Positions 1 to 64,000 of a DNA stretch of 64,000 nt are shown piece after piece; within the stretch, counting starts at the first letter, position 1, and each line of letters starts with the position of its first letter. Source of the stretch: Paracoccaceae bacterium (GTDB taxonomy: Bacteria; Pseudomonadota; Alphaproteobacteria; Rhodobacterales; Rhodobacteraceae); NCBI GenBank assembly GCA_014654775.1, contig JACVZW010000075.1, positions 124,001 through 188,000 on the forward strand, given 5' to 3'. The translations under genes and the position numbers were made by a program. The notes beneath the pieces are model-generated. The model was not told where the DNA came from and searched no databases. It saw only the letters and a list, made by a program, of their open reading frames with translations.

Positions 1-8
1 GGAACGAG

Positions 9-947
9 ATGGCACGCTTTGGCGGGCCGGCCACGATGATGCGGTTGCCTGCGGCGGTGTCGCCCGAGGGGTTGGATGTGGCCTTCATCGGGATTCCGAT
101 GGACCATGGCACGTCAAACCGGTCGGGCACGCGGCTGGGGCCGCGGCAGATCCGGGATGAAAGCCGGATGCTGCGCCCTTACAACATGGCGACAGGTGCG
201 GCGCCGTTCGAGCATCTGCAGGTGGCCGATCTGGGCGATGTGCCGATCAACACCTTTGACCTGAAGAAGACGGTCGACATCATCACCGACCATTACCGCA
301 AGGTTCTGGCTCATGACGTGATCCCGCTGACGCTGGGGGGTGACCATACGCTGACATGGCCGATCCTGCGGGCGATGAAGGAGAAATACGGGCCGGTCGC
401 GTTGATCCATATCGATGCGCATGCAGACATCAATGAACACATGTTCGGGGAAACCGTCGCGCATGGCTGCCCGTTCCGCCGCGCTTGGGAGGATGGCTGC
501 CTGATCAATGACAAGGTGTTCCAGATCGGGCTGCGCGGCACGGGCTATGCGGCGGATGATTTCGACTGGGCGCGCGGGCAGGGCTGGACCGTGGTGCAGG
601 CCGAGGAATGCTGGGGCAAGTCGCTGGTGCGGCTGATGGAGATCGTGCGCGCGACGGTCGGGGAGATGCCGGTCTATATCAGCTATGACATCGACAGTCT
701 GGACCCTGCCTTTGCGCCGGGGACGGGGACGGTGGAGCCGGGCGGGTTGTCCACATGGCAGGCGCTGGAGATCATCCGGGGTTGCGCGGGGCTGAACATC
801 GTGGGCGGCGATCTGGTGGAAGTGTCGCCGCCTTATGATCCGTCGGGGAATACGGCGCTGATCGGGGCGAATATCCTTTACGAGATGCTCTGCGTGCTGC
901 CGGGGGTGCCGCAGCGGCCGTCGCGGTTTTCGGGGCTGACCTTCTGA
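9..947 (+). CDS. speB: Agmatinase / ureohydrolase family protein
   Basis: A 312-residue ureohydrolase (arginase superfamily) that probably hydrolyses a guanidino compound such as agmatine to an amine and urea in the cytoplasm. The binuclear Mn signatures are all present: GGDH at residues 110-113, DAHAD at 136-140 and SYDIDSLDPAFAPGTG at 225-240. Length matches the family. The ATG follows a GGA-containing stretch at the window edge, so an upstream operon partner may lie outside. Guanidinobutyrase or guanidinopropionase cannot be excluded, because the substrate is not set by these motifs. It is convergent with the next gene, with 3 bp between the stops. Confidence 0.85.
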   Translation: MARFGGPATMMRLPAAVSPEGLDVAFIGIPMDHGTSNRSGTRLGPRQIRDESRMLRPYNMATGAAPFEHLQVADLGDVPINTFDLKKTVDIITDHYRKVLAHDVIPLTLGGDHTLTWPILRAMKEKYGPVALIHIDAHADINEHMFGETVAHGCPFRRAWEDGCLINDKVFQIGLRGTGYAADDFDWARGQGWTVVQAEECWGKSLVRLMEIVRATVGEMPVYISYDIDSLDPAFAPGTGTVEPGGLSTWQALEIIRGCAGLNIVGGDLVEVSPPYDPSGNTALIGANILYEMLCVLPGVPQRPSRFSGLTF

Positions 948-950
948 GGT

Positions 951-2195
951 CTATTTGCGCCAATGCGGCATGGACTTGATCGCGCCCCCGACATGGATGG
1001 GGCGCGGCATTCGGTAGGCGTCGGGGAAATCCTTGCCGCGGAAGCCGTAGATGCTGTCATGGGTGCAGAGATCGTCGCGGATCAAGGGCCAGACCTGTTC
1101 CATCAGGAAGGCCTGATCGCCGAAGCGGTTGTTGAAGTGCTTTTGCGCCTTGAGGATCAGGCCCGTCATATCGGGGATCACCCCGGCCACGCCCCCCCAC
1201 ATGCCGGCGAGCATGAGTTCCATGTGGTAGATGTGGTCGCGCATGACGTGGAAGCGTTTTCCCGACCTGATCCAGTCTTCGACAGCGATGAGTTCCTGTG
1301 CGTTCAGGCGGCTGTCGGTGTCACGGCAGATGAAGCGGTCGACTTCGGGATCGTCGGACGCGAGGAAGCGCCACATGGGACGGACAGCCTGCAGAGCGGG
1401 GTCGGTGATCATCACGACCTGCGCGCCTTCGTCGCGCAGAATCTGCAGCGCGTCGGCCGGAACGCTGTTGTCGCAGTAGAAGCGGCAGGACCAGCCATAA
1501 TAGATGTTGGGGGCGAGCCGCGCATTGACGATGGCGCCGTGGACATAGACCGGATTGTCACCCCAGAGGCAGAAGGAAATGATGTTGCGGCGGCGTTCCG
1601 ACGGGTTGAAGGGCGGGTTGCGATCCGACAGCGTGACAGCGGCGGCGGGCGTACCGGGAAAGCGGGAGAGGGCTTCGCGGTCCTTGGCGGCGAGGTTGAT
1701 CTGACCTGCTTCGGCGGCCTCGGCATCCCGACCGGCACGAGCTAGGCTGACGACAAGGGTGTTGCGGGTTTCGATGTCGTCCTTGATGTCGAGGGCCTTC
1801 TGCAGGATCGCCACCGCCTCGTCGAAGCGGCCTTCGTTCTTGAGAAAGACTCCGTGCAGGCTCCATCCTGTGAAGTAGCCGGGGTGGCGGGCGTTGAGGT
1901 CGCGATAAGCGGCCTCGGCCTCGGGCAGCATTTGGCCTTCCTTCAGGGCGGTGGCGCAGTAGAGCAGCGGTTCGGGGAGGGCGAGATCCAGATCGGCGGC
2001 GCGACGGAAGGCTTCGGCAGCGGGGAGGTATTCCTTGATGCGGCGCAGTGCGTGGCCGAGGTTGAAATGGACCTGCGCATCGGTGCTGCCCTGTTCGGCT
2101 GCAAGGCGGAGAGAGGGAAGCGCTTCGTCCCAGCGGCCCTTCCGGGCGAGTTCGAGGGCCGATTGACCGAGGAGTTCCGTGCTGCTGCGTGCCAT
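951..2195 (-). CDS. TPR protein with glycosyltransferase-like C-terminal domain
   Basis: A 414-residue soluble protein. Residues about 1-145 are TPR-like helical repeats (for example VHFNLGHALRRIKEYLPAAE). The C-terminal half (about 190-400) has the look of a nucleotide-sugar glycosyltransferase: a start such as ISFCLWGDNPVY, a long alpha/beta region, and RDTDSR near residue 290, which could serve as a DxD-type metal/nucleotide site. No signal peptide or membrane segment is visible. Substrate and acceptor are unknown; a role in surface polysaccharide or protein glycosylation is inference only. It is transcribed alone, upstream of the RND operon terminator. Confidence 0.6.
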   Translation of the reverse strand: MARSSTELLGQSALELARKGRWDEALPSLRLAAEQGSTDAQVHFNLGHALRRIKEYLPAAEAFRRAADLDLALPEPLLYCATALKEGQMLPEAEAAYRDLNARHPGYFTGWSLHGVFLKNEGRFDEAVAILQKALDIKDDIETRNTLVVSLARAGRDAEAAEAGQINLAAKDREALSRFPGTPAAAVTLSDRNPPFNPSERRRNIISFCLWGDNPVYVHGAIVNARLAPNIYYGWSCRFYCDNSVPADALQILRDEGAQVVMITDPALQAVRPMWRFLASDDPEVDRFICRDTDSRLNAQELIAVEDWIRSGKRFHVMRDHIYHMELMLAGMWGGVAGVIPDMTGLILKAQKHFNNRFGDQAFLMEQVWPLIRDDLCTHDSIYGFRGKDFPDAYRMPRPIHVGGAIKSMPHWRK

Positions 2196-2250
2196 GATGT
2201 GCCCGTTCTGTGCCTGCCGCGAAGGTAATACCTGTTAATTCGGACGGCAG

Positions 2251-2284
2251 AAAAGGGAAAGGATGGCAGCCAGTGCCATCCTTT
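2251..2284 (-). terminator. Terminator of the RND efflux operon
   Basis: An 11-bp perfect stem (2258-2268 with 2274-2284, 5-nt loop) followed on the minus strand by CCCTTTTC. It lies 24 bp past the RND permease stop codon, where an intrinsic terminator of that operon is expected. Confidence 0.7.
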
Positions 2285-2307
2285 GCCGGTTTGATGCGCG
2301 GTGGCGG

Positions 2308-5300
2308 CTATTCGGCCACGTGCAGACTTGGCCTTGATGCGGGGCCGGGCCGTGACTCCAGCTCTCCAACGCGCTGACCGAGGGCTTCGATCCGTTCCGC
2401 GAGGATATGTGCCGGCGGTTCGTCGGGCTCGGCCTCTTTCGGACCGATGATCCGGCTGAAGAGGCGCGTCACGAGGCGAGACAGATCATCCATGATCAGG
2501 AAGAACGCCGGGACGATGATCAGGGACAGCACAGTGGAGACGATGATGCCGCCGATCACGGCCGTGGCCATCGGCGCGCGGAAGGAGCCGCCTTCGCCCA
2601 CGCCCAGCGCAGAGGGGAGCATGCCAGCCGACATGGCGATGGAGGTCATCACGATGGGGCGGGCGCGTTTGTGCCCGGCCTCAATCACCGCCTCGAATCG
2701 CGACATGCCCTGATGGCGCATCTCGATCGCGAAATCGATCAGGAGGATGGCGTTCTTCGTGACGATCCCCATCAGCATCAGGATCCCGATCAGAACCGGC
2801 ATGGAGAGGGCAGAGTTCGTTAGGATCAGGGCCGCAGCCACCCCGCCAATGGCGAGGGGGAGGGAGAAGAGGATGGTGAAGGGCTGGATCACCGATTTGA
2901 AGAGCAGGATCAGCACCGTCAGCACCAGCATCAGCCCGAGGATCATGGCATTGCCGAAGGCGGCCATAAGTTCCTGCTGCACCTCGGCATCACCCGCCTC
3001 TTGCACGCGGACGCCGGGGGGCAGTTCCACGCTGGCGATGATTTCGTTGAAGCGGGCGGTCGCGGTGCCGAGCGCAACGCCCACGGGCAGGTTGGCCCCG
3101 ATGGTAGCGCGGCGTTCGCGGTTGAGGCGATCGACGGTCGAGGGGCCTTCGGCGATGGCGATGTCGGCCACAGCCGAGAGCGGCACGGTGGCCCCGGTTC
3201 CGGTGGTGAGCTTGAGCGCACCGATCCGGGTCAGATCTTCGCGGCTGGCATCGTTCAGGCGAACGCGGACGGGGATCAGGCGGTTGTCGATGGACAGCTT
3301 GGCCAGAGCGGCATCCACATCGCCGATGGTGGCCACGCGCACGACTTCGGCAATCTGGGCGGTGGTGATGCCCAAGCGTGCCGCTTCGTTTGCGCGGGGG
3401 CTGATCTGGATTTCCGGACGGGGCAGCGCGCCTTCGGAGGCGACGTTGGCCAGAAGCGGGTCGCCCGAGAGCGCCTCTTCGAGGCGGGCCACAGCGGTGT
3501 TCAGATCGGCTTCATTGTTGGCGAGGATGGAGAAGGACAGGTCGCGTTCGCCCCGATCATTCAGCTTGAAGGCGCGGATGTCGGGAACAGCGGCGAGGCG
3601 ACGGAAGATTTCGGCCTCCACCTCGTTCTGGGGGATGGTGCGGCCGGTGTTTTCGACATCCGGCACGATCTGCCCGACGACCGGAATCGCGTTGGCGATC
3701 TGCGACAGCTTGAGCAGGAGCGAGTGGTCAAGCCGCTGCAAGAGGACGGTGACGGAGGCGCGGCGGATGTCGCGGTCGCCTGTGGGCGAGGAGCCGCCGA
3801 GGACGAAGACGTTTTCGACACCTTGGACGTCGCGGATCACGTCAACCATCCTTTGCGTCGTGCGGTCCGTTTCGGCGAGTGTCGTGCCCGGGGGCAGTTC
3901 GACCGAGATCGGGATGCGGCTGACGTCTTCCGGCGGAATGAAGCTGCCGGGGACCTTGAGCATGAAGTGGACAGAGACGGCCAGCACGGCAATGGCGCCA
4001 ACCAGCGTGAGGTAGCGGGCGGGGATGAAGAGAAAGCGGCCCGAGGTGGTGGCGCGCACGATCCGCAAATAGCCCTTCATCATCCAGCCGTCTTCGCTGT
4101 GCTTTTCCTCGGCATCCTTGGCGCGCATCAGGTAGGCGGCCATCATCGGCGTGATGAGGCGGGCGACAAGCAGTGAGAAGAGCACCGCAATGGCGACTGT
4201 CAGGCCGAATTGCCGGAAATACTGTCCCGGAATGCCCGGCATGAAAGAGACGGGGACGAAGACCGCCACGATGGTGAAGGAGGTCGCGATGACGGCGAGG
4301 CCGATTTCATCGGCGGCGTCGATGGCGGCGCGATAGGGCGTCTTGCCCATACGTATGTGTCGGGCGATGTTTTCCACCTCGACGATCGCGTCGTCGACAA
4401 GGATACCGGTGGCCAGTGTGATCGCGAGGAAGCTGACGAGGTTCAGCGAGAAGCCAAGAAGATCCATCACGTAGAAGGTGGGGATCGCAGAGAGCGGCAA
4501 GGCGACAGCCGAGATCAGCGTGGCGCGCCAGTTCTTGAGGAAAGCCAGAACGACGAGGACGGCGAGGATCGCGCCTTCGATCAGGGTGTGCAGGGCAGCT
4601 TCGTAATTTCCGTAAGTGTAGAAGACGGTTTCGTCGACCAGCTTGATCTGCACGTCAGGATGGGCGGCGCGGAGTTGGTCAAGCTCGGCGTTCACGACTT
4701 CGGCGACGGACACTTCGGACGCCCCTTTGGCGCGGAAGACGGCGAAGGTGACAACCTGTTCTCCGTTCAGCCGGGAGAATGACCGGAGCTCTTCGTAGGT
4801 GTCGTTGACCTGACCCAGGTCGGACAGGCGGACATGGCGGCCCGAGGGCAGCGCGATGGTGGTGTTGGCCAGCCGTTCCACCGTCTGGGCATCGCCCAGC
4901 GTGCGGATGGCCTGTTCCGCGGCGCCGAGTTCGGAGCGCCCGGAGCCCAGATTGGCGTTGGTGGCGCGCAACTGGGCATTCACCGCGCTGGCGGTTATGC
5001 CATAGCTGTCAAGCTTGACGGGATCGAGTTCGACGCGGATTTCACGCTCGGCCCCGCCGTAGCGATCCACCCGGCCGATGCCAGCCTGACCCTGCAGGCT
5101 GCGGGTGATGGTGTCGTCGACGAACCATGACAGTTCCTCGATCGTCATGTCGGGGGCGGAGACGGCGAAGGTCATGATCGCCTGACCTTCGACATCGATC
5201 CGGGTGACGACCGGCGCCTCGATAGACCCGGGCAGGTCGCCACGGATCTGGTCGATGGCATCCTTGGTGTCCTGCACCGCCTTGTCGGTCGAGACTTCCA

Positions 5301-5589
5301 TGCGGAATTCCACGACGGTGGTCGACACACCGTCGGTCACGGTAGACATAACGCTCTTTACCCCGGTGATGCCCGCTACGGCATCTTCGATTTCTTTAGT
5401 GATCTGGGTTTCCATCTCGGCCGGAGCGGCGCCGGACTGGTTCACGGTCACGGCAACGAGGGGGACGTCGATGTTCGGGAAACGGGTGATGGGCAAAGAG
5501 TTGAAGCTTTGCCAGCCCAGCACCATCAGGAGCACGAAGGCCAGAAGTGGGGCGACGGGGTTTCGGATGGACCAAGCGGAGAAGTTCAT
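2308..5589 (-). CDS. RND efflux permease (AcrB/MdtB-like)
   Basis: Inner-membrane proton-driven drug/solute exporter of the hydrophobe/amphiphile RND family, 1093 residues. The N-terminus MNFSAWSIRNPVAPLLAF is the usual cytoplasmic tail plus TM1. Two large periplasmic loops separate the TM1 and TM2-6 blocks, and the TM4 proton relay is visible in ATGILVDDAIVEVENI with its Asp pair. The reading frame extends 22 codons further upstream into the adaptor gene, but ATG 5589 lies 10 bp after the adaptor stop with a GAGG Shine-Dalgarno, so it is preferred. The C-terminal tail (about 60 residues) is charged and cytoplasmic. It forms an operon with the HlyD adaptor and TetR gene; no outer-membrane TolC gene is adjacent, so a shared one is probably used. 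Confidence 0.93.
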   Translation of the reverse strand: MNFSAWSIRNPVAPLLAFVLLMVLGWQSFNSLPITRFPNIDVPLVAVTVNQSGAAPAEMETQITKEIEDAVAGITGVKSVMSTVTDGVSTTVVEFRMEVSTDKAVQDTKDAIDQIRGDLPGSIEAPVVTRIDVEGQAIMTFAVSAPDMTIEELSWFVDDTITRSLQGQAGIGRVDRYGGAEREIRVELDPVKLDSYGITASAVNAQLRATNANLGSGRSELGAAEQAIRTLGDAQTVERLANTTIALPSGRHVRLSDLGQVNDTYEELRSFSRLNGEQVVTFAVFRAKGASEVSVAEVVNAELDQLRAAHPDVQIKLVDETVFYTYGNYEAALHTLIEGAILAVLVVLAFLKNWRATLISAVALPLSAIPTFYVMDLLGFSLNLVSFLAITLATGILVDDAIVEVENIARHIRMGKTPYRAAIDAADEIGLAVIATSFTIVAVFVPVSFMPGIPGQYFRQFGLTVAIAVLFSLLVARLITPMMAAYLMRAKDAEEKHSEDGWMMKGYLRIVRATTSGRFLFIPARYLTLVGAIAVLAVSVHFMLKVPGSFIPPEDVSRIPISVELPPGTTLAETDRTTQRMVDVIRDVQGVENVFVLGGSSPTGDRDIRRASVTVLLQRLDHSLLLKLSQIANAIPVVGQIVPDVENTGRTIPQNEVEAEIFRRLAAVPDIRAFKLNDRGERDLSFSILANNEADLNTAVARLEEALSGDPLLANVASEGALPRPEIQISPRANEAARLGITTAQIAEVVRVATIGDVDAALAKLSIDNRLIPVRVRLNDASREDLTRIGALKLTTGTGATVPLSAVADIAIAEGPSTVDRLNRERRATIGANLPVGVALGTATARFNEIIASVELPPGVRVQEAGDAEVQQELMAAFGNAMILGLMLVLTVLILLFKSVIQPFTILFSLPLAIGGVAAALILTNSALSMPVLIGILMLMGIVTKNAILLIDFAIEMRHQGMSRFEAVIEAGHKRARPIVMTSIAMSAGMLPSALGVGEGGSFRAPMATAVIGGIIVSTVLSLIIVPAFFLIMDDLSRLVTRLFSRIIGPKEAEPDEPPAHILAERIEALGQRVGELESRPGPASRPSLHVAE

Positions 5590-5599
5590 CACGGAAACC

Positions 5600-6769
5600 T
5601 CAGTTCGTCGCCAAAGGGACGGGGTTGATCTTGTCGCCATCGCGGACGAAGGCACCGGCCTTTGTCACGACCGTGTCGCCAGAGGAGAGGCCTTCGACGA
5701 TCTCGATCCAGCCGCCATCGCGGATGCCAGTCTTGACGGGGATGCGGGAAACTTCGCCGTTCACGACCTTCATCACGGTGCTGCCATCGGCAGAGGAGCC
5801 GACGGCGGTGACGGGAACAGCGATGGTGTTACGTTCGACGACAAGGATTTCGGCATCCATGAACATACCCGCGCGGACATTGGCGGCCTGATCGATCGTG
5901 ATGCGGGCGCGGCCAAGGCGGGTGGTGGTGTCGATGGTGGGTTCCACGAGGCGGACTGTGCCGGTGAGACGTTCGGGCGCGCCAACGGCAACCATGGAGA
6001 CGGTCTGGCCGGGGGCGAGGCGGATCAGGTCGATCTCGGCCACATCGCCAGAAAGCTCCAGCGCGCCGTCGCGGATCATGGTGAACATGGGCTGGCCAGC
6101 GCCGGAGGCGATGGACCCTATGACCGCGTTGCGATGCGTGATTTCGCCGGCGACAGGGGCCTTCACCTCGGTCCGCGAAAGCTGCAGTTCGATATTGGCG
6201 AGTTGCGCCTGCACCAGCGAAAGTTGGGCGCGGGCGGCTTCGAGTGACTGGATGGCGACGGTGACGCGGGCGGTGGAGGCGATGGCCGTCGAGCTGGCCT
6301 GATCGGCGGCGGCCTGCGAGGCGGTGCCCTGCGCCTTGAGCGCGGCAGTCCGTTCGTTGACACGCTGCGCCTCATCGGCGGCGGCCTGCGCCTCGAGCAG
6401 TTGTGCCTCGGCCTGTGCGATGGTCGCCTCGGCAGAGGCGAGCGAGGCCTGATACTGGCTCTTCTGCAGTTCGAGCGTGGTTTTCGACAGTGTGGCGAGG
6501 ACCTGCCCTTCGGCAACCCAGTCGCCCACATCGGCGAGCAGGGTTTCGATGGGCTGGCCTTCGATCAGAGGCGCGACCTGCACTTCTTCGACCGGGTTCA
6601 CGAGGCCCGAGACGATGACACGGTCCCGCAAGGGGCGTGTCTCGACCGTCGAGACGGTGATGGCGGGTGGGATGGGTGCCGCCTCGGGCGCGGCTTCGTC
6701 GGCGGCGCGCAGGGGCGAGGAAAAGGCGAAAGCGGAAATCAGGGCGGTAGCAATCAGCAGAGAACGCAT
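5600..6769 (-). CDS. RND periplasmic adaptor (HlyD/AcrA family)
   Basis: Membrane-fusion protein of 389 residues that bridges the RND permease and an outer-membrane channel. A Sec signal peptide is seen at residues 1-23 (MRSLLIATALISAFAFSSPLRA). A biotinyl-lipoyl half-motif follows, then a long Ala/Glu/Gln-rich coiled coil (about 95-200), the second lipoyl half (VKAPVAGEITHRNAVIG) and a beta-barrel region. The open frame continues upstream to 7093, but that part is antisense-like shadow of the TetR gene; ATG 6769 gives the signal peptide and sits 5 bp after the TetR stop. Operon order is TetR-adaptor-permease. Confidence 0.9.
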   Translation of the reverse strand: MRSLLIATALISAFAFSSPLRAADEAAPEAAPIPPAITVSTVETRPLRDRVIVSGLVNPVEEVQVAPLIEGQPIETLLADVGDWVAEGQVLATLSKTTLELQKSQYQASLASAEATIAQAEAQLLEAQAAADEAQRVNERTAALKAQGTASQAAADQASSTAIASTARVTVAIQSLEAARAQLSLVQAQLANIELQLSRTEVKAPVAGEITHRNAVIGSIASGAGQPMFTMIRDGALELSGDVAEIDLIRLAPGQTVSMVAVGAPERLTGTVRLVEPTIDTTTRLGRARITIDQAANVRAGMFMDAEILVVERNTIAVPVTAVGSSADGSTVMKVVNGEVSRIPVKTGIRDGGWIEIVEGLSSGDTVVTKAGAFVRDGDKINPVPLATN

Positions 6770-6774
6770 GGCAA

Positions 6775-7437
6775 TCAACCTTTCACATCGTCGCGGACGA
6801 TTTCGTCGAGAATGCGGTTCAGGGTACGTATGATGAGGGCCGTCAGATCTTCCTGGGCCTGCGGGGTCTGGGACCGGTGCATCGCGCTGGACTTGACCAT
6901 GATCACTAAGAGGCTGGCATGGGCGCCGTAGGTCGCCCGTGCCTCTTCGAAGGAGATGCCCTTCACGCGGGCGAAGACGATGCAGAGGTAACGACCCACC
7001 TCGGTTTCCATCTGGTAGGTGATTTCTGCGATCTCGGGCTTGCGCAGGGAGGCGGCGGTGACCTCGGCCCAGAGCTGGCCGTCGGTCGTGCATTGGTCTT
7101 CTTCGATCCGGAAGCGCAGCGCGTCGCGGAGGGTGCGCATCGGATCGTCGCTTTCGATGATCTTGCTGAATTCCTCTTCCACTTCGGCCAGATCGCGCGT
7201 GACCAGTGCAGCCACGATGGCGGCCTTGGAGGGGAAGTAGCGGTAGAAGTTCCCCACGCTCATGCCGCAGGCGCGGGCGAGATCCTGCATGGAGGCGCCA
7301 TCAAAGCCCTTTTCGGCAAAGGCGAGGCGCACGCCTTCGAGAATCTCGACGGCGCGGATTTCGGATTGGGGCGGACTGCGGTCAGGCTGGTTCACGGGGA
7401 CCTTGGGGTGGGGAGAGGGCAGAGAATGAACGTTCAT
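6775..7437 (-). CDS. TetR/AcrR family repressor of the efflux operon
   Basis: A 220-residue transcription factor with an N-terminal TetR helix-turn-helix (AFAEKGFDGASMQDLARAC then SVGNFYRYFPSKAAI) and a helical ligand-binding domain. As first gene of the TetR-HlyD-RND operon it is probably the local repressor, relieved by pump substrates. The start is uncertain. ATG 7437 lies inside a perfect 16-bp palindrome and has no Shine-Dalgarno, whereas GTG 7395 has AAGG five bases upstream and would leave the palindrome as an operator in the leader. The longer form is given here. Confidence 0.88.
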   Translation of the reverse strand: MNVHSLPSPHPKVPVNQPDRSPPQSEIRAVEILEGVRLAFAEKGFDGASMQDLARACGMSVGNFYRYFPSKAAIVAALVTRDLAEVEEEFSKIIESDDPMRTLRDALRFRIEEDQCTTDGQLWAEVTAASLRKPEIAEITYQMETEVGRYLCIVFARVKGISFEEARATYGAHASLLVIMVKSSAMHRSQTPQAQEDLTALIIRTLNRILDEIVRDDVKG

Positions 7438-7439
7438 TC
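7424..7439. promoter_or_regulatory. TetR-type operator palindrome
   Basis: A perfect 16-bp inverted repeat, GAATGAACGTTCATTC, of the size and composition of TetR/AcrR operators. It covers the ATG of the TetR gene, so binding there would block transcription or initiation of the efflux operon. Its use as operator is inferred from position and symmetry. Confidence 0.7.
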
Positions 7440-8149
7440 ACACATAGGGAGGCGGTCGTCGGCGTCAAGGGGAATCTTGGAGACGGCGATAGGTCCGGTG
7501 CGAAATGCCCAGTTTTTTCCTCATGATTTGCCATGACGTGAAATAACTGCGGATTTTAAGGGTGAAATAGGACGCAATTATCGGTTGCGGGGTATTTGAA
7601 ATTGAGGATGGGGGAAGCGGCCGTCGTCCGCGGCAGAAGGGCGGGTCGGGTCTGGCCGCGCGATCCGACACGAATGTCCCGGAGCTGCGTCAATTTGGGG
7701 GGTGGAGAAGCGGGGCAAGGCGATGCTGCGATGCAGCATTCACGTAAAGGTGAGTGGTGCCCAGTGGCGGATGCTGCCTTGATCTGGCCATATTGTGGCC
7801 CTGAGGACACGATTTGGGCGGAATTGGGGCATTTTTTCGGGCTTCAGCGCCCTAAACTGAGGTTTATGGCCCGAATTTGGCCGCTGACACCCGGTTGACG
7901 AGGTGACCATCCCCTGAATCGCGTGATTCGTTTCCGTGCTGGGATGGATTGTTCCCCATCGATAAACAAGCAACAACCTTAGGTTGTACAAAATACGTTT
8001 ACAATACCGTAAGGCGTGAATTGCGGCGTATTTTGGAGGGGCTAAAGGCAGAAATAAGGCGAAAATTTGACCGACCCTTTGGTATCGCGTTAACGGAAGT
8101 TAATGCCTTCCCATCCGTTGGGATGCCCCCCGCTGCCAGGAGTTAGGTC
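7440..8149. other. Gene-free 0.7-kb region upstream of the repeat protein
   Basis: No convincing coding sequence. The right half is visibly more AT-rich than the surroundings and carries small inverted repeats: GAATCGCGTGATTC at 7916-7929 (12 of 14 symmetric) and ACAACCT-T-AGGTTGT at 7973-7987. It probably holds the promoter and control sites of the gene at 8150 and, at its left end, the efflux operon promoter. A 65-codon open frame (7949-8146) needs a TTG start and has codon use unlike its neighbours, so it is not called. Confidence 0.5.
7973..7987. promoter_or_regulatory. Inverted repeat upstream of the repeat protein gene
   Basis: A 7-bp perfect inverted repeat with a 1-nt centre, ACAACCT-T-AGGTTGT, in the AT-rich upstream region, 163 bp before the start codon at 8150. 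It may be an operator of a dimeric regulator; no family can be assigned. Confidence 0.35.
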
Positions 8150-9571
8150 ATGAAGTCCCGTCGTTCGCGTTACGTCCCCAATAAGCGCAAGGTTGTCGGC
8201 TTCGGCTCTGCCTTCATGATCATGGGAACGTTGTTCATCCTGCCGCATTCGGCAGGCGCTCATGTGCAATCGCTCTCGATCAATGATGACGAGGAGTGGT
8301 GCGAGATCCTGCGTGAAGAGCCGCTGGACGAGGCGCTGCTCGCCCAGATCCGGGCACGTCCGGATTATCTGCGCATCCTTGAGTTTGTCGAGGACGAGTG
8401 CGGCGATCTGGCCGGGCTGCTGATCGGACCGGTCGCGACGATTCCGGAAGTGTCGGACCGGCAGTCGACCGGCCCGGACAACGAGGATGACGGCGACACG
8501 CCGACCACTCCGACAGAAGGCTCTGATCCTACTGAGCCGACCGTCCCGACGCTGCCGCCGCCGCCGCCACCGCCGGTTGACCCGACCGGCCCGAGCGGCC
8601 CGACGCAGCCGACTGAGCCTACTCAGCCGACCGTCCCGACGCAGCCCACCGTCCCGACCCAGCCGACTGAGCCCACTCAGCCGACCGTCCCGACGCAGCC
8701 CACCGTCCCGACACAGCCGACTGAGCCTACTCAGCCGACCGTCCCGACGTACCCGACCCAGCCGACTGAGCCCACTCAGCCGACCGTCCCGACGTACCCG
8801 ACCCAACCGACTGAGCCCACTCAGCCGACGGTCCCGACGCAACCCACCGTCCCGACGTACCCGACCCAACCGACTGAGCCCACTCAGCCGACCGTCCCGA
8901 CGTACCCGACCCAGCCGACTGAGCCCACTCAGCCGACCGTCCCGACGTACCCGACCCAACCGACTGAGCCCACTCAGCCGACGGTCCCGACGCAACCCAC
9001 CGTCCCGACGCAGCCGACAGAGCCCACTCAGCCGACCAGCCCGACGAACCCGACCAACCCGACTGATCCCACGGACCCGGAAGACTCGGACGATGACAAC
9101 CCGGGTTCCGAGGATGACAATCCCGGTTCGGAAGACGACAACCCGGGTTCCGAGGATGACAACCCCGGTTCGGAAGACGACAACCCGGGTTCCGAGGATG
9201 ACAATCCCGGCTCGGAAGACGACAACCCGGGTTCCGAGGATGACAATCCCGGTTCGGAAGACGACAACGGTGATAAGTCGAAGGACAAGTCCAAGGACGG
9301 CAACGGCGAAAAGTCGAAGGACAAGTCCTCGGACGGCAACGGCGACAAGTCGAAGGACAAGTCCTCGGACGGCAACGGCGACAAGTCGAAGGACAAGTCT
9401 TCGGATGGCAACGGTGACAAATCGAAGGACAAGTCTTCGGATGGCAACGGTGACAAATCGAAGGACAAGTCTTCGGATGGCAACGGTGACAAGTCGAAGG
9501 ACAAGTCCTCCGATGGCAACGGTGACAAGTCGAAGGACAAGTCTTCGGATGGCAACGGCGACAAGTCCTGA
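8150..9571 (+). CDS. Secreted three-block tandem-repeat protein
   Basis: A 473-residue protein of unknown function. Residues 1-37 look like a Sec signal (basic n-region with five Arg/Lys pairs, hydrophobic core VVGFGSAFMIMGTLFIL, probable cleavage after SAGA). A short acidic domain (about 38-125) follows, then three low-complexity blocks: Pro/Thr/Gln (PTQPTEPTQPTVPT type, about 145-300), acidic NPGSEDD heptads (eight NPGS copies) and Lys/Ser/Asp dodecads (SKDKSSDGNGDK type, about eight copies). No anchor motif, transmembrane tail or sorting signal is seen at the C-terminus. It is followed at once by a strong terminator, so it is monocistronic. A surface, matrix or mineral/ion-binding role is possible but unproven. 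Confidence 0.75.
   Translation: MKSRRSRYVPNKRKVVGFGSAFMIMGTLFILPHSAGAHVQSLSINDDEEWCEILREEPLDEALLAQIRARPDYLRILEFVEDECGDLAGLLIGPVATIPEVSDRQSTGPDNEDDGDTPTTPTEGSDPTEPTVPTLPPPPPPPVDPTGPSGPTQPTEPTQPTVPTQPTVPTQPTEPTQPTVPTQPTVPTQPTEPTQPTVPTYPTQPTEPTQPTVPTYPTQPTEPTQPTVPTQPTVPTYPTQPTEPTQPTVPTYPTQPTEPTQPTVPTYPTQPTEPTQPTVPTQPTVPTQPTEPTQPTSPTNPTNPTDPTDPEDSDDDNPGSEDDNPGSEDDNPGSEDDNPGSEDDNPGSEDDNPGSEDDNPGSEDDNPGSEDDNGDKSKDKSKDGNGEKSKDKSSDGNGDKSKDKSSDGNGDKSKDKSSDGNGDKSKDKSSDGNGDKSKDKSSDGNGDKSKDKSSDGNGDKSKDKSSDGNGDKS
8605..9065 (+). repeat. Pro-Thr-rich tandem repeats
   Basis: Tandem arrays coding PTQPTEPTQPTVPT-like units, with an alternate unit carrying TYPTQPTEPTQPTVP. Copies are nearly identical in DNA, with mostly synonymous changes, which points to recent duplication within the gene. 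Confidence 0.85.
9092..9267 (+). repeat. NPGSEDD heptad repeats with 42-bp higher order
   Basis: Eight NPGS copies. Two synonymous 21-bp codings alternate: one with CCGGGTTCCGAGGAT and one with CCCGGTTCGGAAGAC. The DNA unit is therefore 42 bp while the protein unit is 7 residues, showing growth by duplication of a double unit. Confidence 0.85.
9268..9569 (+). repeat. SKDKSSDGNGDK dodecad repeats
   Basis: About eight 36-bp units coding a Lys/Ser/Asp/Gly dodecapeptide. The first copy diverges (SKDGNGEK); later copies are nearly identical. Confidence 0.85.
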
Positions 9572-9597
9572 GCTGTCACAGACTGCAACAAAAGAGA

Positions 9598-9625
9598 AAG
9601 CCCGCACATTCGTGCGGGCTTTTTC
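9598..9625 (+). terminator. Intrinsic terminator of the repeat protein gene
   Basis: A 10-bp perfect stem, AAGCCCGCAC (9598-9607) with GTGCGGGCTT (9612-9621), a 4-nt loop and a T-run on the plus strand. Upstream A residues could make it partly bidirectional, serving the convergent gene that ends at 9648. Confidence 0.9.
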
Positions 9626-9647
9626 CTTTGATCAGTTCGGGTAGAGA

Positions 9648-11039
9648 TCAGCCGAGTTCGCGCAGCTCTGCCTCGTAAGCGGGAAGGACAGGCTCCAACT
9701 GGCGGGCGAAGCGCTGGGAGAAGCCGACGAGATCGGGCCGGATCGCACCCACGCCATCAAGCGACCGGCCGGGAAGCAGGTTCAGGGCACGGCCATCATC
9801 ACCGGCGGCGTGACGGAGTGGCTCTTCCTCGACTGTCAGGCCGAATTGCGTGAGGATGCGGCGCGCTGAGCCGACGGGATCTGCGACCATGTCTTCGTAA
9901 CGAACCTCGGCCATAGGGTTGGGCATGGTGGCCTGCCAGCGGCGGGCGAGGTGTTCGGTACGGGCGATGGCGCGGGCGGCGGTGCCCAGATCGTAGGTGT
10001 AGCGATGCGCCTTGTTGAATTGCTTGAAGTAAAGCGAGGCGGCTAGGTCGCGCGTATCGCGGCGCACGAAGACGATTGGAACGTCAGGGTGAAGCGGGCC
10101 GAGCAGGCCAAGCTGTTCAAGGCTGCCGGGAGTTGTGTCGATGCAGCGGAAGGCACCTTTCTTGGGGCCGTATTTCAGACGGTCGGCATAGTGATCGCGG
10201 ATCGGCTGACCGGGAAGGGCGCGCAGGGCCTGCAGCGTGCCATCTGCGCCGCCCGAACGATCGACATCTAGGAAGAGGTTGTAGAGGACCGAGGTTTCAC
10301 CGACCGCGTAGAGGCCAGACTGCGAACCGAGCAGCTTTTCCAGCAGCGTCTTGCCCGACCGGGGCAGGCCCGCGATGACGAGCAGAGGACAGGGATCGGG
10401 GGCCGTCATCGGGGACCAGCGACGTTGGAAGGCGGCATCGAGTTCCGGCAGCAGGCGGCTGAAGGAGTATTCGAGGCGGCGGTTTTCATGCACCTCGTCG
10501 CGCATGCGGCGATTGCCTTCATCGTAAAGGCGGAAGGCCATGTCGTCTTCGCCGGCCACCATATGGATCTGGGCCCGCAGGAACCATGTGGAGGCGCGAT
10601 CATAGGGCTTCATCCCGCTGTCATCGGCGGCGCGGGCAAGGTTTTGGTAGATCTCGTCCTGCGGCGTGATGGTTTCGAAATCCATCAGTTCGCGGATCGA
10701 GTTGAGGTGGACCGGTTCTTCGCGCAGGATCGCGCGGTAGATGGCGGCACCCTTGTCCCAGCGGCGGGCAAGTACATGGACGCGCGCCTGCATGATCCGG
10801 TGGCTGATCGAGGACGGGAAGATCCGGGCCGCCTCGCGCGCGTTCTCGAGAGCAAGGTCGAGACGCCCCATTTCGATGAAAGAGCGGGTGCGGATCTTCC
10901 ATGCCTCGGATTTCTTGTGATCGATCCGGGTGACTTCGTTGCAGAGGATGATCGCCTGTTCGAAGCGGCCGTCTTCTTCGGCCTCTTCGGCGTCCTCGAC
11001 CTTGTCGGCGAGGGCTTGTTGGAGACTGCTCACGCTCAT
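9648..11039 (-). CDS. TPR-sulfotransferase family protein
   Basis: A 463-residue protein with an N-terminal TPR array (about 1-190) and a C-terminal sulfotransferase fold. The PAPS 5'-phosphosulfate loop appears as VIAGLPRSGKTLLEKLL (about 223-240) and the 3'-phosphate site as PIVFVRRDTRDLAASLYF. It would transfer sulfate from PAPS to an unknown acceptor, as in the alphaproteobacterial TPR/sulfotransferase family; no signal peptide is seen. The frame continues upstream to 11114, but ATG 11039 (MSVSSLQQALADKVED) has a GGAA stretch at a fair distance and removes a Pro/Arg-rich tail that looks non-coding. Confidence 0.8.
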   Translation of the reverse strand: MSVSSLQQALADKVEDAEEAEEDGRFEQAIILCNEVTRIDHKKSEAWKIRTRSFIEMGRLDLALENAREAARIFPSSISHRIMQARVHVLARRWDKGAAIYRAILREEPVHLNSIRELMDFETITPQDEIYQNLARAADDSGMKPYDRASTWFLRAQIHMVAGEDDMAFRLYDEGNRRMRDEVHENRRLEYSFSRLLPELDAAFQRRWSPMTAPDPCPLLVIAGLPRSGKTLLEKLLGSQSGLYAVGETSVLYNLFLDVDRSGGADGTLQALRALPGQPIRDHYADRLKYGPKKGAFRCIDTTPGSLEQLGLLGPLHPDVPIVFVRRDTRDLAASLYFKQFNKAHRYTYDLGTAARAIARTEHLARRWQATMPNPMAEVRYEDMVADPVGSARRILTQFGLTVEEEPLRHAAGDDGRALNLLPGRSLDGVGAIRPDLVGFSQRFARQLEPVLPAYEAELRELG

Positions 11040-11153
11040 TTCCGTTTCTTGCTTTTGTGCTTTCGCAGGATAAGGCCTTGGCGCGGCGGGCAGGTCAAGG
11101 CGGCGCTGCCGCATGGGGACCAGAGCGGCAAGGCCTTGCGCAAGAGACAGCGA

Positions 11154-11789
11154 TCAGCTGTTCGGAAGCATGCCGCCCGCCATGACCGAGACCCAGCGCG
11201 CCGGTTGGCGCGGATCTTGCAGGCGGAGGAACGTGTAACCCGTCTTCTGCCACGGAAGGATGCGCGAGTTCATGTTGTCGAGAACGAGATCTTGGGTTCC
11301 GGTACGGAGGATGAGCACGGCATGAGACTGCCGCTTGCGATCAAGGACGACCGCGATGAGGAGCTGTTCGCCGGGGATGCCCGCGCGGATCAGTTCACGC
11401 TTCTTGTAGAGCGCGTAATCCTCGCAGTCGCCGCCACGGTCGGTGGGAAGGGACCAACGTTCCGCGATCCGATATTGGCTGTAGTCGGAGAGCGGGCGGA
11501 TGCTGCGGTTCGCGCGGCTGTTGATGGCGCGGACGGTCGTCATCATGTCTTCGCTGACAAGAACCGTGCGGTTGGACTTCGCGCAGGCCCAGTCGTAGAG
11601 CCCGCAGAGCCCTGCCGCGCCGGGTGGAGGATGCGCCTCTGCGCGGATCGGGATGATGTCGGCCGAGGGACGGCGGGCATCAATTGCGAGAGCAGGCATG
11701 GCGGCAGCCAAACCGATGACGAAGGCGAGGCACGCGGCACCCAAGCGAGGCGCATGGGTTGGCGGGCGACGGAACGGGAAAGCGAGCAT
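11154..11789 (-). CDS. Periplasmic transglutaminase-like cysteine protease (BTLCP, LapG-like)
   Basis: A 211-residue exported protein of the bacterial transglutaminase-like cysteine proteinase family, to which LapG belongs. The signal peptide spans residues 1-35 (ends MPALA). The probable catalytic triad is Cys122 (GGDCEDYALYK), His156 (SHAVLIL) and Asp171 (LVLDNM), with spacings like those in LapG. LapG relatives cleave the N-terminal region of surface adhesins in the periplasm; whether this one does so is unknown, and no LapD gene is adjacent. ATG 11789 is chosen for the signal peptide and a GGGGA Shine-Dalgarno; the longer frame adds a Cys-rich, unlikely leader. Confidence 0.82.
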   Translation of the reverse strand: MLAFPFRRPPTHAPRLGAACLAFVIGLAAAMPALAIDARRPSADIIPIRAEAHPPPGAAGLCGLYDWACAKSNRTVLVSEDMMTTVRAINSRANRSIRPLSDYSQYRIAERWSLPTDRGGDCEDYALYKKRELIRAGIPGEQLLIAVVLDRKRQSHAVLILRTGTQDLVLDNMNSRILPWQKTGYTFLRLQDPRQPARWVSVMAGGMLPNS

Positions 11790-11962
11790 GGTGGTCCCCG
11801 GATGTAAGCAGAGCAGCAGCAGGGACAGAGGACATTTTCGGCAGGGCGTGGTTGGGGCCAAAACAAGGCAATGCCAGCACATGTTTAAGTCATGGGCTGG
11901 GCAAAATTGCAACCAACAGAGGTAGTTAGCCCGAAAACTCGCCTATTGGTTATGATTTAGCA

Positions 11963-13864
11963 TCAGTGACGGGCATCCGTTCGGATGGGGTCGAACAGCA
12001 GTCGGAGACCATTCATGACCACAAGAAGCGTGCCACCTTCGTGCCCGATCACGGCAAGGGGTAAAGGAAGTTCGAAAAACAGCCCGCCAATGACCAAGAG
12101 CACCATCGCGCCGAGTGCGAAGGCAAGGTTCTGACGAATGATGCGCGCCGTGCGGCGGGCAAGGCGATAGGCAGCCGCGAGGCGTTCCATGTTTTCGGAG
12201 AGAAGCGCCACTTCGGCAGCCTGCAAGGCGACCTCGCTTCCGGCAGCGCCCATGGCGATGCCGACGTCGGCACGGGCCAGCGCCGCGGCGTCGTTCACGC
12301 CGTCGCCGACGAAGGCGACCGGGCCTTGACGGGCCAGTTCATCGACAAGACGGACCTTTTCCCCGGGCAGGAGATCGGCGTGGATGTCTTGGGGAGGAAT
12401 GCCCAGCGCCGCCCCGATGCGCAGCGCCACGGGCCTGCGGTCGCCGGTCATCATGGTGAGGCTGGTGATCCCGGCATCACGCAGGGCCTGCAGGCCGAGC
12501 CGAGAGGTTTCGCGCGGCTGATCCGCCACGGCGATGGCCCCGAGCAATGTGTTGCCAGAGCCGAAATAGACCACCGTTTCTGATCCGTCGGCCAATTCGG
12601 CAAGGCGAGGGTGATCTTCGGCGGCCCGCATCCGCTGCAGCATTCGCGGGTTACCGGCCCATACCGGCACGCCGTCATGGTAGCCGGTGATGCCTTCGCT
12701 GGGGCTGGAGGTGACGTCCAGCACGGCCACGGGTCGCAGCCCCTGCCCTTCGGCGGCGCGACGGATGGCGGCGGCAATGGGATGTTCCGACTGCGACTCG
12801 AGTCCTGCGGCCAGCGCGAGCAGGGTATCGGCATCGCCCTTCAGCGGCAGGATGCGCGTCACTTCCGCCTTGCCTGTGGTGAGGGTGCCGGTCTTGTCGA
12901 AGGCAAAGCTTCGCACCTCGGCTAGACGTTCCAGCGCGGCGCCGCCCTTGAAGAGAACGCCACCGCGGGCGGCGGCAGAGAGGGCGGACAGGATCGCGGC
13001 AGGAACGGAGATGACGACAGCGCAAGGGCTGGCGGCGACGAGGATGGTCGCGGCGCGATAGAGCGCCTCGGACTCGGGGAAGCCGAGCCGAATGAAGAGA
13101 AGGAAGAGGAGTGTGGACCCGACGAGAACGGCCACAGTGTAGCGCTGGCCGAACCATTCGGAGAAACGTTCCGAGGGGGCCTTCATCGCCTGCGCCTCGG
13201 TCACCATGCGGATCATGCGGGCGACGGTGGATTCGGAGAGCGGCCGATCCACCCTGAGAGCGAGGATGGCGTTGAGATTGACCGTCGCCTCGTGGACCTT
13301 TGCGCCGGGGGCCTTTGTCACCGGCAGGGATTCCCCGGTGATGGAGGATTCGTCGAGCGCGCCTTCGCCTTCGATAAGGGTGCCGTCGACTGGGATGCGC
13401 GCGCCGGGACGGAGGATGACCGTGTCGCCGATGGCAAGAATGGCGACTGCGACCTCTTCGGTGGTGCCATCGGGGCGGCGGCGGATCGCGGTTTCCGGGC
13501 GCAGGGCCATCAGCGCCTCGACCGCGCGGCGGGCCTTGCCCATCGCCCGGTGTTCCAGCGTGCCGGACAGGGAGAAGAGGGTGAGAAGGACCGCCCCTTC
13601 GATCACCGCGCCGACGCCCGCAGCGGCAAGGGCCGCGATGACCATCAGCAGGTCGATGTCGAGCACGTGGTCGCGCCAGAGAGCGCGCAGGGCCGAAAGC
13701 GCGGCCGGTATGCCCCCTGCCAGATAGGCAGACCACAGGGCAGCGGTGGCGACTGGGGGAGGCAGCGGGGCTAGGAAGGAATCGACAAGGACAAGCACCA
13801 TGCCGATGACCGTGATCGCAGTCAGGGCAATGCCGAGTCGGTCATCCGTCAACAATTCCTTCAT
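11963..13864 (-). CDS. P1B-4 type heavy-metal translocating ATPase
   Basis: A 633-residue P-type ATPase exporting a transition metal across the inner membrane. Seen in order: an N-terminal membrane pair block without any CxxC metal-binding domain, TGES in the actuator domain, the SPC motif in ASPCAVVISVPAA (about 276) instead of CPC, DKTGTLT (about 321), SEHPIAAAIRRA, GDGVNDAAAL (about 519) and HEGGT in the last membrane helix (about 607). SPC plus HEGGT is the signature of the P1B-4 group (CoaT, CtpD, PfeT), which moves Co, Fe or Zn. ATG 13864 removes a 25-residue non-conserved extension. No metalloregulator gene is adjacent. Confidence 0.87.
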   Translation of the reverse strand: MKELLTDDRLGIALTAITVIGMVLVLVDSFLAPLPPPVATAALWSAYLAGGIPAALSALRALWRDHVLDIDLLMVIAALAAAGVGAVIEGAVLLTLFSLSGTLEHRAMGKARRAVEALMALRPETAIRRRPDGTTEEVAVAILAIGDTVILRPGARIPVDGTLIEGEGALDESSITGESLPVTKAPGAKVHEATVNLNAILALRVDRPLSESTVARMIRMVTEAQAMKAPSERFSEWFGQRYTVAVLVGSTLLFLLFIRLGFPESEALYRAATILVAASPCAVVISVPAAILSALSAAARGGVLFKGGAALERLAEVRSFAFDKTGTLTTGKAEVTRILPLKGDADTLLALAAGLESQSEHPIAAAIRRAAEGQGLRPVAVLDVTSSPSEGITGYHDGVPVWAGNPRMLQRMRAAEDHPRLAELADGSETVVYFGSGNTLLGAIAVADQPRETSRLGLQALRDAGITSLTMMTGDRRPVALRIGAALGIPPQDIHADLLPGEKVRLVDELARQGPVAFVGDGVNDAAALARADVGIAMGAAGSEVALQAAEVALLSENMERLAAAYRLARRTARIIRQNLAFALGAMVLLVIGGLFFELPLPLAVIGHEGGTLLVVMNGLRLLFDPIRTDARH

Positions 13865-14031
13865 CTTTGCATGATTATCGCGGTGGCAGGGGCCTTCAAG
13901 CGGATAAGCCCTGATCTGGCAACTCTGCATGCAACCCAAGGGATATTGTGATTCAGGATCGGTTCATGTTTATGAACATTGGGGGGTGGGCCTGCCGCAG
14001 TTTGGCTGTGGCCGGAAGGCAGGAGGACGGG

Positions 14032-17000
14032 GTGCCCGAAGAGATATCGGTCGTTCGCATGCTCAATGAGCTGGTACGGACGCCTCTGCAGAGCCTTGAC
14101 CATGCCGTGACCCTTGTAATCGGGCAGCTGGCCGAAGTGTCGGGCGCCGGATGGGCCTGTCTGTTCCGGATGGAAGACGGGCATCTGCGGAAGCGTCACA
14201 GCTATATGCGGCCGGGACTTGTGCCCATCGACTGCGATCAGGACAGGCTGGTGCAGCCGTTCCTTCCGGATCTGACGGCGAACCGTCCCGCCTATGTCTC
14301 TGACCGCATGGCCCTGCCCGCCGATCACCCGCTGCATGAAGCCCCGGCTTGCGGGGCGCTTTTGGCCCTGCCCATCAATCTGGACGGGCGGCTGACGGGC
14401 GTTCTTGCCTTTGTGTATGAAACGCCAAGGACGGATTTCGGTCCCCTGCAAATCGACCGAATGAAGGCGGCGGCAGAGGTTCTTGAGACGGTCCTTGCAC
14501 GGCGGGAAACGGAACGGCGCTATCTGGAGACAACGCGCCGTCTGGAAGCGACGCTGTCTGCCCTGCCTGATCTTCTGTTCGAGGTGACGGATGACGGTCG
14601 GTTCACGGGCTTCGTCGCGGGGCCGGCGCAGCTTATGCTGGTACCGGCAGAAAAGTTGCGGGGTGAAAGCTTTGCCGATCTGCTGCCGCCCAAGGTGACG
14701 CGCATCGTGGAAGGTGCGCTGGACCTTGCACTGCGGCAGGGCCGGGTCGAGGGGGTGCGCTATCGTCTGGACCTGCCGGACGGACCGCACTGGTTCGAAA
14801 TGACTGGCGCGGTGAAACCTTCGGATACGCATGAGGTACCGCCGAAAGTGGTCTTCCTTGTGCGCGATGTGACCGCCGATACGCGCATCCGGGACGAGGT
14901 GACACAGCTTGGCAAGATCGTCGAGACGATGTCCAACCTCGTCTGCATCATCGATCTGGATGAGAATGTCGTCTGGTGCAATGCGGCCTTCGAACGGCAA
15001 ACGGGTTGGACGCTTGACGAGATACGAGGCCGCTATCTGGGCGATATCGTCCGGGTGCCGGACCTTGATACGGGCAACGCCGAAGCGGTGCACGAAGCGA
15101 TCCGTCTACGCGAACCCTTCTCGGGGACGACGGTGAACCAGGATCGTTGGGGCAACCGCTACTGGATCGATTTCAACGTGGTGCCGCTGCATGATGCACA
15201 TGGCGATCTGGCCGGTTTCGTGACGATCGAAACGGTGATCACCAAGCTGAAGGAACAGGAGGCCGCCATGGCCGACCTAGCCCGCAGCGCGACCGAGGCG
15301 CGGGAGCGGTTGGAGAATGCCGTACAGGCGCTGCCGGACGCGGTGATCATCCTTGACGATGCGGAGCGGGTGGTCGTCGCCAACCAAGCCTATCATGAGA
15401 TGCTGCCCCAGATTTCGCCCTTTGCTGGACCCGGCGCAGAGCTTGAGGCGACGCTGCGCAAGGGCGTGGAACTTGGCCTCTTTGGCCCCTGCGCAACACC
15501 GGAAGACGGGGAGGCGTGGGTTGCCGAACGGCTTGCATCCTATCGCAAGACCTTTGATCAGGACGAGGTGCAACTGCCGGACGGGCGCTGGGTACGGCGC
15601 CTACACACGCGCACTTCCGATGGGGGCATCGTGGCGATCGCCATCGACGTGACGGCACGGCACAACCAGATTTCGGCGCTGGATGCCGCCAACCGAAAGC
15701 TGAGCGCGGCGCTGTCCACGCGTGATCAGGCCGAGCGGAACCTCCGGGGCATCATCGACGGGGCTGCCGTCGGGACATGGGAATGGGATATAGCCAAGGA
15801 TCTGCTGCGCGTCGGGGGAAGATGGGCCGAAATGCTGGGCCGCGACAGTTCCGAACCCGGAAACTTCACGCTTGGGGAGTTTCGCGCCTCGGTGCATCCG
15901 GACGACGTGATGTTGCTGCCGAATCCGTTTCGCGACGACATGGAAATGGGCGAGCGGTTCCATGAGATCGAATTCCGGCTGCGCCATGTCGATGGCGGCT
16001 GGGTCTGGGTTCTGTCGCGGTCGCGGGTGACGGAGCGGGCCGAGGACGGCACGCCGCTGCGGATGGCGGGCGTGCATCTGGATATTTCCGACCGGAAGCT
16101 GCTGGAGCAGCAGTTGCAGGCCGGGCGGGCCTATCTGTCGGAGGTGATGGACACATCGATCGCGGCGCTGGCCGTGCTGAACGAGCGCGGCGCGATGACC
16201 TATGCCAATCAGGAAGCAGAACGCATCCTGCGACTGGAACGATCGGTGCTGCGCGGGCGGTTGTACAACGACCCGAACTGGAAGCTGGAGAGGGTGGACG
16301 GCACGCCGCTTCCTGATGAGGAACTGCCCTTCCGGCAAGCGCTTGCCGCAGGCGGGATCGTCCGCGACATCCGATTTGCTGTGCATCTGGTGGATGGCAC
16401 GCGGCGGGTGCTTTCGGCCAATGCCGTGCCCCTGATGCCAGCGGATGGGGAGCAGCACGTCGTTGTGTCCTTCTCGGACATCACGGATGAGCTTGCCTCG
16501 AAAGCGCGGCTGGAAGAGGCGCGCGCCAAGGCCGAGGAGATGAGCCGCGCGAAGTCGATCTTTCTTGCCAACATGAGTCATGAGATCCGTACCCCCTTGA
16601 ACGGTGTGCTGGGCATGGCCGAGGTTCTGGACAGCATCGTCGATGTGCCGGAGCAAAAGCAGATGGTCGCGACGATCCGGCAGTCGGGTGAAACGCTGCT
16701 GACGGTGCTGAACTCCATCCTCGACATGTCGAAGATTGAGGCCGGCAAGATGGTGCTGGAGCAGGTGCCGATGGTCTTGTCCGACATTCTGGCGCAGGTG
16801 GAGGCGCTGCACCGGGTGAAGGCGGAAGAGAAAGGGCTGGAACTGCAGGTGCTTACCAGTGCAGGGGCCGATCTTCCTCGGATGGGTGACCCGCATAGGT
16901 TGATCCAAATTCTAAACAACCTTCTGAGCAATGCGATCAAGTTCACCGAACAGGGTCGGGTACGGCTAAAACTGTCCTGCCGCCCAGGCAAGCCGATCAA

Positions 17001-17676
17001 TATCGACATCTCGGATAGCGGGGTTGGGATGACCGAAACGCAGCTGTCGCGCGTGTTCGAGAGTTTCGAACAGGCAGACGGCTCGATGACACGGCGGTTC
17101 GGTGGCACGGGGCTGGGCCTTTCCATCGTGCGGCAACTGGTGCTGTTGATGGGCGGGATGATTTCCCTCCAGAGCCGGATAGGCGAAGGCACGCAGGTGC
17201 GCGTGGTCATCCCCCTGCCCGAGGCGGAGGCTGGAGCATTGGCGGCGCCGGAGCCGGATGAGGCACCGGACCTGAGCTCTCTTCAGGGGCGCAACCTACT
17301 GATTGCAGACGATAATGTGACGAACCGTATGGTTCTGGCCGAGATGCTGGGCCACACCGGGCTGCGGACGACGATGGTGGAGAACGGTCAGGAGGCGGTT
17401 GCCGCATGGGAGCGGGCACAGGCGCAGGAAAGCCCCTTCGACCTGCTGTTGCTGGATATCACCATGCCGGTGATGGACGGTCTGCGCGCCTTGGCCGAGA
17501 TTCGCGAACGCGAAGGGCGCGGCAGGCTGGCGCCTGTTCCGGCCATAGCGGTGACGGCGAATGCTATGCCGAACCAAGTGGCAGACTACATCATGGGCGG
17601 GTTCGACACGCATCTGGCCAAGCCGTTCAAGCGAAAGGAGTTGCTGCATGCCGTGAAAACACTGTTGCGCAACTGA
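14032..17676 (+). CDS. Hybrid sensor histidine kinase, GAF plus multiple PAS
   Basis: A cytoplasmic hybrid kinase of 1214 residues and first gene of a phosphorelay cassette. Order: GAF-like domain (about 10-150), five PAS-like segments (about 160-820, two ending in PAC-type motifs), HisKA with MSHEIRTPLNGVLGMAEV (His near 849), HATPase_c (NAIKFTEQG, DSGVGM, FGGTGLGLSIV) and a C-terminal receiver with phospho-acceptor Asp in LLLLDITMPVMDG (near 1142) and Lys in KPFKR. No transmembrane helix is seen. GTG 14032 is chosen because AGGAGG lies five bases upstream; an ATG at 13948 in the same frame has no such site. Confidence 0.88.
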   Translation: MPEEISVVRMLNELVRTPLQSLDHAVTLVIGQLAEVSGAGWACLFRMEDGHLRKRHSYMRPGLVPIDCDQDRLVQPFLPDLTANRPAYVSDRMALPADHPLHEAPACGALLALPINLDGRLTGVLAFVYETPRTDFGPLQIDRMKAAAEVLETVLARRETERRYLETTRRLEATLSALPDLLFEVTDDGRFTGFVAGPAQLMLVPAEKLRGESFADLLPPKVTRIVEGALDLALRQGRVEGVRYRLDLPDGPHWFEMTGAVKPSDTHEVPPKVVFLVRDVTADTRIRDEVTQLGKIVETMSNLVCIIDLDENVVWCNAAFERQTGWTLDEIRGRYLGDIVRVPDLDTGNAEAVHEAIRLREPFSGTTVNQDRWGNRYWIDFNVVPLHDAHGDLAGFVTIETVITKLKEQEAAMADLARSATEARERLENAVQALPDAVIILDDAERVVVANQAYHEMLPQISPFAGPGAELEATLRKGVELGLFGPCATPEDGEAWVAERLASYRKTFDQDEVQLPDGRWVRRLHTRTSDGGIVAIAIDVTARHNQISALDAANRKLSAALSTRDQAERNLRGIIDGAAVGTWEWDIAKDLLRVGGRWAEMLGRDSSEPGNFTLGEFRASVHPDDVMLLPNPFRDDMEMGERFHEIEFRLRHVDGGWVWVLSRSRVTERAEDGTPLRMAGVHLDISDRKLLEQQLQAGRAYLSEVMDTSIAALAVLNERGAMTYANQEAERILRLERSVLRGRLYNDPNWKLERVDGTPLPDEELPFRQALAAGGIVRDIRFAVHLVDGTRRVLSANAVPLMPADGEQHVVVSFSDITDELASKARLEEARAKAEEMSRAKSIFLANMSHEIRTPLNGVLGMAEVLDSIVDVPEQKQMVATIRQSGETLLTVLNSILDMSKIEAGKMVLEQVPMVLSDILAQVEALHRVKAEEKGLELQVLTSAGADLPRMGDPHRLIQILNNLLSNAIKFTEQGRVRLKLSCRPGKPINIDISDSGVGMTETQLSRVFESFEQADGSMTRRFGGTGLGLSIVRQLVLLMGGMISLQSRIGEGTQVRVVIPLPEAEAGALAAPEPDEAPDLSSLQGRNLLIADDNVTNRMVLAEMLGHTGLRTTMVENGQEAVAAWERAQAQESPFDLLLLDITMPVMDGLRALAEIREREGRGRLAPVPAIAVTANAMPNQVADYIMGGFDTHLAKPFKRKELLHAVKTLLRN

Positions 17677-17822
17677 GTCGATCTGCCATCCATTTATTCC
17701 TTGATTGGCCTTTGGATTCCGTTTCTGTGTTAGCAAACATTTCTAACCTGATTTCACCACATTCTCGCCCATGAGTTGTGATGACCTAGAATCGGACGAG
17801 TGATCGTAAACAGGGTTTTCGC

Positions 17823-18218
17823 ATGAACGCGGCAACGTATCAGCAAAAGTATCGGGTCCTTCTTGCCGAGGACGACGAGGTGAACCAGCAGATCGTCATG
17901 GCGTTCCTTTCGGCGGCGCCCCATATCGAATTGACGATCGTCGGAGACGGCCGCAGCGCTTTGGAAGCAGCGTTGGGGACGAAGTATGATCTGATGCTTT
18001 TCGATCACAACATGCCGCATATTACGGGGGATCGGGTGATCCGCTATCTCCGTTCGGGGAATTCGAGCAATGCGACGACACCTGTGATCCGGTTCACGGC
18101 AGATGCGGATCGGGTGGATATCCGGACACAGGACGGGTTGATCGATGCCACCCTGCCCAAGCCTCTCAAGGCCGAGACCTTTCTTTCGACGATCGAATCC
18201 ATCCTGCAGTTGGGGTGA
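17823..18218 (+). CDS. Single-domain response regulator (receiver)
   Basis: A stand-alone receiver domain of 131 residues. The acidic pocket is EDDE at the N-terminus, the phospho-acceptor is Asp61 in LMLFDHNMPH, and the switch Thr and Lys are in FTAD and LPKPLK. There is no output domain, so it probably relays phosphate between a kinase and the Hpt protein or acts by protein contact. It lies between the two hybrid kinases, with its stop 3 bp before the next start, suggesting co-translation. Confidence 0.88.
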   Translation: MNAATYQQKYRVLLAEDDEVNQQIVMAFLSAAPHIELTIVGDGRSALEAALGTKYDLMLFDHNMPHITGDRVIRYLRSGNSSNATTPVIRFTADADRVDIRTQDGLIDATLPKPLKAETFLSTIESILQLG

Positions 18219-18221
18219 TCC

Positions 18222-20288
18222 GTGACACGAGTTTGGCCGTGGAAAGCGCGGATGACACCAGAACGCGATGAGCCGATCCGAAACAGCGCGGAGCCTGACT
18301 TTGGTCTGGTGACACCTGAAGCCCTGCTTTTGGCAGAGCGTCGGCTGCGCGATGTGATTGAAGGGGCGCAGGTCGGGACCTGGACCTGGGATTTCGATTC
18401 CGTCGGGCAGATCGTGAACGATGTCTGGGCAGCGATGCTTGGCTACGATCTGAAGGAACTGCCGCTGATCACCTATGAGACGTGGAGCACGCTTATCCAT
18501 CCTGATGACAAGGATTGGGTCGAGGCGGAGTTGCGTCGGTGCAGCGAAGGCGAGGATGACGGCTATGAGGCCGAGTACCGGGTGCGGCACCGGGCCGGGC
18601 ACTGGATCTGGGTTCTGGATCGGGCGCGGGTGGTGCGGCGCAAGCCGGATGGATCGCCAAAGGTGATGGCGGGCATCCAGATCGAGATTTCCGAACTGAA
18701 ATCCCGCGAAGCGGCGCTGATGCGCGCCAAGGCGGAGCTGGAGCAGGCGCTCGCGCAGCGGGCAAGTGCGGAACAGCGGTTTTCCGACATCGCGGCCGTC
18801 ACCGATGGATGGCTTTGGGAGCAGGATCAGGACCTGCGCTTTTCCTATCTGTCTGGCACGCAGCATGTCGATCAGCTGGGTCTGAGTGCTGCACATTTCC
18901 TTGGCAAGACGCGGGAAGAATGGCTGAGCAACTTCCCCGAGGTGCGCGCCAGTGCAGAATGGGAGATCGTGCTTTCGGCCCAGCGCGAACACCGGCCGTT
19001 CCGCAATTTCGTCTATCTGGCACCGCATGCGCCGGATGGTGTGGAGCGGTGGTTCCGCATTTCCGGTCAGCCCGTTTTTGACAAGGCGGGTGTGTTCTTG
19101 GGCTATCGCGGTGTCGGTTCCGATGTGACGGAACTCTATCTGGCGAAGGCCCGCGCCGAAGAGGCGAGCCGGACCAAATCCATGTTCCTTGCGAATATGA
19201 GCCACGAGATCCGCACGCCGATGAACGGCGTTCTGGGGATGGCGGAGGTTCTGGAGGCGGCACTGACCGACCCCGAGCACAAGCGCATGATCGGGACGAT
19301 CCGCAAATCGGGCGAGACACTGCTGAACATCCTGAACGATATCCTCGACATGTCGAAGATCGAGGCAGGGAAGCTTGAACTTGAGAATGTGCCGTTCAGC
19401 CCGGTGGAACTGGCCGAACGGGTAGAGGACCTGCATCGTCTTAAGGCCGACGAGAAGGGGCTGGATTTCGAGGTGCTGGTGTCCACCGGGGCCGAGCTGC
19501 GGCGAATGGGTGATCCGTTCCGGGTGCAGCAGATCCTGCACAATCTGGTGTCGAATGCGATCAAGTTCACAGACCGAGGCGAGGTGACGGTGGAAGTGTC
19601 GGGTCGCCTTGGCACGCCACTGGTTCTGGAGGTGCGCGACAGCGGCATCGGCATGTCCGCCGAAGAAATCGAACGGCTGCACGAGGAGTTTCGTCAGGCG
19701 GACAGTTCCGTGACGCGCCGCTTTGGTGGCACGGGGCTGGGTATGGCGATCACGCGCACGCTGGTCAACCGGATGGGCGGGGATATCCGCGTGACGTCTG
19801 CACCCGGGGTGGGCACGACCGTCCGGGTCACCCTGCCCTTGTCGGTGACCGAGGCTGCGCCAGAGCCGGTGGCGGTGCGCACCGAGCTACCGGTCGACGG
19901 TCGGCTGGACGGGATGCGCATCCTCGCGGCGGATGACAATGGAACGAATAGGTCGGTACTTGAGCTGATGCTGACGCGCTGTGGAGCCACAGTGACGACC
20001 GTCGATGACGGGCTGCAGGCCGTTCAGGCATGGGAGCCGGGCAAGTTCGACGCGGTGCTGCTGGACATCGCGATGCCGGTGATGGACGGCAAGGGCGCGC
20101 TGGAGGAAATCCGGGCGCGCGAGGCGGCGGCGGGTTCCGGCCGCGTGCCGATCATCGCGGTGACCGCGAATGCCATGTCGCATCAGATCGTGGAATATCT
20201 GATCTGGGGTTTCGACAGCTGCGTGTCCAAGCCGCTGACCATGAGCGACGTGACGAAGGCGATCCGGTCGTTGGTGGTAAAGACCTAG
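18222..20288 (+). CDS. Hybrid sensor histidine kinase, PAS-PAS-HisKA-HATPase-REC
   Basis: A 688-residue cytoplasmic hybrid kinase. It has two PAS domains (about 35-155 and 175-305), HisKA with MSHEIRTPMNGVLGMAEV (near 326), HATPase_c (NAIKFTDRG, DSGIGM, FGGTGLGMAIT) and a receiver with the phospho-acceptor Asp in LLDIAMPVMDG (near 614) and KPLT. The transmitter is very similar to that of the kinase at 14032, so the pair may have arisen by duplication. GTG start, 3 bp after the receiver gene stop with GGGG upstream. Its TAG stop overlaps the TAG of the convergent Hpt gene in a shared CTAG. Confidence 0.88.
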   Translation: MTRVWPWKARMTPERDEPIRNSAEPDFGLVTPEALLLAERRLRDVIEGAQVGTWTWDFDSVGQIVNDVWAAMLGYDLKELPLITYETWSTLIHPDDKDWVEAELRRCSEGEDDGYEAEYRVRHRAGHWIWVLDRARVVRRKPDGSPKVMAGIQIEISELKSREAALMRAKAELEQALAQRASAEQRFSDIAAVTDGWLWEQDQDLRFSYLSGTQHVDQLGLSAAHFLGKTREEWLSNFPEVRASAEWEIVLSAQREHRPFRNFVYLAPHAPDGVERWFRISGQPVFDKAGVFLGYRGVGSDVTELYLAKARAEEASRTKSMFLANMSHEIRTPMNGVLGMAEVLEAALTDPEHKRMIGTIRKSGETLLNILNDILDMSKIEAGKLELENVPFSPVELAERVEDLHRLKADEKGLDFEVLVSTGAELRRMGDPFRVQQILHNLVSNAIKFTDRGEVTVEVSGRLGTPLVLEVRDSGIGMSAEEIERLHEEFRQADSSVTRRFGGTGLGMAITRTLVNRMGGDIRVTSAPGVGTTVRVTLPLSVTEAAPEPVAVRTELPVDGRLDGMRILAADDNGTNRSVLELMLTRCGATVTTVDDGLQAVQAWEPGKFDAVLLDIAMPVMDGKGALEEIRAREAAAGSGRVPIIAVTANAMSHQIVEYLIWGFDSCVSKPLTMSDVTKAIRSLVVKT

Positions 20289-20617
20289 TCTTCGGTCAGA
20301 TCGGCCAGCGCCGAGATGAATTCGCGCAGGGCGCGCTGTAGTTCATCCAGCCCTGCCCCAGCGGTGCACAATTGTTCGACATCATCTGCGATCTGACCAA
20401 GCCGCGTATGGCCCAGAGAGGCCGCGACGCCTGCAATCTTGTGTGCCACGACGCGGATGTCGTTGCGGGCATGGGCGGCCTCGCGGTCGGATTGCAGCTT
20501 CATCCAGCCGGAATTCAGAATGTCGAGTCTTTCGCCCGCCGCCATGCGGAACATCCGCTCGGCACGGGCGAGTGGGTGATCGGCGCTTTGGCCGGCCCAG
20601 AGCCCGACGGCTGTCAT
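20285..20617 (-). CDS. Histidine phosphotransfer (Hpt) protein
   Basis: A 110-residue helical protein with the Hpt signature AHKIAGVAASLG; the phospho-accepting His is residue 59. It would shuttle phosphate from the hybrid kinase receivers to a response regulator. It overlaps the upstream receiver/GGDEF-like gene by ATGA, so the two are translationally coupled, and it meets the convergent hybrid kinase at a shared CTAG. Confidence 0.82.
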   Translation of the reverse strand: MTAVGLWAGQSADHPLARAERMFRMAAGERLDILNSGWMKLQSDREAAHARNDIRVVAHKIAGVAASLGHTRLGQIADDVEQLCTAGAGLDELQRALREFISALADLTED

Positions 20618-21567
20618 GCGACGAGTTGCCCGTTCTTCGTCCGCCGTTCGGGCGGCGTGGTGGCCGACTGGATCGCACGTTCGAGGATGCGTGTCGGTTT
20701 CGTGGGCGACAGGAAGGCGCTGCGGGCGGGTTCCCCCACGCGGACCTGCGGAACCGGCAAACGGTCGGAGGCGTAGATGGTTTCGAAATCCATCAAGCCG
20801 ATGTTGATGAGGATCTCGAGATCGTCGGGCGACTGGCCGAGATCACGCTCCGTCATGCAGACGAAGGTGCCGCTGCCGGCATAGGCGATCATCACCTCTT
20901 CGGTCTTGAGCGCGTCGACGATCTGCGCCGCGACATCGCCCAGCATCTGGACATAGGTTGCACCCGAGGCCTTGTTGAAGATGATACCCGCGTTCTTGAC
21001 GTGGATTGCGAAGGCAGAGGTGGAATACATCCGCTTCACCCCGAGGGTGAGGAGGTAATTCTCCATCGCGAGGAATTCGATCCCCCGGTCGAAGCCGGGG
21101 ATCAGGATGGGCATGTCGAAATCTGCCTTGATCTCGGCCGCGGCGGCGCGCTGACCCACGAGGCGGGCAAATTCGGCGAGGCGGCGGCGTTCGGCGAGAA
21201 GGCGGTCCACCATGCCGATGCGGGCGCGCAGTTCGATGATATCGAGCGGCTTGGTGATGTAATCGGTCGCCCCGGCGGCGAAGGCCTCGTCCACGGCATT
21301 CTTGCCGGACATGGCGGTGATCATCAGGATCGGGGTTTGGCGGTAGGCTGTGCGCGTGCGGATGGCGGCGGTGACGGCGGCACCGTCCATGTCGGGCATC
21401 TGCATGTCCGATAGGATGCAATCGTAGAGCGTGCCGGAATAATCCAGCTCGTGCAGCGCCTCTTCACCAGAGGGCATGGTCGTGACCTGTGCGTAGCCGA
21501 TCATCTTGAGCATGCCGGCCAACAGTTCGAGAAACACAGGATCGTCGTCGATCGCGAGGATTCTCAT
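20614..21567 (-). CDS. Response regulator with degenerate GGDEF-like output domain
   Basis: A 317-residue protein. The receiver (1-120) has the IDDD acidic pocket, phospho-acceptor Asp54 in ILSDMQMPDMDG and Lys in YITKPLD. The C-terminal part (about 140-265) resembles a GGDEF fold in pattern: a stretch like FNKASGATYVQMLGDV where cyclases have the D/N-rich loop, then YAGSGTFVCM where the active site would read GGDEF. The catalytic Glu/Asp residues are missing, so it is unlikely to make c-di-GMP; it may bind a ligand or partner. ATG 21567 gives the canonical receiver start; ATG 21582 is an alternative. It is coupled to the Hpt gene by ATGA. Confidence 0.75.
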   Translation of the reverse strand: MRILAIDDDPVFLELLAGMLKMIGYAQVTTMPSGEEALHELDYSGTLYDCILSDMQMPDMDGAAVTAAIRTRTAYRQTPILMITAMSGKNAVDEAFAAGATDYITKPLDIIELRARIGMVDRLLAERRRLAEFARLVGQRAAAAEIKADFDMPILIPGFDRGIEFLAMENYLLTLGVKRMYSTSAFAIHVKNAGIIFNKASGATYVQMLGDVAAQIVDALKTEEVMIAYAGSGTFVCMTERDLGQSPDDLEILINIGLMDFETIYASDRLPVPQVRVGEPARSAFLSPTKPTRILERAIQSATTPPERRTKNGQLVA

Positions 21568-21582
21568 TACAAAACGTCCCAT

Positions 21583-21946
21583 TCCTTGGTCACGTTGCCC
21601 CGATTGGAAGGGTCACACGCAAATCAGTTAGCCCCGTCTCAAAGGTCGCCTTCAATAACGGCAGAAATAGGACGCGTTAACGGTGATTAAAGGCCCGTAA
21701 CGCATCTGACGGAGGCTGGCCAGCCCTTTGTCGCCGGAAGGTGCGCAGGCGACGGCCAGCAGCATGCAGGATTCTGGGAAGTGGAGAAAAAATGATTAAG
21801 AATCAGGCGATTGCCCATGATCGGGGCGGTGCGCAATTGGTGTGCGAAGCGTCACTTTCCGACCACGGAGATTGACGCACCCCCCACTGTCACCCTAGGA
21901 AGAGAGATTGGCAGGACGTCGGCAGAACGTCCGGATTTAAGGGGGG
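21583..21946. other. Intergenic region upstream of the TRAP permease genes
   Basis: 364 bp between divergent genes with no long coding frame. It should hold the promoters of the response regulator (minus) and dctQ (plus). It includes a 27-codon ATG frame at 21792-21875 with GGAG upstream, and a 12-bp palindrome GGCTGGCCAGCC near 21714. No terminator or known RNA motif was recognised. Confidence 0.4.
21792..21875 (+). CDS. Possible 27-residue leader ORF
   Basis: ATG preceded by GGAG at 5-nt spacing and followed by 26 more sense codons and TGA, 71 bp before dctQ. It encodes a polar peptide without a signal or membrane segment. It could be a leader peptide or chance; no conservation data are available, so the call is tentative. 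Confidence 0.2.
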   Translation: MIKNQAIAHDRGGAQLVCEASLSDHGD

Positions 21947-22537
21947 ATGCGCATGCAGGGTCTGCTTGGACTCTCGGCACTGATTGACCGTTTCAACGTC
22001 ATCGTCGGGAAAGGGGTCGGCTGGCTGATCCTTGTGGCCATTCTGGTGAGCGCGGCGAATGCTGTGGTGCGGAAGGTGTTTTCCACATCGTCCAATGCTT
22101 GGCTTGAGTTGCAGTGGTACTTGTTTGGCGCAGCCTTCATGCTGGCCGCGGCCTATACCCTGAAACAGAACGAGCATGTGCGGATCGATGTGATCTATGG
22201 CCGGGTCAGCGACCGGACGCGGCAGTGGATTGACCTGCTGGGACATGTCTTCTTCCTGATGCCCTTCGCGCTGCTGATGGTCTACTACCTTGTGCCCTAT
22301 GTCGCCTCGTCCTTTCGCAGTGGAGAGGTATCGACGAATTCCGGCGGTCTGATCATCTGGCCCGCGAAAGCGATCCTGCTGGTGGGGTTCATACTGCTGA
22401 CGTTGCAGGGCGTATCTGAGATCATCAAGAAGATCGCCATTATGCGCTGCCTGATCGAAGACCCGCATCCCTTCCATAACGCCAAGGAACAGGCCGAGCT
22501 TGAAGCACAGGCCCTACTGGAAGAGGTGCGGAAATGA
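21947..22537 (+). CDS. dctQ: TRAP transporter small permease (DctQ)
   Basis: The 196-residue four-helix small membrane subunit of a tripartite ATP-independent periplasmic transporter. Membrane segments are visible at about 21-43 (GWLILVAILVSAANAVVRK precedes the conserved Arg/Lys), 55-75, 97-120 and 140-160, and NAWLELQWYLFGAAFML is the family core motif. The start is preceded by AAGGGGGG. It overlaps dctM by ATGA, so the two membrane subunits are made together. Confidence 0.9.
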   Translation: MRMQGLLGLSALIDRFNVIVGKGVGWLILVAILVSAANAVVRKVFSTSSNAWLELQWYLFGAAFMLAAAYTLKQNEHVRIDVIYGRVSDRTRQWIDLLGHVFFLMPFALLMVYYLVPYVASSFRSGEVSTNSGGLIIWPAKAILLVGFILLTLQGVSEIIKKIAIMRCLIEDPHPFHNAKEQAELEAQALLEEVRK

Positions 22538-24339
22538 TGGAGTTCATCGCCCTTAACCTTGCACCAATCATGTTCGCGAGCCTCGTGATCTTTTTGATCC
22601 TTGGCTATCCGGTGGCTTTTGCGCTGGCGGCGAACGGACTTGTCTTCTTTTTCATCGGCGTGGAACTGGCGCCTTTGTCGGGTGGGTCGATCACACTGGA
22701 CTGGCCTTTGTTGAACACCTTGCCCAACCGGATCTGGGGGGTGATGTCGAACGAGACGCTGCTGGCCATTCCTTTCTTCACCTTCATGGGGATCGTTCTG
22801 GAGCGGTCGGGGATGGCGGAGGACCTGTTGGACACGATCGGGCAGTTGTTCGGGCCGATCCGAGGCGGTGTGGCCTATGCGGTGATCCTTGTGGGCGCGC
22901 TGCTGGCGGCGACAACGGGGGTCGTGGCGGCGTCGGTGATCGCGATGGGGCTGATCAGCCTGCCGATCATGCTGCGCTATGGCTATGACCGGCGCGTGGC
23001 GGCAGGGACCATAGCAGCGAGCGGGACGCTTGCGCAGATCGTGCCACCGTCGCTGGTTCTGATCGTGCTGGCGGATCAATTGGGGCGGTCGGTCGGGGAC
23101 ATGTATCACGGGGCAATCCTGCCCGCGCTGATCCTGACCGGGCTGTACATGGTTTATATCTTCCTGCTGTCGATCTTCCGGCCCAATGCTGTGCCTGCCT
23201 TGCCGCCCGAAGTGCGGACGCTTGGGCGCGGAGTGAAGTCGTTGCTGGTCGCGATGGTCGCACTGATGGCGATCGGTTACGGCGCGCATGTCTGGCTTTA
23301 TCCGACGCATGGGACGAACGCGGATATCCTTGGGGCTGTGGTCGGCGTTCTGGTGATCTACGGGTATACGCTGGCCGACAAGATGCTGGGGCTGAACACC
23401 ATGTCGCGACTGGCGCAGCAGGTTATCTTTGTCCTGATCCCGCCTCTTGCCCTTATCTTCCTTGTGCTGGGGACGATCTTCATCGGACTGGCCACGCCGA
23501 CGGAAGCCGGGGCCATGGGCGCGGTGGGGGCGCTGGTTCTGGCTTTCATGAAGCGCCGGCTGAAGTTCACGGTGATCACGCAGGCATTGGCAGCGACGAC
23601 GCGTCTTTCGGCCTTCGTCATGTTCATCCTTATCGGCGCGAGGGTGTTTTCGCTGACCTTCTACGGGGTGAACGGGCATGTCTGGGTGGAACACCTGCTG
23701 ACGTCAGTCCCCGGGGGGGAGTATGGGTTCCTCTTTGTGGTGAACCTTGTGCTGTTCGTTCTTGGCTTCTTCCTAGACTTCTTTGAGCTGGTCTTCATCA
23801 TCGTGCCGCTGATCATTCCGGCGGCGGATGCGCTTGGAATCGATCTGATTTGGCTGGGGGTGATCCTTGCCATGAACATGCAGACTTCTTTCCTGACGCC
23901 GCCCTTCGGCTTTGCACTGTTCTATCTGCGATCCGTTGCGCCAAAATCGCGCTACAAAGACACGGTGACGGGCAAACTGGAAGATCCGGTGCGGACGGAT
24001 CAGATCTATGCCGGGTCGATCCCGTTCATCATGATCCAGCTGTTCATGGTGGTGATGGTCATCGTCTTCCCGCAGTTGGTGCTGCACTACAAGGCGCCGG
24101 TGGTGGACCCGTCGACCGTGACCATCGAGATGCCGGCCCTGCAACCGCTGGGCGGGGGTCTCGGCGGCCTCGGTCAACCGGGAGCTCTGGGTGGCGGGCT
24201 TGGCGCACCGGCCGCATTGCAGCCCGAGGGTGGGGCGGCAGCGCCCGCACCGGGGGGGCTTGGCACGCCGCCTGCGTTGCAGCCAGGCGGGCTGGGGCAA
24301 CCCCCGGCGGCGTTGCAGGCCCCTGCGACAGGCGACTGA
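22534..24339 (+). CDS. dctM: TRAP transporter large permease (DctM) with low-complexity tail
   Basis: A 601-residue ion-coupled large membrane subunit of a TRAP transporter, with many membrane helices and motifs such as LAIPFFTFMGIVLERSG, LVGALLAATTGVVAASV and GLATPTEAGAMGAVGALV. Length above 500 before the tail fits the large-subunit type found with TakP-like binding proteins. The last 65-70 residues (from about 533) are Gly/Pro/Leu/Ala-rich with recurring GGLGQP, PALQP and GTPPALQP units, unlike usual DctM C-termini; they follow the last helix and a short soluble link. The substrate-binding protein gene is on the opposite strand. Confidence 0.9.
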   Translation: MMEFIALNLAPIMFASLVIFLILGYPVAFALAANGLVFFFIGVELAPLSGGSITLDWPLLNTLPNRIWGVMSNETLLAIPFFTFMGIVLERSGMAEDLLDTIGQLFGPIRGGVAYAVILVGALLAATTGVVAASVIAMGLISLPIMLRYGYDRRVAAGTIAASGTLAQIVPPSLVLIVLADQLGRSVGDMYHGAILPALILTGLYMVYIFLLSIFRPNAVPALPPEVRTLGRGVKSLLVAMVALMAIGYGAHVWLYPTHGTNADILGAVVGVLVIYGYTLADKMLGLNTMSRLAQQVIFVLIPPLALIFLVLGTIFIGLATPTEAGAMGAVGALVLAFMKRRLKFTVITQALAATTRLSAFVMFILIGARVFSLTFYGVNGHVWVEHLLTSVPGGEYGFLFVVNLVLFVLGFFLDFFELVFIIVPLIIPAADALGIDLIWLGVILAMNMQTSFLTPPFGFALFYLRSVAPKSRYKDTVTGKLEDPVRTDQIYAGSIPFIMIQLFMVVMVIVFPQLVLHYKAPVVDPSTVTIEMPALQPLGGGLGGLGQPGALGGGLGAPAALQPEGGAAAPAPGGLGTPPALQPGGLGQPPAALQAPATGD

Positions 24340-24342
24340 ACG

Positions 24343-24377
24343 AAAAAACCCCCGGTCCTGCGACCGGGGGTTTTCTT
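24343..24377. terminator. Bidirectional terminator between dctM and dctP
   Basis: A 13-bp perfect stem AAAACCCCCGGTC (24345-24357) with GACCGGGGGTTTT (24362-24374), a 4-nt loop, and A- and T-runs on both flanks. It can terminate both convergent units. Confidence 0.9.
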
Positions 24378-24397
24378 TGACTGAGTGATGGTTGCGA

Positions 24398-25573
<1,176 letters not shown>

Positions 25574-25673
25574 TTATCGGGCTGATGAAGCGTTTTTTCT
25601 GTATCAAGGAATAATCCTTAACCCAAAGTAAAAGCTTGATTTTCAGGGATGAGCTGCCGTCTTTGGCAGCAGC

Positions 25674-27155
25674 CTAGCCGCCTCGACGAACGATTGCCTC
25701 GAGATCGATCACTTCGGGTTCGGAAGGTGTTTTGGTGCCCTTTTCATCCGGTTCGGGTTCCGGAGCGACGACGGGTCTTGCAGGGCCGACGATGACGGGC
25801 AGAAGTTCTGCCCCCGTGGCGGAAGGGCCGCTGCGTTCTGGCGGTTCGCGCCAGGAGAGCGTGTCGAAACCGCCGCAATTGTCGCAGATCGGGTCCCACT
25901 TCGCGTGGACGGCGTGGCACTTGTCACAGCACCATTGGGGGCCTCGCGGCGCGATGAGCGCTTTTGCCAGCCAGCCGCGTACCACCGCCTCATCAGCGCC
26001 TTCGCCGCGTTCGATGGCGGCCATGATGGCAAGCGCGCGTTGCGTCGGATGGGTTTCGACGACGTCGCCCAAGGCGCGGCGGGCTTCGGGGAAGTCCTCC
26101 GCAGCGATGTTGAGTTCGGCCAGAAGAAGGCGCGTCTCTTCATGCTGTGGGTGGTTGACCACAAGGGTGTGAAAGCGCTTGAGCCGCTGCGCCGCGCTTT
26201 CACCCGGTTCGATATCAGCAAAGGCTGCGGCGAGATCGGGGTGGGGCTTGGCATCCCATGCCTTCTTGAGGACGCGGGTCGCCCCCTTCTTGTCGCCCTT
26301 TTTTGCGAGGGCGCGCGCGGCCATCGCGGCGGCGGGAATAAGGTCGGGGGATTGGCGGTTGGCCTCGATCGCGGCTTCGCGAGCCTCGATGCTGCTGCCT
26401 TCGTCGAGAACGGCTTGTGCTTGCTGCAGGGCCAGCACCGCATCGCGGCGACGATAGACATCGCGCGGGAGGGCGCCCGCCTTCATTTTGGCGGTGAGGG
26501 TGCTGCGCGCGCCTTTCCAGTCGCGGCTTTCTGCTTGCAGTTTCAGCAGGATATCCTGCGTTTCTTCATGGCGTGGTTTGAGTTCCAGCGCCTTGATCGC
26601 AAGTTTCTGCGCGGTTTCGGTATCGCCTTCGGTCAACTTCTGCCGCAGGAGGCCACGGATGGCGACAAAGCGGGTGACATCGGAGGAAAGCAGTTCCTTG
26701 TAGGCTTCGGTCGCGCGCCGAGTGTCGCCTGCCGCTTCGGCCGCCTGCGCGACGAGAAGCGTGGTGAGATGCGGGTCGGCAAGGTACTTCTCTGCCTTGA
26801 TCGCGCGGTTCAAAGCAAGGCGGCCTTCGCCCGAGGCAAGTGCCATGAGCCCTTCGGAGAGCGCTTCGAATCCCTTGCGTTCGCGGTTGCGATCGAAATA
26901 GCGACTGATCGAGGTTTCATCGCCGTTAAGGAAGCGAAACACGGCGATGATGAAACCCACGAGTTTCATCAGGAGCCAGACCAGAACGATCATCACGAGA
27001 AGGGTGATAAAGGCCTGAAGCGGGCCTAGGGTGAATTCGTAACCTGCCACGGCGATACGGATGCCGCCGCCGGTGTTGAGCAACACCTCTGCCCCCAGCG
27101 TGAGGGTGGCGATGATAAGCAGGAACAGCAGAACCTTGGCGAGGGACCAGATCAT
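25674..27155 (-). CDS. hemY: HemY-like TPR membrane protein with rubredoxin-type C-terminus
   Basis: A 493-residue inner-membrane protein of the HemY family encoded with haem genes. Two N-terminal membrane helices (about 5-25 and 42-66) are followed by a TPR domain in the periplasm or cytoplasm (about 95-390). A zinc/rubredoxin-like knuckle WCCDKCHAVHAKWDPICDNC lies near 420-440, then a Pro-rich tail. This family is not the HemY oxidase; its exact role in haem synthesis or envelope control is not established. It is last in the hemD/mitofilin-like/hemY cluster, 11 bp from the gene upstream. Confidence 0.82.
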   Translation of the reverse strand: MIWSLAKVLLFLLIIATLTLGAEVLLNTGGGIRIAVAGYEFTLGPLQAFITLLVMIVLVWLLMKLVGFIIAVFRFLNGDETSISRYFDRNRERKGFEALSEGLMALASGEGRLALNRAIKAEKYLADPHLTTLLVAQAAEAAGDTRRATEAYKELLSSDVTRFVAIRGLLRQKLTEGDTETAQKLAIKALELKPRHEETQDILLKLQAESRDWKGARSTLTAKMKAGALPRDVYRRRDAVLALQQAQAVLDEGSSIEAREAAIEANRQSPDLIPAAAMAARALAKKGDKKGATRVLKKAWDAKPHPDLAAAFADIEPGESAAQRLKRFHTLVVNHPQHEETRLLLAELNIAAEDFPEARRALGDVVETHPTQRALAIMAAIERGEGADEAVVRGWLAKALIAPRGPQWCCDKCHAVHAKWDPICDNCGGFDTLSWREPPERSGPSATGAELLPVIVGPARPVVAPEPEPDEKGTKTPSEPEVIDLEAIVRRGG

Positions 27156-27166
27156 GTGCGGCCCCC

Positions 27167-28318
27167 TTACCGTGCAAGAAGCTGCGAAAGGGCGTCTTGA
27201 GCGGCGGTTCTAACCCCGGCTTCGGCGATCCAGTCGGAGAGCGGAGGCTTGCCCGCCTCAGGCATCGCATCGAGTTCTGCGAGGGCGTCGGCGACGCGGC
27301 CTTGGCCCAGCGCCGCTTCGGCCCGAGAGAGGACGGCATCGGGATCGTTGCCTTCGCGTGGGGTAAGGGAACGCAGGCCAGTCTGGCTGCGCAGAAAGTT
27401 GGAGACACGGTCGGTCCAGCTTTCGCCCATGTTGGCGCGAAGAGCCTCTTCCAGCGCGCGGCGGGCGGCTTCTTCGAAGCTGATCTGGAGATCTGCGATA
27501 GTGGGAAGGCCCGAGGCGGCGTGATCGGCCAACGCGGTCGGCAGATCGGGGCCGAGTTCGGCGGCCGAGGCCGCGAAAGGTGAACCGCTGTCGAGGGCGG
27601 CGGCGATGCGGTCGAGGGCCGCGGCACGGCGGGCGGCAACGGAGGCCGCGGTCGCCTCTTCCGCAAGGGCGGCGGCGCGGGCTTCGGCCTGTTGCAGGCG
27701 GGCTTCGGCCGCCTCGGCAGCTGCGATCACATCGGCGGGGACAGTGCCGCCAGATCCGAGCGTTGCGACCTGCTGCTTCAGCGCAGCGAGTTCGGCAAGG
27801 ATCGCGGGGTCCGTGCCGCCACCTGTGGAGGTACCGGATGGCAGGGCCGCGATTTGGGATTCGAGCGTCGCCAATCGGACATCTAGCGCGGAAAGATCCG
27901 TCGGAGGGGCAGCTTCCAGCGCCGCGAGGCGCGCCTCTATATCAGGATCGGGCGCGGGCTTGGCAGGCAGGGCGGCAAGCTGTTCGCGCAGGGCAGCCAG
28001 TTCTTCGGCCTGTGCCGCGACGGTTTGTGACAGGGTGCTGTCGCCCGCCACAGGAAAAAGATCGGGCATGAGGCGGGCGAGGCCGAAACCTCCTCCGGCG
28101 GCGATCATGCCGCCAAGGACCATGCCGATGAAGGACCTTGCCCCGCCGCCGGACTGGACCATCACCTGCGTCGGCCTCGGTTCCGTCGCGGGGGGCGTTT
28201 CGGGTGGTGCGGGGGGTTCTGCTTCGGTTGCCGAGGTTTGCGGATCGGTCGCCTCGACCACCGCCATCAGATCACCCTCCAGGGCCGGAGTGGGTTCATC
28301 GCTTTTGCGTCTGGCCAT
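27167..28318 (-). CDS. Mitofilin-like membrane protein (COG4223 type)
   Basis: A 383-residue single-pass membrane protein. An acidic cytoplasmic N-terminus (1-62) is followed by a Gly/Ala-rich helix (FIGMVLGGMIAAGGGFGLARL, about 63-83), a long Ala/Glu/Arg coiled coil (about 95-235) and a C-terminal helical domain. Proteins of this kind lie between hemD and hemY in alphaproteobacteria and are regarded as distant relatives of mitochondrial Mic60. The start ATG 28318 is preceded by GGAG. A role in shaping intracytoplasmic membranes is inference from the family. Confidence 0.78.
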   Translation of the reverse strand: MARRKSDEPTPALEGDLMAVVEATDPQTSATEAEPPAPPETPPATEPRPTQVMVQSGGGARSFIGMVLGGMIAAGGGFGLARLMPDLFPVAGDSTLSQTVAAQAEELAALREQLAALPAKPAPDPDIEARLAALEAAPPTDLSALDVRLATLESQIAALPSGTSTGGGTDPAILAELAALKQQVATLGSGGTVPADVIAAAEAAEARLQQAEARAAALAEEATAASVAARRAAALDRIAAALDSGSPFAASAAELGPDLPTALADHAASGLPTIADLQISFEEAARRALEEALRANMGESWTDRVSNFLRSQTGLRSLTPREGNDPDAVLSRAEAALGQGRVADALAELDAMPEAGKPPLSDWIAEAGVRTAAQDALSQLLAR

Positions 28319-28386
28319 GGTCGGCTCCTTTTCCCGTCGGTAGCGGGCGGTTCGTCCTTCACCCTAATCCCCGGATGGTTGCAGGT

Positions 28387-29118
28387 TCAAGAAGCGGGGT
28401 CATTCACAATGGTTTCAATGGCGGCCTGCATGGACGCGCCATCAGGGCGTTCAGCAATCATCAGGCGCTGCGGCGAGAGGCTTTCCACGGCACGGGCCGT
28501 GGCGGCGCTGATCGCAACAATCCAGAGGGGGGCGGCGAAAGGGCCTTGCGCTGTGAAAAGCGCTGCGGTGCGAGGGGAAAAGAGGGGTAGCAGGACTGGG
28601 GTTCGGCCCGAGAGCGCCGCGCGTGCCGCTGCGGCAAGAGGAAGCGGGTCCTGCGCGTAGACAATGGCCGCATGGGCAGGGCAGCCCTGTGCCGTAAGCC
28701 TTGGCGCTATGTCGCCGCGCGCCTCACGGCCGCGGAGATGAAGCAAGGGGCCTTGATCATCCGAGGCGAGGATCAGGGTGATCAGCGACTCGGCATCACC
28801 GTGGGCGGAGGTCGCGTCGAAACCTGCTGCCTGTGCCACCTGTGCCGTGCGGTCCCCCACGCACCATGCTGATCGGGGCAGGGTGAGGCCGGCGTTGCGC
28901 AGGCGGATGGCCGCCTCGACCCCTGTTTCGGAGGTGAAGATGACAGCGGACCAGTCGGATCCGGGAAGATCCGGGGTCATGAAGAAAGGGGCCATCAGCG
29001 GGCTGGAGATCCGTTCGAACCATCCCGGCATTCGTGCGATGAGATCGGCTGCAAAGCGATCACCCTGTGCCGCAGGGCGCGTGAGAAGCAGGGGAAGGGG
29101 GCGGGATTGCGGGGCCAT
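28387..29118 (-). CDS. hemD: Uroporphyrinogen-III synthase
   Basis: A 243-residue enzyme that closes hydroxymethylbilane to uroporphyrinogen III in the cytoplasm. The fold is poorly conserved, but the typical pieces are present: [17 protein letters not shown] at the N-terminus, [29 protein letters not shown], and [10 protein letters not shown] near the C-terminus. ATG 29118 gives [19 protein letters not shown]; the frame runs on to 29526 but that overlaps tsaD. It is first in the minus-strand cluster with the mitofilin-like and hemY genes and is divergent from tsaD with only 36 bp between starts. Confidence 0.85.
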
Positions 29119-29154
29119 GGCAAGGGTGTTACCCCCAAGCGATCCCTGCGGGCA

Positions 29155-30255
29155 ATGGATATGGCGGCGCTGACCTACCTTGGCATCGAATCGAGCTGTG
29201 ATGACAGTGCCGCCGCGGTGGTGCGTCTGGGCGATGGGGGCATGCCGGAGATTCTGTCTTCGGTGGTAGACGGACAAGCGGCACTCCACGCGGCCTTTGG
29301 CGGTGTGGTGCCGGAAATCGCGGCACGGGCCCATGCGGAACGGTTGGATCATTGCGTGGATCGCGCGCTGGCGGAGGCCGGGCTTTCGCTTGCGGCCGTG
29401 GATGGGATCGCCGTCACCTCTGGCCCCGGTCTGATCGGGGGGGTTCTGTCCGGGGTGATGCTGGCCAAGGGATTGGCTGCTGGCAGCGGCAAGCCGCTCT
29501 GGGGGGTGAATCATCTGGCGGGTCATGCGCTGACTCCGCGGCTGACGGATGGGCTGGCTTTTCCCTATCTGCTGTTACTGGTGTCGGGAGGGCATTGCCA
29601 GTTCCTGATTGTGGAGGGGGTGGATCGATTCCACCGTCTGGGCGGAACGATCGATGACGCGCCGGGAGAAGCCTTCGACAAGGCGGCAAAGCTGCTGGGC
29701 CTCGCGCAGCCGGGTGGGCCGGTGGTGGAGGCTGAGGCGGCGCTGGGAGATGCGGGCCGGTTCGCCTTTCCACGGCCCCTGCTGGATCGGCCGGGGTGCG
29801 ACCTGTCCTTTTCCGGGCTGAAGACGGCGCTGCTGCGGACTCGGGACGCACTTATGGCACAGAAGGCTGGGATTACCGTGCAGGATCGGCGCGATCTCTG
29901 CGCCGGGTTTCAAGCAGCGGTGGCCGACGTTCTTGCGGAGAAAACGCGGCGGGCGCTGGCCATTCATCAGGATATTGCGGACGGTCCACCTGCACTGGCC
30001 GTTGCGGGTGGCGTTGCGGCGAACAGGTCCATTCGGGCAAGGTTAGAGACTGTTTGTGCAAGTTCCGGCGCACGTTTCGTGGCCCCGCCGCTGCGGTTGT
30101 GCACCGACAATGCCGCGATGATCGCCTGGGCCGGGATCGAACAGGCGCGGATCGGTCTGCCGCCCGGGGAAGAGCTTGTGGCGCGGCCCCGCTGGCCACT
30201 GGATGCCAACGCGGCGCCGATGATCGGATCGGGGAAGAAGGGCGCGAAGGCATGA
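29155..30255 (+). CDS. tsaD: tRNA N6-threonylcarbamoyladenosine synthase TsaD
   Basis: A 366-residue universal t6A37 tRNA-modification enzyme (Kae1/Qri7/YgjD family), acting with TsaB, TsaE and TsaC. N-terminal [14 protein letters not shown], the metal-ligating [42 protein letters not shown] and [16 protein letters not shown] are all present. ATG 29155 or 29161 gives the expected N-terminus; the frame upstream overlaps hemD. TsaE is coded about 11 kb downstream. It overlaps gpsA by ATGA. Confidence 0.95.
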
Positions 30256-31229
30256 CCGCCGCGCCCCGGATCGGCATCGTCGGGGCGGGCGCGTTCGGTA
30301 CGGCCTTGGCAGTGACGTTGGCGAGGGATGGACGGGCCGTTTCGCTTTGGGCGCGCGATCCGAGACAGATCGCTGTCCTTCGGGAGAAACGAGAGAATGC
30401 GGCGCGATTGCCGGGTGTTTTATTGCCCGAAAACGTCACTGTTACTGCGGAAATCAATGAGATCCAGGGGCTTGATGCGGTTCTGCTGACCCTGCCGATG
30501 CAAGCCCTGCGCGGGTTTATGGCTGGGACCGGCAACAGGCTTGACGGGCGGTCGCTGGTCGCCTGCTGCAAAGGGGTGGATCTGACGACGTTGACGGGTC
30601 CGTCCGCGATCATCGCGCAAATGGCGCCTGAGGCGAGCTGCGCCGTTCTGACTGGGCCGAGCTTTGCACAGGATATCGCCCGCGGCCTGCCCACAGCGTT
30701 GACCTTGGGCTGTGCGGATGAGGCGGTGGGTTTGGCCTTGCAGAGGCTGTTGTCGACGCCAACGCTGCGGCTGTATCTGACCGATGATGTGGTAGGGGCA
30801 GAACTTGGCGGCGCGCTGAAGAATGTTGTCGCCATCGCAGCGGGCATCGTGATCGGGGCGGGGCTGGGGGATTCGGCTCGTGCGGCGCTGATGACGCGCG
30901 GTTATGCCGAAATGGTGCGCCTTGCCCTTTCGCTTGGCGCGCGTGCAGAGACGTTGGCAGGGCTGTCAGGCCTTGGCGATCTGGTGCTGACCTGCACTTC
31001 GGCGCAGTCGCGCAATTTCAGGTATGGCGTCGCGCTCGGGTCGGGGCAGGGCTTCGATCCGGCGGTAACCGTGGAAGGCGCTGCGACGGCAAAAGCAGTC
31101 TCTGATATGGCTGAAAATCGCAATCTCGACCTGCCGATCACACAAATGGTGGCGGCCTTGATCGCGGGGCATCTTGACCTTTCCACCGCGATTCAGACCC
31201 TGTTGTCCCGCCCATTGAAGAAGGAATGA
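30252..31229 (+). CDS. gpsA: Glycerol-3-phosphate dehydrogenase (NAD(P)+)
   Basis: A 325-residue cytoplasmic enzyme reducing dihydroxyacetone phosphate to sn-glycerol 3-phosphate for phospholipid synthesis. The Rossmann motif [13 protein letters not shown] (8-20), [11 protein letters not shown], the catalytic-Lys segment [15 protein letters not shown] and the C-terminal [11 protein letters not shown] match GpsA. Length is normal. ATG overlaps the tsaD stop (ATGA), and the frame upstream of it is shadow. Confidence 0.95.
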
Positions 31230-31232
31230 CCT

Positions 31233-31505
31233 ATGCGCGTCGCGCTGATCTGCATCGACAAACCTGGGCATCTGCATGTCCGTCAGGAAAACCGACCTGC
31301 GCACCTGGCGCATATCGAATCGTCCGGTGTCGTGGAGATGGCGGGGCCGTTTCTGACCGAGGGCGGGGAGATGGCCGGGTCACTTGTGATACTGTCGGTC
31401 GAGACGCTGGATCAAGCGCGGGATTGGGCGAAAAATGACCCCTATGCGAAAGCGGGGCTATTCCAATCGGTCGATATCCGCGAGTGGAAGAAGGTGATCG
31501 GCTGA
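31233..31505 (+). CDS. YciI family protein
   Basis: A 90-residue single-domain YciI-like protein with the ferredoxin-like fold pattern, conserved His in AHIE and the C-terminal segment DPYAKAGLFQSVDIREWKKV. Family members are small cytoplasmic proteins of unclear enzymatic role. It starts 3 bp after gpsA and overlaps the EVE gene by TGATG, forming one transcript with tsaD-gpsA. Confidence 0.88.
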   Translation: MRVALICIDKPGHLHVRQENRPAHLAHIESSGVVEMAGPFLTEGGEMAGSLVILSVETLDQARDWAKNDPYAKAGLFQSVDIREWKKVIG

Positions 31506-31924
31506 TGGCCAAGTGGCTTTTCAAGTCAGAGCCGGACGTCTTCGGCTGGCCACATCAGCTTGCCAAGGGCGATTCGGGCGAAGAGTGGACCGGGGTGCGG
31601 AACTATCAGGCGCGCAACAATATGCGGGCGATGAAGGTGGGCGACCTTGGTTTCTTCTACCATTCCAACATCGGCAAGGAGATCGTGGGGATTGTCGAGA
31701 TCATCCGCGAAAGTGCACCAGACAGCACGAGCGACGACCCGCGCTGGGACTGCGTGATGGTGAAGGCGGTGACGGCCCTGCCGAGGGCGGTTAGCCTTGA
31801 GGCCTGTAAGGTGGAACCGGGGCTAGAGGCGATGGCCCTTGTGAACAACACACGGCTTTCGGTGCAACCCGTAACGGCCGAGGAATGGCGGATCGTTTGC
31901 CGGATGGGCGGGCTGGAGGGGTAG
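31505..31924 (+). CDS. EVE domain protein
   Basis: A 139-residue PUA-like EVE domain, with the family opening MAKWLFKSEPDVFGW, the aromatic cage residues around GVRNYQARNNMR and GDLGFFYHSN, and the end segment NNTRLSVQPVTAEEW. EVE domains bind modified bases in RNA or DNA. Here it is the last gene of the tsaD-gpsA-yciI run, so a link to tRNA modification is possible. Start ATG 31505 overlaps the yciI stop. Confidence 0.88.
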   Translation: MAKWLFKSEPDVFGWPHQLAKGDSGEEWTGVRNYQARNNMRAMKVGDLGFFYHSNIGKEIVGIVEIIRESAPDSTSDDPRWDCVMVKAVTALPRAVSLEACKVEPGLEAMALVNNTRLSVQPVTAEEWRIVCRMGGLEG

Positions 31925-32236
31925 GCAGCAAGGGTTCTGGCAGACAGAAGAAGCGGTCTGGCTGCATGCTGTGGCAATGCGCAGGTCTGCTCGCCCGTCT
32001 GGAATGAAGCAAGACGCGAACCTGCAATGGAAATGGAGGGCCCGCACCCCTACGGGACCCTCCATCCACCCCACACACTCCCCATGCGCCGTGTGTGACT
32101 TGAGATATGGGTCCCGGACATACTGCCCTGCCCCGTGACTGTGCCCCACGGGCAGAGACACGGCAAAGGAATTATGCGGCCGATTTTAGTGTTCCGCCCC
32201 GCGCGGCGTAGCGCGGGGCGTATAGCGGGGCGAAGT
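31925..32236. ncRNA. Gene-free stretch with four stem-loops; candidate structured RNA
   Basis: 312 bp between convergent genes with no coding frame worth calling. Four successive stem-loops are visible: 32033-32044 with 32053-32065 (12 bp, one bulge, 8-nt loop), 32072-32078 with 32091-32097 (7 bp), 32128-32137 with 32147-32155 (9 bp, one bulged C) and 32195-32204 with 32211-32220 (10 bp perfect). None is followed by a T-run. It could be a small RNA, the structured 3' end of either flanking mRNA, or a terminator region. No match to SRP RNA, RNase P RNA or 6S RNA motifs was seen. Confidence 0.35.
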
Positions 32237-32578
32237 TCAGCCGTAGGCCTTTTCCTTGCCGAAATGCTTCACCAGCATGTAGTAGACGACGGGGCGATAC
32301 TTGTTCCGTTCAGAGCGGCCATAGGTATCGATCACGGCGTTGATCGCCTCTGTCAGCTTGGGCGAATCCGGAAGCCCGAGCTTCTTCATGAGGAAGTTTG
32401 TCTTCACCCTCTCCAGCTCTTCCTTGTCGGAGGCGGCGACGGTTTCGCTGTCGGCGCTATAGATGGCGGGGCCGCAGCCGATGGTGACCTTTTCCAGAAG
32501 TGCCATGTCAGGCGTGATCTTGCATTTGGTCTTCAGATCTTCGGCGTATTTCGCAATCAGTTCGGCTCTTTTGCTCAT
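32237..32578 (-). CDS. DUF2853 family protein
   Basis: A 113-residue small cytoplasmic protein matching the DUF2853 pattern: MSKRAELIAKYAEDLKTK, LLEKVTIGCGPAIYSADSET, NFLMKKLGL and RPVVYYMLVKHFGK. Function unknown. The ATG has a GGGAGAG Shine-Dalgarno. It stands alone between the EVE gene and ahcY. Confidence 0.85.
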   Translation of the reverse strand: MSKRAELIAKYAEDLKTKCKITPDMALLEKVTIGCGPAIYSADSETVAASDKEELERVKTNFLMKKLGLPDSPKLTEAINAVIDTYGRSERNKYRPVVYYMLVKHFGKEKAYG

Positions 32579-32696
32579 GTTTCACTCTCTCCCTGACGTC
32601 CGGCGAAGGACAACCCGCCGCGAAGAAACCTTAAGGGCAACCGAAGGACGTGCAAAAGGTTTTTGCCCGGGCGCGTGATTTCGGCCGGTTCGCAAT

Positions 32697-32730
32697 AGAA
32701 AACCCCCGTCCGGGCAGCCCGGGCGGGGGT
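32697..32730 (-). terminator. Intrinsic terminator of ahcY
   Basis: A 13-bp stem (32702-32714 with 32718-32730, one G-T pair, 3-nt loop) followed on the minus strand by TTTTCT. It lies 30 bp past the ahcY stop. Confidence 0.85.
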
Positions 32731-32759
32731 ATAGGATCACTCAAAGATCGTGGCTGCGA

Positions 32760-34160
32760 TCAGTAGCGGTAGTGTTCCGGCTTGAACGGGCCTTCAGGCT
32801 TCACGCCGATATAGGCAGCCTGATCGGGGCGCAGTTCGGTCAGTTTTACGCCGATCTTCTTCAGGTGCAGACGCGCGACCTTTTCATCCAGCTGCTTGGG
32901 CAGGATGTAGACGCCGGGCGCGTAATCCTTGCCCTTGGTCCAAAGTTCGATCTGCGCGAGGACCTGGTTGGTGAAGGATGCCGACATCACGAAAGACGGA
33001 TGACCCGTGGCATTGCCGAGGTTCAGAAGGCGGCCTTCGGACAGCAGGATGATCCGATTGCCCGAGGGCATTTCGATCAGGTCCACCTGTTCCTTGATGT
33101 TGGTCCATTTGTGGTTCCGCAGGGCAGCGACCTGAATCTCGTTGTCGAAATGGCCGATATTGCCGACGATGGCCATATCCTTCATCTCGCGCAGATGCTC
33201 GATCCGGATGACGTCCTTGTTGCCGGTTGTGGTGATGAATATGTCGGCGGTGCTGATCTCATCCTCAAGGATCGTGACTTCGTAGCCGTCCATCGCCGCC
33301 TGCAGGGCGCAGATGGGATCGACTTCGGTGACCTTCACGCGTGCGCCCGCGCCGCGGAGCGAGGCGGCGGACCCCTTGCCCACGTCGCCATAGCCGCAGA
33401 CGACGGCGACCTTGCCGGCCATCATCGTGTCGGTGGCACGGCGGATACCGTCGACCAGCGATTCCTTGCAGCCGTACTTGTTGTCGAATTTCGACTTTGT
33501 AACCGAATCGTTCACGTTGATCGCGGGGAAGGGGAGCTGTCCCTTCTTATGGAGTTCATACAGACGATGAACGCCAGTGGTGGTTTCTTCAGAAACCCCT
33601 TGGATCGCAGCGCGCTGCTTGGTGAACCAGCCCGGCGAGGCGGCGAGGCGCTTCTTGATCTGGTTGAAGAGGCAGACCTCTTCTTCCGAGGTAGGAACTT
33701 CGATCAGGTCCTTTTCGCCCGCCTCAACCCTCGCACCGAGCAGGATGTAGAGCGTGGCATCCCCACCATCGTCGAGGATCATGTTGCAGGTGCCGCCTTC
33801 GCCACCGAACTGGAAGATCCGGTCGGTATATTCCCAGTATTCTTCCAGCGTTTCGCCCTTGATGGCGAAGACAGGAACACCGGCCTTGGCGATGGCGGCG
33901 GCAGCATGGTCCTGCGTGGAGAAGATGTTGCAGGAGGCCCAGCGCACGTCGGCGCCAAGTGCAACCAGCGTTTCGATCAGGACACCGGTCTGGATCGTCA
34001 TATGGAGCGAGCCCGCGATGCGCGCGCCTTTCAGCGGTTTGGAGGTGCCGAATTCCTCGCGGCAGGCCATCAGGCCCGGCATTTCGGTTTCAGCGATGGT
34101 CAACTCCTTGCGGCCGAATTCGGCCAGAACGATATCCTTGACGATGTAATCCTGCGGCAT
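32760..34160 (-). CDS. ahcY: Adenosylhomocysteinase
   Basis: A 466-residue NAD-dependent enzyme hydrolysing S-adenosylhomocysteine to adenosine and homocysteine, recycling the methylation by-product. Present are [24 protein letters not shown], the bacterial insertion region, the active-site segment [16 protein letters not shown], and the NAD site [18 protein letters not shown]; the C-terminus [13 protein letters not shown] is canonical. ATG 34160 follows AAGGAG; the open frame to 34238 is leader. In Rhodobacter capsulatus ahcY lies beside hvrB and is activated by HvrB; the same neighbourhood is seen here. The leader holds an inverted repeat around the ribosome-binding site. Confidence 0.95.
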
Positions 34161-34199
34161 CTGCCGTTGCTCCTTGAACCTTGGTTTGGCGCGGCAGAT
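34159..34199 (-). promoter_or_regulatory. ahcY leader inverted repeat enclosing the ribosome-binding site
   Basis: On the minus strand ATCTGCCG (34192-34199) pairs perfectly with CGGCAGAT (34159-34166), the last two bases being the first two of the ahcY ATG. The AAGGAG Shine-Dalgarno lies in the 25-nt loop. Such a structure could modulate translation. It does not show the pairing needed for a known SAH or SAM/SAH riboswitch. Confidence 0.4.
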
Positions 34200-34270
34200 A
34201 GCATGGCGGGCGGCCTTGGACAATGAGACGGTGGTCAAGGTGAGTTAACGAAAGAAGGGGGGAACATGGG

Positions 34271-34894
34271 ATGAAGCAGCCCCGAGCGTGGCAACGGATG
34301 CTTTCGGGGCGGAGGCTGGATCTCCTCGACCCGACGCCGATGGATATCGAGATCGAGGACATCGCGCATGGGCTTGCCTTCGTCGCGCGGTGGAACGGGC
34401 AGACACGCGGGGATTGGCCCTATTCGGTGGCGGAACATTCGCTGCTGGTCGAGGCGATCTTTTCCCGCTGCAATCCCGGCATCGCGGCGCGTTGGCAATT
34501 GGCGGCGCTGCTGCATGATGCGCCGGAATACGTGATTGGCGATATGATCAGCCCGGTGAAAGCGGCGGTGGGGCCGGGCTACGGGGCGCTGGATGAACGG
34601 CTGACGGCGGCGGTGCATCTGCGCTTTGGTCTGCCGACAGTGCTGCCTGCACCAATAAAGACTGCGATCAAGGCCGCCGACAAGGTGTCCGCCTGGATGG
34701 AAGCGGTGCAGATCGCGGGATTTTTGGAGGGAGAAGCGGATCGTTTATTCGGGAAACCCGATGCGCTGATCCTGCGCGGTCTAGAGATTAGATTGCGTCC
34801 GCCCGCAGTGGTGCGGGCGGATTATGTGGCACGACACGAAGAACTGCTGGCGGCCTGCACGGTTCAGCCACCCACGCGGGACGGCGGGGTGTAG
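34271..34894 (+). CDS. HD-domain hydrolase (YfbR-like), orf5 of the hvr locus
   Basis: A 207-residue HD-superfamily phosphohydrolase resembling 5'-deoxynucleotidase YfbR. The metal ligands are visible: His in WPYSVAEHSLLV, the HD pair in LAALLHDAPEYVIGD and a C-terminal Asp in KAADKVSAWMEA. Divergent from ahcY and just upstream of hvrB; an unnamed gene (orf5) is reported at this place in the R. capsulatus reg/hvr region. A GGGGGGAA Shine-Dalgarno precedes the ATG. Confidence 0.82.
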   Translation: MKQPRAWQRMLSGRRLDLLDPTPMDIEIEDIAHGLAFVARWNGQTRGDWPYSVAEHSLLVEAIFSRCNPGIAARWQLAALLHDAPEYVIGDMISPVKAAVGPGYGALDERLTAAVHLRFGLPTVLPAPIKTAIKAADKVSAWMEAVQIAGFLEGEADRLFGKPDALILRGLEIRLRPPAVVRADYVARHEELLAACTVQPPTRDGGV

Positions 34895-35013
34895 GGACCG
34901 GGGCGTTCCGTCCCGCGGTTGCCATCCTGCGGTGCGGGTTGGCGCTTGTTCGGGCGCTGTTCAGGGCGCTGGCCTGCGGCAAGAAGCAAAGCTTCGGCTA
35001 GGATCTGTAACAT
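34864..35013 (-). CDS. Possible 49-residue small protein divergent from hvrB
   Basis: A minus-strand ATG frame of 49 codons with AGGAG six bases upstream. The product opens MLQILAEALLLAAGQRPEQR (one amphipathic/hydrophobic helix) and ends in a Pro/Arg/Gly-rich polar tail. Its start lies 98 bp from the divergent hvrB start, and its 3' end overlaps the HD hydrolase gene by 31 bp antisense. Codon use resembles its neighbours. No family is recognised; the ribosome-binding site is the main support. Confidence 0.4.
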   Translation of the reverse strand: MLQILAEALLLAAGQRPEQRPNKRQPAPQDGNRGTERPGPYTPPSRVGG

Positions 35014-35111
35014 TTTCTACTCCTGTCACTTGGTTTGTACTGGCACATATAGGCGTAATTCGGCATTGTTCCGAGTCAGAAAACTTTCAAAACTGTTAGT
35101 TCAACTATCAT

Positions 35112-35987
35112 ATGTTGATTGACTGGCGCGCCCTTCCCCCCCTGTCTTCGTTGCGCGCCTTCGCGGCGGTGGCGGAGCTTGGCGGGTTTTCGCAGGCGGC
35201 ACGGGCGTTGAATGTGACCCATGCAGCCGTGGCCCAGCAGGTGCGCGCGCTGGAACAGGTGCTGGATACGCCACTGGTGGCGCGGAACGGGCGGGGCATG
35301 GCCCTGACGGCGGAAGGGCAGCAATTGGCGCAGGCCTTGACCGACGGGTTCGGGAGCATCGCCATGGGCGTAGCGGCGCTGCGGGCGGGCGGGTCGGATC
35401 GGCCCGTGCGGATCACGCTGACTGCAAGCTTTGCAACGCAATGGCTGATGCCGCGGTTGAAGGAGTTCTGGGACAAGCATCCGGACATCGCGCTGTCGCT
35501 GCACCCGGATGCGCGGGTGCTTGATCTGCGGCGGGACGGGATGGACCTGGGCATCCGTTATGGCAATGGGGATTGGCCGGGGGTCAATTCGCGCTTCCTA
35601 GCCCCGGCCCGGATGGCTGTGGCGGCGGCTCCCGATCTGCTTGAGGGAAGGACAGCGCTGTCTGTGACCGAGATGCAGGAGATGGAGTGGATTCTTGCGC
35701 GCGACTGGCCAGAACAGGAGAATTACCTGAAGAGCCTCGGGCTTAAGCCGGAAGCCCTTTCGCGGACGGAATTCGTCAATGAGGAATTGTCTCTGGCGGC
35801 GGCACGGCAGGGACTTGGCCTTGTCGTCGAAAGCCTTGCCTTGATGGAAGACGATCTGGAGGAAGGGCGCCTGACACTCCTGCATGACAGCAAGGACAGG
35901 CTGCCCGCCTATTTCATCGTCACCCAGCCGGGCCCGCAGCGCGCAGCGACGCGGGCCTTTCTGAAGTGGCTGGAGCAGGCTGCCTGA
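35112..35987 (+). CDS. hvrB: LysR-type regulator HvrB
   Basis: A 291-residue LysR-family transcription factor. The winged HTH is at residues 12-70 (LSSLRAFAAVAELGGFSQAA, LNVTHAAVAQQVRALE), and the substrate domain opens RPVRITLTASFATQWLMPRL as in the GcvA branch. Position between the HD gene/ahcY and hvrA matches hvrB of R. capsulatus, a light-repressed activator of ahcY and the adjacent orf5; the assignment rests on family plus synteny. Its TGA abuts the TGA of the convergent hvrA. Confidence 0.82.
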   Translation: MLIDWRALPPLSSLRAFAAVAELGGFSQAARALNVTHAAVAQQVRALEQVLDTPLVARNGRGMALTAEGQQLAQALTDGFGSIAMGVAALRAGGSDRPVRITLTASFATQWLMPRLKEFWDKHPDIALSLHPDARVLDLRRDGMDLGIRYGNGDWPGVNSRFLAPARMAVAAAPDLLEGRTALSVTEMQEMEWILARDWPEQENYLKSLGLKPEALSRTEFVNEELSLAAARQGLGLVVESLALMEDDLEEGRLTLLHDSKDRLPAYFIVTQPGPQRAATRAFLKWLEQAA

Positions 35988-36302
35988 TCAGACCGACAGG
36001 TCTTCGGGTTTCTTCCCGGCGGCAAGGGCCTCGGCGAACCAGCGCGGTTTGCGGCCACGGCCCGACCATGTATCGGCGGGATTGGCGGGATTGGCGAATT
36101 TCGCCGACGCCGGGGCACGTTTGCGGGTGGCAGATGCTCCCGTGAGTTCCGCGAGGGAATAACCCATTTCGCGGGCCTTTTCCTCTAACTCCGCGAGGGC
36201 GTGCTTTTTCTTGCGGTCTTCGTAATTCGAAATCGCACGGGCCACCTGGCCCTGAAGTTCCTTGAGTTCCTTGAGGGACATGGAATTAAGGTCGATGCTC
36301 AT
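35988..36302 (-). CDS. hvrA: H-NS family regulator HvrA
   Basis: A 104-residue nucleoid-associated regulator. An N-terminal coiled coil (LKELKELQGQVARAISNYED and on to about 50) is followed by a C-terminal H-NS DNA-binding motif, DTWSGRGRKPRWFAEAL. HvrA in Rhodobacter is a trans-acting regulator of photosynthesis and nitrogen-fixation genes coded next to regA, as here. ATG 36302 has GGAG upstream; a TTG start at 36317 would add five residues. Confidence 0.88.
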   Translation of the reverse strand: MSIDLNSMSLKELKELQGQVARAISNYEDRKKKHALAELEEKAREMGYSLAELTGASATRKRAPASAKFANPANPADTWSGRGRKPRWFAEALAAGKKPEDLSV

Positions 36303-36371
36303 TCCGGCGCACTCCAATCGGCTGGGATGCGCTCTTGTTACGGCACCGTGGTTATTAATTCAATGGCGTGA

Positions 36372-36926
36372 TTATTTCGGGCTGCGCTTTGCGAGAATGC
36401 GCTGCAGGGTGCGGCGATGCATACTAAGCCTGCGGGCGGTTTCCGAGACGTTTCTATCGCACATTTCGTAGACACGCTGGATATGCTCCCAACGGACGCG
36501 ATCTGCCGACATCGGATTTTCCGGTGGGGCGGGAAGTGTTTCCGTCCGCGACAGAAGGGCGTTGGTCACGTCATTGGCATCGGCGGGTTTGGACAGATAA
36601 TCGGTGGCGCCGATCTTCACGGCGGCGACAGCCGTTGCAATGGCCCCATATCCAGTAAGGACGACGATCCGACAATCGGGGCGGCGTTCGCGCAGGGTTT
36701 CCACGACATCAAGACCGTTGCCGTCTTCGAGGCGCAGGTCCACCACCGCATAGGCCGGTGGGCGCGTCATCGCGATGGCCTTGCCAGCCGCGACACTTTC
36801 GGCCGTTTCAGGCAAAAAACCACGCTTTTCCATGGCCTTGGCCAGGCGCTTTACGAAAGGTTCGTCATCATCGACCAACAGGAGGGTCCGGTCCGGGCCA
36901 AGCTCGGCGGTCAGGTCGTCAGCCAT
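36372..36926 (-). CDS. regA: Redox response regulator RegA/PrrA
   Basis: A 184-residue global regulator of photosynthesis, respiration, carbon and nitrogen metabolism. Receiver with LLVDDDEPF (16-24), phospho-acceptor Asp63 in VVDLRLEDGNG (the same number as in R. capsulatus RegA) and SKPAD; a flexible Pro-rich linker; then a Fis-type HTH (NVSETARRLSMHRRTLQRIL). It is phosphorylated by RegB, coded nearby, and lies downstream of senC on the same strand. Confidence 0.95.
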   Translation of the reverse strand: MADDLTAELGPDRTLLLVDDDEPFVKRLAKAMEKRGFLPETAESVAAGKAIAMTRPPAYAVVDLRLEDGNGLDVVETLRERRPDCRIVVLTGYGAIATAVAAVKIGATDYLSKPADANDVTNALLSRTETLPAPPENPMSADRVRWEHIQRVYEMCDRNVSETARRLSMHRRTLQRILAKRSPK

Positions 36927-36997
36927 GCGGTTCCCCTGTGTTCTGGTCTTGCCCGAAAGTTAGGCGGGTTTCGGGGTTTGGTCAAATCCTACTGGTC

Positions 36998-37609
36998 TCA
37001 GTTCGACAGGAAGCAGGCCGTTCGCTCGGCAATCTGTTCGGCCGTTTCGTCACGTTTGAAGAAATCGACAAATCCGGTTTCGGGAAGGACGAGATAGGTG
37101 AAGGTAGAATGATCGACGAGATAGAATTCTGGATCTTCGGAATTCTGTTTTCGAAAATAGGTCTTATAGGCCTGTGACGCCGCCTTGACCTGTTCAAGGC
37201 TGCCCGTGAGGCCGATCATCTTCGGATGGTGATTGAATGCAAAATCCCGCACAACATCGGCTGTATCGCGTTCGGGATCGATGCTGATGAAGATCGGGGT
37301 CACGTCGAAGCCGCGCTCTTCAAGGATGTCGACAGCCTCGGCATTACGGGCATTGTCGAGAGGGCAGACATCGGGACAAAAGGTATACCCGAAATAGACA
37401 AGGCTTGGTTTCGTAATGACGTCTTTTTCGGTGACGGTCCGGCCTTCGCCGTCGACCAGCGTGAAGGGGCCACCGATATCGCCACCAACGGTGCCGCCGC
37501 GACATTGGGCAAATTGATCCGCCGGTCCAGCGAATTGCGCATAAGCGAAGAGGCCACCCACCATTCCGATCACCGTTGCCGCCGCAAGACCTGCGTAAAG
37601 TTTGCTCAT
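36998..37609 (-). CDS. senC: SCO1/SenC/PrrC copper protein
   Basis: A 203-residue membrane-anchored thioredoxin-fold protein of the SCO family, involved in copper delivery to cytochrome oxidase and in RegB/PrrB signalling. One N-terminal membrane helix (about 5-26), the copper site Cys78-x3-Cys82 (FCPDVCP), and the third ligand His in VDHSTFTYLV are present. ATG 37609 has AAGGAG upstream; the longer frame overlaps regB. It is divergent from regB (95 bp) and upstream of regA. Confidence 0.93.
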   Translation of the reverse strand: MSKLYAGLAAATVIGMVGGLFAYAQFAGPADQFAQCRGGTVGGDIGGPFTLVDGEGRTVTEKDVITKPSLVYFGYTFCPDVCPLDNARNAEAVDILEERGFDVTPIFISIDPERDTADVVRDFAFNHHPKMIGLTGSLEQVKAASQAYKTYFRKQNSEDPEFYLVDHSTFTYLVLPETGFVDFFKRDETAEQIAERTACFLSN

Positions 37610-37704
37610 GCCGTTGCTCCTTGCCGTTCGGGCACATTGATCCTGCATGCGGCGCTGCTTAACAATGCGAAACTTGGTCACGTCGCCGTGTGGGGCCCCC
37701 CCTG

Positions 37705-39093
37705 ATGATGAATCCCGGCTTCGGCCTTCTGTCACGCGATACGCGCAGCGACTGGGTTCGGCTGCGCACCCTGATCCTGTTGCGCTGGATGGCGATCACC
37801 GGGCAGATCGCTGCAATCACGGTGGCCGACCGCGTCTACGGAATCGAGCTGCCTCTGGGCCTTTGCTACATGGCAGTGGGCGCATCGATCATCGCCAATC
37901 TGATTTCCATCTTCGTCTATCCCGAAAACAAGCGGTTGAGCGAAGTTGAGGCGATGCTGACGCTGCTTTTCGATCTGTCGCAATTGGCCTTTCTGCTTTA
38001 CCTCACCGGCGGGCTGACCAATCCTTTCGCCCTGCTGATCCTTGCGCCTGTCACGATTTCGGCGTCGGCATTGGAACTGCGGACGACGCTCCTTCTTGGG
38101 GCTTTGGCGATCCTGTTCACCACACTGATCGCCTTCGTGAATGTGCCGCTGCGATTTGCAGATGGGACGTCGCTGCAGGTGCCGCTGGTCTTCGAGTTCG
38201 GGTTCTGGCTGGCGATCGTTATCGGGATTGTCTTTCTGGGGCTGTATTCGCGGCGGATCGCGACCGAGATCAGGTCGATGTCCGATGCGCTGCTTGCAAC
38301 GCAGATGGCGCTGGCGCGTGAGCAGAAGCTGACGGATCTGGGTGGCGTCGTGGCTGCGGCGGCGCATGAACTGGGCACGCCTCTGGCGACGATTAAGTTG
38401 GTCAGCGCCGAGATGATGGAAGAATTGAAGGATCAGCCTCATCTGGCCGAGGATGCGCGGCTGATCCGGGATCAGGCTGACCGCTGCCGAGACATCCTGC
38501 GCAGCATGGGGCGGGCAGGAAAGGATGACCTGCATCTTCGGCAGGCACCGCTTGCGTCGGTCCTGCGTGAAGCGGCAGAGCCGCATATGGGGCGGGGGAA
38601 AGATGTCGCCTTCAGCCTGATGCCGGGACCCGGGGCGGGGGATCGGCAGCCCACGATCCTGCGGCGGCCTGAAGTGATTCACGGGTTGCGCAATCTCATA
38701 CAGAACGCAGTGGATTTTTCGCGGACAAAGGTCTGGGTGGATGGGGAATGGACGGACCGCACCATCACGATCCGGATCGTTGACGACGGCGAAGGCTATC
38801 CGCCGCAGGTCATCGGCCGGATCGGAGATCCTTTTGTGCGATCCCGCCGATCGGTTCAGGAGTTGGACCGTCGACCGGAATACGAGGGGATGGGGCTTGG
38901 CCTGTTCATCGCCAAGACACTGCTGGAACGGACGGGCGCGGAGCTGTCTTTTGCCAATGCCTCCGATCCATTCCTTACGCCGGAAGAGCGCCCGGAACGC
39001 TGTGGTGCAATTGTCGAACTGGTGTGGAAGCTGGGCGACATCACCGCGCCGACTAACCGAAGCCTAGGCGACAATCGTCCTTTCGAGGCATGA
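37705..39093 (+). CDS. regB: Redox sensor histidine kinase RegB/PrrB
   Basis: A 462-residue inner-membrane kinase sensing redox state. Six membrane helices (about 25-190), the quinone-site heptapeptide within GGLTNPFALL, the H-box AHELGTPLATI with phospho-accepting His221, redox-active Cys261 in QADRCRDILRSMG, and N/G boxes (LIQNAVDFS, DDGEGYP, GMGLGLFIAKTLL). The His-Cys spacing of 40 equals His225/Cys265 of R. capsulatus RegB. ATG 37705 or 37708 is possible; no strong Shine-Dalgarno. It phosphorylates RegA. Confidence 0.95.
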   Translation: MMNPGFGLLSRDTRSDWVRLRTLILLRWMAITGQIAAITVADRVYGIELPLGLCYMAVGASIIANLISIFVYPENKRLSEVEAMLTLLFDLSQLAFLLYLTGGLTNPFALLILAPVTISASALELRTTLLLGALAILFTTLIAFVNVPLRFADGTSLQVPLVFEFGFWLAIVIGIVFLGLYSRRIATEIRSMSDALLATQMALAREQKLTDLGGVVAAAAHELGTPLATIKLVSAEMMEELKDQPHLAEDARLIRDQADRCRDILRSMGRAGKDDLHLRQAPLASVLREAAEPHMGRGKDVAFSLMPGPGAGDRQPTILRRPEVIHGLRNLIQNAVDFSRTKVWVDGEWTDRTITIRIVDDGEGYPPQVIGRIGDPFVRSRRSVQELDRRPEYEGMGLGLFIAKTLLERTGAELSFANASDPFLTPEERPERCGAIVELVWKLGDITAPTNRSLGDNRPFEA

Positions 39094-39211
39094 ACGCTGC
39101 AAGGTTTGCGCCGCTGACCCGTTACCAAGCGGGCGGAGTTTTCGAGGCTGTAGAATTAACGAACTGTTAAGGTTACTCGCCTATAAGTTGCACTCAACTT
39201 CGGATGGGCGC

Positions 39212-40369
39212 ATGGACCTTTTGGGCGAGTTCAACGGTGTCGCTTTCGGGCTGGGCGTTGCTATCCTTGCCCTGACCTTGGCCATTCGCCTTGACGGAAA
39301 CACCGTTCTTCGCCGTCTTGCCCTTCGGCGGGCCGCGGCACGGGCTGCGCAGAGATTGCCCTTTCCCGTATGGCTCCGGCCGCAAGACGGGGTGGTGGGG
39401 CGGGCGCCGGCATGGGCAAATGACGCCTTCCATCGCCTTTCGCCCGAGGATCGAACCCGGCTGCTGCAAGAACACGGACGCATAACAATCGGCGCGGTTG
39501 GGGATGGCGGGCGGTTCGAGCGGCAAGAGATCGGCGATCTGGGTTTTGCCCTGCCCTGTGACGATCTGGTGCGGGCGGAAGAGTCGCTGCGCGATCTGCT
39601 GCAAACGATGACCCAGACCTTTGCGCAGCTTCCCTTGGGTATCGCGGTCTTCGATTCCAAGCGCCGCTTATCCAGCTTCAATCCGGTCCTTGCCGAATTG
39701 ACGGGGCTTTCTCCGGCCTTCCTATCGCGGCGGCCCGCCCTTACGGCGATGCTGGATGCGATGCGGGATCGGAGCATGGTTCCCGAACCACCAAACTGGA
39801 AGGATTGGCGGGCGGGCCTCGCGAATATGGATCGCCCTGCTGCGACGGGGGGCTTCGAGGATATCTGGGCCCTGCCCGGAGGGCAGACCTATCGCGTGAC
39901 CGGACAGCAGCATCGGGGCGGCGGTCTGGCCTTGATGATCGAAGACATCTCGTCCGAGATCCTGCGCGGGCGTCGGTACCGCGCCAGTCTGGACCTTTGC
40001 CAAGGGGTGATCGACAGGATGGAGGAAGGCATCGCCGTCTTTGCGGCCTCTGGCCAGCTGGTCCTGTCCAATCTCGCATATGCGTCGCTTTGGGGACACG
40101 ATCCGGGGGGCGGCGTGAAGAAGATGGACCTGCGGCAATTGGCAGGGCATTGGCGCGCTGCCTCGGCACCGACGAGTGTTTGGGCTGAACTGGAGACGTT
40201 TGGCGAGTTGACCGAAGATCGCCGGGCTTGGCAAGGAGAGGCGCGGTTGACTGACGGTCGGCTGATCCGCTGCCGCTGTGAGCCGATGACCGAAGGGGCG
40301 ATGCTGGTGGGGTTTCGTACGGTCCCGGCGGAGGGGCCGCAGAAAACGATCCAAGCTGGAAGTGCCTGA
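39212..40369 (+). CDS. Membrane-anchored PAS-only protein
   Basis: A 385-residue protein with one N-terminal membrane helix (about 5-25, FNGVAFGLGVAILALTLAI) and at least two PAS-like domains (about 130-255, LPLGIAVFDSKRRLSSFN; and 270-370, MEEGIAVFAASGQLVLSN). There is no HisKA, HATPase, GGDEF or EAL domain downstream, although the layout is that of a sensor kinase input half. It lies 118 bp after regB and just before tsaE. ATG 39212 is chosen over an upstream TTG. Function unknown; it may be a pseudo-sensor that partners another kinase. Confidence 0.7.
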   Translation: MDLLGEFNGVAFGLGVAILALTLAIRLDGNTVLRRLALRRAAARAAQRLPFPVWLRPQDGVVGRAPAWANDAFHRLSPEDRTRLLQEHGRITIGAVGDGGRFERQEIGDLGFALPCDDLVRAEESLRDLLQTMTQTFAQLPLGIAVFDSKRRLSSFNPVLAELTGLSPAFLSRRPALTAMLDAMRDRSMVPEPPNWKDWRAGLANMDRPAATGGFEDIWALPGGQTYRVTGQQHRGGGLALMIEDISSEILRGRRYRASLDLCQGVIDRMEEGIAVFAASGQLVLSNLAYASLWGHDPGGGVKKMDLRQLAGHWRAASAPTSVWAELETFGELTEDRRAWQGEARLTDGRLIRCRCEPMTEGAMLVGFRTVPAEGPQKTIQAGSA

Positions 40370-40409
40370 TGCGCTTGCGGTGCCGGGAGGGGACGGTAAA
40401 ACTGCGAGC

Positions 40410-40886
40410 ATGACCACCGCAGCCCCCCCTGAAACCGTTCTGTCCCTTTCGGACGACGCAGCTACAGCGGCGTTGGGAGAACGGCTGGCCCGGCTGCTGC
40501 AGCCCGGAGATACCGTGCTTTTGGAAGGGCCGATCGGGGCGGGGAAATCGCATCTGGCCCGCGCCTTGATCCGGGCGCGGCTTGGGCGGATGGAGGATGT
40601 GCCATCGCCAACCTTCACCTTGGTACAGACCTATGAGGCGGCCGATACGGAAATCTGGCATGCCGATCTTTACCGCCTTAGCCACCCGGATGAGGTGCTG
40701 GAGCTGGGACTGGAACAGGCTTTCGGAACAGCGATCTGCCTTGTCGAGTGGCCGGACAGACTTGGCCCGCATCTGCCTGCGGACGCGCTGCATCTGCAGC
40801 TTTCGGTCCAAGGGGAGGGTCGGTGTGCTGTCCTGCGCGGGGGACGGCCGGGTTTGCAAAAGCGTCTGGCGGGCTTGGGCGCATGA
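40410..40886 (+). CDS. tsaE: tRNA t6A biosynthesis ATPase TsaE
   Basis: A 158-residue P-loop ATPase needed with TsaB/TsaD for t6A37 synthesis. Walker A is LLEGPIGAGKSHLARALI (about 37-54), followed by DVPSPTFTLVQTYE, and the HxDxYR motif appears as WHADLYRLSHPDEV, then CLVEWPDRLG. Length fits the family. The frame extends to 40362 but ATG 40410 gives the usual N-terminus. It overlaps the kinase gene downstream by ATGA. Confidence 0.92.
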   Translation: MTTAAPPETVLSLSDDAATAALGERLARLLQPGDTVLLEGPIGAGKSHLARALIRARLGRMEDVPSPTFTLVQTYEAADTEIWHADLYRLSHPDEVLELGLEQAFGTAICLVEWPDRLGPHLPADALHLQLSVQGEGRCAVLRGGRPGLQKRLAGLGA

Positions 40887-41899
40887 CGGATCGGCGGGCG
40901 ATGTCGGAGAGGTTTCTCGGTCGAGCCGGATGGGGGGCGGCAGACCGACAGCCGCTGGCAGGGGACGCGTCGGAGCGGCGCTATGATCGGCTGTCCGGGC
41001 CGGGAGGCAGTGCCGTCCTGATGGATGCCCCGCCGGGGATCGCGGATGACACGGCGACTTTCGCGCGGATCGCGCGGCATCTGGCGGGTCTGGGCCTGTC
41101 GCCGCCCGCGATCCTTGCCGAGGATCATGGGGAAGGCTTTCTTCTGCTTGAAGATCTGGGTGACGGGCTTTTCGCGCGCCTCGTGGCCAGTGACCCGGCT
41201 TTGGAAGCGCCGCTTTACGCCGCCGCGACGGATGTTCTGTTGCGATTGCAAAAAGGGCCTGTGGCGCAAGATTTGCCTGACCTTTCGGCGCACGATTGGG
41301 CGGAAGCGGCGGCTTTCGCCTTGTCATGGTACGCCTTTGCCGCAGTGGGAAAAGCGCCTGATCCGGCCATATTCGTAACGATTCTGGAGCGTCTGATGCG
41401 CGACCATGCCGATGGGCCGCGGGTCATGATCCTGCGCGACTACCATGCGGAGAATCTGCTCTGGCTACCGGACCGGAACGGGGTGGCAAATGTGGGTCTA
41501 CTGGACTTCCAACTCGCCCAGATGGGACAGCCGGGATATGATCTGGTTTCGCTTCTTCAGGATGCGCGCCGGGATGTTGCTGCAACGACCGAGCGGGCCA
41601 TGATCGCCCGCTATTGCGCGGCACTGGGGCGGGACGAAGCGCTATTTGCCGCGTCCTATGCCGTGCTTGGGGCGCAGCGTGCGCTTAGAATACTCGGTGT
41701 CTTCGCGCGTCTGTGCCTGAAGGCGGGCAAGACGGGCTATGTCGGGTTGATTCCGCGCGTTTGGGCACATTTGCAGCGCAATCTGGTGCATCCGGCATTG
41801 GGGCCGTTGGCGGCGATCTGCGGCGACCTACTGCCGGTGCCCGACAAGGAAATCTTGGAAAGGATCCGTGCGCAATGCGGTCACTATCCCCTCCGCTGA
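40883..41899 (+). CDS. amgK: Sugar kinase AmgK (aminoglycoside phosphotransferase fold)
   Basis: A 338-residue APH-fold kinase with [11 protein letters not shown] near the N-terminus, the Brenner motif [13 protein letters not shown] and GLLDFQLAQ. The adjacent MurU-like nucleotidyltransferase points to AmgK, which phosphorylates the anomeric position of N-acetylmuramate/N-acetylglucosamine in peptidoglycan recycling. ATGA overlap with tsaE. The kinase activity on amino sugars is inferred from the pair and synteny. Confidence 0.8.
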
Positions 41900-42573
41900 T
41901 GTTGTTCGCGGCCGGGTTGGGCACGCGGATGGGGCAGCTTACGGCGACACGGCCCAAACCCCTGATCCCGGTGGCGGGAAAGCCGCTTATCGATCACGCG
42001 CTGGCACTGGCAGAGGCGGCGGACATCAACCGGATCGTGGCCAACAGCCATTACCTGCCCGAACAGATCGAGGCGCATCTGGCGCCGCGCGGGATCGCGG
42101 TTTCCCGAGAGACGCCAAGAATCCTTGAGACAGGGGGCGGGCTGAGACAGGCGCTGCCCTTGCTCGGCGATGACCCAGTGCTGACCCTGAACACAGATGC
42201 CGTCTGGACGGGGCGCAACCCGCTGCGCCAACTGATCGACGCGTGGGACGGCGCGCGGATGGATGGTCTGCTGCTGCTGCTGCCTGTGGCAAAGGCGACA
42301 GGCCATACGGGCACCGGTGATTTTGTGATGGAAGCGGATGGCCGCCTTGCAAGGGCTTTCGGGCGGTCTGGCCCGGTCTACCTTGGCGCACAGATCGTGA
42401 AGACGGCGGGTTTGGCCGGTATTGCAGACGAGGTCTTTTCGCTTAACCTTCTATGGGACCGCATGATTTCCGAGGGCCGGTTGTTCGGGTTGGTGCATGA
42501 CGGGGGATGGTGCGATGTGGGGCGCCCCGAGGGGATCGCGATGGCGGAAAACCTGCTGAGGTCGGGTTCATGA
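41875..42573 (+). CDS. murU: N-acetylmuramate-1-phosphate uridylyltransferase-like MurU
   Basis: A 232-residue sugar-1-phosphate nucleotidyltransferase. Opening loop [20 protein letters not shown] binds the nucleotide, followed by [15 protein letters not shown], and the metal Asp lies in [11 protein letters not shown]. With AmgK it would make UDP-MurNAc from recycled MurNAc, bypassing the fosfomycin-sensitive MurA route. ATG 41875 gives a complete first beta strand and overlaps amgK by 25 bp; ATG 41899 would cut that strand. Confidence 0.82.
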
Positions 42574-45542
42574 TCTTTGGCGGTGACGGGCCGCATCTTT
42601 TTCAGGTGCCTCCGGGCGTGGATTTCGCGCGGGCGCTGGTTTGCGGGCTGAAGGACCGGCTGGCGGGGCAACCGCCGGAAGCGATGGCCCGGGTTACGCT
42701 CTACCTGAACACATCGCGGATGCGGCGGCGGGTGACAGAGGCTTTTCTGCAGGAGGGACCCGGTCTGCTGCCTCGTATGCGGTTGCTGACGGATGTTGCG
42801 GAAGGCAGGCCGATGATCGGGCTGCCTCCGGCGGTATCGCCCCTGCGCCGACGGCTGGAACTGACGCAACTGATCGCCGGGCTGTTGGATCGACAGCCTA
42901 ATCTGGCCCCGCGAGCCGCGCTCTTCGATCTGGCCGACAGTTTGGCGGAGCTGATGGACGAGATGCAGGGCGAGGGCGTTTCTCCGGCACAGATCGCGGC
43001 GCTGGATGTATCAGATCATTCAGCTCACTGGGCTCGCACGCAGGAGTTTCTGCGAATCGTCACGCCGTTCTTTTCTGGGACGGAGACACCGGATGCAGAG
43101 ACGCGGCAGCGGATGGCAGTGGATAGGCTGGCCCTGCTTTGGGCACAGACGCCACCCGCGGACCCTGTCATCGTGGCGGGTTCGACGGGATCGCGCGGCA
43201 CGACCGCCGCCTTGATGGAGGCTGTCGCGCGTCTTCCGTATGGGGCGATCATTCTGCCGGGCTTCGATCCCTACATGCCACCGCATGTCTGGGCGGGCCT
43301 GGATGATGCGATGACGGGGGAGGACCATCCGCAGTTCCGCATGCGCCGCCTGATGGAGCGGTTGTCGGTCGGACCCGAAGACATACGGCCATGGGGCGCG
43401 GTCGAACCCCCAGCGCCAGACAGGAACAGGCTGATTTCGCTGTCGCTTCGGCCTGCGCCTGTGACGGACCAGTGGCTTCGCGACGGAAAGGATCTGCCGG
43501 ATCTGGTGGCAGCGACCGAGGATGTGACGCTGATCGAGGCCCCGACACCAAGGAGCGAGGCCGTGGCCATCGCCCTTGCCCTGCGCGCGGCCGCTGAAGA
43601 CGGCGTGTCCGCCGCCCTGATCACGCCGGACCGGATGCTGACGCGTCGCGTGACAGCGGCGCTGGATCGGTGGGGCTTGTTGCCGGACGATTCCGCTGGC
43701 CGCCCGCTTGCCCTTTCGGCACCCGGGCGGTTTTTGCGGCATGTGGCGGGGATGATGGGGCGCAGGCTGACCTCTGACGCGCTGCTGACGGCGCTGAAGC
43801 ATCCGCTGGCCTTTACCGGAGGAGACCGGGGGCAGCATCTTTTGAATGCGCGGCATCTGGAGTTGCAACTGCGGCGCAAAGGGCCTGCCTTCCCGACCGG
43901 GGAGGATCTACGCGTCTGGGCGCGGGCGCGGGCCGAACGGCGGCAGGAGGATGGGGTCCTAGCCTGGGCCGACGCCTTGGCCCGGGTTATGGAAGAGGCC
44001 ACGATCATCAGTGAAGGGCCGCTTGCGGAACTGGCTGGTCGCCACCTAGCGTTGAGCGAGGCGCTGGCGCGTGGCACAGAGGTCGAAGGTGCCGGAGCCC
44101 TGTGGGAGAAGGAGGCAGGCAGCGAGGCACGCGCCCTGATAGACAGCCTTCTGCGAGAAGCAGATGCGGGCGGCGTGCTGACACCCGCTGCCTATCTCGA
44201 TCTGTTCGAATCCGTGATCGCGCGAGGCGAAGTGCGGGAAAGCGTGACAGCCCATCCCGGCATCCTGATCCTTGGTCCTCGGGAGGCGCGCGAACATGGA
44301 GCAGACCTCGTCATTCTAGCTGGGTTGAATGATGGGTCGTGGCCGCGTCTGCCGGAACCCGATCCATGGCTTAACCGGCGGATGCGCAAGGAGGCGGGGC
44401 TGTTGCTGCCGGAGCGGCAAGTAGGACTTTCTGCGCATGACTATCAGATCGCCGTGGCGGCGCGACGCGTGATCCTGACACGCGCGGCGCGGGATGCCGA
44501 AGCCGAAACGGTCGCTTCTCGCTGGTTGAACCGGCTGACCAACCTTATGGACGGCCTCCCCGAACAACGCGGACCCGAGGCGTTGAAGGCGATGCGGGAG
44601 CGCGGCGATACATGGCTGCGGCGGGTGGCGGCGCTTGAGGTGCCGACCGAAGACCAGCGGTTGAACCCTCGCCTGAAGCCTGCGGGCCGCCCGTCACCCC
44701 GCCCGCCAGTTGAACAGCGGCCAAAGGAACTATCGCTCACACGGATCGGACTGCTGATCCGCGACCCCTATGCCATCTACTGCCGCCATATCTTGCGGCT
44801 GAAGCGGCTTGATCCGTTGCGCCATGAGCCGGATGCCGCCTTGAGGGGGCAGATCCTGCACCAGATCCTTGAACGCTTCGTGCGAGACCGACCGTCGGAT
44901 GAGGGCCTTGCAGATGCAAAGACGCGCCTGATGGCGACAGCGGAAGAAGTGCTGGAAGCCACGGTGCCCTGGCCCGCTGCACGAACGCTCTGGCTGGCGA
45001 GACTGGGGCGGGCGGCCAATTTCTTTCTGGATGTGGATGGGCGCGATCAAGGAACACCGGTGGTGCTGGAGCGGGCAGGGGGCGTGTCGCTTGCCCCTCT
45101 CGACTTCCGGCTGACCGGGACGCCCGACCGGATCGACCGCCTGCCCGACGGGCGGTTGCACATCCTTGACTACAAGACCGGCTCGCCACCCACGCAGGCG
45201 ATGCAGAAGGCCTTCGACAAGCAGCTTCTTCTGGCGGCCGCAATGGCGGAGCGGGATGGTTTCCCGGGGCTGGAGGCGGCCGAGGTCGCCCGGATCACCT
45301 ATGTCGGTCTGGGCAGCAATCCGAAGATCGAGGAGACAGAGATCACCCCCGGCATCACGGCCGAGGTCTGGGACGGGCTACGGGCGCTGGTGTCCCATTA
45401 CGCGCAAGAGTCCGCCGGATACACGGCGCGGCGGGCCGTGCAGAAGGAACGGTTTGGCGGCGATTACGATCACCTGTCGCGCTTTGGTGAATGGGACACG
45501 ACGGAAGAACCGGATTGTGCCGGGGTGGGAGTGCGGAGATGA
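42570..45542 (+). CDS. addB: Double-strand break repair protein AddB (alphaproteobacterial type)
   Basis: A 990-residue partner of AddA in the recombinational helicase-nuclease. The N-terminal region shows no GKT Walker A ([13 protein letters not shown] stands in its place), so this is an inactivated helicase fold. The C-terminal RecB-type nuclease is intact: [32 protein letters not shown] and [11 protein letters not shown]. The C-terminal Cys triad of the B. subtilis iron-sulfur AddB is not visible. ATGA overlaps on both sides (murU and addA). Confidence 0.9.
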
Positions 45543-48500
45543 GGGATGCCGCAACGGAGCGGCAGGTTCAGGCCGCACAACCGGGCTATTCCACATGGCT
45601 TTCCGCGAATGCCGGATCGGGGAAGACCCGCGTCCTGACGGACCGCGTGGCGCGGCTGCTGCTGGGCGGAGTGGAGCCGCAGCATATTCTGTGCCTGACC
45701 TATACCAAGGCAGCCGCGACCGAGATGCAGAACCGGTTGTTCCGTCGTCTGGGCGACTGGGCGATGAAGCCCGACGAGGACCTGCGCGCGGCCTTGGCCG
45801 ATTTGGGGGAAGGCGGACGGCTGGATGGCGAAACGCTATCCGGGGCGCGGCGGCTGTTCGCGCGGGCCATTGAAACGCCGGGTGGCTTGAGAATCCAAAC
45901 GATCCATTCCTTCTGCGCCAGCCTGCTGCGGCGCTTTCCTCTTGAGGCGGGTGTATCGCCGCAATTCTCGGAACTGGATGACCGGACGGCACGGTTGATT
46001 CAGGACGAGATCGTGGAAGAGATGGCCGAGTCGATCGCGCCGGACATCTTGGCCGATCTGGCACGGGCCTGGACGGGCGAGGAGTTCGGTCAGCTGATCC
46101 GCCAGATCGTGGGCAACCGGTCACTGTTTTCAAGGCCTTTGTCGCCCGATGCCGCCCGCCGGTTGTTCGGCCTCCGGCAGGGCGAAACAGTGGGAAGCCT
46201 AATCGCCGACACCTTCCTCGGGGACGAGGCTGACTGGATGCCGGATGTCGTCGCGGCGATGGCGCAGGGTTCGACGACCGATGCGAAGAATGCAGATCGG
46301 CTGCGGGGTGTGGACCTTCGCGCGCCGGGCCTTGCAGCGCTGATGGTGCTGGAGGGCGTGTTCCTGACCGGAGCTTCGGCCAAAGAGCCATTCAGCGCAA
46401 AGATCGGCAGTCTGCCGACCAAAGACACCCGCAACGCAATGCCACCCGCGCTCCTGGATCGGCTTGAGCGCCTGATGGCACGCGTCGAGGCGGGGAGGGC
46501 TGTGCGCTGCGCCTTGCAGGCGATGGACAGGGCGCTGACGCTGCACCGTTTTGCCGCTGTGTTTCTGCCGCTTTACGAGGAGCGGAAGGCTGCACGGGGA
46601 TGGCTGGATTTCGATGACCTGATCACCCGCGCCTCGGCCTTGCTGACCGATCCGGGGGTTGCGGCTTGGGTCCTGTTCCGGCTGGATGGCGGGATCGACC
46701 ATATCCTTGTCGACGAGGCGCAGGATACCAGCCCGGATCAATGGAAGGTGATCGAATCGCTGGCGGCGGAGTTCACCGCCGGGTCAGGCGCGCGCGAGGT
46801 GGACCGGACGCTGTTCGTGGTGGGGGACAAGAAACAGTCGATCTATTCCTTTCAGGGTGCGGATGTCGCGGCATTCGACGAAAAGCTGATGGTCTTCGAT
46901 GGACGTTTCCGTGCCGTTGGGCGGGCCTTCCAGTCGCTGGAGCTGGAGTATTCTTTCCGGTCGTCTCCGGCCATCCTGCGGGTGGTGGACGACACGTTTG
47001 GTGACCGCTTTCCTGCGGCGCTGGGCGGCCGGTCCGGCCATATTGCGCAATGGTCGACCATGCCGGGGCGTGTGGATCTTTGGCCCCTGATCGAGAAAGT
47101 CGATGGCAAGGACGAAGACGATTGGCGCAATCCGGTGGACCGGATCACCGAAGAGCATCACGCCGCACGGCTGGCCCGCAGGATCGCAGACGAAATCGCT
47201 GCGCTGATTAGCGCAGGCACGGCAATCACCGACAGCAAGGGGCAGACGCGCCCGATCCATGCGGGGGATGTGCTGATCCTCGTGCAACGTAGATCAGATC
47301 TGTTTTCCGAGATCATTCGCGCCTGCAAAGCCAAGGGACTGCCGATCGCTGGGGCAGACAGGTTGAAGCTTGGCGCGGAATTGGCGGTGAAGGATATCTG
47401 CGCGCTGTTGTCCTTTCTGGCGACACCGGAGGACGATCTTTCGCTGGCTGCCGTGCTGCGGTCACCGCTTTGCGGCTGGACCGAGGCGGAACTGCATGAT
47501 CTGGCGCAGCCCCGCACGGGCTGGCTTTGGGAGGAACTTCGGGCGCGTGCCGTGGACTTCGCCGACACCCACGCGATGCTAAGCGATCTGCGCGATCAGG
47601 CGGATTTTCTGCGGCCTTACGATTTGATCGAACGGCTCTTGACCCGGCATGACGGTCGCCGTCGCCTGCTGCAGCGGCTTGGGGTAGAAGCGGAGGATGG
47701 AATCGACGAGCTTCTGTCTCAGGCCCTTGTATATGAACGGGGGGATGTGCCGAGCCTGACGGGGTTCCTCGTCTGGCTGTCGACCGACGAGGTGGAAGTG
47801 AAGCGGCAGACCGAAAGCGAAGGTCGTCGCATCCGCGTGATGACCGTGCATGGCGCGAAGGGGCTGGAAGCGCCGATCGTCATCCTGCCGGATACCTGCG
47901 ACCCGCGCGACAAGGACCGCGACGAGGTGGTTGAGGTCGACGGGGCGGCGGTCTGGCGCGTATCGGTGGATGAAAGCCCCCCGGCCCTTGCGGCCGCCCG
48001 GGCTCGCCGGAAAGAGCGTGAGGCGCAGGAACGGCTGCGGCTGCTGTATGTGGCGCTGACGCGGGCGCAGTCTTGGCTAATCGTCTGCGGCGCAGGCGAA
48101 GCAAAGCAGGAACAGGCTTGGTATCGGCTGGTCGAACAAGGGATGCTGGCTGCCGGGGCAGAGCGTCTGCCTTCGGGCATTTTGCGGCACAGTTTCGGCA
48201 TCTGGCCCGAGCCGATGCAAGAAGCGCCCGAGCCGATGGCCGAGGAAGGGTTGCCAGATTGGGCGAAAGTGTCGGCGGCGGTGCCTGCACGGCCTGCGCA
48301 ACCGCTTTCACCTTCGGGTCTTGGCGGAGCGAAGCAGCTTTTCGGCGATGGGCTTGACGAGGAGAGCGCAAAGGCGCGCGGGACGGCGCTGCATCTGCTG
48401 CTGGAGCATCTGCCGGATGTTCCGGTCGCGGATCGGTCTGCCGTTGCGGAAAGCGTCGTTCCCGACGCCATTATGCGCGGCGAACTGCTTGCCGAGGTGG

Positions 48501-48850
48501 AGACGGTTCTGCAGACCCATGCCGATCTATTTGCACTGCCTGCCCTGACTGAGGTGGAGCTTTGTGCCGATCTGTTCGGCCAGACGCTGCGCGGAACCAT
48601 TGACCGACTGATCCTGATGCCGGATCGGGTGGTGGCCATCGACTACAAGTCCAACCGGGTGGTGCCGCAGCGGCCGGAAGATACCCCCGAAGGCTTGTTG
48701 AGGCAGATGGGGGCCTACGCGCAGGCCTTGGCGCAGATTTACCCTGAACGCGCCGTCGAGACAGCCATCCTTTGGACGCGGGAAGCGCGACTGATGCCGC
48801 TTTATCCCGATATCGTGAGTAAGGCGCTGGCGCGCACCACGATCCCTTGA
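45539..48850 (+). CDS. addA: Double-strand break repair helicase-nuclease AddA
   Basis: An 1103-residue UvrD-type 3'-5' helicase and nuclease. Motif I ANAGSGKTRVLTDR (19-32), Ia LTYTKAAATEMQNRL, II HILVDEAQDTSPDQW, III KQSIYSFQGAD, V VMTVHGAKGLEAPIVILP and VI LLYVALTRAQ are all present. The C-terminal nuclease has the ERGTALHLLLEH-like start and the catalytic Asp/Lys in TIDRLILMPDRVVAIDYKSNR. Length is normal. ATGA coupling to addB. In this lineage AddAB replaces RecBCD. Confidence 0.95.
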   Translation: MRDAATERQVQAAQPGYSTWLSANAGSGKTRVLTDRVARLLLGGVEPQHILCLTYTKAAATEMQNRLFRRLGDWAMKPDEDLRAALADLGEGGRLDGETLSGARRLFARAIETPGGLRIQTIHSFCASLLRRFPLEAGVSPQFSELDDRTARLIQDEIVEEMAESIAPDILADLARAWTGEEFGQLIRQIVGNRSLFSRPLSPDAARRLFGLRQGETVGSLIADTFLGDEADWMPDVVAAMAQGSTTDAKNADRLRGVDLRAPGLAALMVLEGVFLTGASAKEPFSAKIGSLPTKDTRNAMPPALLDRLERLMARVEAGRAVRCALQAMDRALTLHRFAAVFLPLYEERKAARGWLDFDDLITRASALLTDPGVAAWVLFRLDGGIDHILVDEAQDTSPDQWKVIESLAAEFTAGSGAREVDRTLFVVGDKKQSIYSFQGADVAAFDEKLMVFDGRFRAVGRAFQSLELEYSFRSSPAILRVVDDTFGDRFPAALGGRSGHIAQWSTMPGRVDLWPLIEKVDGKDEDDWRNPVDRITEEHHAARLARRIADEIAALISAGTAITDSKGQTRPIHAGDVLILVQRRSDLFSEIIRACKAKGLPIAGADRLKLGAELAVKDICALLSFLATPEDDLSLAAVLRSPLCGWTEAELHDLAQPRTGWLWEELRARAVDFADTHAMLSDLRDQADFLRPYDLIERLLTRHDGRRRLLQRLGVEAEDGIDELLSQALVYERGDVPSLTGFLVWLSTDEVEVKRQTESEGRRIRVMTVHGAKGLEAPIVILPDTCDPRDKDRDEVVEVDGAAVWRVSVDESPPALAAARARRKEREAQERLRLLYVALTRAQSWLIVCGAGEAKQEQAWYRLVEQGMLAAGAERLPSGILRHSFGIWPEPMQEAPEPMAEEGLPDWAKVSAAVPARPAQPLSPSGLGGAKQLFGDGLDEESAKARGTALHLLLEHLPDVPVADRSAVAESVVPDAIMRGELLAEVETVLQTHADLFALPALTEVELCADLFGQTLRGTIDRLILMPDRVVAIDYKSNRVVPQRPEDTPEGLLRQMGAYAQALAQIYPERAVETAILWTREARLMPLYPDIVSKALARTTIP

Positions 48851-48909
48851 CGATTCCGCAGGCCATCCCTAGCTTCGGTAGCCGACATTCCATTCAGGAG
48901 ATATGATAG

Positions 48910-49236
48910 ATGGGCGCTGCGACCGTCGCCGTCACCGATGCCACTTTCGACGCGGAGGTCCGCAAGTCGGATATCCCGGTGGTGGTGGATTTCTGGGCCG
49001 AATGGTGCGGCCCGTGCCGCATGATCGGCCCGGCGCTTGAGGAGCTGGCCACGGAATACGCGGGCAAGGTCAAGATCGTGAAGGTTAATGTCGACGAGAA
49101 CCCTGACAGCCCGGCTCAACTGGGCGTGCGTGGGATTCCGGCGCTGTTCCTGTTCAAGAATGGTCAGGTCGTGTCGAACAAGGTCGGCGCAGCGCCCAAG
49201 GCTGCGCTGGCGACCTGGATCCAGTCGGCCATTTGA
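48910..49236 (+). CDS. trxA: Thioredoxin
   Basis: A 108-residue cytoplasmic disulfide reductant with the WCGPC active site (Cys33, Cys36), [15 protein letters not shown] and the cis-Pro segment [18 protein letters not shown] precedes the ATG. Gene order addB-addA-trxA is common in Rhodobacterales. A strong terminator follows. Confidence 0.95.
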
Positions 49237-49258
49237 AACCAGCCTCATGATGGCTTGA

Positions 49259-49287
49259 AAGGGCGGCCTGATGCGGCCGCCCTTTTC
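49259..49287 (+). terminator. Intrinsic terminator after trxA
   Basis: A 10-bp perfect stem AAGGGCGGCC (49259-49268) with GGCCGCCCTT (49275-49284), 6-nt loop, followed by TTTCCTTTT on the plus strand. It separates the addBA-trxA unit from hslV. Confidence 0.9.
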
Positions 49288-49333
49288 CTTTTGCCGCTCT
49301 CATGCCCATATGCGGAAAAGACAGGAGACCCGC

Positions 49334-49891
49334 ATGTCCGACGACAAGTTCCCAGGTTGGCATGGCACCACCATCCTTGCGGTCCGCAAGGGGGGTGAGA
49401 TCGTGGTGGCCGGTGATGGGCAGGTCAGCCTTGGGCAGACTGTGATCAAGGGAACCGCGCGCAAGGTGCGGCGGCTGTCGCCCGGTGGTCGGGATGTCGT
49501 CTGCGGTTTTGCGGGATCGACGGCCGATGCATTCACCCTTCTGGAACGGCTGGAAAAAAAGCTGGAGTCCGCGCCAGGGCAATTGGCACGAGCCTGCGTG
49601 GACCTTGCGAAGGATTGGCGAATGGACAAGTACCTGCGCAATCTGGAGGCGATGCTGATCGTCACCGATGGGCGCGATCTTTTCGTCATCACTGGCGCAG
49701 GCGATGTGCTGGAACCGGAGCATGACGTGGCGGCCATTGGCTCAGGCGGCAATTTCGCGCTGGCTGCCGCGCGGGGGCTGATGGAAACGGACCTTCCGGC
49801 AGAGCAGGTGGCGCGCAAGGCGATGTCGATTGCCGCGGATATCTGCGTCTACACCAATGGCAATCTGACCGTCGAAACGATCAAGGGCTAA
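49334..49891 (+). CDS. hslV: HslV protease subunit of HslUV
   Basis: A 185-residue proteasome-like peptidase of the HslUV (ClpQY) quality-control protease. The catalytic N-terminal Thr is in [13 protein letters not shown], so the first 11 residues ([11 protein letters not shown]) are a propeptide that must be removed. [20 protein letters not shown] and [14 protein letters not shown] match the family. ATG 49334 has AGGAG upstream; the longer frame to 49271 overlaps the terminator and is rejected. Confidence 0.95.
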
Positions 49892-49900
49892 GGCATCGAC

Positions 49901-51199
49901 ATGACCAACCTAACTCCGCGTGAAATCGTCTCGGAGCTTGACCGGTTCATCATCGGCCAGCGGGACGCCAAGCGCGCCGTCGCGGTGGCGCTGCGCAATC
50001 GCTGGCGGCGCAAGCAGTTGGGCGACGATCTACGCGACGAGGTTTATCCGAAAAACATCCTGATGATCGGTCCTACCGGGGTAGGCAAGACCGAGATCAG
50101 CCGCCGTCTGGCCAAGCTTGCCAAGGCGCCGTTCCTGAAGGTGGAAGCCACCAAGTTCACCGAAGTCGGCTATGTCGGGCGCGACGTCGACAGCATTATC
50201 CGCGATCTCGTGGATGCCGCGATGATCGAGACGCGACAGCGCATGCGCGACGAGGTGAAGGCACGGGCGCATCGGGCGGCAGAAGAGCGCGTTATAGAGG
50301 CGCTGGCCGGGAAGGACGCCCGCGAACAGACCCGCGAGATGTTTCGACAGAAGCTGAAGCGTGGCGAACTGGACCAGACAGTGATCGAGCTGGAGGTACA
50401 GGACAACGCCACCCCCTTTGCGATGATGCCCGGCGGCAACGGGATGGATATGCAGATGCAGGGACTGCAGGATCTGTTCAAGGCCTTCGGCGGCCGGTCG
50501 ACCCGCAAGAAGATGACCGTTGCAGAAAGCTATGACATCCTGATCGGTCAGGAGGCGGACAAGCTTTTGGATGATGAGGCGGTCAAGGCTGCCGCGTTGG
50601 AAGGGGTGCAGGAGAACGGGATCGTTTTTCTGGACGAGATCGATAAGATCTGTGCCCGGTCGGATGCGCGGGGCGCGGATGTCAGCCGCGAAGGCGTGCA
50701 GCGCGATCTTCTGCCGCTGATCGAGGGAACGACGGTTTCCACGAAATATGGGCCGGTGAAGACGGACCACATCCTCTTCATCGCATCCGGCGCGTTCCAT
50801 ATCGCCAAACCGTCAGACCTTCTGCCCGAATTGCAGGGAAGGCTGCCCATCAGGGTGGAGCTTCAACCGCTTACGGAGGAGGATTTCGTCCGCATCCTGA
50901 CCGAGACGGACAATGCCCTGACAAGGCAGTATTCGGCCCTGATGGCGACGGAAGAAGTGGCGGTGAGCTTTACCGAAGATGGCATTGCCGCCCTTGCCCG
51001 GATCGCGGCGGAGGTGAACCGCAGCGTGGAGAATATCGGAGCGCGGCGTCTTTACACGATCATGGAACGGGTATTCGAGGAGTTGTCCTTCACCGCACCG
51101 GATCGGTCGGGTGAGGTGGTCACCGTGGATGCTGGCTTTGTCGAGGTGAATGTCGGGCAACTGGCGCGGTCGGCGGATATCTCTCGTTACGTGCTGTAA
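49901..51199 (+). CDS. hslU: HslU ATPase subunit of HslUV
   Basis: A 432-residue AAA+ unfoldase that feeds HslV. N-terminal [16 protein letters not shown], Walker [16 protein letters not shown] (61-75), the variable I-domain (about 110-230), Walker [13 protein letters not shown] and the C-terminal docking tail ADISRYVL are all present. It follows hslV by 9 bp, giving an operon. Confidence 0.96.
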
Positions 51200-51272
51200 C
51201 GGCATCAGCGGGGTTGACCCTGGGCACCGGCAGGCAGATCAATCAGCCGCGCCCCCCTTAGGACGAAAGCAT

Positions 51273-52373
51273 TTGCGCGCACTGGTTCTTCCGATCCTGC
51301 TGGTCTGCCTTACCGCTTGCACCCCGCGGGGAGTGATGGTGGTTGTTCCGCCGGAGCGGGCGGAGGGGCCCATCTCTACCGTTTTCGTGGGCACGACGAG
51401 GGGTCTGGACGGTGCGGGCGTCTTCGGCGGCGGCAGGTCCGAGGCGCTGCGCTTTGCCCGCTATGACGTGGCAATCCCGCCCCAAAGAGAGGTGGGCGAG
51501 ATCAATTATCCTGCACCGCACCGTCCCAATGTCTCTACCGATTTCGTGACGACGGATCAGCGCATCTACGGCGCAGAAGCCGATTTTCGCCGGGATCTGA
51601 GCCTTGCCCTTGCTGCGAACGGGCGCGAAGCAATGATATTCGTGCACGGGTTCAACAACACCTTCACCGAAGGCCTCTATCGGATCGCCCAGTTGCGCCA
51701 TGATCTGGAGGTGCCGGGGGTAGCGCTGCATTATTCTTGGCCATCGGCAGCAGAGCCGCTGGGTTATGTCTATGATCGGGATTCCGCGCTGTTCGGGCGA
51801 AAGGGGCTGGAAGACCTAATCCGCGAAACCGTTGCCGCTGGTGCGACGCGTGTCACACTGGTGGCCCATTCGATGGGCGGTTTCCTGACGATGGAGGCGC
51901 TGCGTGATTTGGCGCTTCAGGATGGGCAGGTCATGCCACAGATACGTGGCGTCGTTCTGATTTCGCCCGATATCGATGTTGAGGTGTTTCGGATGCAGGC
52001 CACAGACATCGGAACACTGCCGCAACCCTTCGTGATCTTTGGGTCAGACCGCGACCGAGTGCTGCGCTTGTCGGCCCTGATCACAGGGCAGCTGGGGCGG
52101 CTGGGATCGCTGGATGATATGGGACAGATCGCTGATCTGGACGTGACCTATCTGGATGTCGCTGCTTTTTCGAAAGGTTCGGGTCACTTCGTGGCAGGCA
52201 CTTCGCCCGCGTTGATCCGGCTGCTGGGGCGGATTGCCGAGGTTGATCAAGCCTTTGGAAATGATGCGGCGGGGCGGGCGGGACTTCTGCCCGGGGTTAT
52301 CCTGACGGCGCGCAACGCGACGCGGATCATCCTGACCCCAGTAGCGGAGATCACGGGTGATGCCCTGAATTAA
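51273..52373 (+). CDS. Lipoprotein alpha/beta-hydrolase (DUF900-like)
   Basis: A 366-residue probable lipoprotein with an alpha/beta-hydrolase domain. The best start is TTG 51273: AGGA lies about nine bases upstream and the product opens with a lipobox signal, LPILLVCLTAC, with the lipidated Cys at residue 17. The domain has FVHGFNN, the nucleophile elbow VAHSMGGFL and a late His in GSGHFVAG. Substrate unknown. The open frame upstream overlaps hslU and is not used. It lies downstream of hslVU on the same strand. Confidence 0.78.
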   Translation: MRALVLPILLVCLTACTPRGVMVVVPPERAEGPISTVFVGTTRGLDGAGVFGGGRSEALRFARYDVAIPPQREVGEINYPAPHRPNVSTDFVTTDQRIYGAEADFRRDLSLALAANGREAMIFVHGFNNTFTEGLYRIAQLRHDLEVPGVALHYSWPSAAEPLGYVYDRDSALFGRKGLEDLIRETVAAGATRVTLVAHSMGGFLTMEALRDLALQDGQVMPQIRGVVLISPDIDVEVFRMQATDIGTLPQPFVIFGSDRDRVLRLSALITGQLGRLGSLDDMGQIADLDVTYLDVAAFSKGSGHFVAGTSPALIRLLGRIAEVDQAFGNDAAGRAGLLPGVILTARNATRIILTPVAEITGDALN

Positions 52374-52374
52374 C

Positions 52375-52992
52375 CTAGCGGCGGCGCAGGTAGACGTAAT
52401 AGGCCCCTGCCCCACCATGTTTCAGATGCGCCTCGCTGACCTGAAGGACGGCATGGGAAAGGGGCGACATGCGCAACCATTGCGGCACCTGATGGCGCAA
52501 TGCGCCCATACGCTGGGGAATGGGCCCGGTGTCATCGCGGCGTTTACCCTTGCCGGTGATGACAAGGACCAGACGAAGGCCTTCGGATTGCGCATTCAAG
52601 ATAAAGCGGATGAGTTCGGGATGCGCTTCGGCCAAAGTCATGCCGTGAAGATCGATGCGCGCCTCGGGCATGACCTTTCCGCGCACCATCCGCCCGTGCA
52701 GTTTGGCATCCATCTGAAGAGGTGCAGCGCGGAGGCTGTCGCCAGGACAGGGCGCAATGTCATGGCCGGGGGATGGGCGCGCTGTTTGGCCAAGACGGAA
52801 GGGTTCCAGCCAGCTTTTCGGAATCTCCAGATCGCGCGGCTTTGGATCGGGCGATGGCGGATGCGGTTTCAAAATGCTGTCGATGCCGTGCGGAAAGCCC
52901 TTCACCTTTGGGTGCAGGGGTCTGGCACTGCGGGTAACGGCCTGCCAGAGTTCCTCTTCCTCTGGGCGCAAGGTACGGCGACGGGTCATCAC
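52375..52992 (-). CDS. Smr domain protein
   Basis: A 205-residue protein with a C-terminal Smr domain (about 110-203): RIDLHGMTLAEAHPELIRF, LRLVLVITGKGKR and HGGAGAYYVYLRRR. Smr domains are nicking endonucleases or RNA-binding modules; the N-terminus here is basic and Pro-rich without other domains. The start overlaps the mltA stop by ATGA. It is convergent with the lipoprotein hydrolase gene (1 bp between stops). Confidence 0.87.
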   Translation of the reverse strand: MMTRRRTLRPEEEELWQAVTRSARPLHPKVKGFPHGIDSILKPHPPSPDPKPRDLEIPKSWLEPFRLGQTARPSPGHDIAPCPGDSLRAAPLQMDAKLHGRMVRGKVMPEARIDLHGMTLAEAHPELIRFILNAQSEGLRLVLVITGKGKRRDDTGPIPQRMGALRHQVPQWLRMSPLSHAVLQVSEAHLKHGGAGAYYVYLRRR

Positions 52993-54008
52993 ATCCCGTC
53001 CGGCAGCATGGCATAGGCCCGGTCAATCGGAAGAAGAACGACCATCCGCCCGCCATCCTTGATGGTTCCCGCTGCGTCGCCTGCCTCGAGGCCGGTCCCG
53101 TAAAAGATATCGGCACGCTGCGGACCTTTTATCGCGCCTCCGGTATCCTGTGCGACCATCAGGCTTCGGATCGGGTCTGCGCCCGCCTTTTCGATCCAGA
53201 CAGGCGCGCCGAGCGGCGTGAAGGATGGATCGATGGCTATGGAACGGAAGGCTGTGATGGATCGGCCCATGGCGCCGATCGGTCCTTTCTCGGCGGGGAC
53301 GTCGTCGATCACGCGGAAGAAAACGTAGGAAGGGTTGATGTTCAGTAACTCGCTTCCGGCCTGGTTGCGGACATAGGATGCGATTTCCTGCGCCGAGACC
53401 TGATCCATGCTGTGCGTGCCGCGGCGGACCAGTTCCTGTCCTACTGACCGGTATGCATGCCCGTTGCGCCCCGCATAGCCGACGCGAACCACGCGGCCAT
53501 CGGGCATGCGGATCCGGCCTGATCCCTGAACTTGAAGGAAATAGACGTCGACCGGATCATCCAGCCATACCAGTTCCAGACCTCGGCCTCGCAAGATGCC
53601 AGCTTCAATGGCGGCGCGGCTATGGAAAACCTGACCATCCCGCAGTTCAGGCGGTCTGCGATAGATCGGCCAGGCAAATCGCGGGGTTCGAACCGGTGAT
53701 CCATCAAGCTCGGGTTCGAAGTAACCGGTGAAGAGCGCAGGCGGTTCGCCGATTACGACGGGCCGGAAAAACAGTTCAAAGAACTGGCGCGCCGACGCGG
53801 CGCTTGTGCCGGCATCTGCCGATAGATTGCAGATCGGCGTCCAGTCGGATTCCTTCATAAGATCGCAAGTCGCGCGAAAAGATTCCAGCGCGGCGCGGTG
53901 GTCGTCTTCTGCCCACCCTTCCAGATCGGCAAATCGCAGGATTTCGGCGGGGGCTTGGCTGGTCGTCATGGCGACCGCCAACATAGCCGCTGCTAGGGCC
54001 GCGCGCAT
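52989..54008 (-). CDS. mltA: Membrane-bound lytic murein transglycosylase A
   Basis: A 339-residue exported peptidoglycan-cleaving enzyme. A signal peptide is seen at 1-21 (MRAALAAAMLAVAMTTSQAPA), without a lipobox Cys, so it is probably soluble in the periplasm. The MltA domain shows TGYFEPELDGS, VYFLQVQGSGRIRMPDG and YAGRNGHAYRSVG; the C-terminal 3D domain has the Asp motif in VAQDTGGAIKGPQRADIFYG. It sits between the Tim44-like and Smr genes with stop/start overlaps on both sides (TGATG, ATGA). Confidence 0.92.
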   Translation of the reverse strand: MRAALAAAMLAVAMTTSQAPAEILRFADLEGWAEDDHRAALESFRATCDLMKESDWTPICNLSADAGTSAASARQFFELFFRPVVIGEPPALFTGYFEPELDGSPVRTPRFAWPIYRRPPELRDGQVFHSRAAIEAGILRGRGLELVWLDDPVDVYFLQVQGSGRIRMPDGRVVRVGYAGRNGHAYRSVGQELVRRGTHSMDQVSAQEIASYVRNQAGSELLNINPSYVFFRVIDDVPAEKGPIGAMGRSITAFRSIAIDPSFTPLGAPVWIEKAGADPIRSLMVAQDTGGAIKGPQRADIFYGTGLEAGDAAGTIKDGGRMVVLLPIDRAYAMLPDGM

Positions 54009-54673
54009 CAGTCTCCGGTGGCGACGAGTTGCCAGTTGGGATCATTCGATCCCATCTTGCGAGCAAAGGTCCAAATGTCGCGCTGACGCTTGATTTCGGT
54101 TGGGCTGCCTTCGACCACTTCTCCAGCCGCGTTCTTCACGACCGAGGTGAGTTCGCCCACGAAACGCACGGAAACCTCTGCCTCGCGCGAGTCACGATCA
54201 AAGGTTGCATCGTGCAGTGCCAGTTCGCGAAGGCCGACAAAGCTTGCCTCTACCTTCAGGCCCTGATCTTCGCGGTGACGGATCGCTTCGTCGAAGGTGT
54301 CGGCCACTTCGGGCGACAAGAAGCTGCGGACCTTGTCCACCTCGCCCTTCTCATAGGCCATGAGGATCATCTCGTAGGCACCACGAGCACCGGAGAGGAA
54401 GGACGAGACGTTGAAGCCGGGTTCGGCCATCTTCATCCCGGCAAGGGCCTTTGCGGCATCCGATCCATCGGCGACATGATCAGTGATGTCGCGGTCAGGG
54501 CCGCCTTCGATCACTTCGAAGTCACGGCGCGGCTTTGTGGCGGGGCGAACATCATCAAGGGGAATGGGCGGCTTTTCAAAGCCTTCCCGCGTCCCGAGAA
54601 CGGAACGCAGCTTCAGGATCAGGAATATGGCGATCCCGGCCAGAACCAGCAGCTGGATCAGGGAAGAACTCAT
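54008..54673 (-). CDS. Tim44-like domain protein
   Basis: A 221-residue membrane-anchored protein with an N-terminal helix (about 3-22, IQLLVLAGIAIFLILKL) and a C-terminal Tim44-like domain (about 80-220: FLSGARGAYEMILMAYEKGEVDKV, LSPEVADTFDEAIRHRE). Alphaproteobacterial relatives (TimA) are compared with mitochondrial Tim44; a role at the inner membrane is inferred. ATG 54673 has GAGG upstream. First gene of the Tim44-MltA-Smr operon. Confidence 0.87.
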   Translation of the reverse strand: MSSSLIQLLVLAGIAIFLILKLRSVLGTREGFEKPPIPLDDVRPATKPRRDFEVIEGGPDRDITDHVADGSDAAKALAGMKMAEPGFNVSSFLSGARGAYEMILMAYEKGEVDKVRSFLSPEVADTFDEAIRHREDQGLKVEASFVGLRELALHDATFDRDSREAEVSVRFVGELTSVVKNAAGEVVEGSPTEIKRQRDIWTFARKMGSNDPNWQLVATGD

Positions 54674-54816
54674 CGGAACCTCTAGGTGCATTGCCGCCAT
54701 GCGGCATGGCTTGGGGTTGGTATAAGTCGTGTCTGGCCCCTATGTAGGTGTCATGAGGGCGCGTGTCCATGCCGACACCCTGTGAAAGCCCTTGAAATGG
54801 CCAAGAGGACCGCTGA

Positions 54817-55302
54817 ATGCCTGCCATTGCCTTTCTTCTGCTCTGGCCGCTGATCGAGATCGGGCTTTTCGTTGTGGTCGGCGGAGCGATCGGTCTTTTG
54901 TGGACCATAGTGGTCGTCATCGGGTCGGGGATCGGCGGTATTGCGCTGCTGCGCCGACTGGGCTTGAGCACGGCAGAGCGCCTGCGGGGCGAGATGGGCC
55001 GGATGCGCGACCCCATCGGAGCGGCCGGTGACGGTGTGTTGCTGGCCTTGGCCGCGCTCTTGTTGATCCTGCCGGGGTTTCTCACCGATACGCTTGGCCT
55101 GCTGCTGCTATTACCTCCGTTGCGGCGGGCGCTGGTCGCAGCGATGGCGCGGCGCGTGACGGTGGCTTCGATGCAGTCCGATGAACCGGCGCGTCGCAGT
55201 GACGGCATTGTGATCGATGGCGAATTCGTCGAGGTCGACCACGGCGATCCGCGCGAGAGCGTGACACGGTCGAGCCCACCCTCGGGCTGGACAAGGCATT
55301 GA
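54817..55302 (+). CDS. fxsA: FxsA family membrane protein
   Basis: A 161-residue inner-membrane protein of the FxsA family. Four hydrophobic segments (about 5-20, 25-45, 75-95, 97-110) carry the usual pattern, including IAFLLLWPLIEIGLFVVVGG and LLLILPGFLTDTLGLLLLLP. The C-terminus is polar. It is divergent from the Tim44-like gene and 59 bp upstream of secB. Confidence 0.9.
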   Translation: MPAIAFLLLWPLIEIGLFVVVGGAIGLLWTIVVVIGSGIGGIALLRRLGLSTAERLRGEMGRMRDPIGAAGDGVLLALAALLLILPGFLTDTLGLLLLLPPLRRALVAAMARRVTVASMQSDEPARRSDGIVIDGEFVEVDHGDPRESVTRSSPPSGWTRH

Positions 55303-55361
55303 GGGGCAGAGCCCTTCCTGCTAGGAACGCGGCGACAAGAGTTCGACAGGGAGGGTCAGGG

Positions 55362-55862
55362 ATGGCCGAAGAGACAACTGCCGCCGAGGCCGGTTCCACG
55401 CAGGCGCAGCCGCAGATCCGAATGCAAGTTCTGGCACAGTTCATTCGTGACATGTCGTTCGAGAACATGGTCGCGAAGAAGGGCGTATCTTCCGGTGAAG
55501 TTCAGCCGGACATTCAAGTGGCCGTCAGCCTTGATGCACGCAAACGTCCCGTCGATCACCAGTACGACATCATTTCGAAGTATCGCTGCACATCAAAGAA
55601 CAAGACGAATGGCGAAACGCTGTTCCTTCTTGAGGTGGAATATGGTGCGATCTTCCATGTTGAGGGTGTTCCTGAAGAGCAACTACATCCTTTCCTTCTG
55701 ATCGAGTGTCCGCGTCTTGTGTTCCCCTTCGTGCGTCGGATCATCTCGGATGTGACGCGAGACGGTGGCTTCCCGCCGCTGAACATCGATACTGTGGATT
55801 TCGTGACGCTGTACCGTCAGGAACTGGCGCGACGTGCGCAGGCGCAATCAGCGGTCAACTGA
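55362..55862 (+). CDS. secB: Protein-export chaperone SecB
   Basis: A 166-residue cytoplasmic chaperone that holds preproteins unfolded and passes them to SecA. The core (about 18-155) has FIRDMSFENMVAKKG, FLLEVEYGAIFHVEGVPEE, LIECPRLVFPFVRRIISDVTRDGGFPPL and the acidic substrate groove. ATG 55362 is preceded by AGGGAGGGTCAGGG; the longer frame overlaps fxsA. A terminator follows. Confidence 0.96.
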   Translation: MAEETTAAEAGSTQAQPQIRMQVLAQFIRDMSFENMVAKKGVSSGEVQPDIQVAVSLDARKRPVDHQYDIISKYRCTSKNKTNGETLFLLEVEYGAIFHVEGVPEEQLHPFLLIECPRLVFPFVRRIISDVTRDGGFPPLNIDTVDFVTLYRQELARRAQAQSAVN

Positions 55863-55883
55863 CCATTTCTCCGATGCGGAAAT

Positions 55884-55912
55884 AGGCGCGCCCGGTCAGG
55901 CGCGCCTTTTCC
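55884..55912 (+). terminator. Terminator of secB, overlapping the dnaQ 3' end
   Basis: A 9-bp perfect stem AGGCGCGCC (55884-55892) with GGCGCGCCT (55899-55907), 6-nt loop, then TTTT. The dnaQ stop codon lies in its loop, so the end of dnaQ is read across the same hairpin. Confidence 0.85.
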
Positions 55913-56600
55913 ATATGGCAGCGTCGCCCAGCTTTGCGACAAAGGAAACATGGGCTGCGGCCTCTTCCTCCGTCAGGCGCGGGGCGAGCGGCTGGGGACG
56001 CGGACGGGCGCGCCAGACTTCGGCAGGTGTGCTGGATTTGGTCTGGCTGGAGATAGTGGTTTCGGCGGCTGCCAAGGCAAAGTCGGGCTGCCTTCCTCCG
56101 ATGAGTTCGAGATAGACTTCGGCGAGAATCTCGCTGTCGAGGAGCGCTCCGTGTTTTTCGCGTGCCGAATTGTCGACACCGAAGCGGCGGCAGAGCGCAT
56201 CGAGTGACGCAGGGGAGCCGGGAAACTTCTTGCGGGCAACGGCCACGGTATCGAGGGCGCGGTTCAGCGGCAGGGTCGGGAAACCCGCCGCCTCTAGCTC
56301 GGCATTGAGGAATTTCATGTCGAAGGAAGCGTTGTGGATCACCAGCCGTGCGTCGCCAATGAATTCCAGAAAGGCCGGTGCGATGGTCTTGAACAGGGGT
56401 TTGTCGCGCAGGAAATCATCGCCGAGCCCATGCACATCAAACGCCTCCTTCGGCATGGCGCGCTGGGGATTGATGTACTGATGATAGGTGCGCCCCGTGG
56501 GCAGTTGGTTGAACAACTCGACTGCGCCGATCTCGACAATCCGGTGTCCCTCTGCGGGTTCCAGACCTGTGGTTTCGGTGTCCATCACGATTTCACGCAT
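55896..56600 (-). CDS. dnaQ: DNA polymerase III epsilon subunit (proofreading exonuclease)
   Basis: A 234-residue DEDDh 3'-5' exonuclease. Exo I is MDTETTGLEP (Asp7, Glu9), Exo II VIHNASFDMKFL and Exo III REKHGALLDSEILAEVY; the C-terminal tail would bind the polymerase alpha subunit. The start overlaps coaE by 8 bp. It belongs to the minus-strand maf-aroE-coaE-dnaQ block beside the probable oriC. Confidence 0.95.
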   Translation of the reverse strand: MREIVMDTETTGLEPAEGHRIVEIGAVELFNQLPTGRTYHQYINPQRAMPKEAFDVHGLGDDFLRDKPLFKTIAPAFLEFIGDARLVIHNASFDMKFLNAELEAAGFPTLPLNRALDTVAVARKKFPGSPASLDALCRRFGVDNSAREKHGALLDSEILAEVYLELIGGRQPDFALAAAETTISSQTKSSTPAEVWRARPRPQPLAPRLTEEEAAAHVSFVAKLGDAAIWKRRA

Positions 56601-57186
56601 CCCGATACTCCCTGATATGGGCGATCAACGCACGTACGCAGGCGCGAGCTGAATCGAGGCTGAGGGTTTCGATGATATGGGTTGTGCGTGACCGTTTTTC
56701 TGCATCCGGCATCTGGCGCGCGAGGATGGCGGCGAACTGTTCCTCCGTCATGCCCGGGCGCGCCATGACTCGTGCCCGCTGCAGCGTGGCAGGCGCGGTG
56801 ACCAAAAGGGTGGCGTCCATCTCCGACTCGGTCCCCTTCTCGAAGAGCAGAGGAATGTCTAGGACAACGATGTCCGAACGGGCCTGCGAAAGGAAAACGG
56901 CACGGTCATCGGCGACGAGTGGATGAACGATGGATTCGAGGCGGCGAAGGGCGGTCGTATCGGTTGCGATCCAATGCTTCAGCACTGTGCGATCTATCGC
57001 ATCAGCCTTCAACGCGCCGGGATAGAGCCTTGAGACCGGAGCGACCGCCGCACCGCCCGCTGCATAGAGGCTATGGACTGCTGCATCGGCGTCCCAAACC
57101 GGAATACCTTCCTGAGCGAAAAGGGCGGCCGTCGTCGACTTTCCCATCCCGATGGAACCGGTAAGGCCGAGGCGGTAGGGCATCAT
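56593..57186 (-). CDS. coaE: Dephospho-CoA kinase
   Basis: A 197-residue P-loop kinase for the last step of coenzyme A synthesis. The P-loop is LTGSIGMGKSTTAALF (about 8-23), followed by PVWDADAAVHSLY, IVLDIPLLFEKGTESEMDATLLV and the LID-region QRARVMARPGMTEEQF. Two adjacent ATG codons are possible; the first overlaps the aroE stop as ATGA. Confidence 0.95.
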   Translation of the reverse strand: MMPYRLGLTGSIGMGKSTTAALFAQEGIPVWDADAAVHSLYAAGGAAVAPVSRLYPGALKADAIDRTVLKHWIATDTTALRRLESIVHPLVADDRAVFLSQARSDIVVLDIPLLFEKGTESEMDATLLVTAPATLQRARVMARPGMTEEQFAAILARQMPDAEKRSRTTHIIETLSLDSARACVRALIAHIREYRDA

Positions 57187-58022
57187 GCCGAAAGGACTGC
57201 ACTGCGCGTTGCATCATCCACATCCGGACGCTGCCCGAACCAGCGTTCAAACCCGGGTGCCGCCTGATGCAGAAGCATACCCAGACCGTCGACTACGGTG
57301 GCGCCGCGTTCTTCAGCCTCGATCAGGAATTGCGTCTTGAGCGGGGTATAGACGAGATCGGTGACCAGCGCATGGGGCGAAAGGGCGCCGAGCGGAAGCA
57401 CAAGGTCGGGCTTTCCGGTCATGCCCAGTGACGTCGTGTTCACCACCGTCGCAGCGTCTTCGATCATCGCTTCGGCCTGAACCCATTCATGGACATGGAC
57501 CTTGGCTCCGAAATCGGACCGAAGGGCATCTGCGCGGGCACGCGTCCGGTTGGCGAGGCGAATTTCCGGAACGCCAACCTCGATCAGAGCGGCAATGACA
57601 GCACGCGCAGCCCCACCTGCCCCGAACACCGCCGCCGGACCAGCGGAGGGTACCCAATGCGGCGCGCCCTGTCTGAGATTGGCGATGAATCCTGCACCAT
57701 CCGTATTGTCGGCCTGTATCTTTCCATCCTTGCGGAAGATGAGGGTATTGGCCGCACCGATCAGCGCTGCGCGGTCGGTGATGACATCGGCGATGTTGAG
57801 GACTGCCTCCTTGTGGGGAATCGTCACATTGGCACCGACGAAGCCCATCTTCGGCATCATCCGCAGCACCTGTTCAAGATCGACCTGCGCAACATCCATC
57901 GGAATGTAGAAGCCCTTGATGCCATAGCGTTTCAGCCAATAGCCGTGCAGCGCGGGCGAGCGGCTGTGCGCGATGGGCGAACCGATGACGGCAGCCAATG
58001 GAATGCGGGGGTGATCGGTCAT
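57183..58022 (-). CDS. aroE: Shikimate dehydrogenase
   Basis: A 279-residue NADPH-dependent enzyme of aromatic amino acid synthesis, reducing 3-dehydroshikimate. Motifs: [17 protein letters not shown] (substrate serines), NVTIPHK with catalytic Lys71, ADNTDGAGF with catalytic Asp108, and the NADPH site [19 protein letters not shown]-type overlap with coaE downstream; it also overlaps the maf stop region by 4 bp. Confidence 0.96.
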
Positions 58023-58615
58023 GCGGGAATGAAACCCCGCTGCGAGAGATAGTTCAAGAGTGGCAGCAAAGGTAGGCCGAGAATGGTGAAATGGTTCCCG
58101 TCGACAGCTGCAAAGAGACGCGCCCCTTCACGTTCGAGCTGATAGGCACCAACGCTGTGGCGGATGTCGTCCCAGTTCCGCGCAACATAATCGTCTAGAA
58201 ATCCGTCCGAAAAGGATCGCATTGTCAAACTCGCCTCTTCCACATGACGCCAAATCGGCTTTGCCTGATCATATAGCACGACCGCAGAGACAAGCCTGTG
58301 TGTACGACCACGAAGCCTTTGCAGTTGTGACCGAGCCGCATCGGGGGTTTCGGGTTTTCCCCAGATCTCGCCATCAAGTTTGAGAACCTGATCGGACCCG
58401 ATGACAAGGCTGGACGGATGCCGTTCAGCCAGCTTGCGCGCCTTCATCTCTGCCAAGGTATCAGCGATATCGCGATGCTTGGCACCTTCTGCCTGAAGCG
58501 CGGCGCGGATCGTGTCTTCGTCCACGCGCGCGGGCAGTGCATCCACCGTAACGCCGGCATTTTCAAGCAACTGGCGGCGTATCGTGGAAGCGGAGGCCAG
58601 AATGATATGCGGCAT
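58019..58615 (-). CDS. maf: Maf-like nucleotide pyrophosphatase
   Basis: A 198-residue Maf/YceF family house-cleaning NTP pyrophosphatase. The signature [18 protein letters not shown] (about 4-21) and [18 protein letters not shown], with the [18 protein letters not shown] core, are present. Which modified nucleotide it removes is not certain. ATG 58615 gives the canonical start; the frame further upstream enters the probable oriC. It is the first minus-strand gene left of that region. Confidence 0.92.
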
Positions 58616-59027
58616 GGGGGCGATCCTGTGGAAACTCCGCTTTTGTTCCTGCGGCTGGACTGTGTCGTATGTCCCTTGCGCTGGTGGCCACCAGACGGGA
58701 CTGTGGATGTTTCGTCGACCCGGGGAAAATTGTCCACATGTGTGCGACAGTGCCAAACTGGGCGGGAGAACCTGTTGTCCCGTCCTTCATTGTGATCGGC
58801 TGTGGGTGTTTCTGTCGAATGATTTTCGCATAATCTATTGTTTTTATTCTGATTTACTCGAATCTTTCAGAGAGGTCTCAAGTTATCCTAGCTTGATCCA
58901 CAGGTCTTTCACTGTGGAAGGAATCCGGGAGGAACCGTGAAATTCCGCTTTCCACAGGCCCTGCATCATCATTCTCTTTTCTAATCTTATTGTTAAGAAG
59001 AAGAGGGTTACGAACGGGGATGGCAAG
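58616..59027. other. oriC: Probable chromosomal replication origin (oriC)
   Basis: A 412-bp gap with no gene, visibly more AT-rich than its surroundings, especially 58815-58870 and 58970-59000. DnaA-box-like 9-mers: TTGTCCACA at 58730-58738 and TGATCCACA at 58894-58902 (one mismatch each to TTATCCACA), TGTGGATGT at 58702-58710, TGTGGAAAC at 58627-58635 and CTTTCCACA at 58948-58956 (two mismatches each). GANTC sites occur at 58859-58864 and 58921-58925. Flanking genes point away on both sides (maf block minus, hemJ-rho-mnmE-mnmG plus), and this gene neighbourhood is the origin region in other alphaproteobacteria. Confidence 0.75.
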
Positions 59028-59477
59028 ATGAGCGACTTTCTGGCGGATTGGTATCTCTGGACCAAGGCGCTTCATGTGGTGTCGGTCATCTCGTGGATGG
59101 CAGGGCTGTTCTACCTGCCGAGGCTCTTTGTGTATCACGTGGAAGTCGTGGAATCCGGAACCTCGACCGACGATTTGTTCCAGGCGATGGAGCGGCGCCT
59201 TCTGCGTGCAATCATGAACCCGGCAATGGTCGCCACATGGGTCTTCGGGCTTGCGCTGGTCTTCACGCCGGGCATCGTGGTGTGGTCGGAGATCTGGCCC
59301 TGGGCGAAGGCAATTGCCGTTCTTGGGATGACCTGGTTCCATCATTGGCTTGGATTGCGCCGAAAGGATTTCATGTCAGGCCGGAATGTCCTGACGGGGC
59401 GCCAGTATCGGATGATGAACGAGGTGCCGACGCTCTTGATGCTTGTGATCGTGTTTTCGGTGATCGTGAAGTTCTGA
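59028..59477 (+). CDS. hemJ: Protoporphyrinogen oxidase HemJ
   Basis: A 149-residue four-helix membrane protein of the HemJ (UPF0093) family that oxidises protoporphyrinogen IX. Haem-ligand His16 lies in WTKALHVVSVISWMAGLFYLPRLFVYH; conserved ERRLLRAIMNPAM and GRNVLTGRQYRMMNEVPT follow. ATG 59028 starts right after the probable oriC. A CopD-like relation is distant; the length and motifs favour HemJ. Confidence 0.9.
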   Translation: MSDFLADWYLWTKALHVVSVISWMAGLFYLPRLFVYHVEVVESGTSTDDLFQAMERRLLRAIMNPAMVATWVFGLALVFTPGIVVWSEIWPWAKAIAVLGMTWFHHWLGLRRKDFMSGRNVLTGRQYRMMNEVPTLLMLVIVFSVIVKF

Positions 59478-59614
59478 CCGTTCACCGCTATCGTTGACTT
59501 TCGCGCCCGTCCTTCGTATCTGCCAAGATGCAGGGCCGTCCGGTCCAAGGCATTTTCCACCTGACCGACCGACGTGAACACGCCCAAGGCGTGCACCTTC
59601 AGGATTTTCTGATC

Positions 59615-60886
59615 ATGACAACCGAACGCCTGAACCTCTCCGACCTCAAGGCAAAGACGCCTGCCGATCTTTTGGCTATGGCGGAAGAGTGGGAGATTGA
59701 GAACGCGCCTTCCATGCGGAAGGGCGAGATGATGTTCCAGATTTTGAAGGAACATGCTGAGGAAGGGTTCGAGATCGGCGGGGACGGCGTTCTTGAAGTG
59801 CTGCAGGACGGTTTTGGCTTTCTTCGGAGCCCGGAGGCGAACTACCTGCCAGGTCCAGATGACATTTATGTAAGCCCGGAGATGATACGCCAGTTTTCCC
59901 TGCGGACGGGGGATTCCATCGAAGGCGTGATTCAAGCTCCGCGAGAGAATGAGCGGTATTTCAGCCTCGTTAAGGCAACGAAAATCAATTTTGACGACCC
60001 GGAGAAAGCCCGTCACAAGGTGCATTTCGATAACCTTACGCCGCTTTATCCAGACGAGCGGCTGAAGATGGAGATCGAGGATCCGACCATCAAGGACCGC
60101 TCTGCACGGATCATCGATCTTGTCTGCCCGATCGGGAAAGGACAGCGCGCCCTGATCGTTGCACCGCCGCGGACAGGCAAGACCGTTCTGCTACAGAACA
60201 TCGCGCATTCGATCGAAAAGAATCATCCGGAATGCTATCTTATCGTCCTGCTGATCGATGAGCGGCCGGAAGAAGTGACCGACATGCAGAGGTCGGTGAA
60301 AGGAGAGGTCGTTTCGTCGACCTTCGATGAACCGGCGACACGGCATGTGGCCGTTGCGGAAATGGTCATCGAGAAGGCCAAGCGTCTTGTGGAGCACAAG
60401 CGGGATGTTGTGATCCTTCTCGACTCTATCACTCGTCTTGGCAGGGCCTTCAATACAGTGGTGCCGTCCTCTGGCAAGGTTCTGACCGGTGGCGTCGATG
60501 CAAATGCCCTGCAGCGGCCGAAGCGGTTCTTTGGCGCGGCGCGGAATATCGAGGAGGGTGGATCGCTTACCATCATTGCAACGGCGCTGATCGATACCGG
60601 CAGCAGGATGGATGAAGTCATTTTCGAAGAGTTCAAGGGAACGGGTAACAGCGAGATTGTGCTGGACCGGAAGGTCGCAGATAAGCGCGTCTTCCCTGCG
60701 ATTGACATTCTGAAGTCGGGAACTCGAAAAGAAGACCTTTTGGTCGACAAGATCGACCTGCAGAAGACCTATGTCCTGCGCAGAATCCTGAACCCGATGG
60801 GGACGACCGATGCGATCGAGTTCCTTCTGTCGAAGCTGAAGCAAACCAAGACAAATTCGGAGTTCTTCGATTCAATGAACACATAA
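59615..60886 (+). CDS. rho: Transcription termination factor Rho
   Basis: A 423-residue hexameric RNA helicase. The N-terminal RNA-binding domain ([15 protein letters not shown], then the cold-shock-like part with [22 protein letters not shown]) is followed by the P-loop [16 protein letters not shown] (about 183), [16 protein letters not shown] and the Q/R-loop region [23 protein letters not shown] 59615 has AGGA upstream. Gene order rho-mnmE-mnmG is typical near the alphaproteobacterial origin. Confidence 0.96.
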
Positions 60887-60913
60887 GTGTTTTGAATCAA
60901 AAGGTTGTGAGCA

Positions 60914-62188
60914 ATGGACACGATCTATGCCTTGGCCAGTGCTCGTGGCAAGGCGGGTGTAGCTGTACTGCGTTTGTCCGGGCCCCGGTCGCATGAGGCA
61001 GTGGTGGCCTTCGCGGGCGCCTGTCCTGAACCCCGTATCGCTTCGCTTAGAACGCTTCGTTGGCAGGGGGAGGTCCTAGATCAGGCGCTGGTCGTGGTCT
61101 TTTCGGAGGGGCGCAGCTTTACAGGTGAAGCGTCCGCGGAGTTTCATCTTCATGGCTCGCAGGCAGTGATCCAGTCTGTTCTTCGTGCGCTGGGCGAGAT
61201 GCCGGGGCTGCGATTGGCTGAGGCCGGGGAGTTCACACGACGGGCGTTGGAGAATGGTCGGCTTGATCTGACGCAAGTTGAAGGGCTAGCCGATCTTATC
61301 GATGCCGAGACGGAAGCCCAGCGTCGACAGGCACAGCGGGTCTTGTCGGGCGCAGTCGGTCGGAAGGCGGAGTCCTGGCGAGGGCGGCTGATCCGCGCGG
61401 CGGCATTGATCGAGGCCACAATCGACTTTGCGGATGAAGATGTGCCGGTGGATGTTGGGCCGGAAGTAATCGCCCTGATTGATGCGGTGGCAGGAGAACT
61501 CAAGTCCGAGATGGCGGGGAGCAAGGCAGCGGAGCGTATACGGGACGGTTTCGAAGTGGCAATCGTTGGGGCACCGAATGCCGGAAAGTCGACCCTTCTC
61601 AATGCTTTGGCAGGACGTGAAGCTGCGATAACCTCGGAGATCGCAGGGACGACCCGGGACGTGATCGAGGTCCGGATGAGCATAGATGGTTTAGCTGTGA
61701 CGATTCTGGATACAGCAGGCCTTCGCGAAACGTCGGATGTTGTAGAACGCATGGGGGTGGATCTGGCACTGCGGCGTGCCAGAGACGCTGATCTTCGCGT
61801 GTTCCTGATGAGTGATGAACCTATGCCAGAACTGAGCCCGCTGACCGACGACATCGTGGTACGAGGGAAGGCTGATCTCGGGGGGCAAGGCGTTTCCGGA
61901 TTGACGGGGCAAGGTGTGGCAAGCTTGCTTGAGGACATCGGATCGCGTCTGGGTCAGCGTGTTGCGGGTGCTGCCACCGTCACGAGAGAGCGGCATCGCC
62001 TCGCTGTGGAACGTGCGATCAGGTCTTTGGAATCGGCGAGGCTTGAGGTAGAGAGGGGCGCAGTACGGGCGGAGATCGCTGCAGACGATCTGCGGGTCGC
62101 GATCAGGGCGCTCGAGTCTCTGGTCGGGAGGGTCGACGTTGAGTCCCTTTTGGACGAGATCTTCTCGAGTTTCTGCATTGGGAAATGA
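60914..62188 (+). CDS. mnmE: tRNA modification GTPase MnmE
   Basis: A 424-residue GTPase acting with MnmG to make 5-(carboxy)aminomethyl-uridine at tRNA wobble U34. N-terminal formyl-THF domain ([21 protein letters not shown]); G domain with P-loop [14 protein letters not shown] (about 217-230), switch [10 protein letters not shown] and DTAGLRET; C-terminal CIGK at 421-424, where Cys is essential. It overlaps mnmG by ATGA. Confidence 0.96.
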
Positions 62189-64000
62189 GGGTGTTTCACG
62201 TGAAACAGTTCGATGTGATTGTCATTGGTGGTGGGCATGCGGGTAGCGAGGCAGCGGCTGTAGCAGCGCGTATGGGTGCTGAAACGGCGCTGGTGACCCT
62301 GCGTGCAGACGCGATCGGCGTGATGTCCTGCAACCCGGCAATTGGCGGTCTAGGCAAGGGGCATCTTGTTCGCGAGATTGATGCGCTGGATGGCGTCATG
62401 GGGCGGGTCGCGGACCGGGCTGGAATTCAGTTCAGGCTTCTTAATCGTCGGAAGGGGCCAGCGGTGCAGGGCCCCCGCGCGCAGGCGGACCGCAAGCTCT
62501 ATCGACTTGCAATGCAGAAGGCACTTGCCCTCCAGCCAAATCTTTCCGTCATCGAGGATGAAGTCGTTGATTTGATTTTAGAAGGCGGGCGTGTTGCAGG
62601 GATTCTCGTGAAAAGCGGCCAGAGCTACCGCGCGCCCTCCGTGGTTTTGACAGCGGGGACTTTTCTGAACGGAGTCATCCATATTGGTGATCAGCGCCGA
62701 CCTGGTGGGCGCGCCGGAGATGCACCTTCCATACCGCTGGCAGAAAGGCTTTTGGATCTGCTGCCGACGCGCGGGCGTCTGAAGACTGGCACGCCTCCGC
62801 GTCTTGATGGCCGCACGATAGATTGGTCACGGCTGGAAAAGCAGCCAGGCGATGAGGAGCCTGTCCTCTTCTCGTTCATGAGCAAAGCCCCAGAGGCACG
62901 GCAGATTTCGTGCGGGATTACGCACACGAACGAAAAGACGCATGACATCGTCAGGGCCAATCTCTCGCGATCTGCGATGTATGGCGGCTTTATAGAGGGT
63001 GTTGGTCCGCGGTACTGCCCCTCAATCGAGGATAAGGTGGTGCGCTTCTCTGAGAAAGAGGGCCATCAGGTGTTTCTGGAGCCCGAGGGCTTGGACGACC
63101 ACACGGTCTATCCCAACGGGATTTCCACATCCCTGCCAGAAGACGTTCAAGAGGCCTATGTTCGGACAATTGCTGGTCTGGAAGGCGTCGTTATCCTTCA
63201 GCCAGGTTACGCAATCGAATACGATTTCTTTGATCCCCGCGAGTTGCGACCATCCCTCGAGACACGTGCGTTGCCGGGGTTGTTCCTTGCTGGGCAAATC
63301 AATGGCACGACCGGGTACGAAGAGGCAGCGGCGCAGGGGCTCGTGGCTGGCTTGAATGCTGCTCGCCTGGCAAAGGATTTGGAGCCGGTCGTTTTCAGTC
63401 GGCGCGACAGCTACATCGGCGTCATGATTGATGATCTTGTTACGCGTGGCGTAACAGAGCCCTATCGGATGTTCACCTCGCGCGCCGAATTCCGTCTTGC
63501 CCTTCGGGCGGATAACGCGGATCAACGGCTTACCCCCATGGGCATGGAAATTGGCTGTGTGTCGGAGGTGCGGCGTCGTCGCTTCGGAGAGAAGATGCAG
63601 GGCATTGCGTCTGCACGGGAAGTGCTTCGTGCTCGAAGACTATCGCCGCGCGAGCTGGCCCCTTACGGCGTCCGGCTGAGTCAGGATGGAGCGCGCCGCG
63701 ACGGCTTCGATGTTCTTTCGCTTGGGGAAGAGGCGCGCCCTGCTGTTGAAGCGATGTTTCCAGAATTTGGGTCGCTTCCCGCAGAAATTCGTGACCAGGT
63801 CGCGACAGATGCCCTTTATTCCCAATACCTTGAACGGCAGGAGTCTGATGCGCGCCTTTTGCAGCGCGAGGAGGCTGCTGTGATCCCGATTGATTTCGAT
63901 TACGATCTGCTTGCCGGCCTTTCGAACGAGTTGACGGCAAAGCTTAAGCGGCAGCAGCCCGCGAATCTTGCACAAGCGGGGCGGATCGAGGGTATGACGC
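62185..64000 (+). CDS. mnmG: tRNA uridine 5-carboxymethylaminomethyl synthase MnmG (5' part)
   Basis: FAD-dependent partner of MnmE, cut by the window end after 605 sense codons (full proteins are about 620-630 residues). The product opens [20 protein letters not shown]; the FAD Rossmann motif [55 protein letters not shown] and [18 protein letters not shown] are present, with [17 protein letters not shown] near the C-terminal part. ATG 62185 overlaps the mnmE stop (ATGA). Codons 3-8 contain a perfect parS sequence. Confidence 0.95.
62192..62207. other. parS: parS centromere site inside mnmG
   Basis: TGTTTCACGTGAAACA, a perfect 16-bp palindrome that matches the bacterial parS consensus for ParB binding. 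It lies within the first codons of mnmG (encoding VFHVKQ) and about 3.4 kb from the probable oriC; parA and parB are expected downstream of mnmG outside the window. Confidence 0.92.

Follow-up and report, generated by a model that had tools for sequence, protein, structure and literature searches.

A conserved parS site that appears to supply the start codon of mnmG in Rhodobacteraceae

Comparison of a 64,000-nucleotide stretch of a Paracoccaceae bacterium genome (the whole stretch is hereafter the window) with about 100 relatives suggests that mnmG takes its start codon from a chromosomal parS site, which keeps this codon as GTG where ATG would be usual. Translation of mnmG very probably starts at the GTG inside the parS palindrome (62200-62202). 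We hold with high confidence that parS became the start region of mnmG in Rhodobacteraceae, with GAGGG lying just 5' of the site, the left half TGTTTCAC serving as the spacer, and the internal GTG serving as the start. The features concerned are as follows (positions in the window, unless a contig is named).

59528-60886, plus strand: rho, as the listed open reading frame, the true start of which may be further in (TIGR00767, E 3.7e-209)
60914-62188, plus strand: mnmE (NF003661, E 9.5e-157)
62187-62191, plus strand: GAGGG, proposed Shine-Dalgarno sequence of mnmG, spaced 8 nt from the internal GTG (family pairing energies)
62192-62207, no strand: parS site 1, a perfect 16-bp palindrome (exact match and family conservation)
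62200-62202, plus strand: internal GTG of parS, at which mnmG is proposed to start (frame, variants, pairing, and locus L168)
62200-64000, plus strand: mnmG from the proposed start, continuing past the window end, with a stop codon that ends at C75:188065 (NCBIfam TIGR00136, E 1.6e-238)
C75:188088-188103 (L003:3589-3604): the other exact parS, located within rsmG and beyond the window end by 87 bases (genome search)

For parS site 1, the sequence TGTTTCACGTGAAACA at 62192-62207 is an exact match to the known palindrome and the sole match in the window at up to three mismatches, for which shuffled windows gave a mean of 0.08 matches. In the host genome (4.5 Mb in 93 contigs), two parS sites were found at up to two mismatches. 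Both are exact and lie on one contig, at C75:186192 and C75:188088, a distance of 1,896 bp. When the pattern was reversed as a control, two places matched with up to two mismatches and none matched exactly. As is expected of chromosomal parS, the copies are few, clustered, and close to parA and parB, which directly follow rsmG. The first-pass annotation had described a perfect consensus parS beside the mnmE/mnmG junction, and both parts hold, the site being exact and separated by three bases from the mnmE stop codon (TGA, 62186-62188). The genome-wide count of the 16-mer that it proposed yielded two exact sites in a genome that is not littered with copies. With parA 2.5 kb and parB 3.3 kb downstream, the feature is, judged by its sequence, a genuine and conserved parS, to which we infer that ParB binds. 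It is one of two chromosomal parS sites at which ParB, whose gene is about 3 kb downstream, is predicted to nucleate.

The host ParB matches the Caulobacter ParB (PDB 6t1f, E 1.8e-71). In the alignment to this structure, it keeps Q162, K171, S172, R173, N178, G201, and R204, and has a serine at the position of G170. The list of parS-contact residues is from PMC7383237. The protein has the residues of a cognate ParB at the contact positions, with R173 and G201 and not the Noc residues. Among the profile matches, those to RsmG and to a ParB/RepB/Spo0J-family protein were above the cut-off, and those to the nucleoid-occlusion model and all ParA-type models were below it. The gene order is rho-mnmE-mnmG-rsmG-parA-parB. 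The mnmE stop codon overlaps an in-frame ATG at 62185, and adjacent genes from mnmG through parB touch or overlap. The first-pass annotation saw in the location a link between chromosome segregation and a tRNA-modification operon, and a regulatory link of this kind would be speculative. The simpler reading of the location is that the site is placed in a gene string that includes mnmE-mnmG and ends with parA-parB.

Conservation of the site was examined among 150 Rhodobacteraceae genomes, including the host. The exact 16-mer is present in 140 of these genomes, and the reversed control is present in none. By hand count, 104 genomes have two exact copies, 18 have one, 17 have three, one has four, and 10 have none. 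MnmG was found in 146 family genomes besides the host, and 100 of these were taken together with the host for comparison of the locus. These 101 loci comprise the handles up to G102, minus G093 (in which mnmG is split between contigs), and include one locus of just 817 bp (L140). The order mnmE-mnmG-rsmG-parA-parB is found in 99 of the 101 loci. The two exceptions are L168, from which parA and parB are missing, and a locus with mnmE-mnmG only, which is necessarily the 817-bp L140. A parS site is located at the mnmG start in 99 of the 101 loci (90 exact, eight with one mismatch, and one with two mismatches), where it begins 35, 38, 41, 47, or 56 nt before the codons for the GGGHAG motif. All five distances leave the internal GTG or ATG in frame with mnmG. 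Among these 99 loci, 10 of the 16 parS positions are invariant. The flanking positions are more variable, except for two G of the ribosome site, which are found at -4 in 79 loci and at -3 in 82 loci (counted before parS). In some family members, a third exact parS was observed in the mnmG-rsmG stretch (L172 at +1547, L179 at +1971, L188 at +1983, and L180 at +2161 from the GGGHAG codons).

In the host, parS site 1 reads on in frame into mnmG. In the proposed mechanism, the ribosome site would lie just before parS, and the left half of the palindrome would remain untranslated as a spacer. Translation would begin at the GTG of the right half and continue with AAA (Lys) and CAN (His/Gln). The start would then be held as GTG, and the spacer frozen together with codons 2 and 3, by selection for ParB binding. 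Escapes, where present, would include a change of the same codon to ATG. Pairing with the anti-Shine-Dalgarno sequence is consistent with this arrangement. Before the internal GTG, the median pairing energy is -6.5 kcal/mol, with 71 of the 99 loci at -5 or below. The corresponding values are -3.5 and seven of 99 before the NTG that straddles the left edge of parS, and the median at 1,960 random in-frame places is -2.5, with 19% reaching -5. The internal start pairs better than the left-edge NTG in 89 loci. Against it, pairing is better before the left-edge NTG in 10 of the 99 loci, and 11 loci are without a clear ribosome-site word. In favor of the internal start, 74 of the 99 loci have no other ATG, GTG, or TTG start further upstream, and in three loci the internal GTG is the sole such codon past the stop. 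The codons that follow are also conserved. Counted from the internal start, codons 1-3 encode VKH in 71 loci, VKQ in 23, MKH in three, and VEH and VKP in one each. Codon 2 is AAA in 97 of the 99 loci, and the remainder of mnmG has 813 AAA versus 1,048 AAG codons.

The strongest alternative, which we nevertheless consider unlikely, is that parS is wholly coding, such that MnmG starts at ATG 62185 or GTG 62191 and carries VFHVKQ, with six residues fixed. Both of these codons are open in frame in the host, a point that counts against the internal start. Overlaps of the ATGA type are a common kind of coupling, and an ATG, GTG, or TTG is found at the left edge of parS in 94 of the 99 loci. However, the remaining five loci have none of these codons, and the left-edge pairing that reaches -5 in seven of 99 loci falls below the 19% of random places. 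At the place of ATG 62185, the family has ATG in only four of 99 loci, and 49 loci have a stop codon there. In addition, L168 starts at the internal codon, and under a wholly coding parS, all seven central transitions at mnmG described below would be Val to Met and none silent. The left-edge codon is GTG in 62 loci, ATG in 24, TTG in eight, CTG in two, and ACG, GGG, and GCG in one each. The parS site does not include the first base of this NTG, which could therefore freely be A. On these comparisons, the left-edge NTG does not appear to be maintained as a start. The annotated residues VFHVKQ are probably wrong, with VFHV likely untranslated and the internal GTG favored by pairing, variants, and L168. 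The associated claim that parS has fixed the N-terminus of MnmG is retained in that the site constrains the mnmG start, and is amended in that a GTG start, a spacer, and residues 2-3 would be fixed instead of VFHVKQ. Similarly, the suggested comparison of MnmG N-termini across Rhodobacteraceae recovered the site in 99 of 101 loci and VKH or VKQ in 94 of 99, and the left-edge start was not kept.

Variants at the central CpG of the palindrome provide a further line of evidence for the internal GTG start. In a set of 394 family genomes, 22 sites with one central-CpG transition were found, distributed over 15 genomes. Seven are at mnmG, eight are at rsmG, and the other seven (L274, L277, L279, L290, L293, L294, and L295) are elsewhere or unassigned and stayed outside the statistical test. 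All seven transitions at mnmG turn the internal GTG into ATG, and the mirror change was not seen. Translation of VFHV would make the mirror change a silent one (CAC to CAT), which should therefore be commoner. At rsmG, one transition has the mnmG-type orientation and seven are mirrored (Fisher p = 0.0014, with counts entered by hand), although this comparison is non-neutral because either central change at rsmG replaces an Arg, by His or by Cys. On the MnmG tree, a quick tree with many open forks, the seven variant rows represent seven changes, of which at least three are forced by well supported branches. Counting against the internal start, GTG is retained at six of the nine mnmG sites that have mismatches in the 101 loci, and ATG is found at three. 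By their placement on this tree, natural escapes of the mnmG start to ATG appear to be repeated.

One genome has lost the site together with the partition genes. In G054 (locus L168), parA-parB are gone from behind rsmG, no ParB match was found in the genome at E 1e-5, and parS is absent at both mnmG and rsmG. At this locus, mnmG begins with ATG AAA CAC at the homologous codon, which is the first start in frame. Three sites with two mismatches are located elsewhere in this genome, versus two for the control pattern. The loss of parAB was seen only in this genome, which is 97% complete, and G054 is the one clear case in which parS and ParB were lost jointly. Genome G063 has neither a ParB nor an MnmG match and is hence uninformative.

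The second parS of the host encodes V-S-R-E-T within rsmG. A parS site (up to two mismatches) is present near the rsmG start in 93 of 100 family loci and 40 of 46 loci from other families of the class Alphaproteobacteria with an rsmG match. It is in the V-S-R-E-T frame at 92 of the 93 family sites and 37 of the 40 class sites, and the peptide is exactly VSRET at 89 and 35 loci, respectively. The rsmG site is more widely spread than the overlap with the mnmG start. Among the seven family and six class loci without parS near the rsmG start, none has VSRET, and one of the loci lacking parS at rsmG (L237) has VPRET instead. In L011-L083, 60 loci have an rsmG match, nearly all of them Gammaproteobacteria by title, and a search of these 60 gave no parS and no VSRET. 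At L125, the match starts too far inside rsmG to judge, and an exact parS is located at +1873.

This second copy also bears on a different alternative, in which the palindrome is maintained for an RNA hairpin controlling translation of mnmG and is not a ParB site. The palindrome can form a 6-bp fold adjoining the start codon, but this fold is weak, at -3.9 kcal/mol. In rsmG, the identical 16-mer is retained clear of the gene start and is read in a different frame. The 16-mer also matches the known parS exactly, is lost in both copies from the genome without detectable ParB, and lies upstream of the start in relatives from the class. A hairpin function is therefore highly improbable, and as the main function it was rejected as weak and not start-specific. 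Finally, the chance that the site is an accidental or merely inherited sequence without function is negligible, with nothing found in its favor and with 0.08 matches expected in the window at up to three mismatches and the exact 16-mer in 140 of 150 genomes versus none for the control.

To place the overlap of parS with the mnmG start in a broader context, 51 loci from other families of the class were compared. These were chosen by hand, mostly by handle order, from 167 genomes with a match (the host and two family members included). In 40 of the 51 loci, parS (up to two mismatches) is located within 310 nt upstream of the GGGHAG codons, and 27 of these 40 have an exact site. With a simple assignment of starts (the nearest in-frame ATG, or else GTG or TTG), mnmG starts with ATG in 47 loci and GTG in three, and one has no assigned start. 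Among 43 pairs of site and start, parS is upstream without overlap in 41, overlapping in one, and downstream in one. Because parS is usually upstream of an ATG start elsewhere in the class, the overlap in Rhodobacteraceae probably arose by loss of the spacer between parS and mnmG, through which parS would have been captured as the start region. At L129, ParB is present and an exact parS is located at -109, clear of the mnmG start. This separate parS counts against the proposed model. It may represent the older state, although the position of L129 on the tree is unsure. L262, from another family of the class, has an exact parS at -53 relative to the GGGHAG codons and in the reading frame of mnmG, which is perhaps an independent overlap of parS with a gene start.

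In Bacillus subtilis, a parS site reportedly lies within the coding sequence of spo0J. That site is said to be in coding sequence, as here, but internal and not over a start codon and spacer. A survey of parS sites was reportedly published by Livny in 2007 (J Bacteriol). No mention of a start codon inside parS was found in the titles and abstract openings of the papers retrieved on parS, and we make no claim that the arrangement is unpublished. According to PMC5815017, parS sites of Caulobacter crescentus are located in genes that are essential or of high fitness cost. The occurrence of parS within genes is already known from this source. The point added here is that parS very probably supplies the mnmG start codon and keeps it GTG, and a start codon inside parS is not mentioned for C. 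crescentus in the passages of that paper considered here. The C. crescentus sites resemble those of the host in being clustered 16-bp palindromes bound by a homologous ParB (PMC5815017). They differ in number, with at least five sites versus two in the host, and their cluster is about 8 kb from the origin (same source). For repABC replicons of Rhodobacterales, PMC9040568 hypothesizes positive selection on the parS sites downstream of repC, even where these fall in coding sequence. This system is from the same bacterial order as the host, but it serves plasmid partition with its own RepB and is not chromosomal.

If the proposed start is correct, the locus would be a clear case of a chromosome function at the DNA level overriding a translation optimum. 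A GTG start would be held by a centromere across most sampled Rhodobacteraceae genera, with natural escapes to ATG, and the trade-off could be tested by a few single-base changes. Gene callers could set the mnmG start too far upstream in Rhodobacteraceae, and neither parS of the host could be deleted without touching mnmG or rsmG. A more tentative extension, which we think has a modest chance at best, is that, in the host and many relatives, the whole chromosomal centromere lies within two genes belonging to the same string as parA and parB, with one parS as the mnmG start region and the other as five RsmG codons. ParB loaded at these sites would occupy DNA between mnmE and parA-parB. A ParB roadblock would then tune transcription of rsmG-parA-parB and the fixed GTG would cap mnmG translation, such that the centromere would set the expression of its own segregation genes.

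Regarding the origin, genes dnaQ-coaE-aroE-maf (minus strand) and hemJ-rho-mnmE-mnmG (plus strand) diverge at about 58.8-59.0 kb of the window, an order that resembles that of the Caulobacter origin region. The divergent gap between maf and hemJ (58757-59027) is a candidate origin by gene order, but the GC skew keeps its sign there. No GC-skew minimum was found within the 209-kb contig of the host, along which the skew is positive nearly throughout. In the complete genome of relative G050, of which 400 kb was read and in which the skew is weak, the lowest skew is at 101.6 kb and parS is at 126.4 kb (25 kb apart). The window has seven DnaA-box matches at up to one mismatch, versus 4.5 expected, which gives no guide to the origin. 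Elsewhere in the host genome, four more weak ParB-like matches were observed, of which three are close together (G000:C81:5497-11734) and one is at G000:C4:9689-10153. These matches are perhaps plasmid partition genes.
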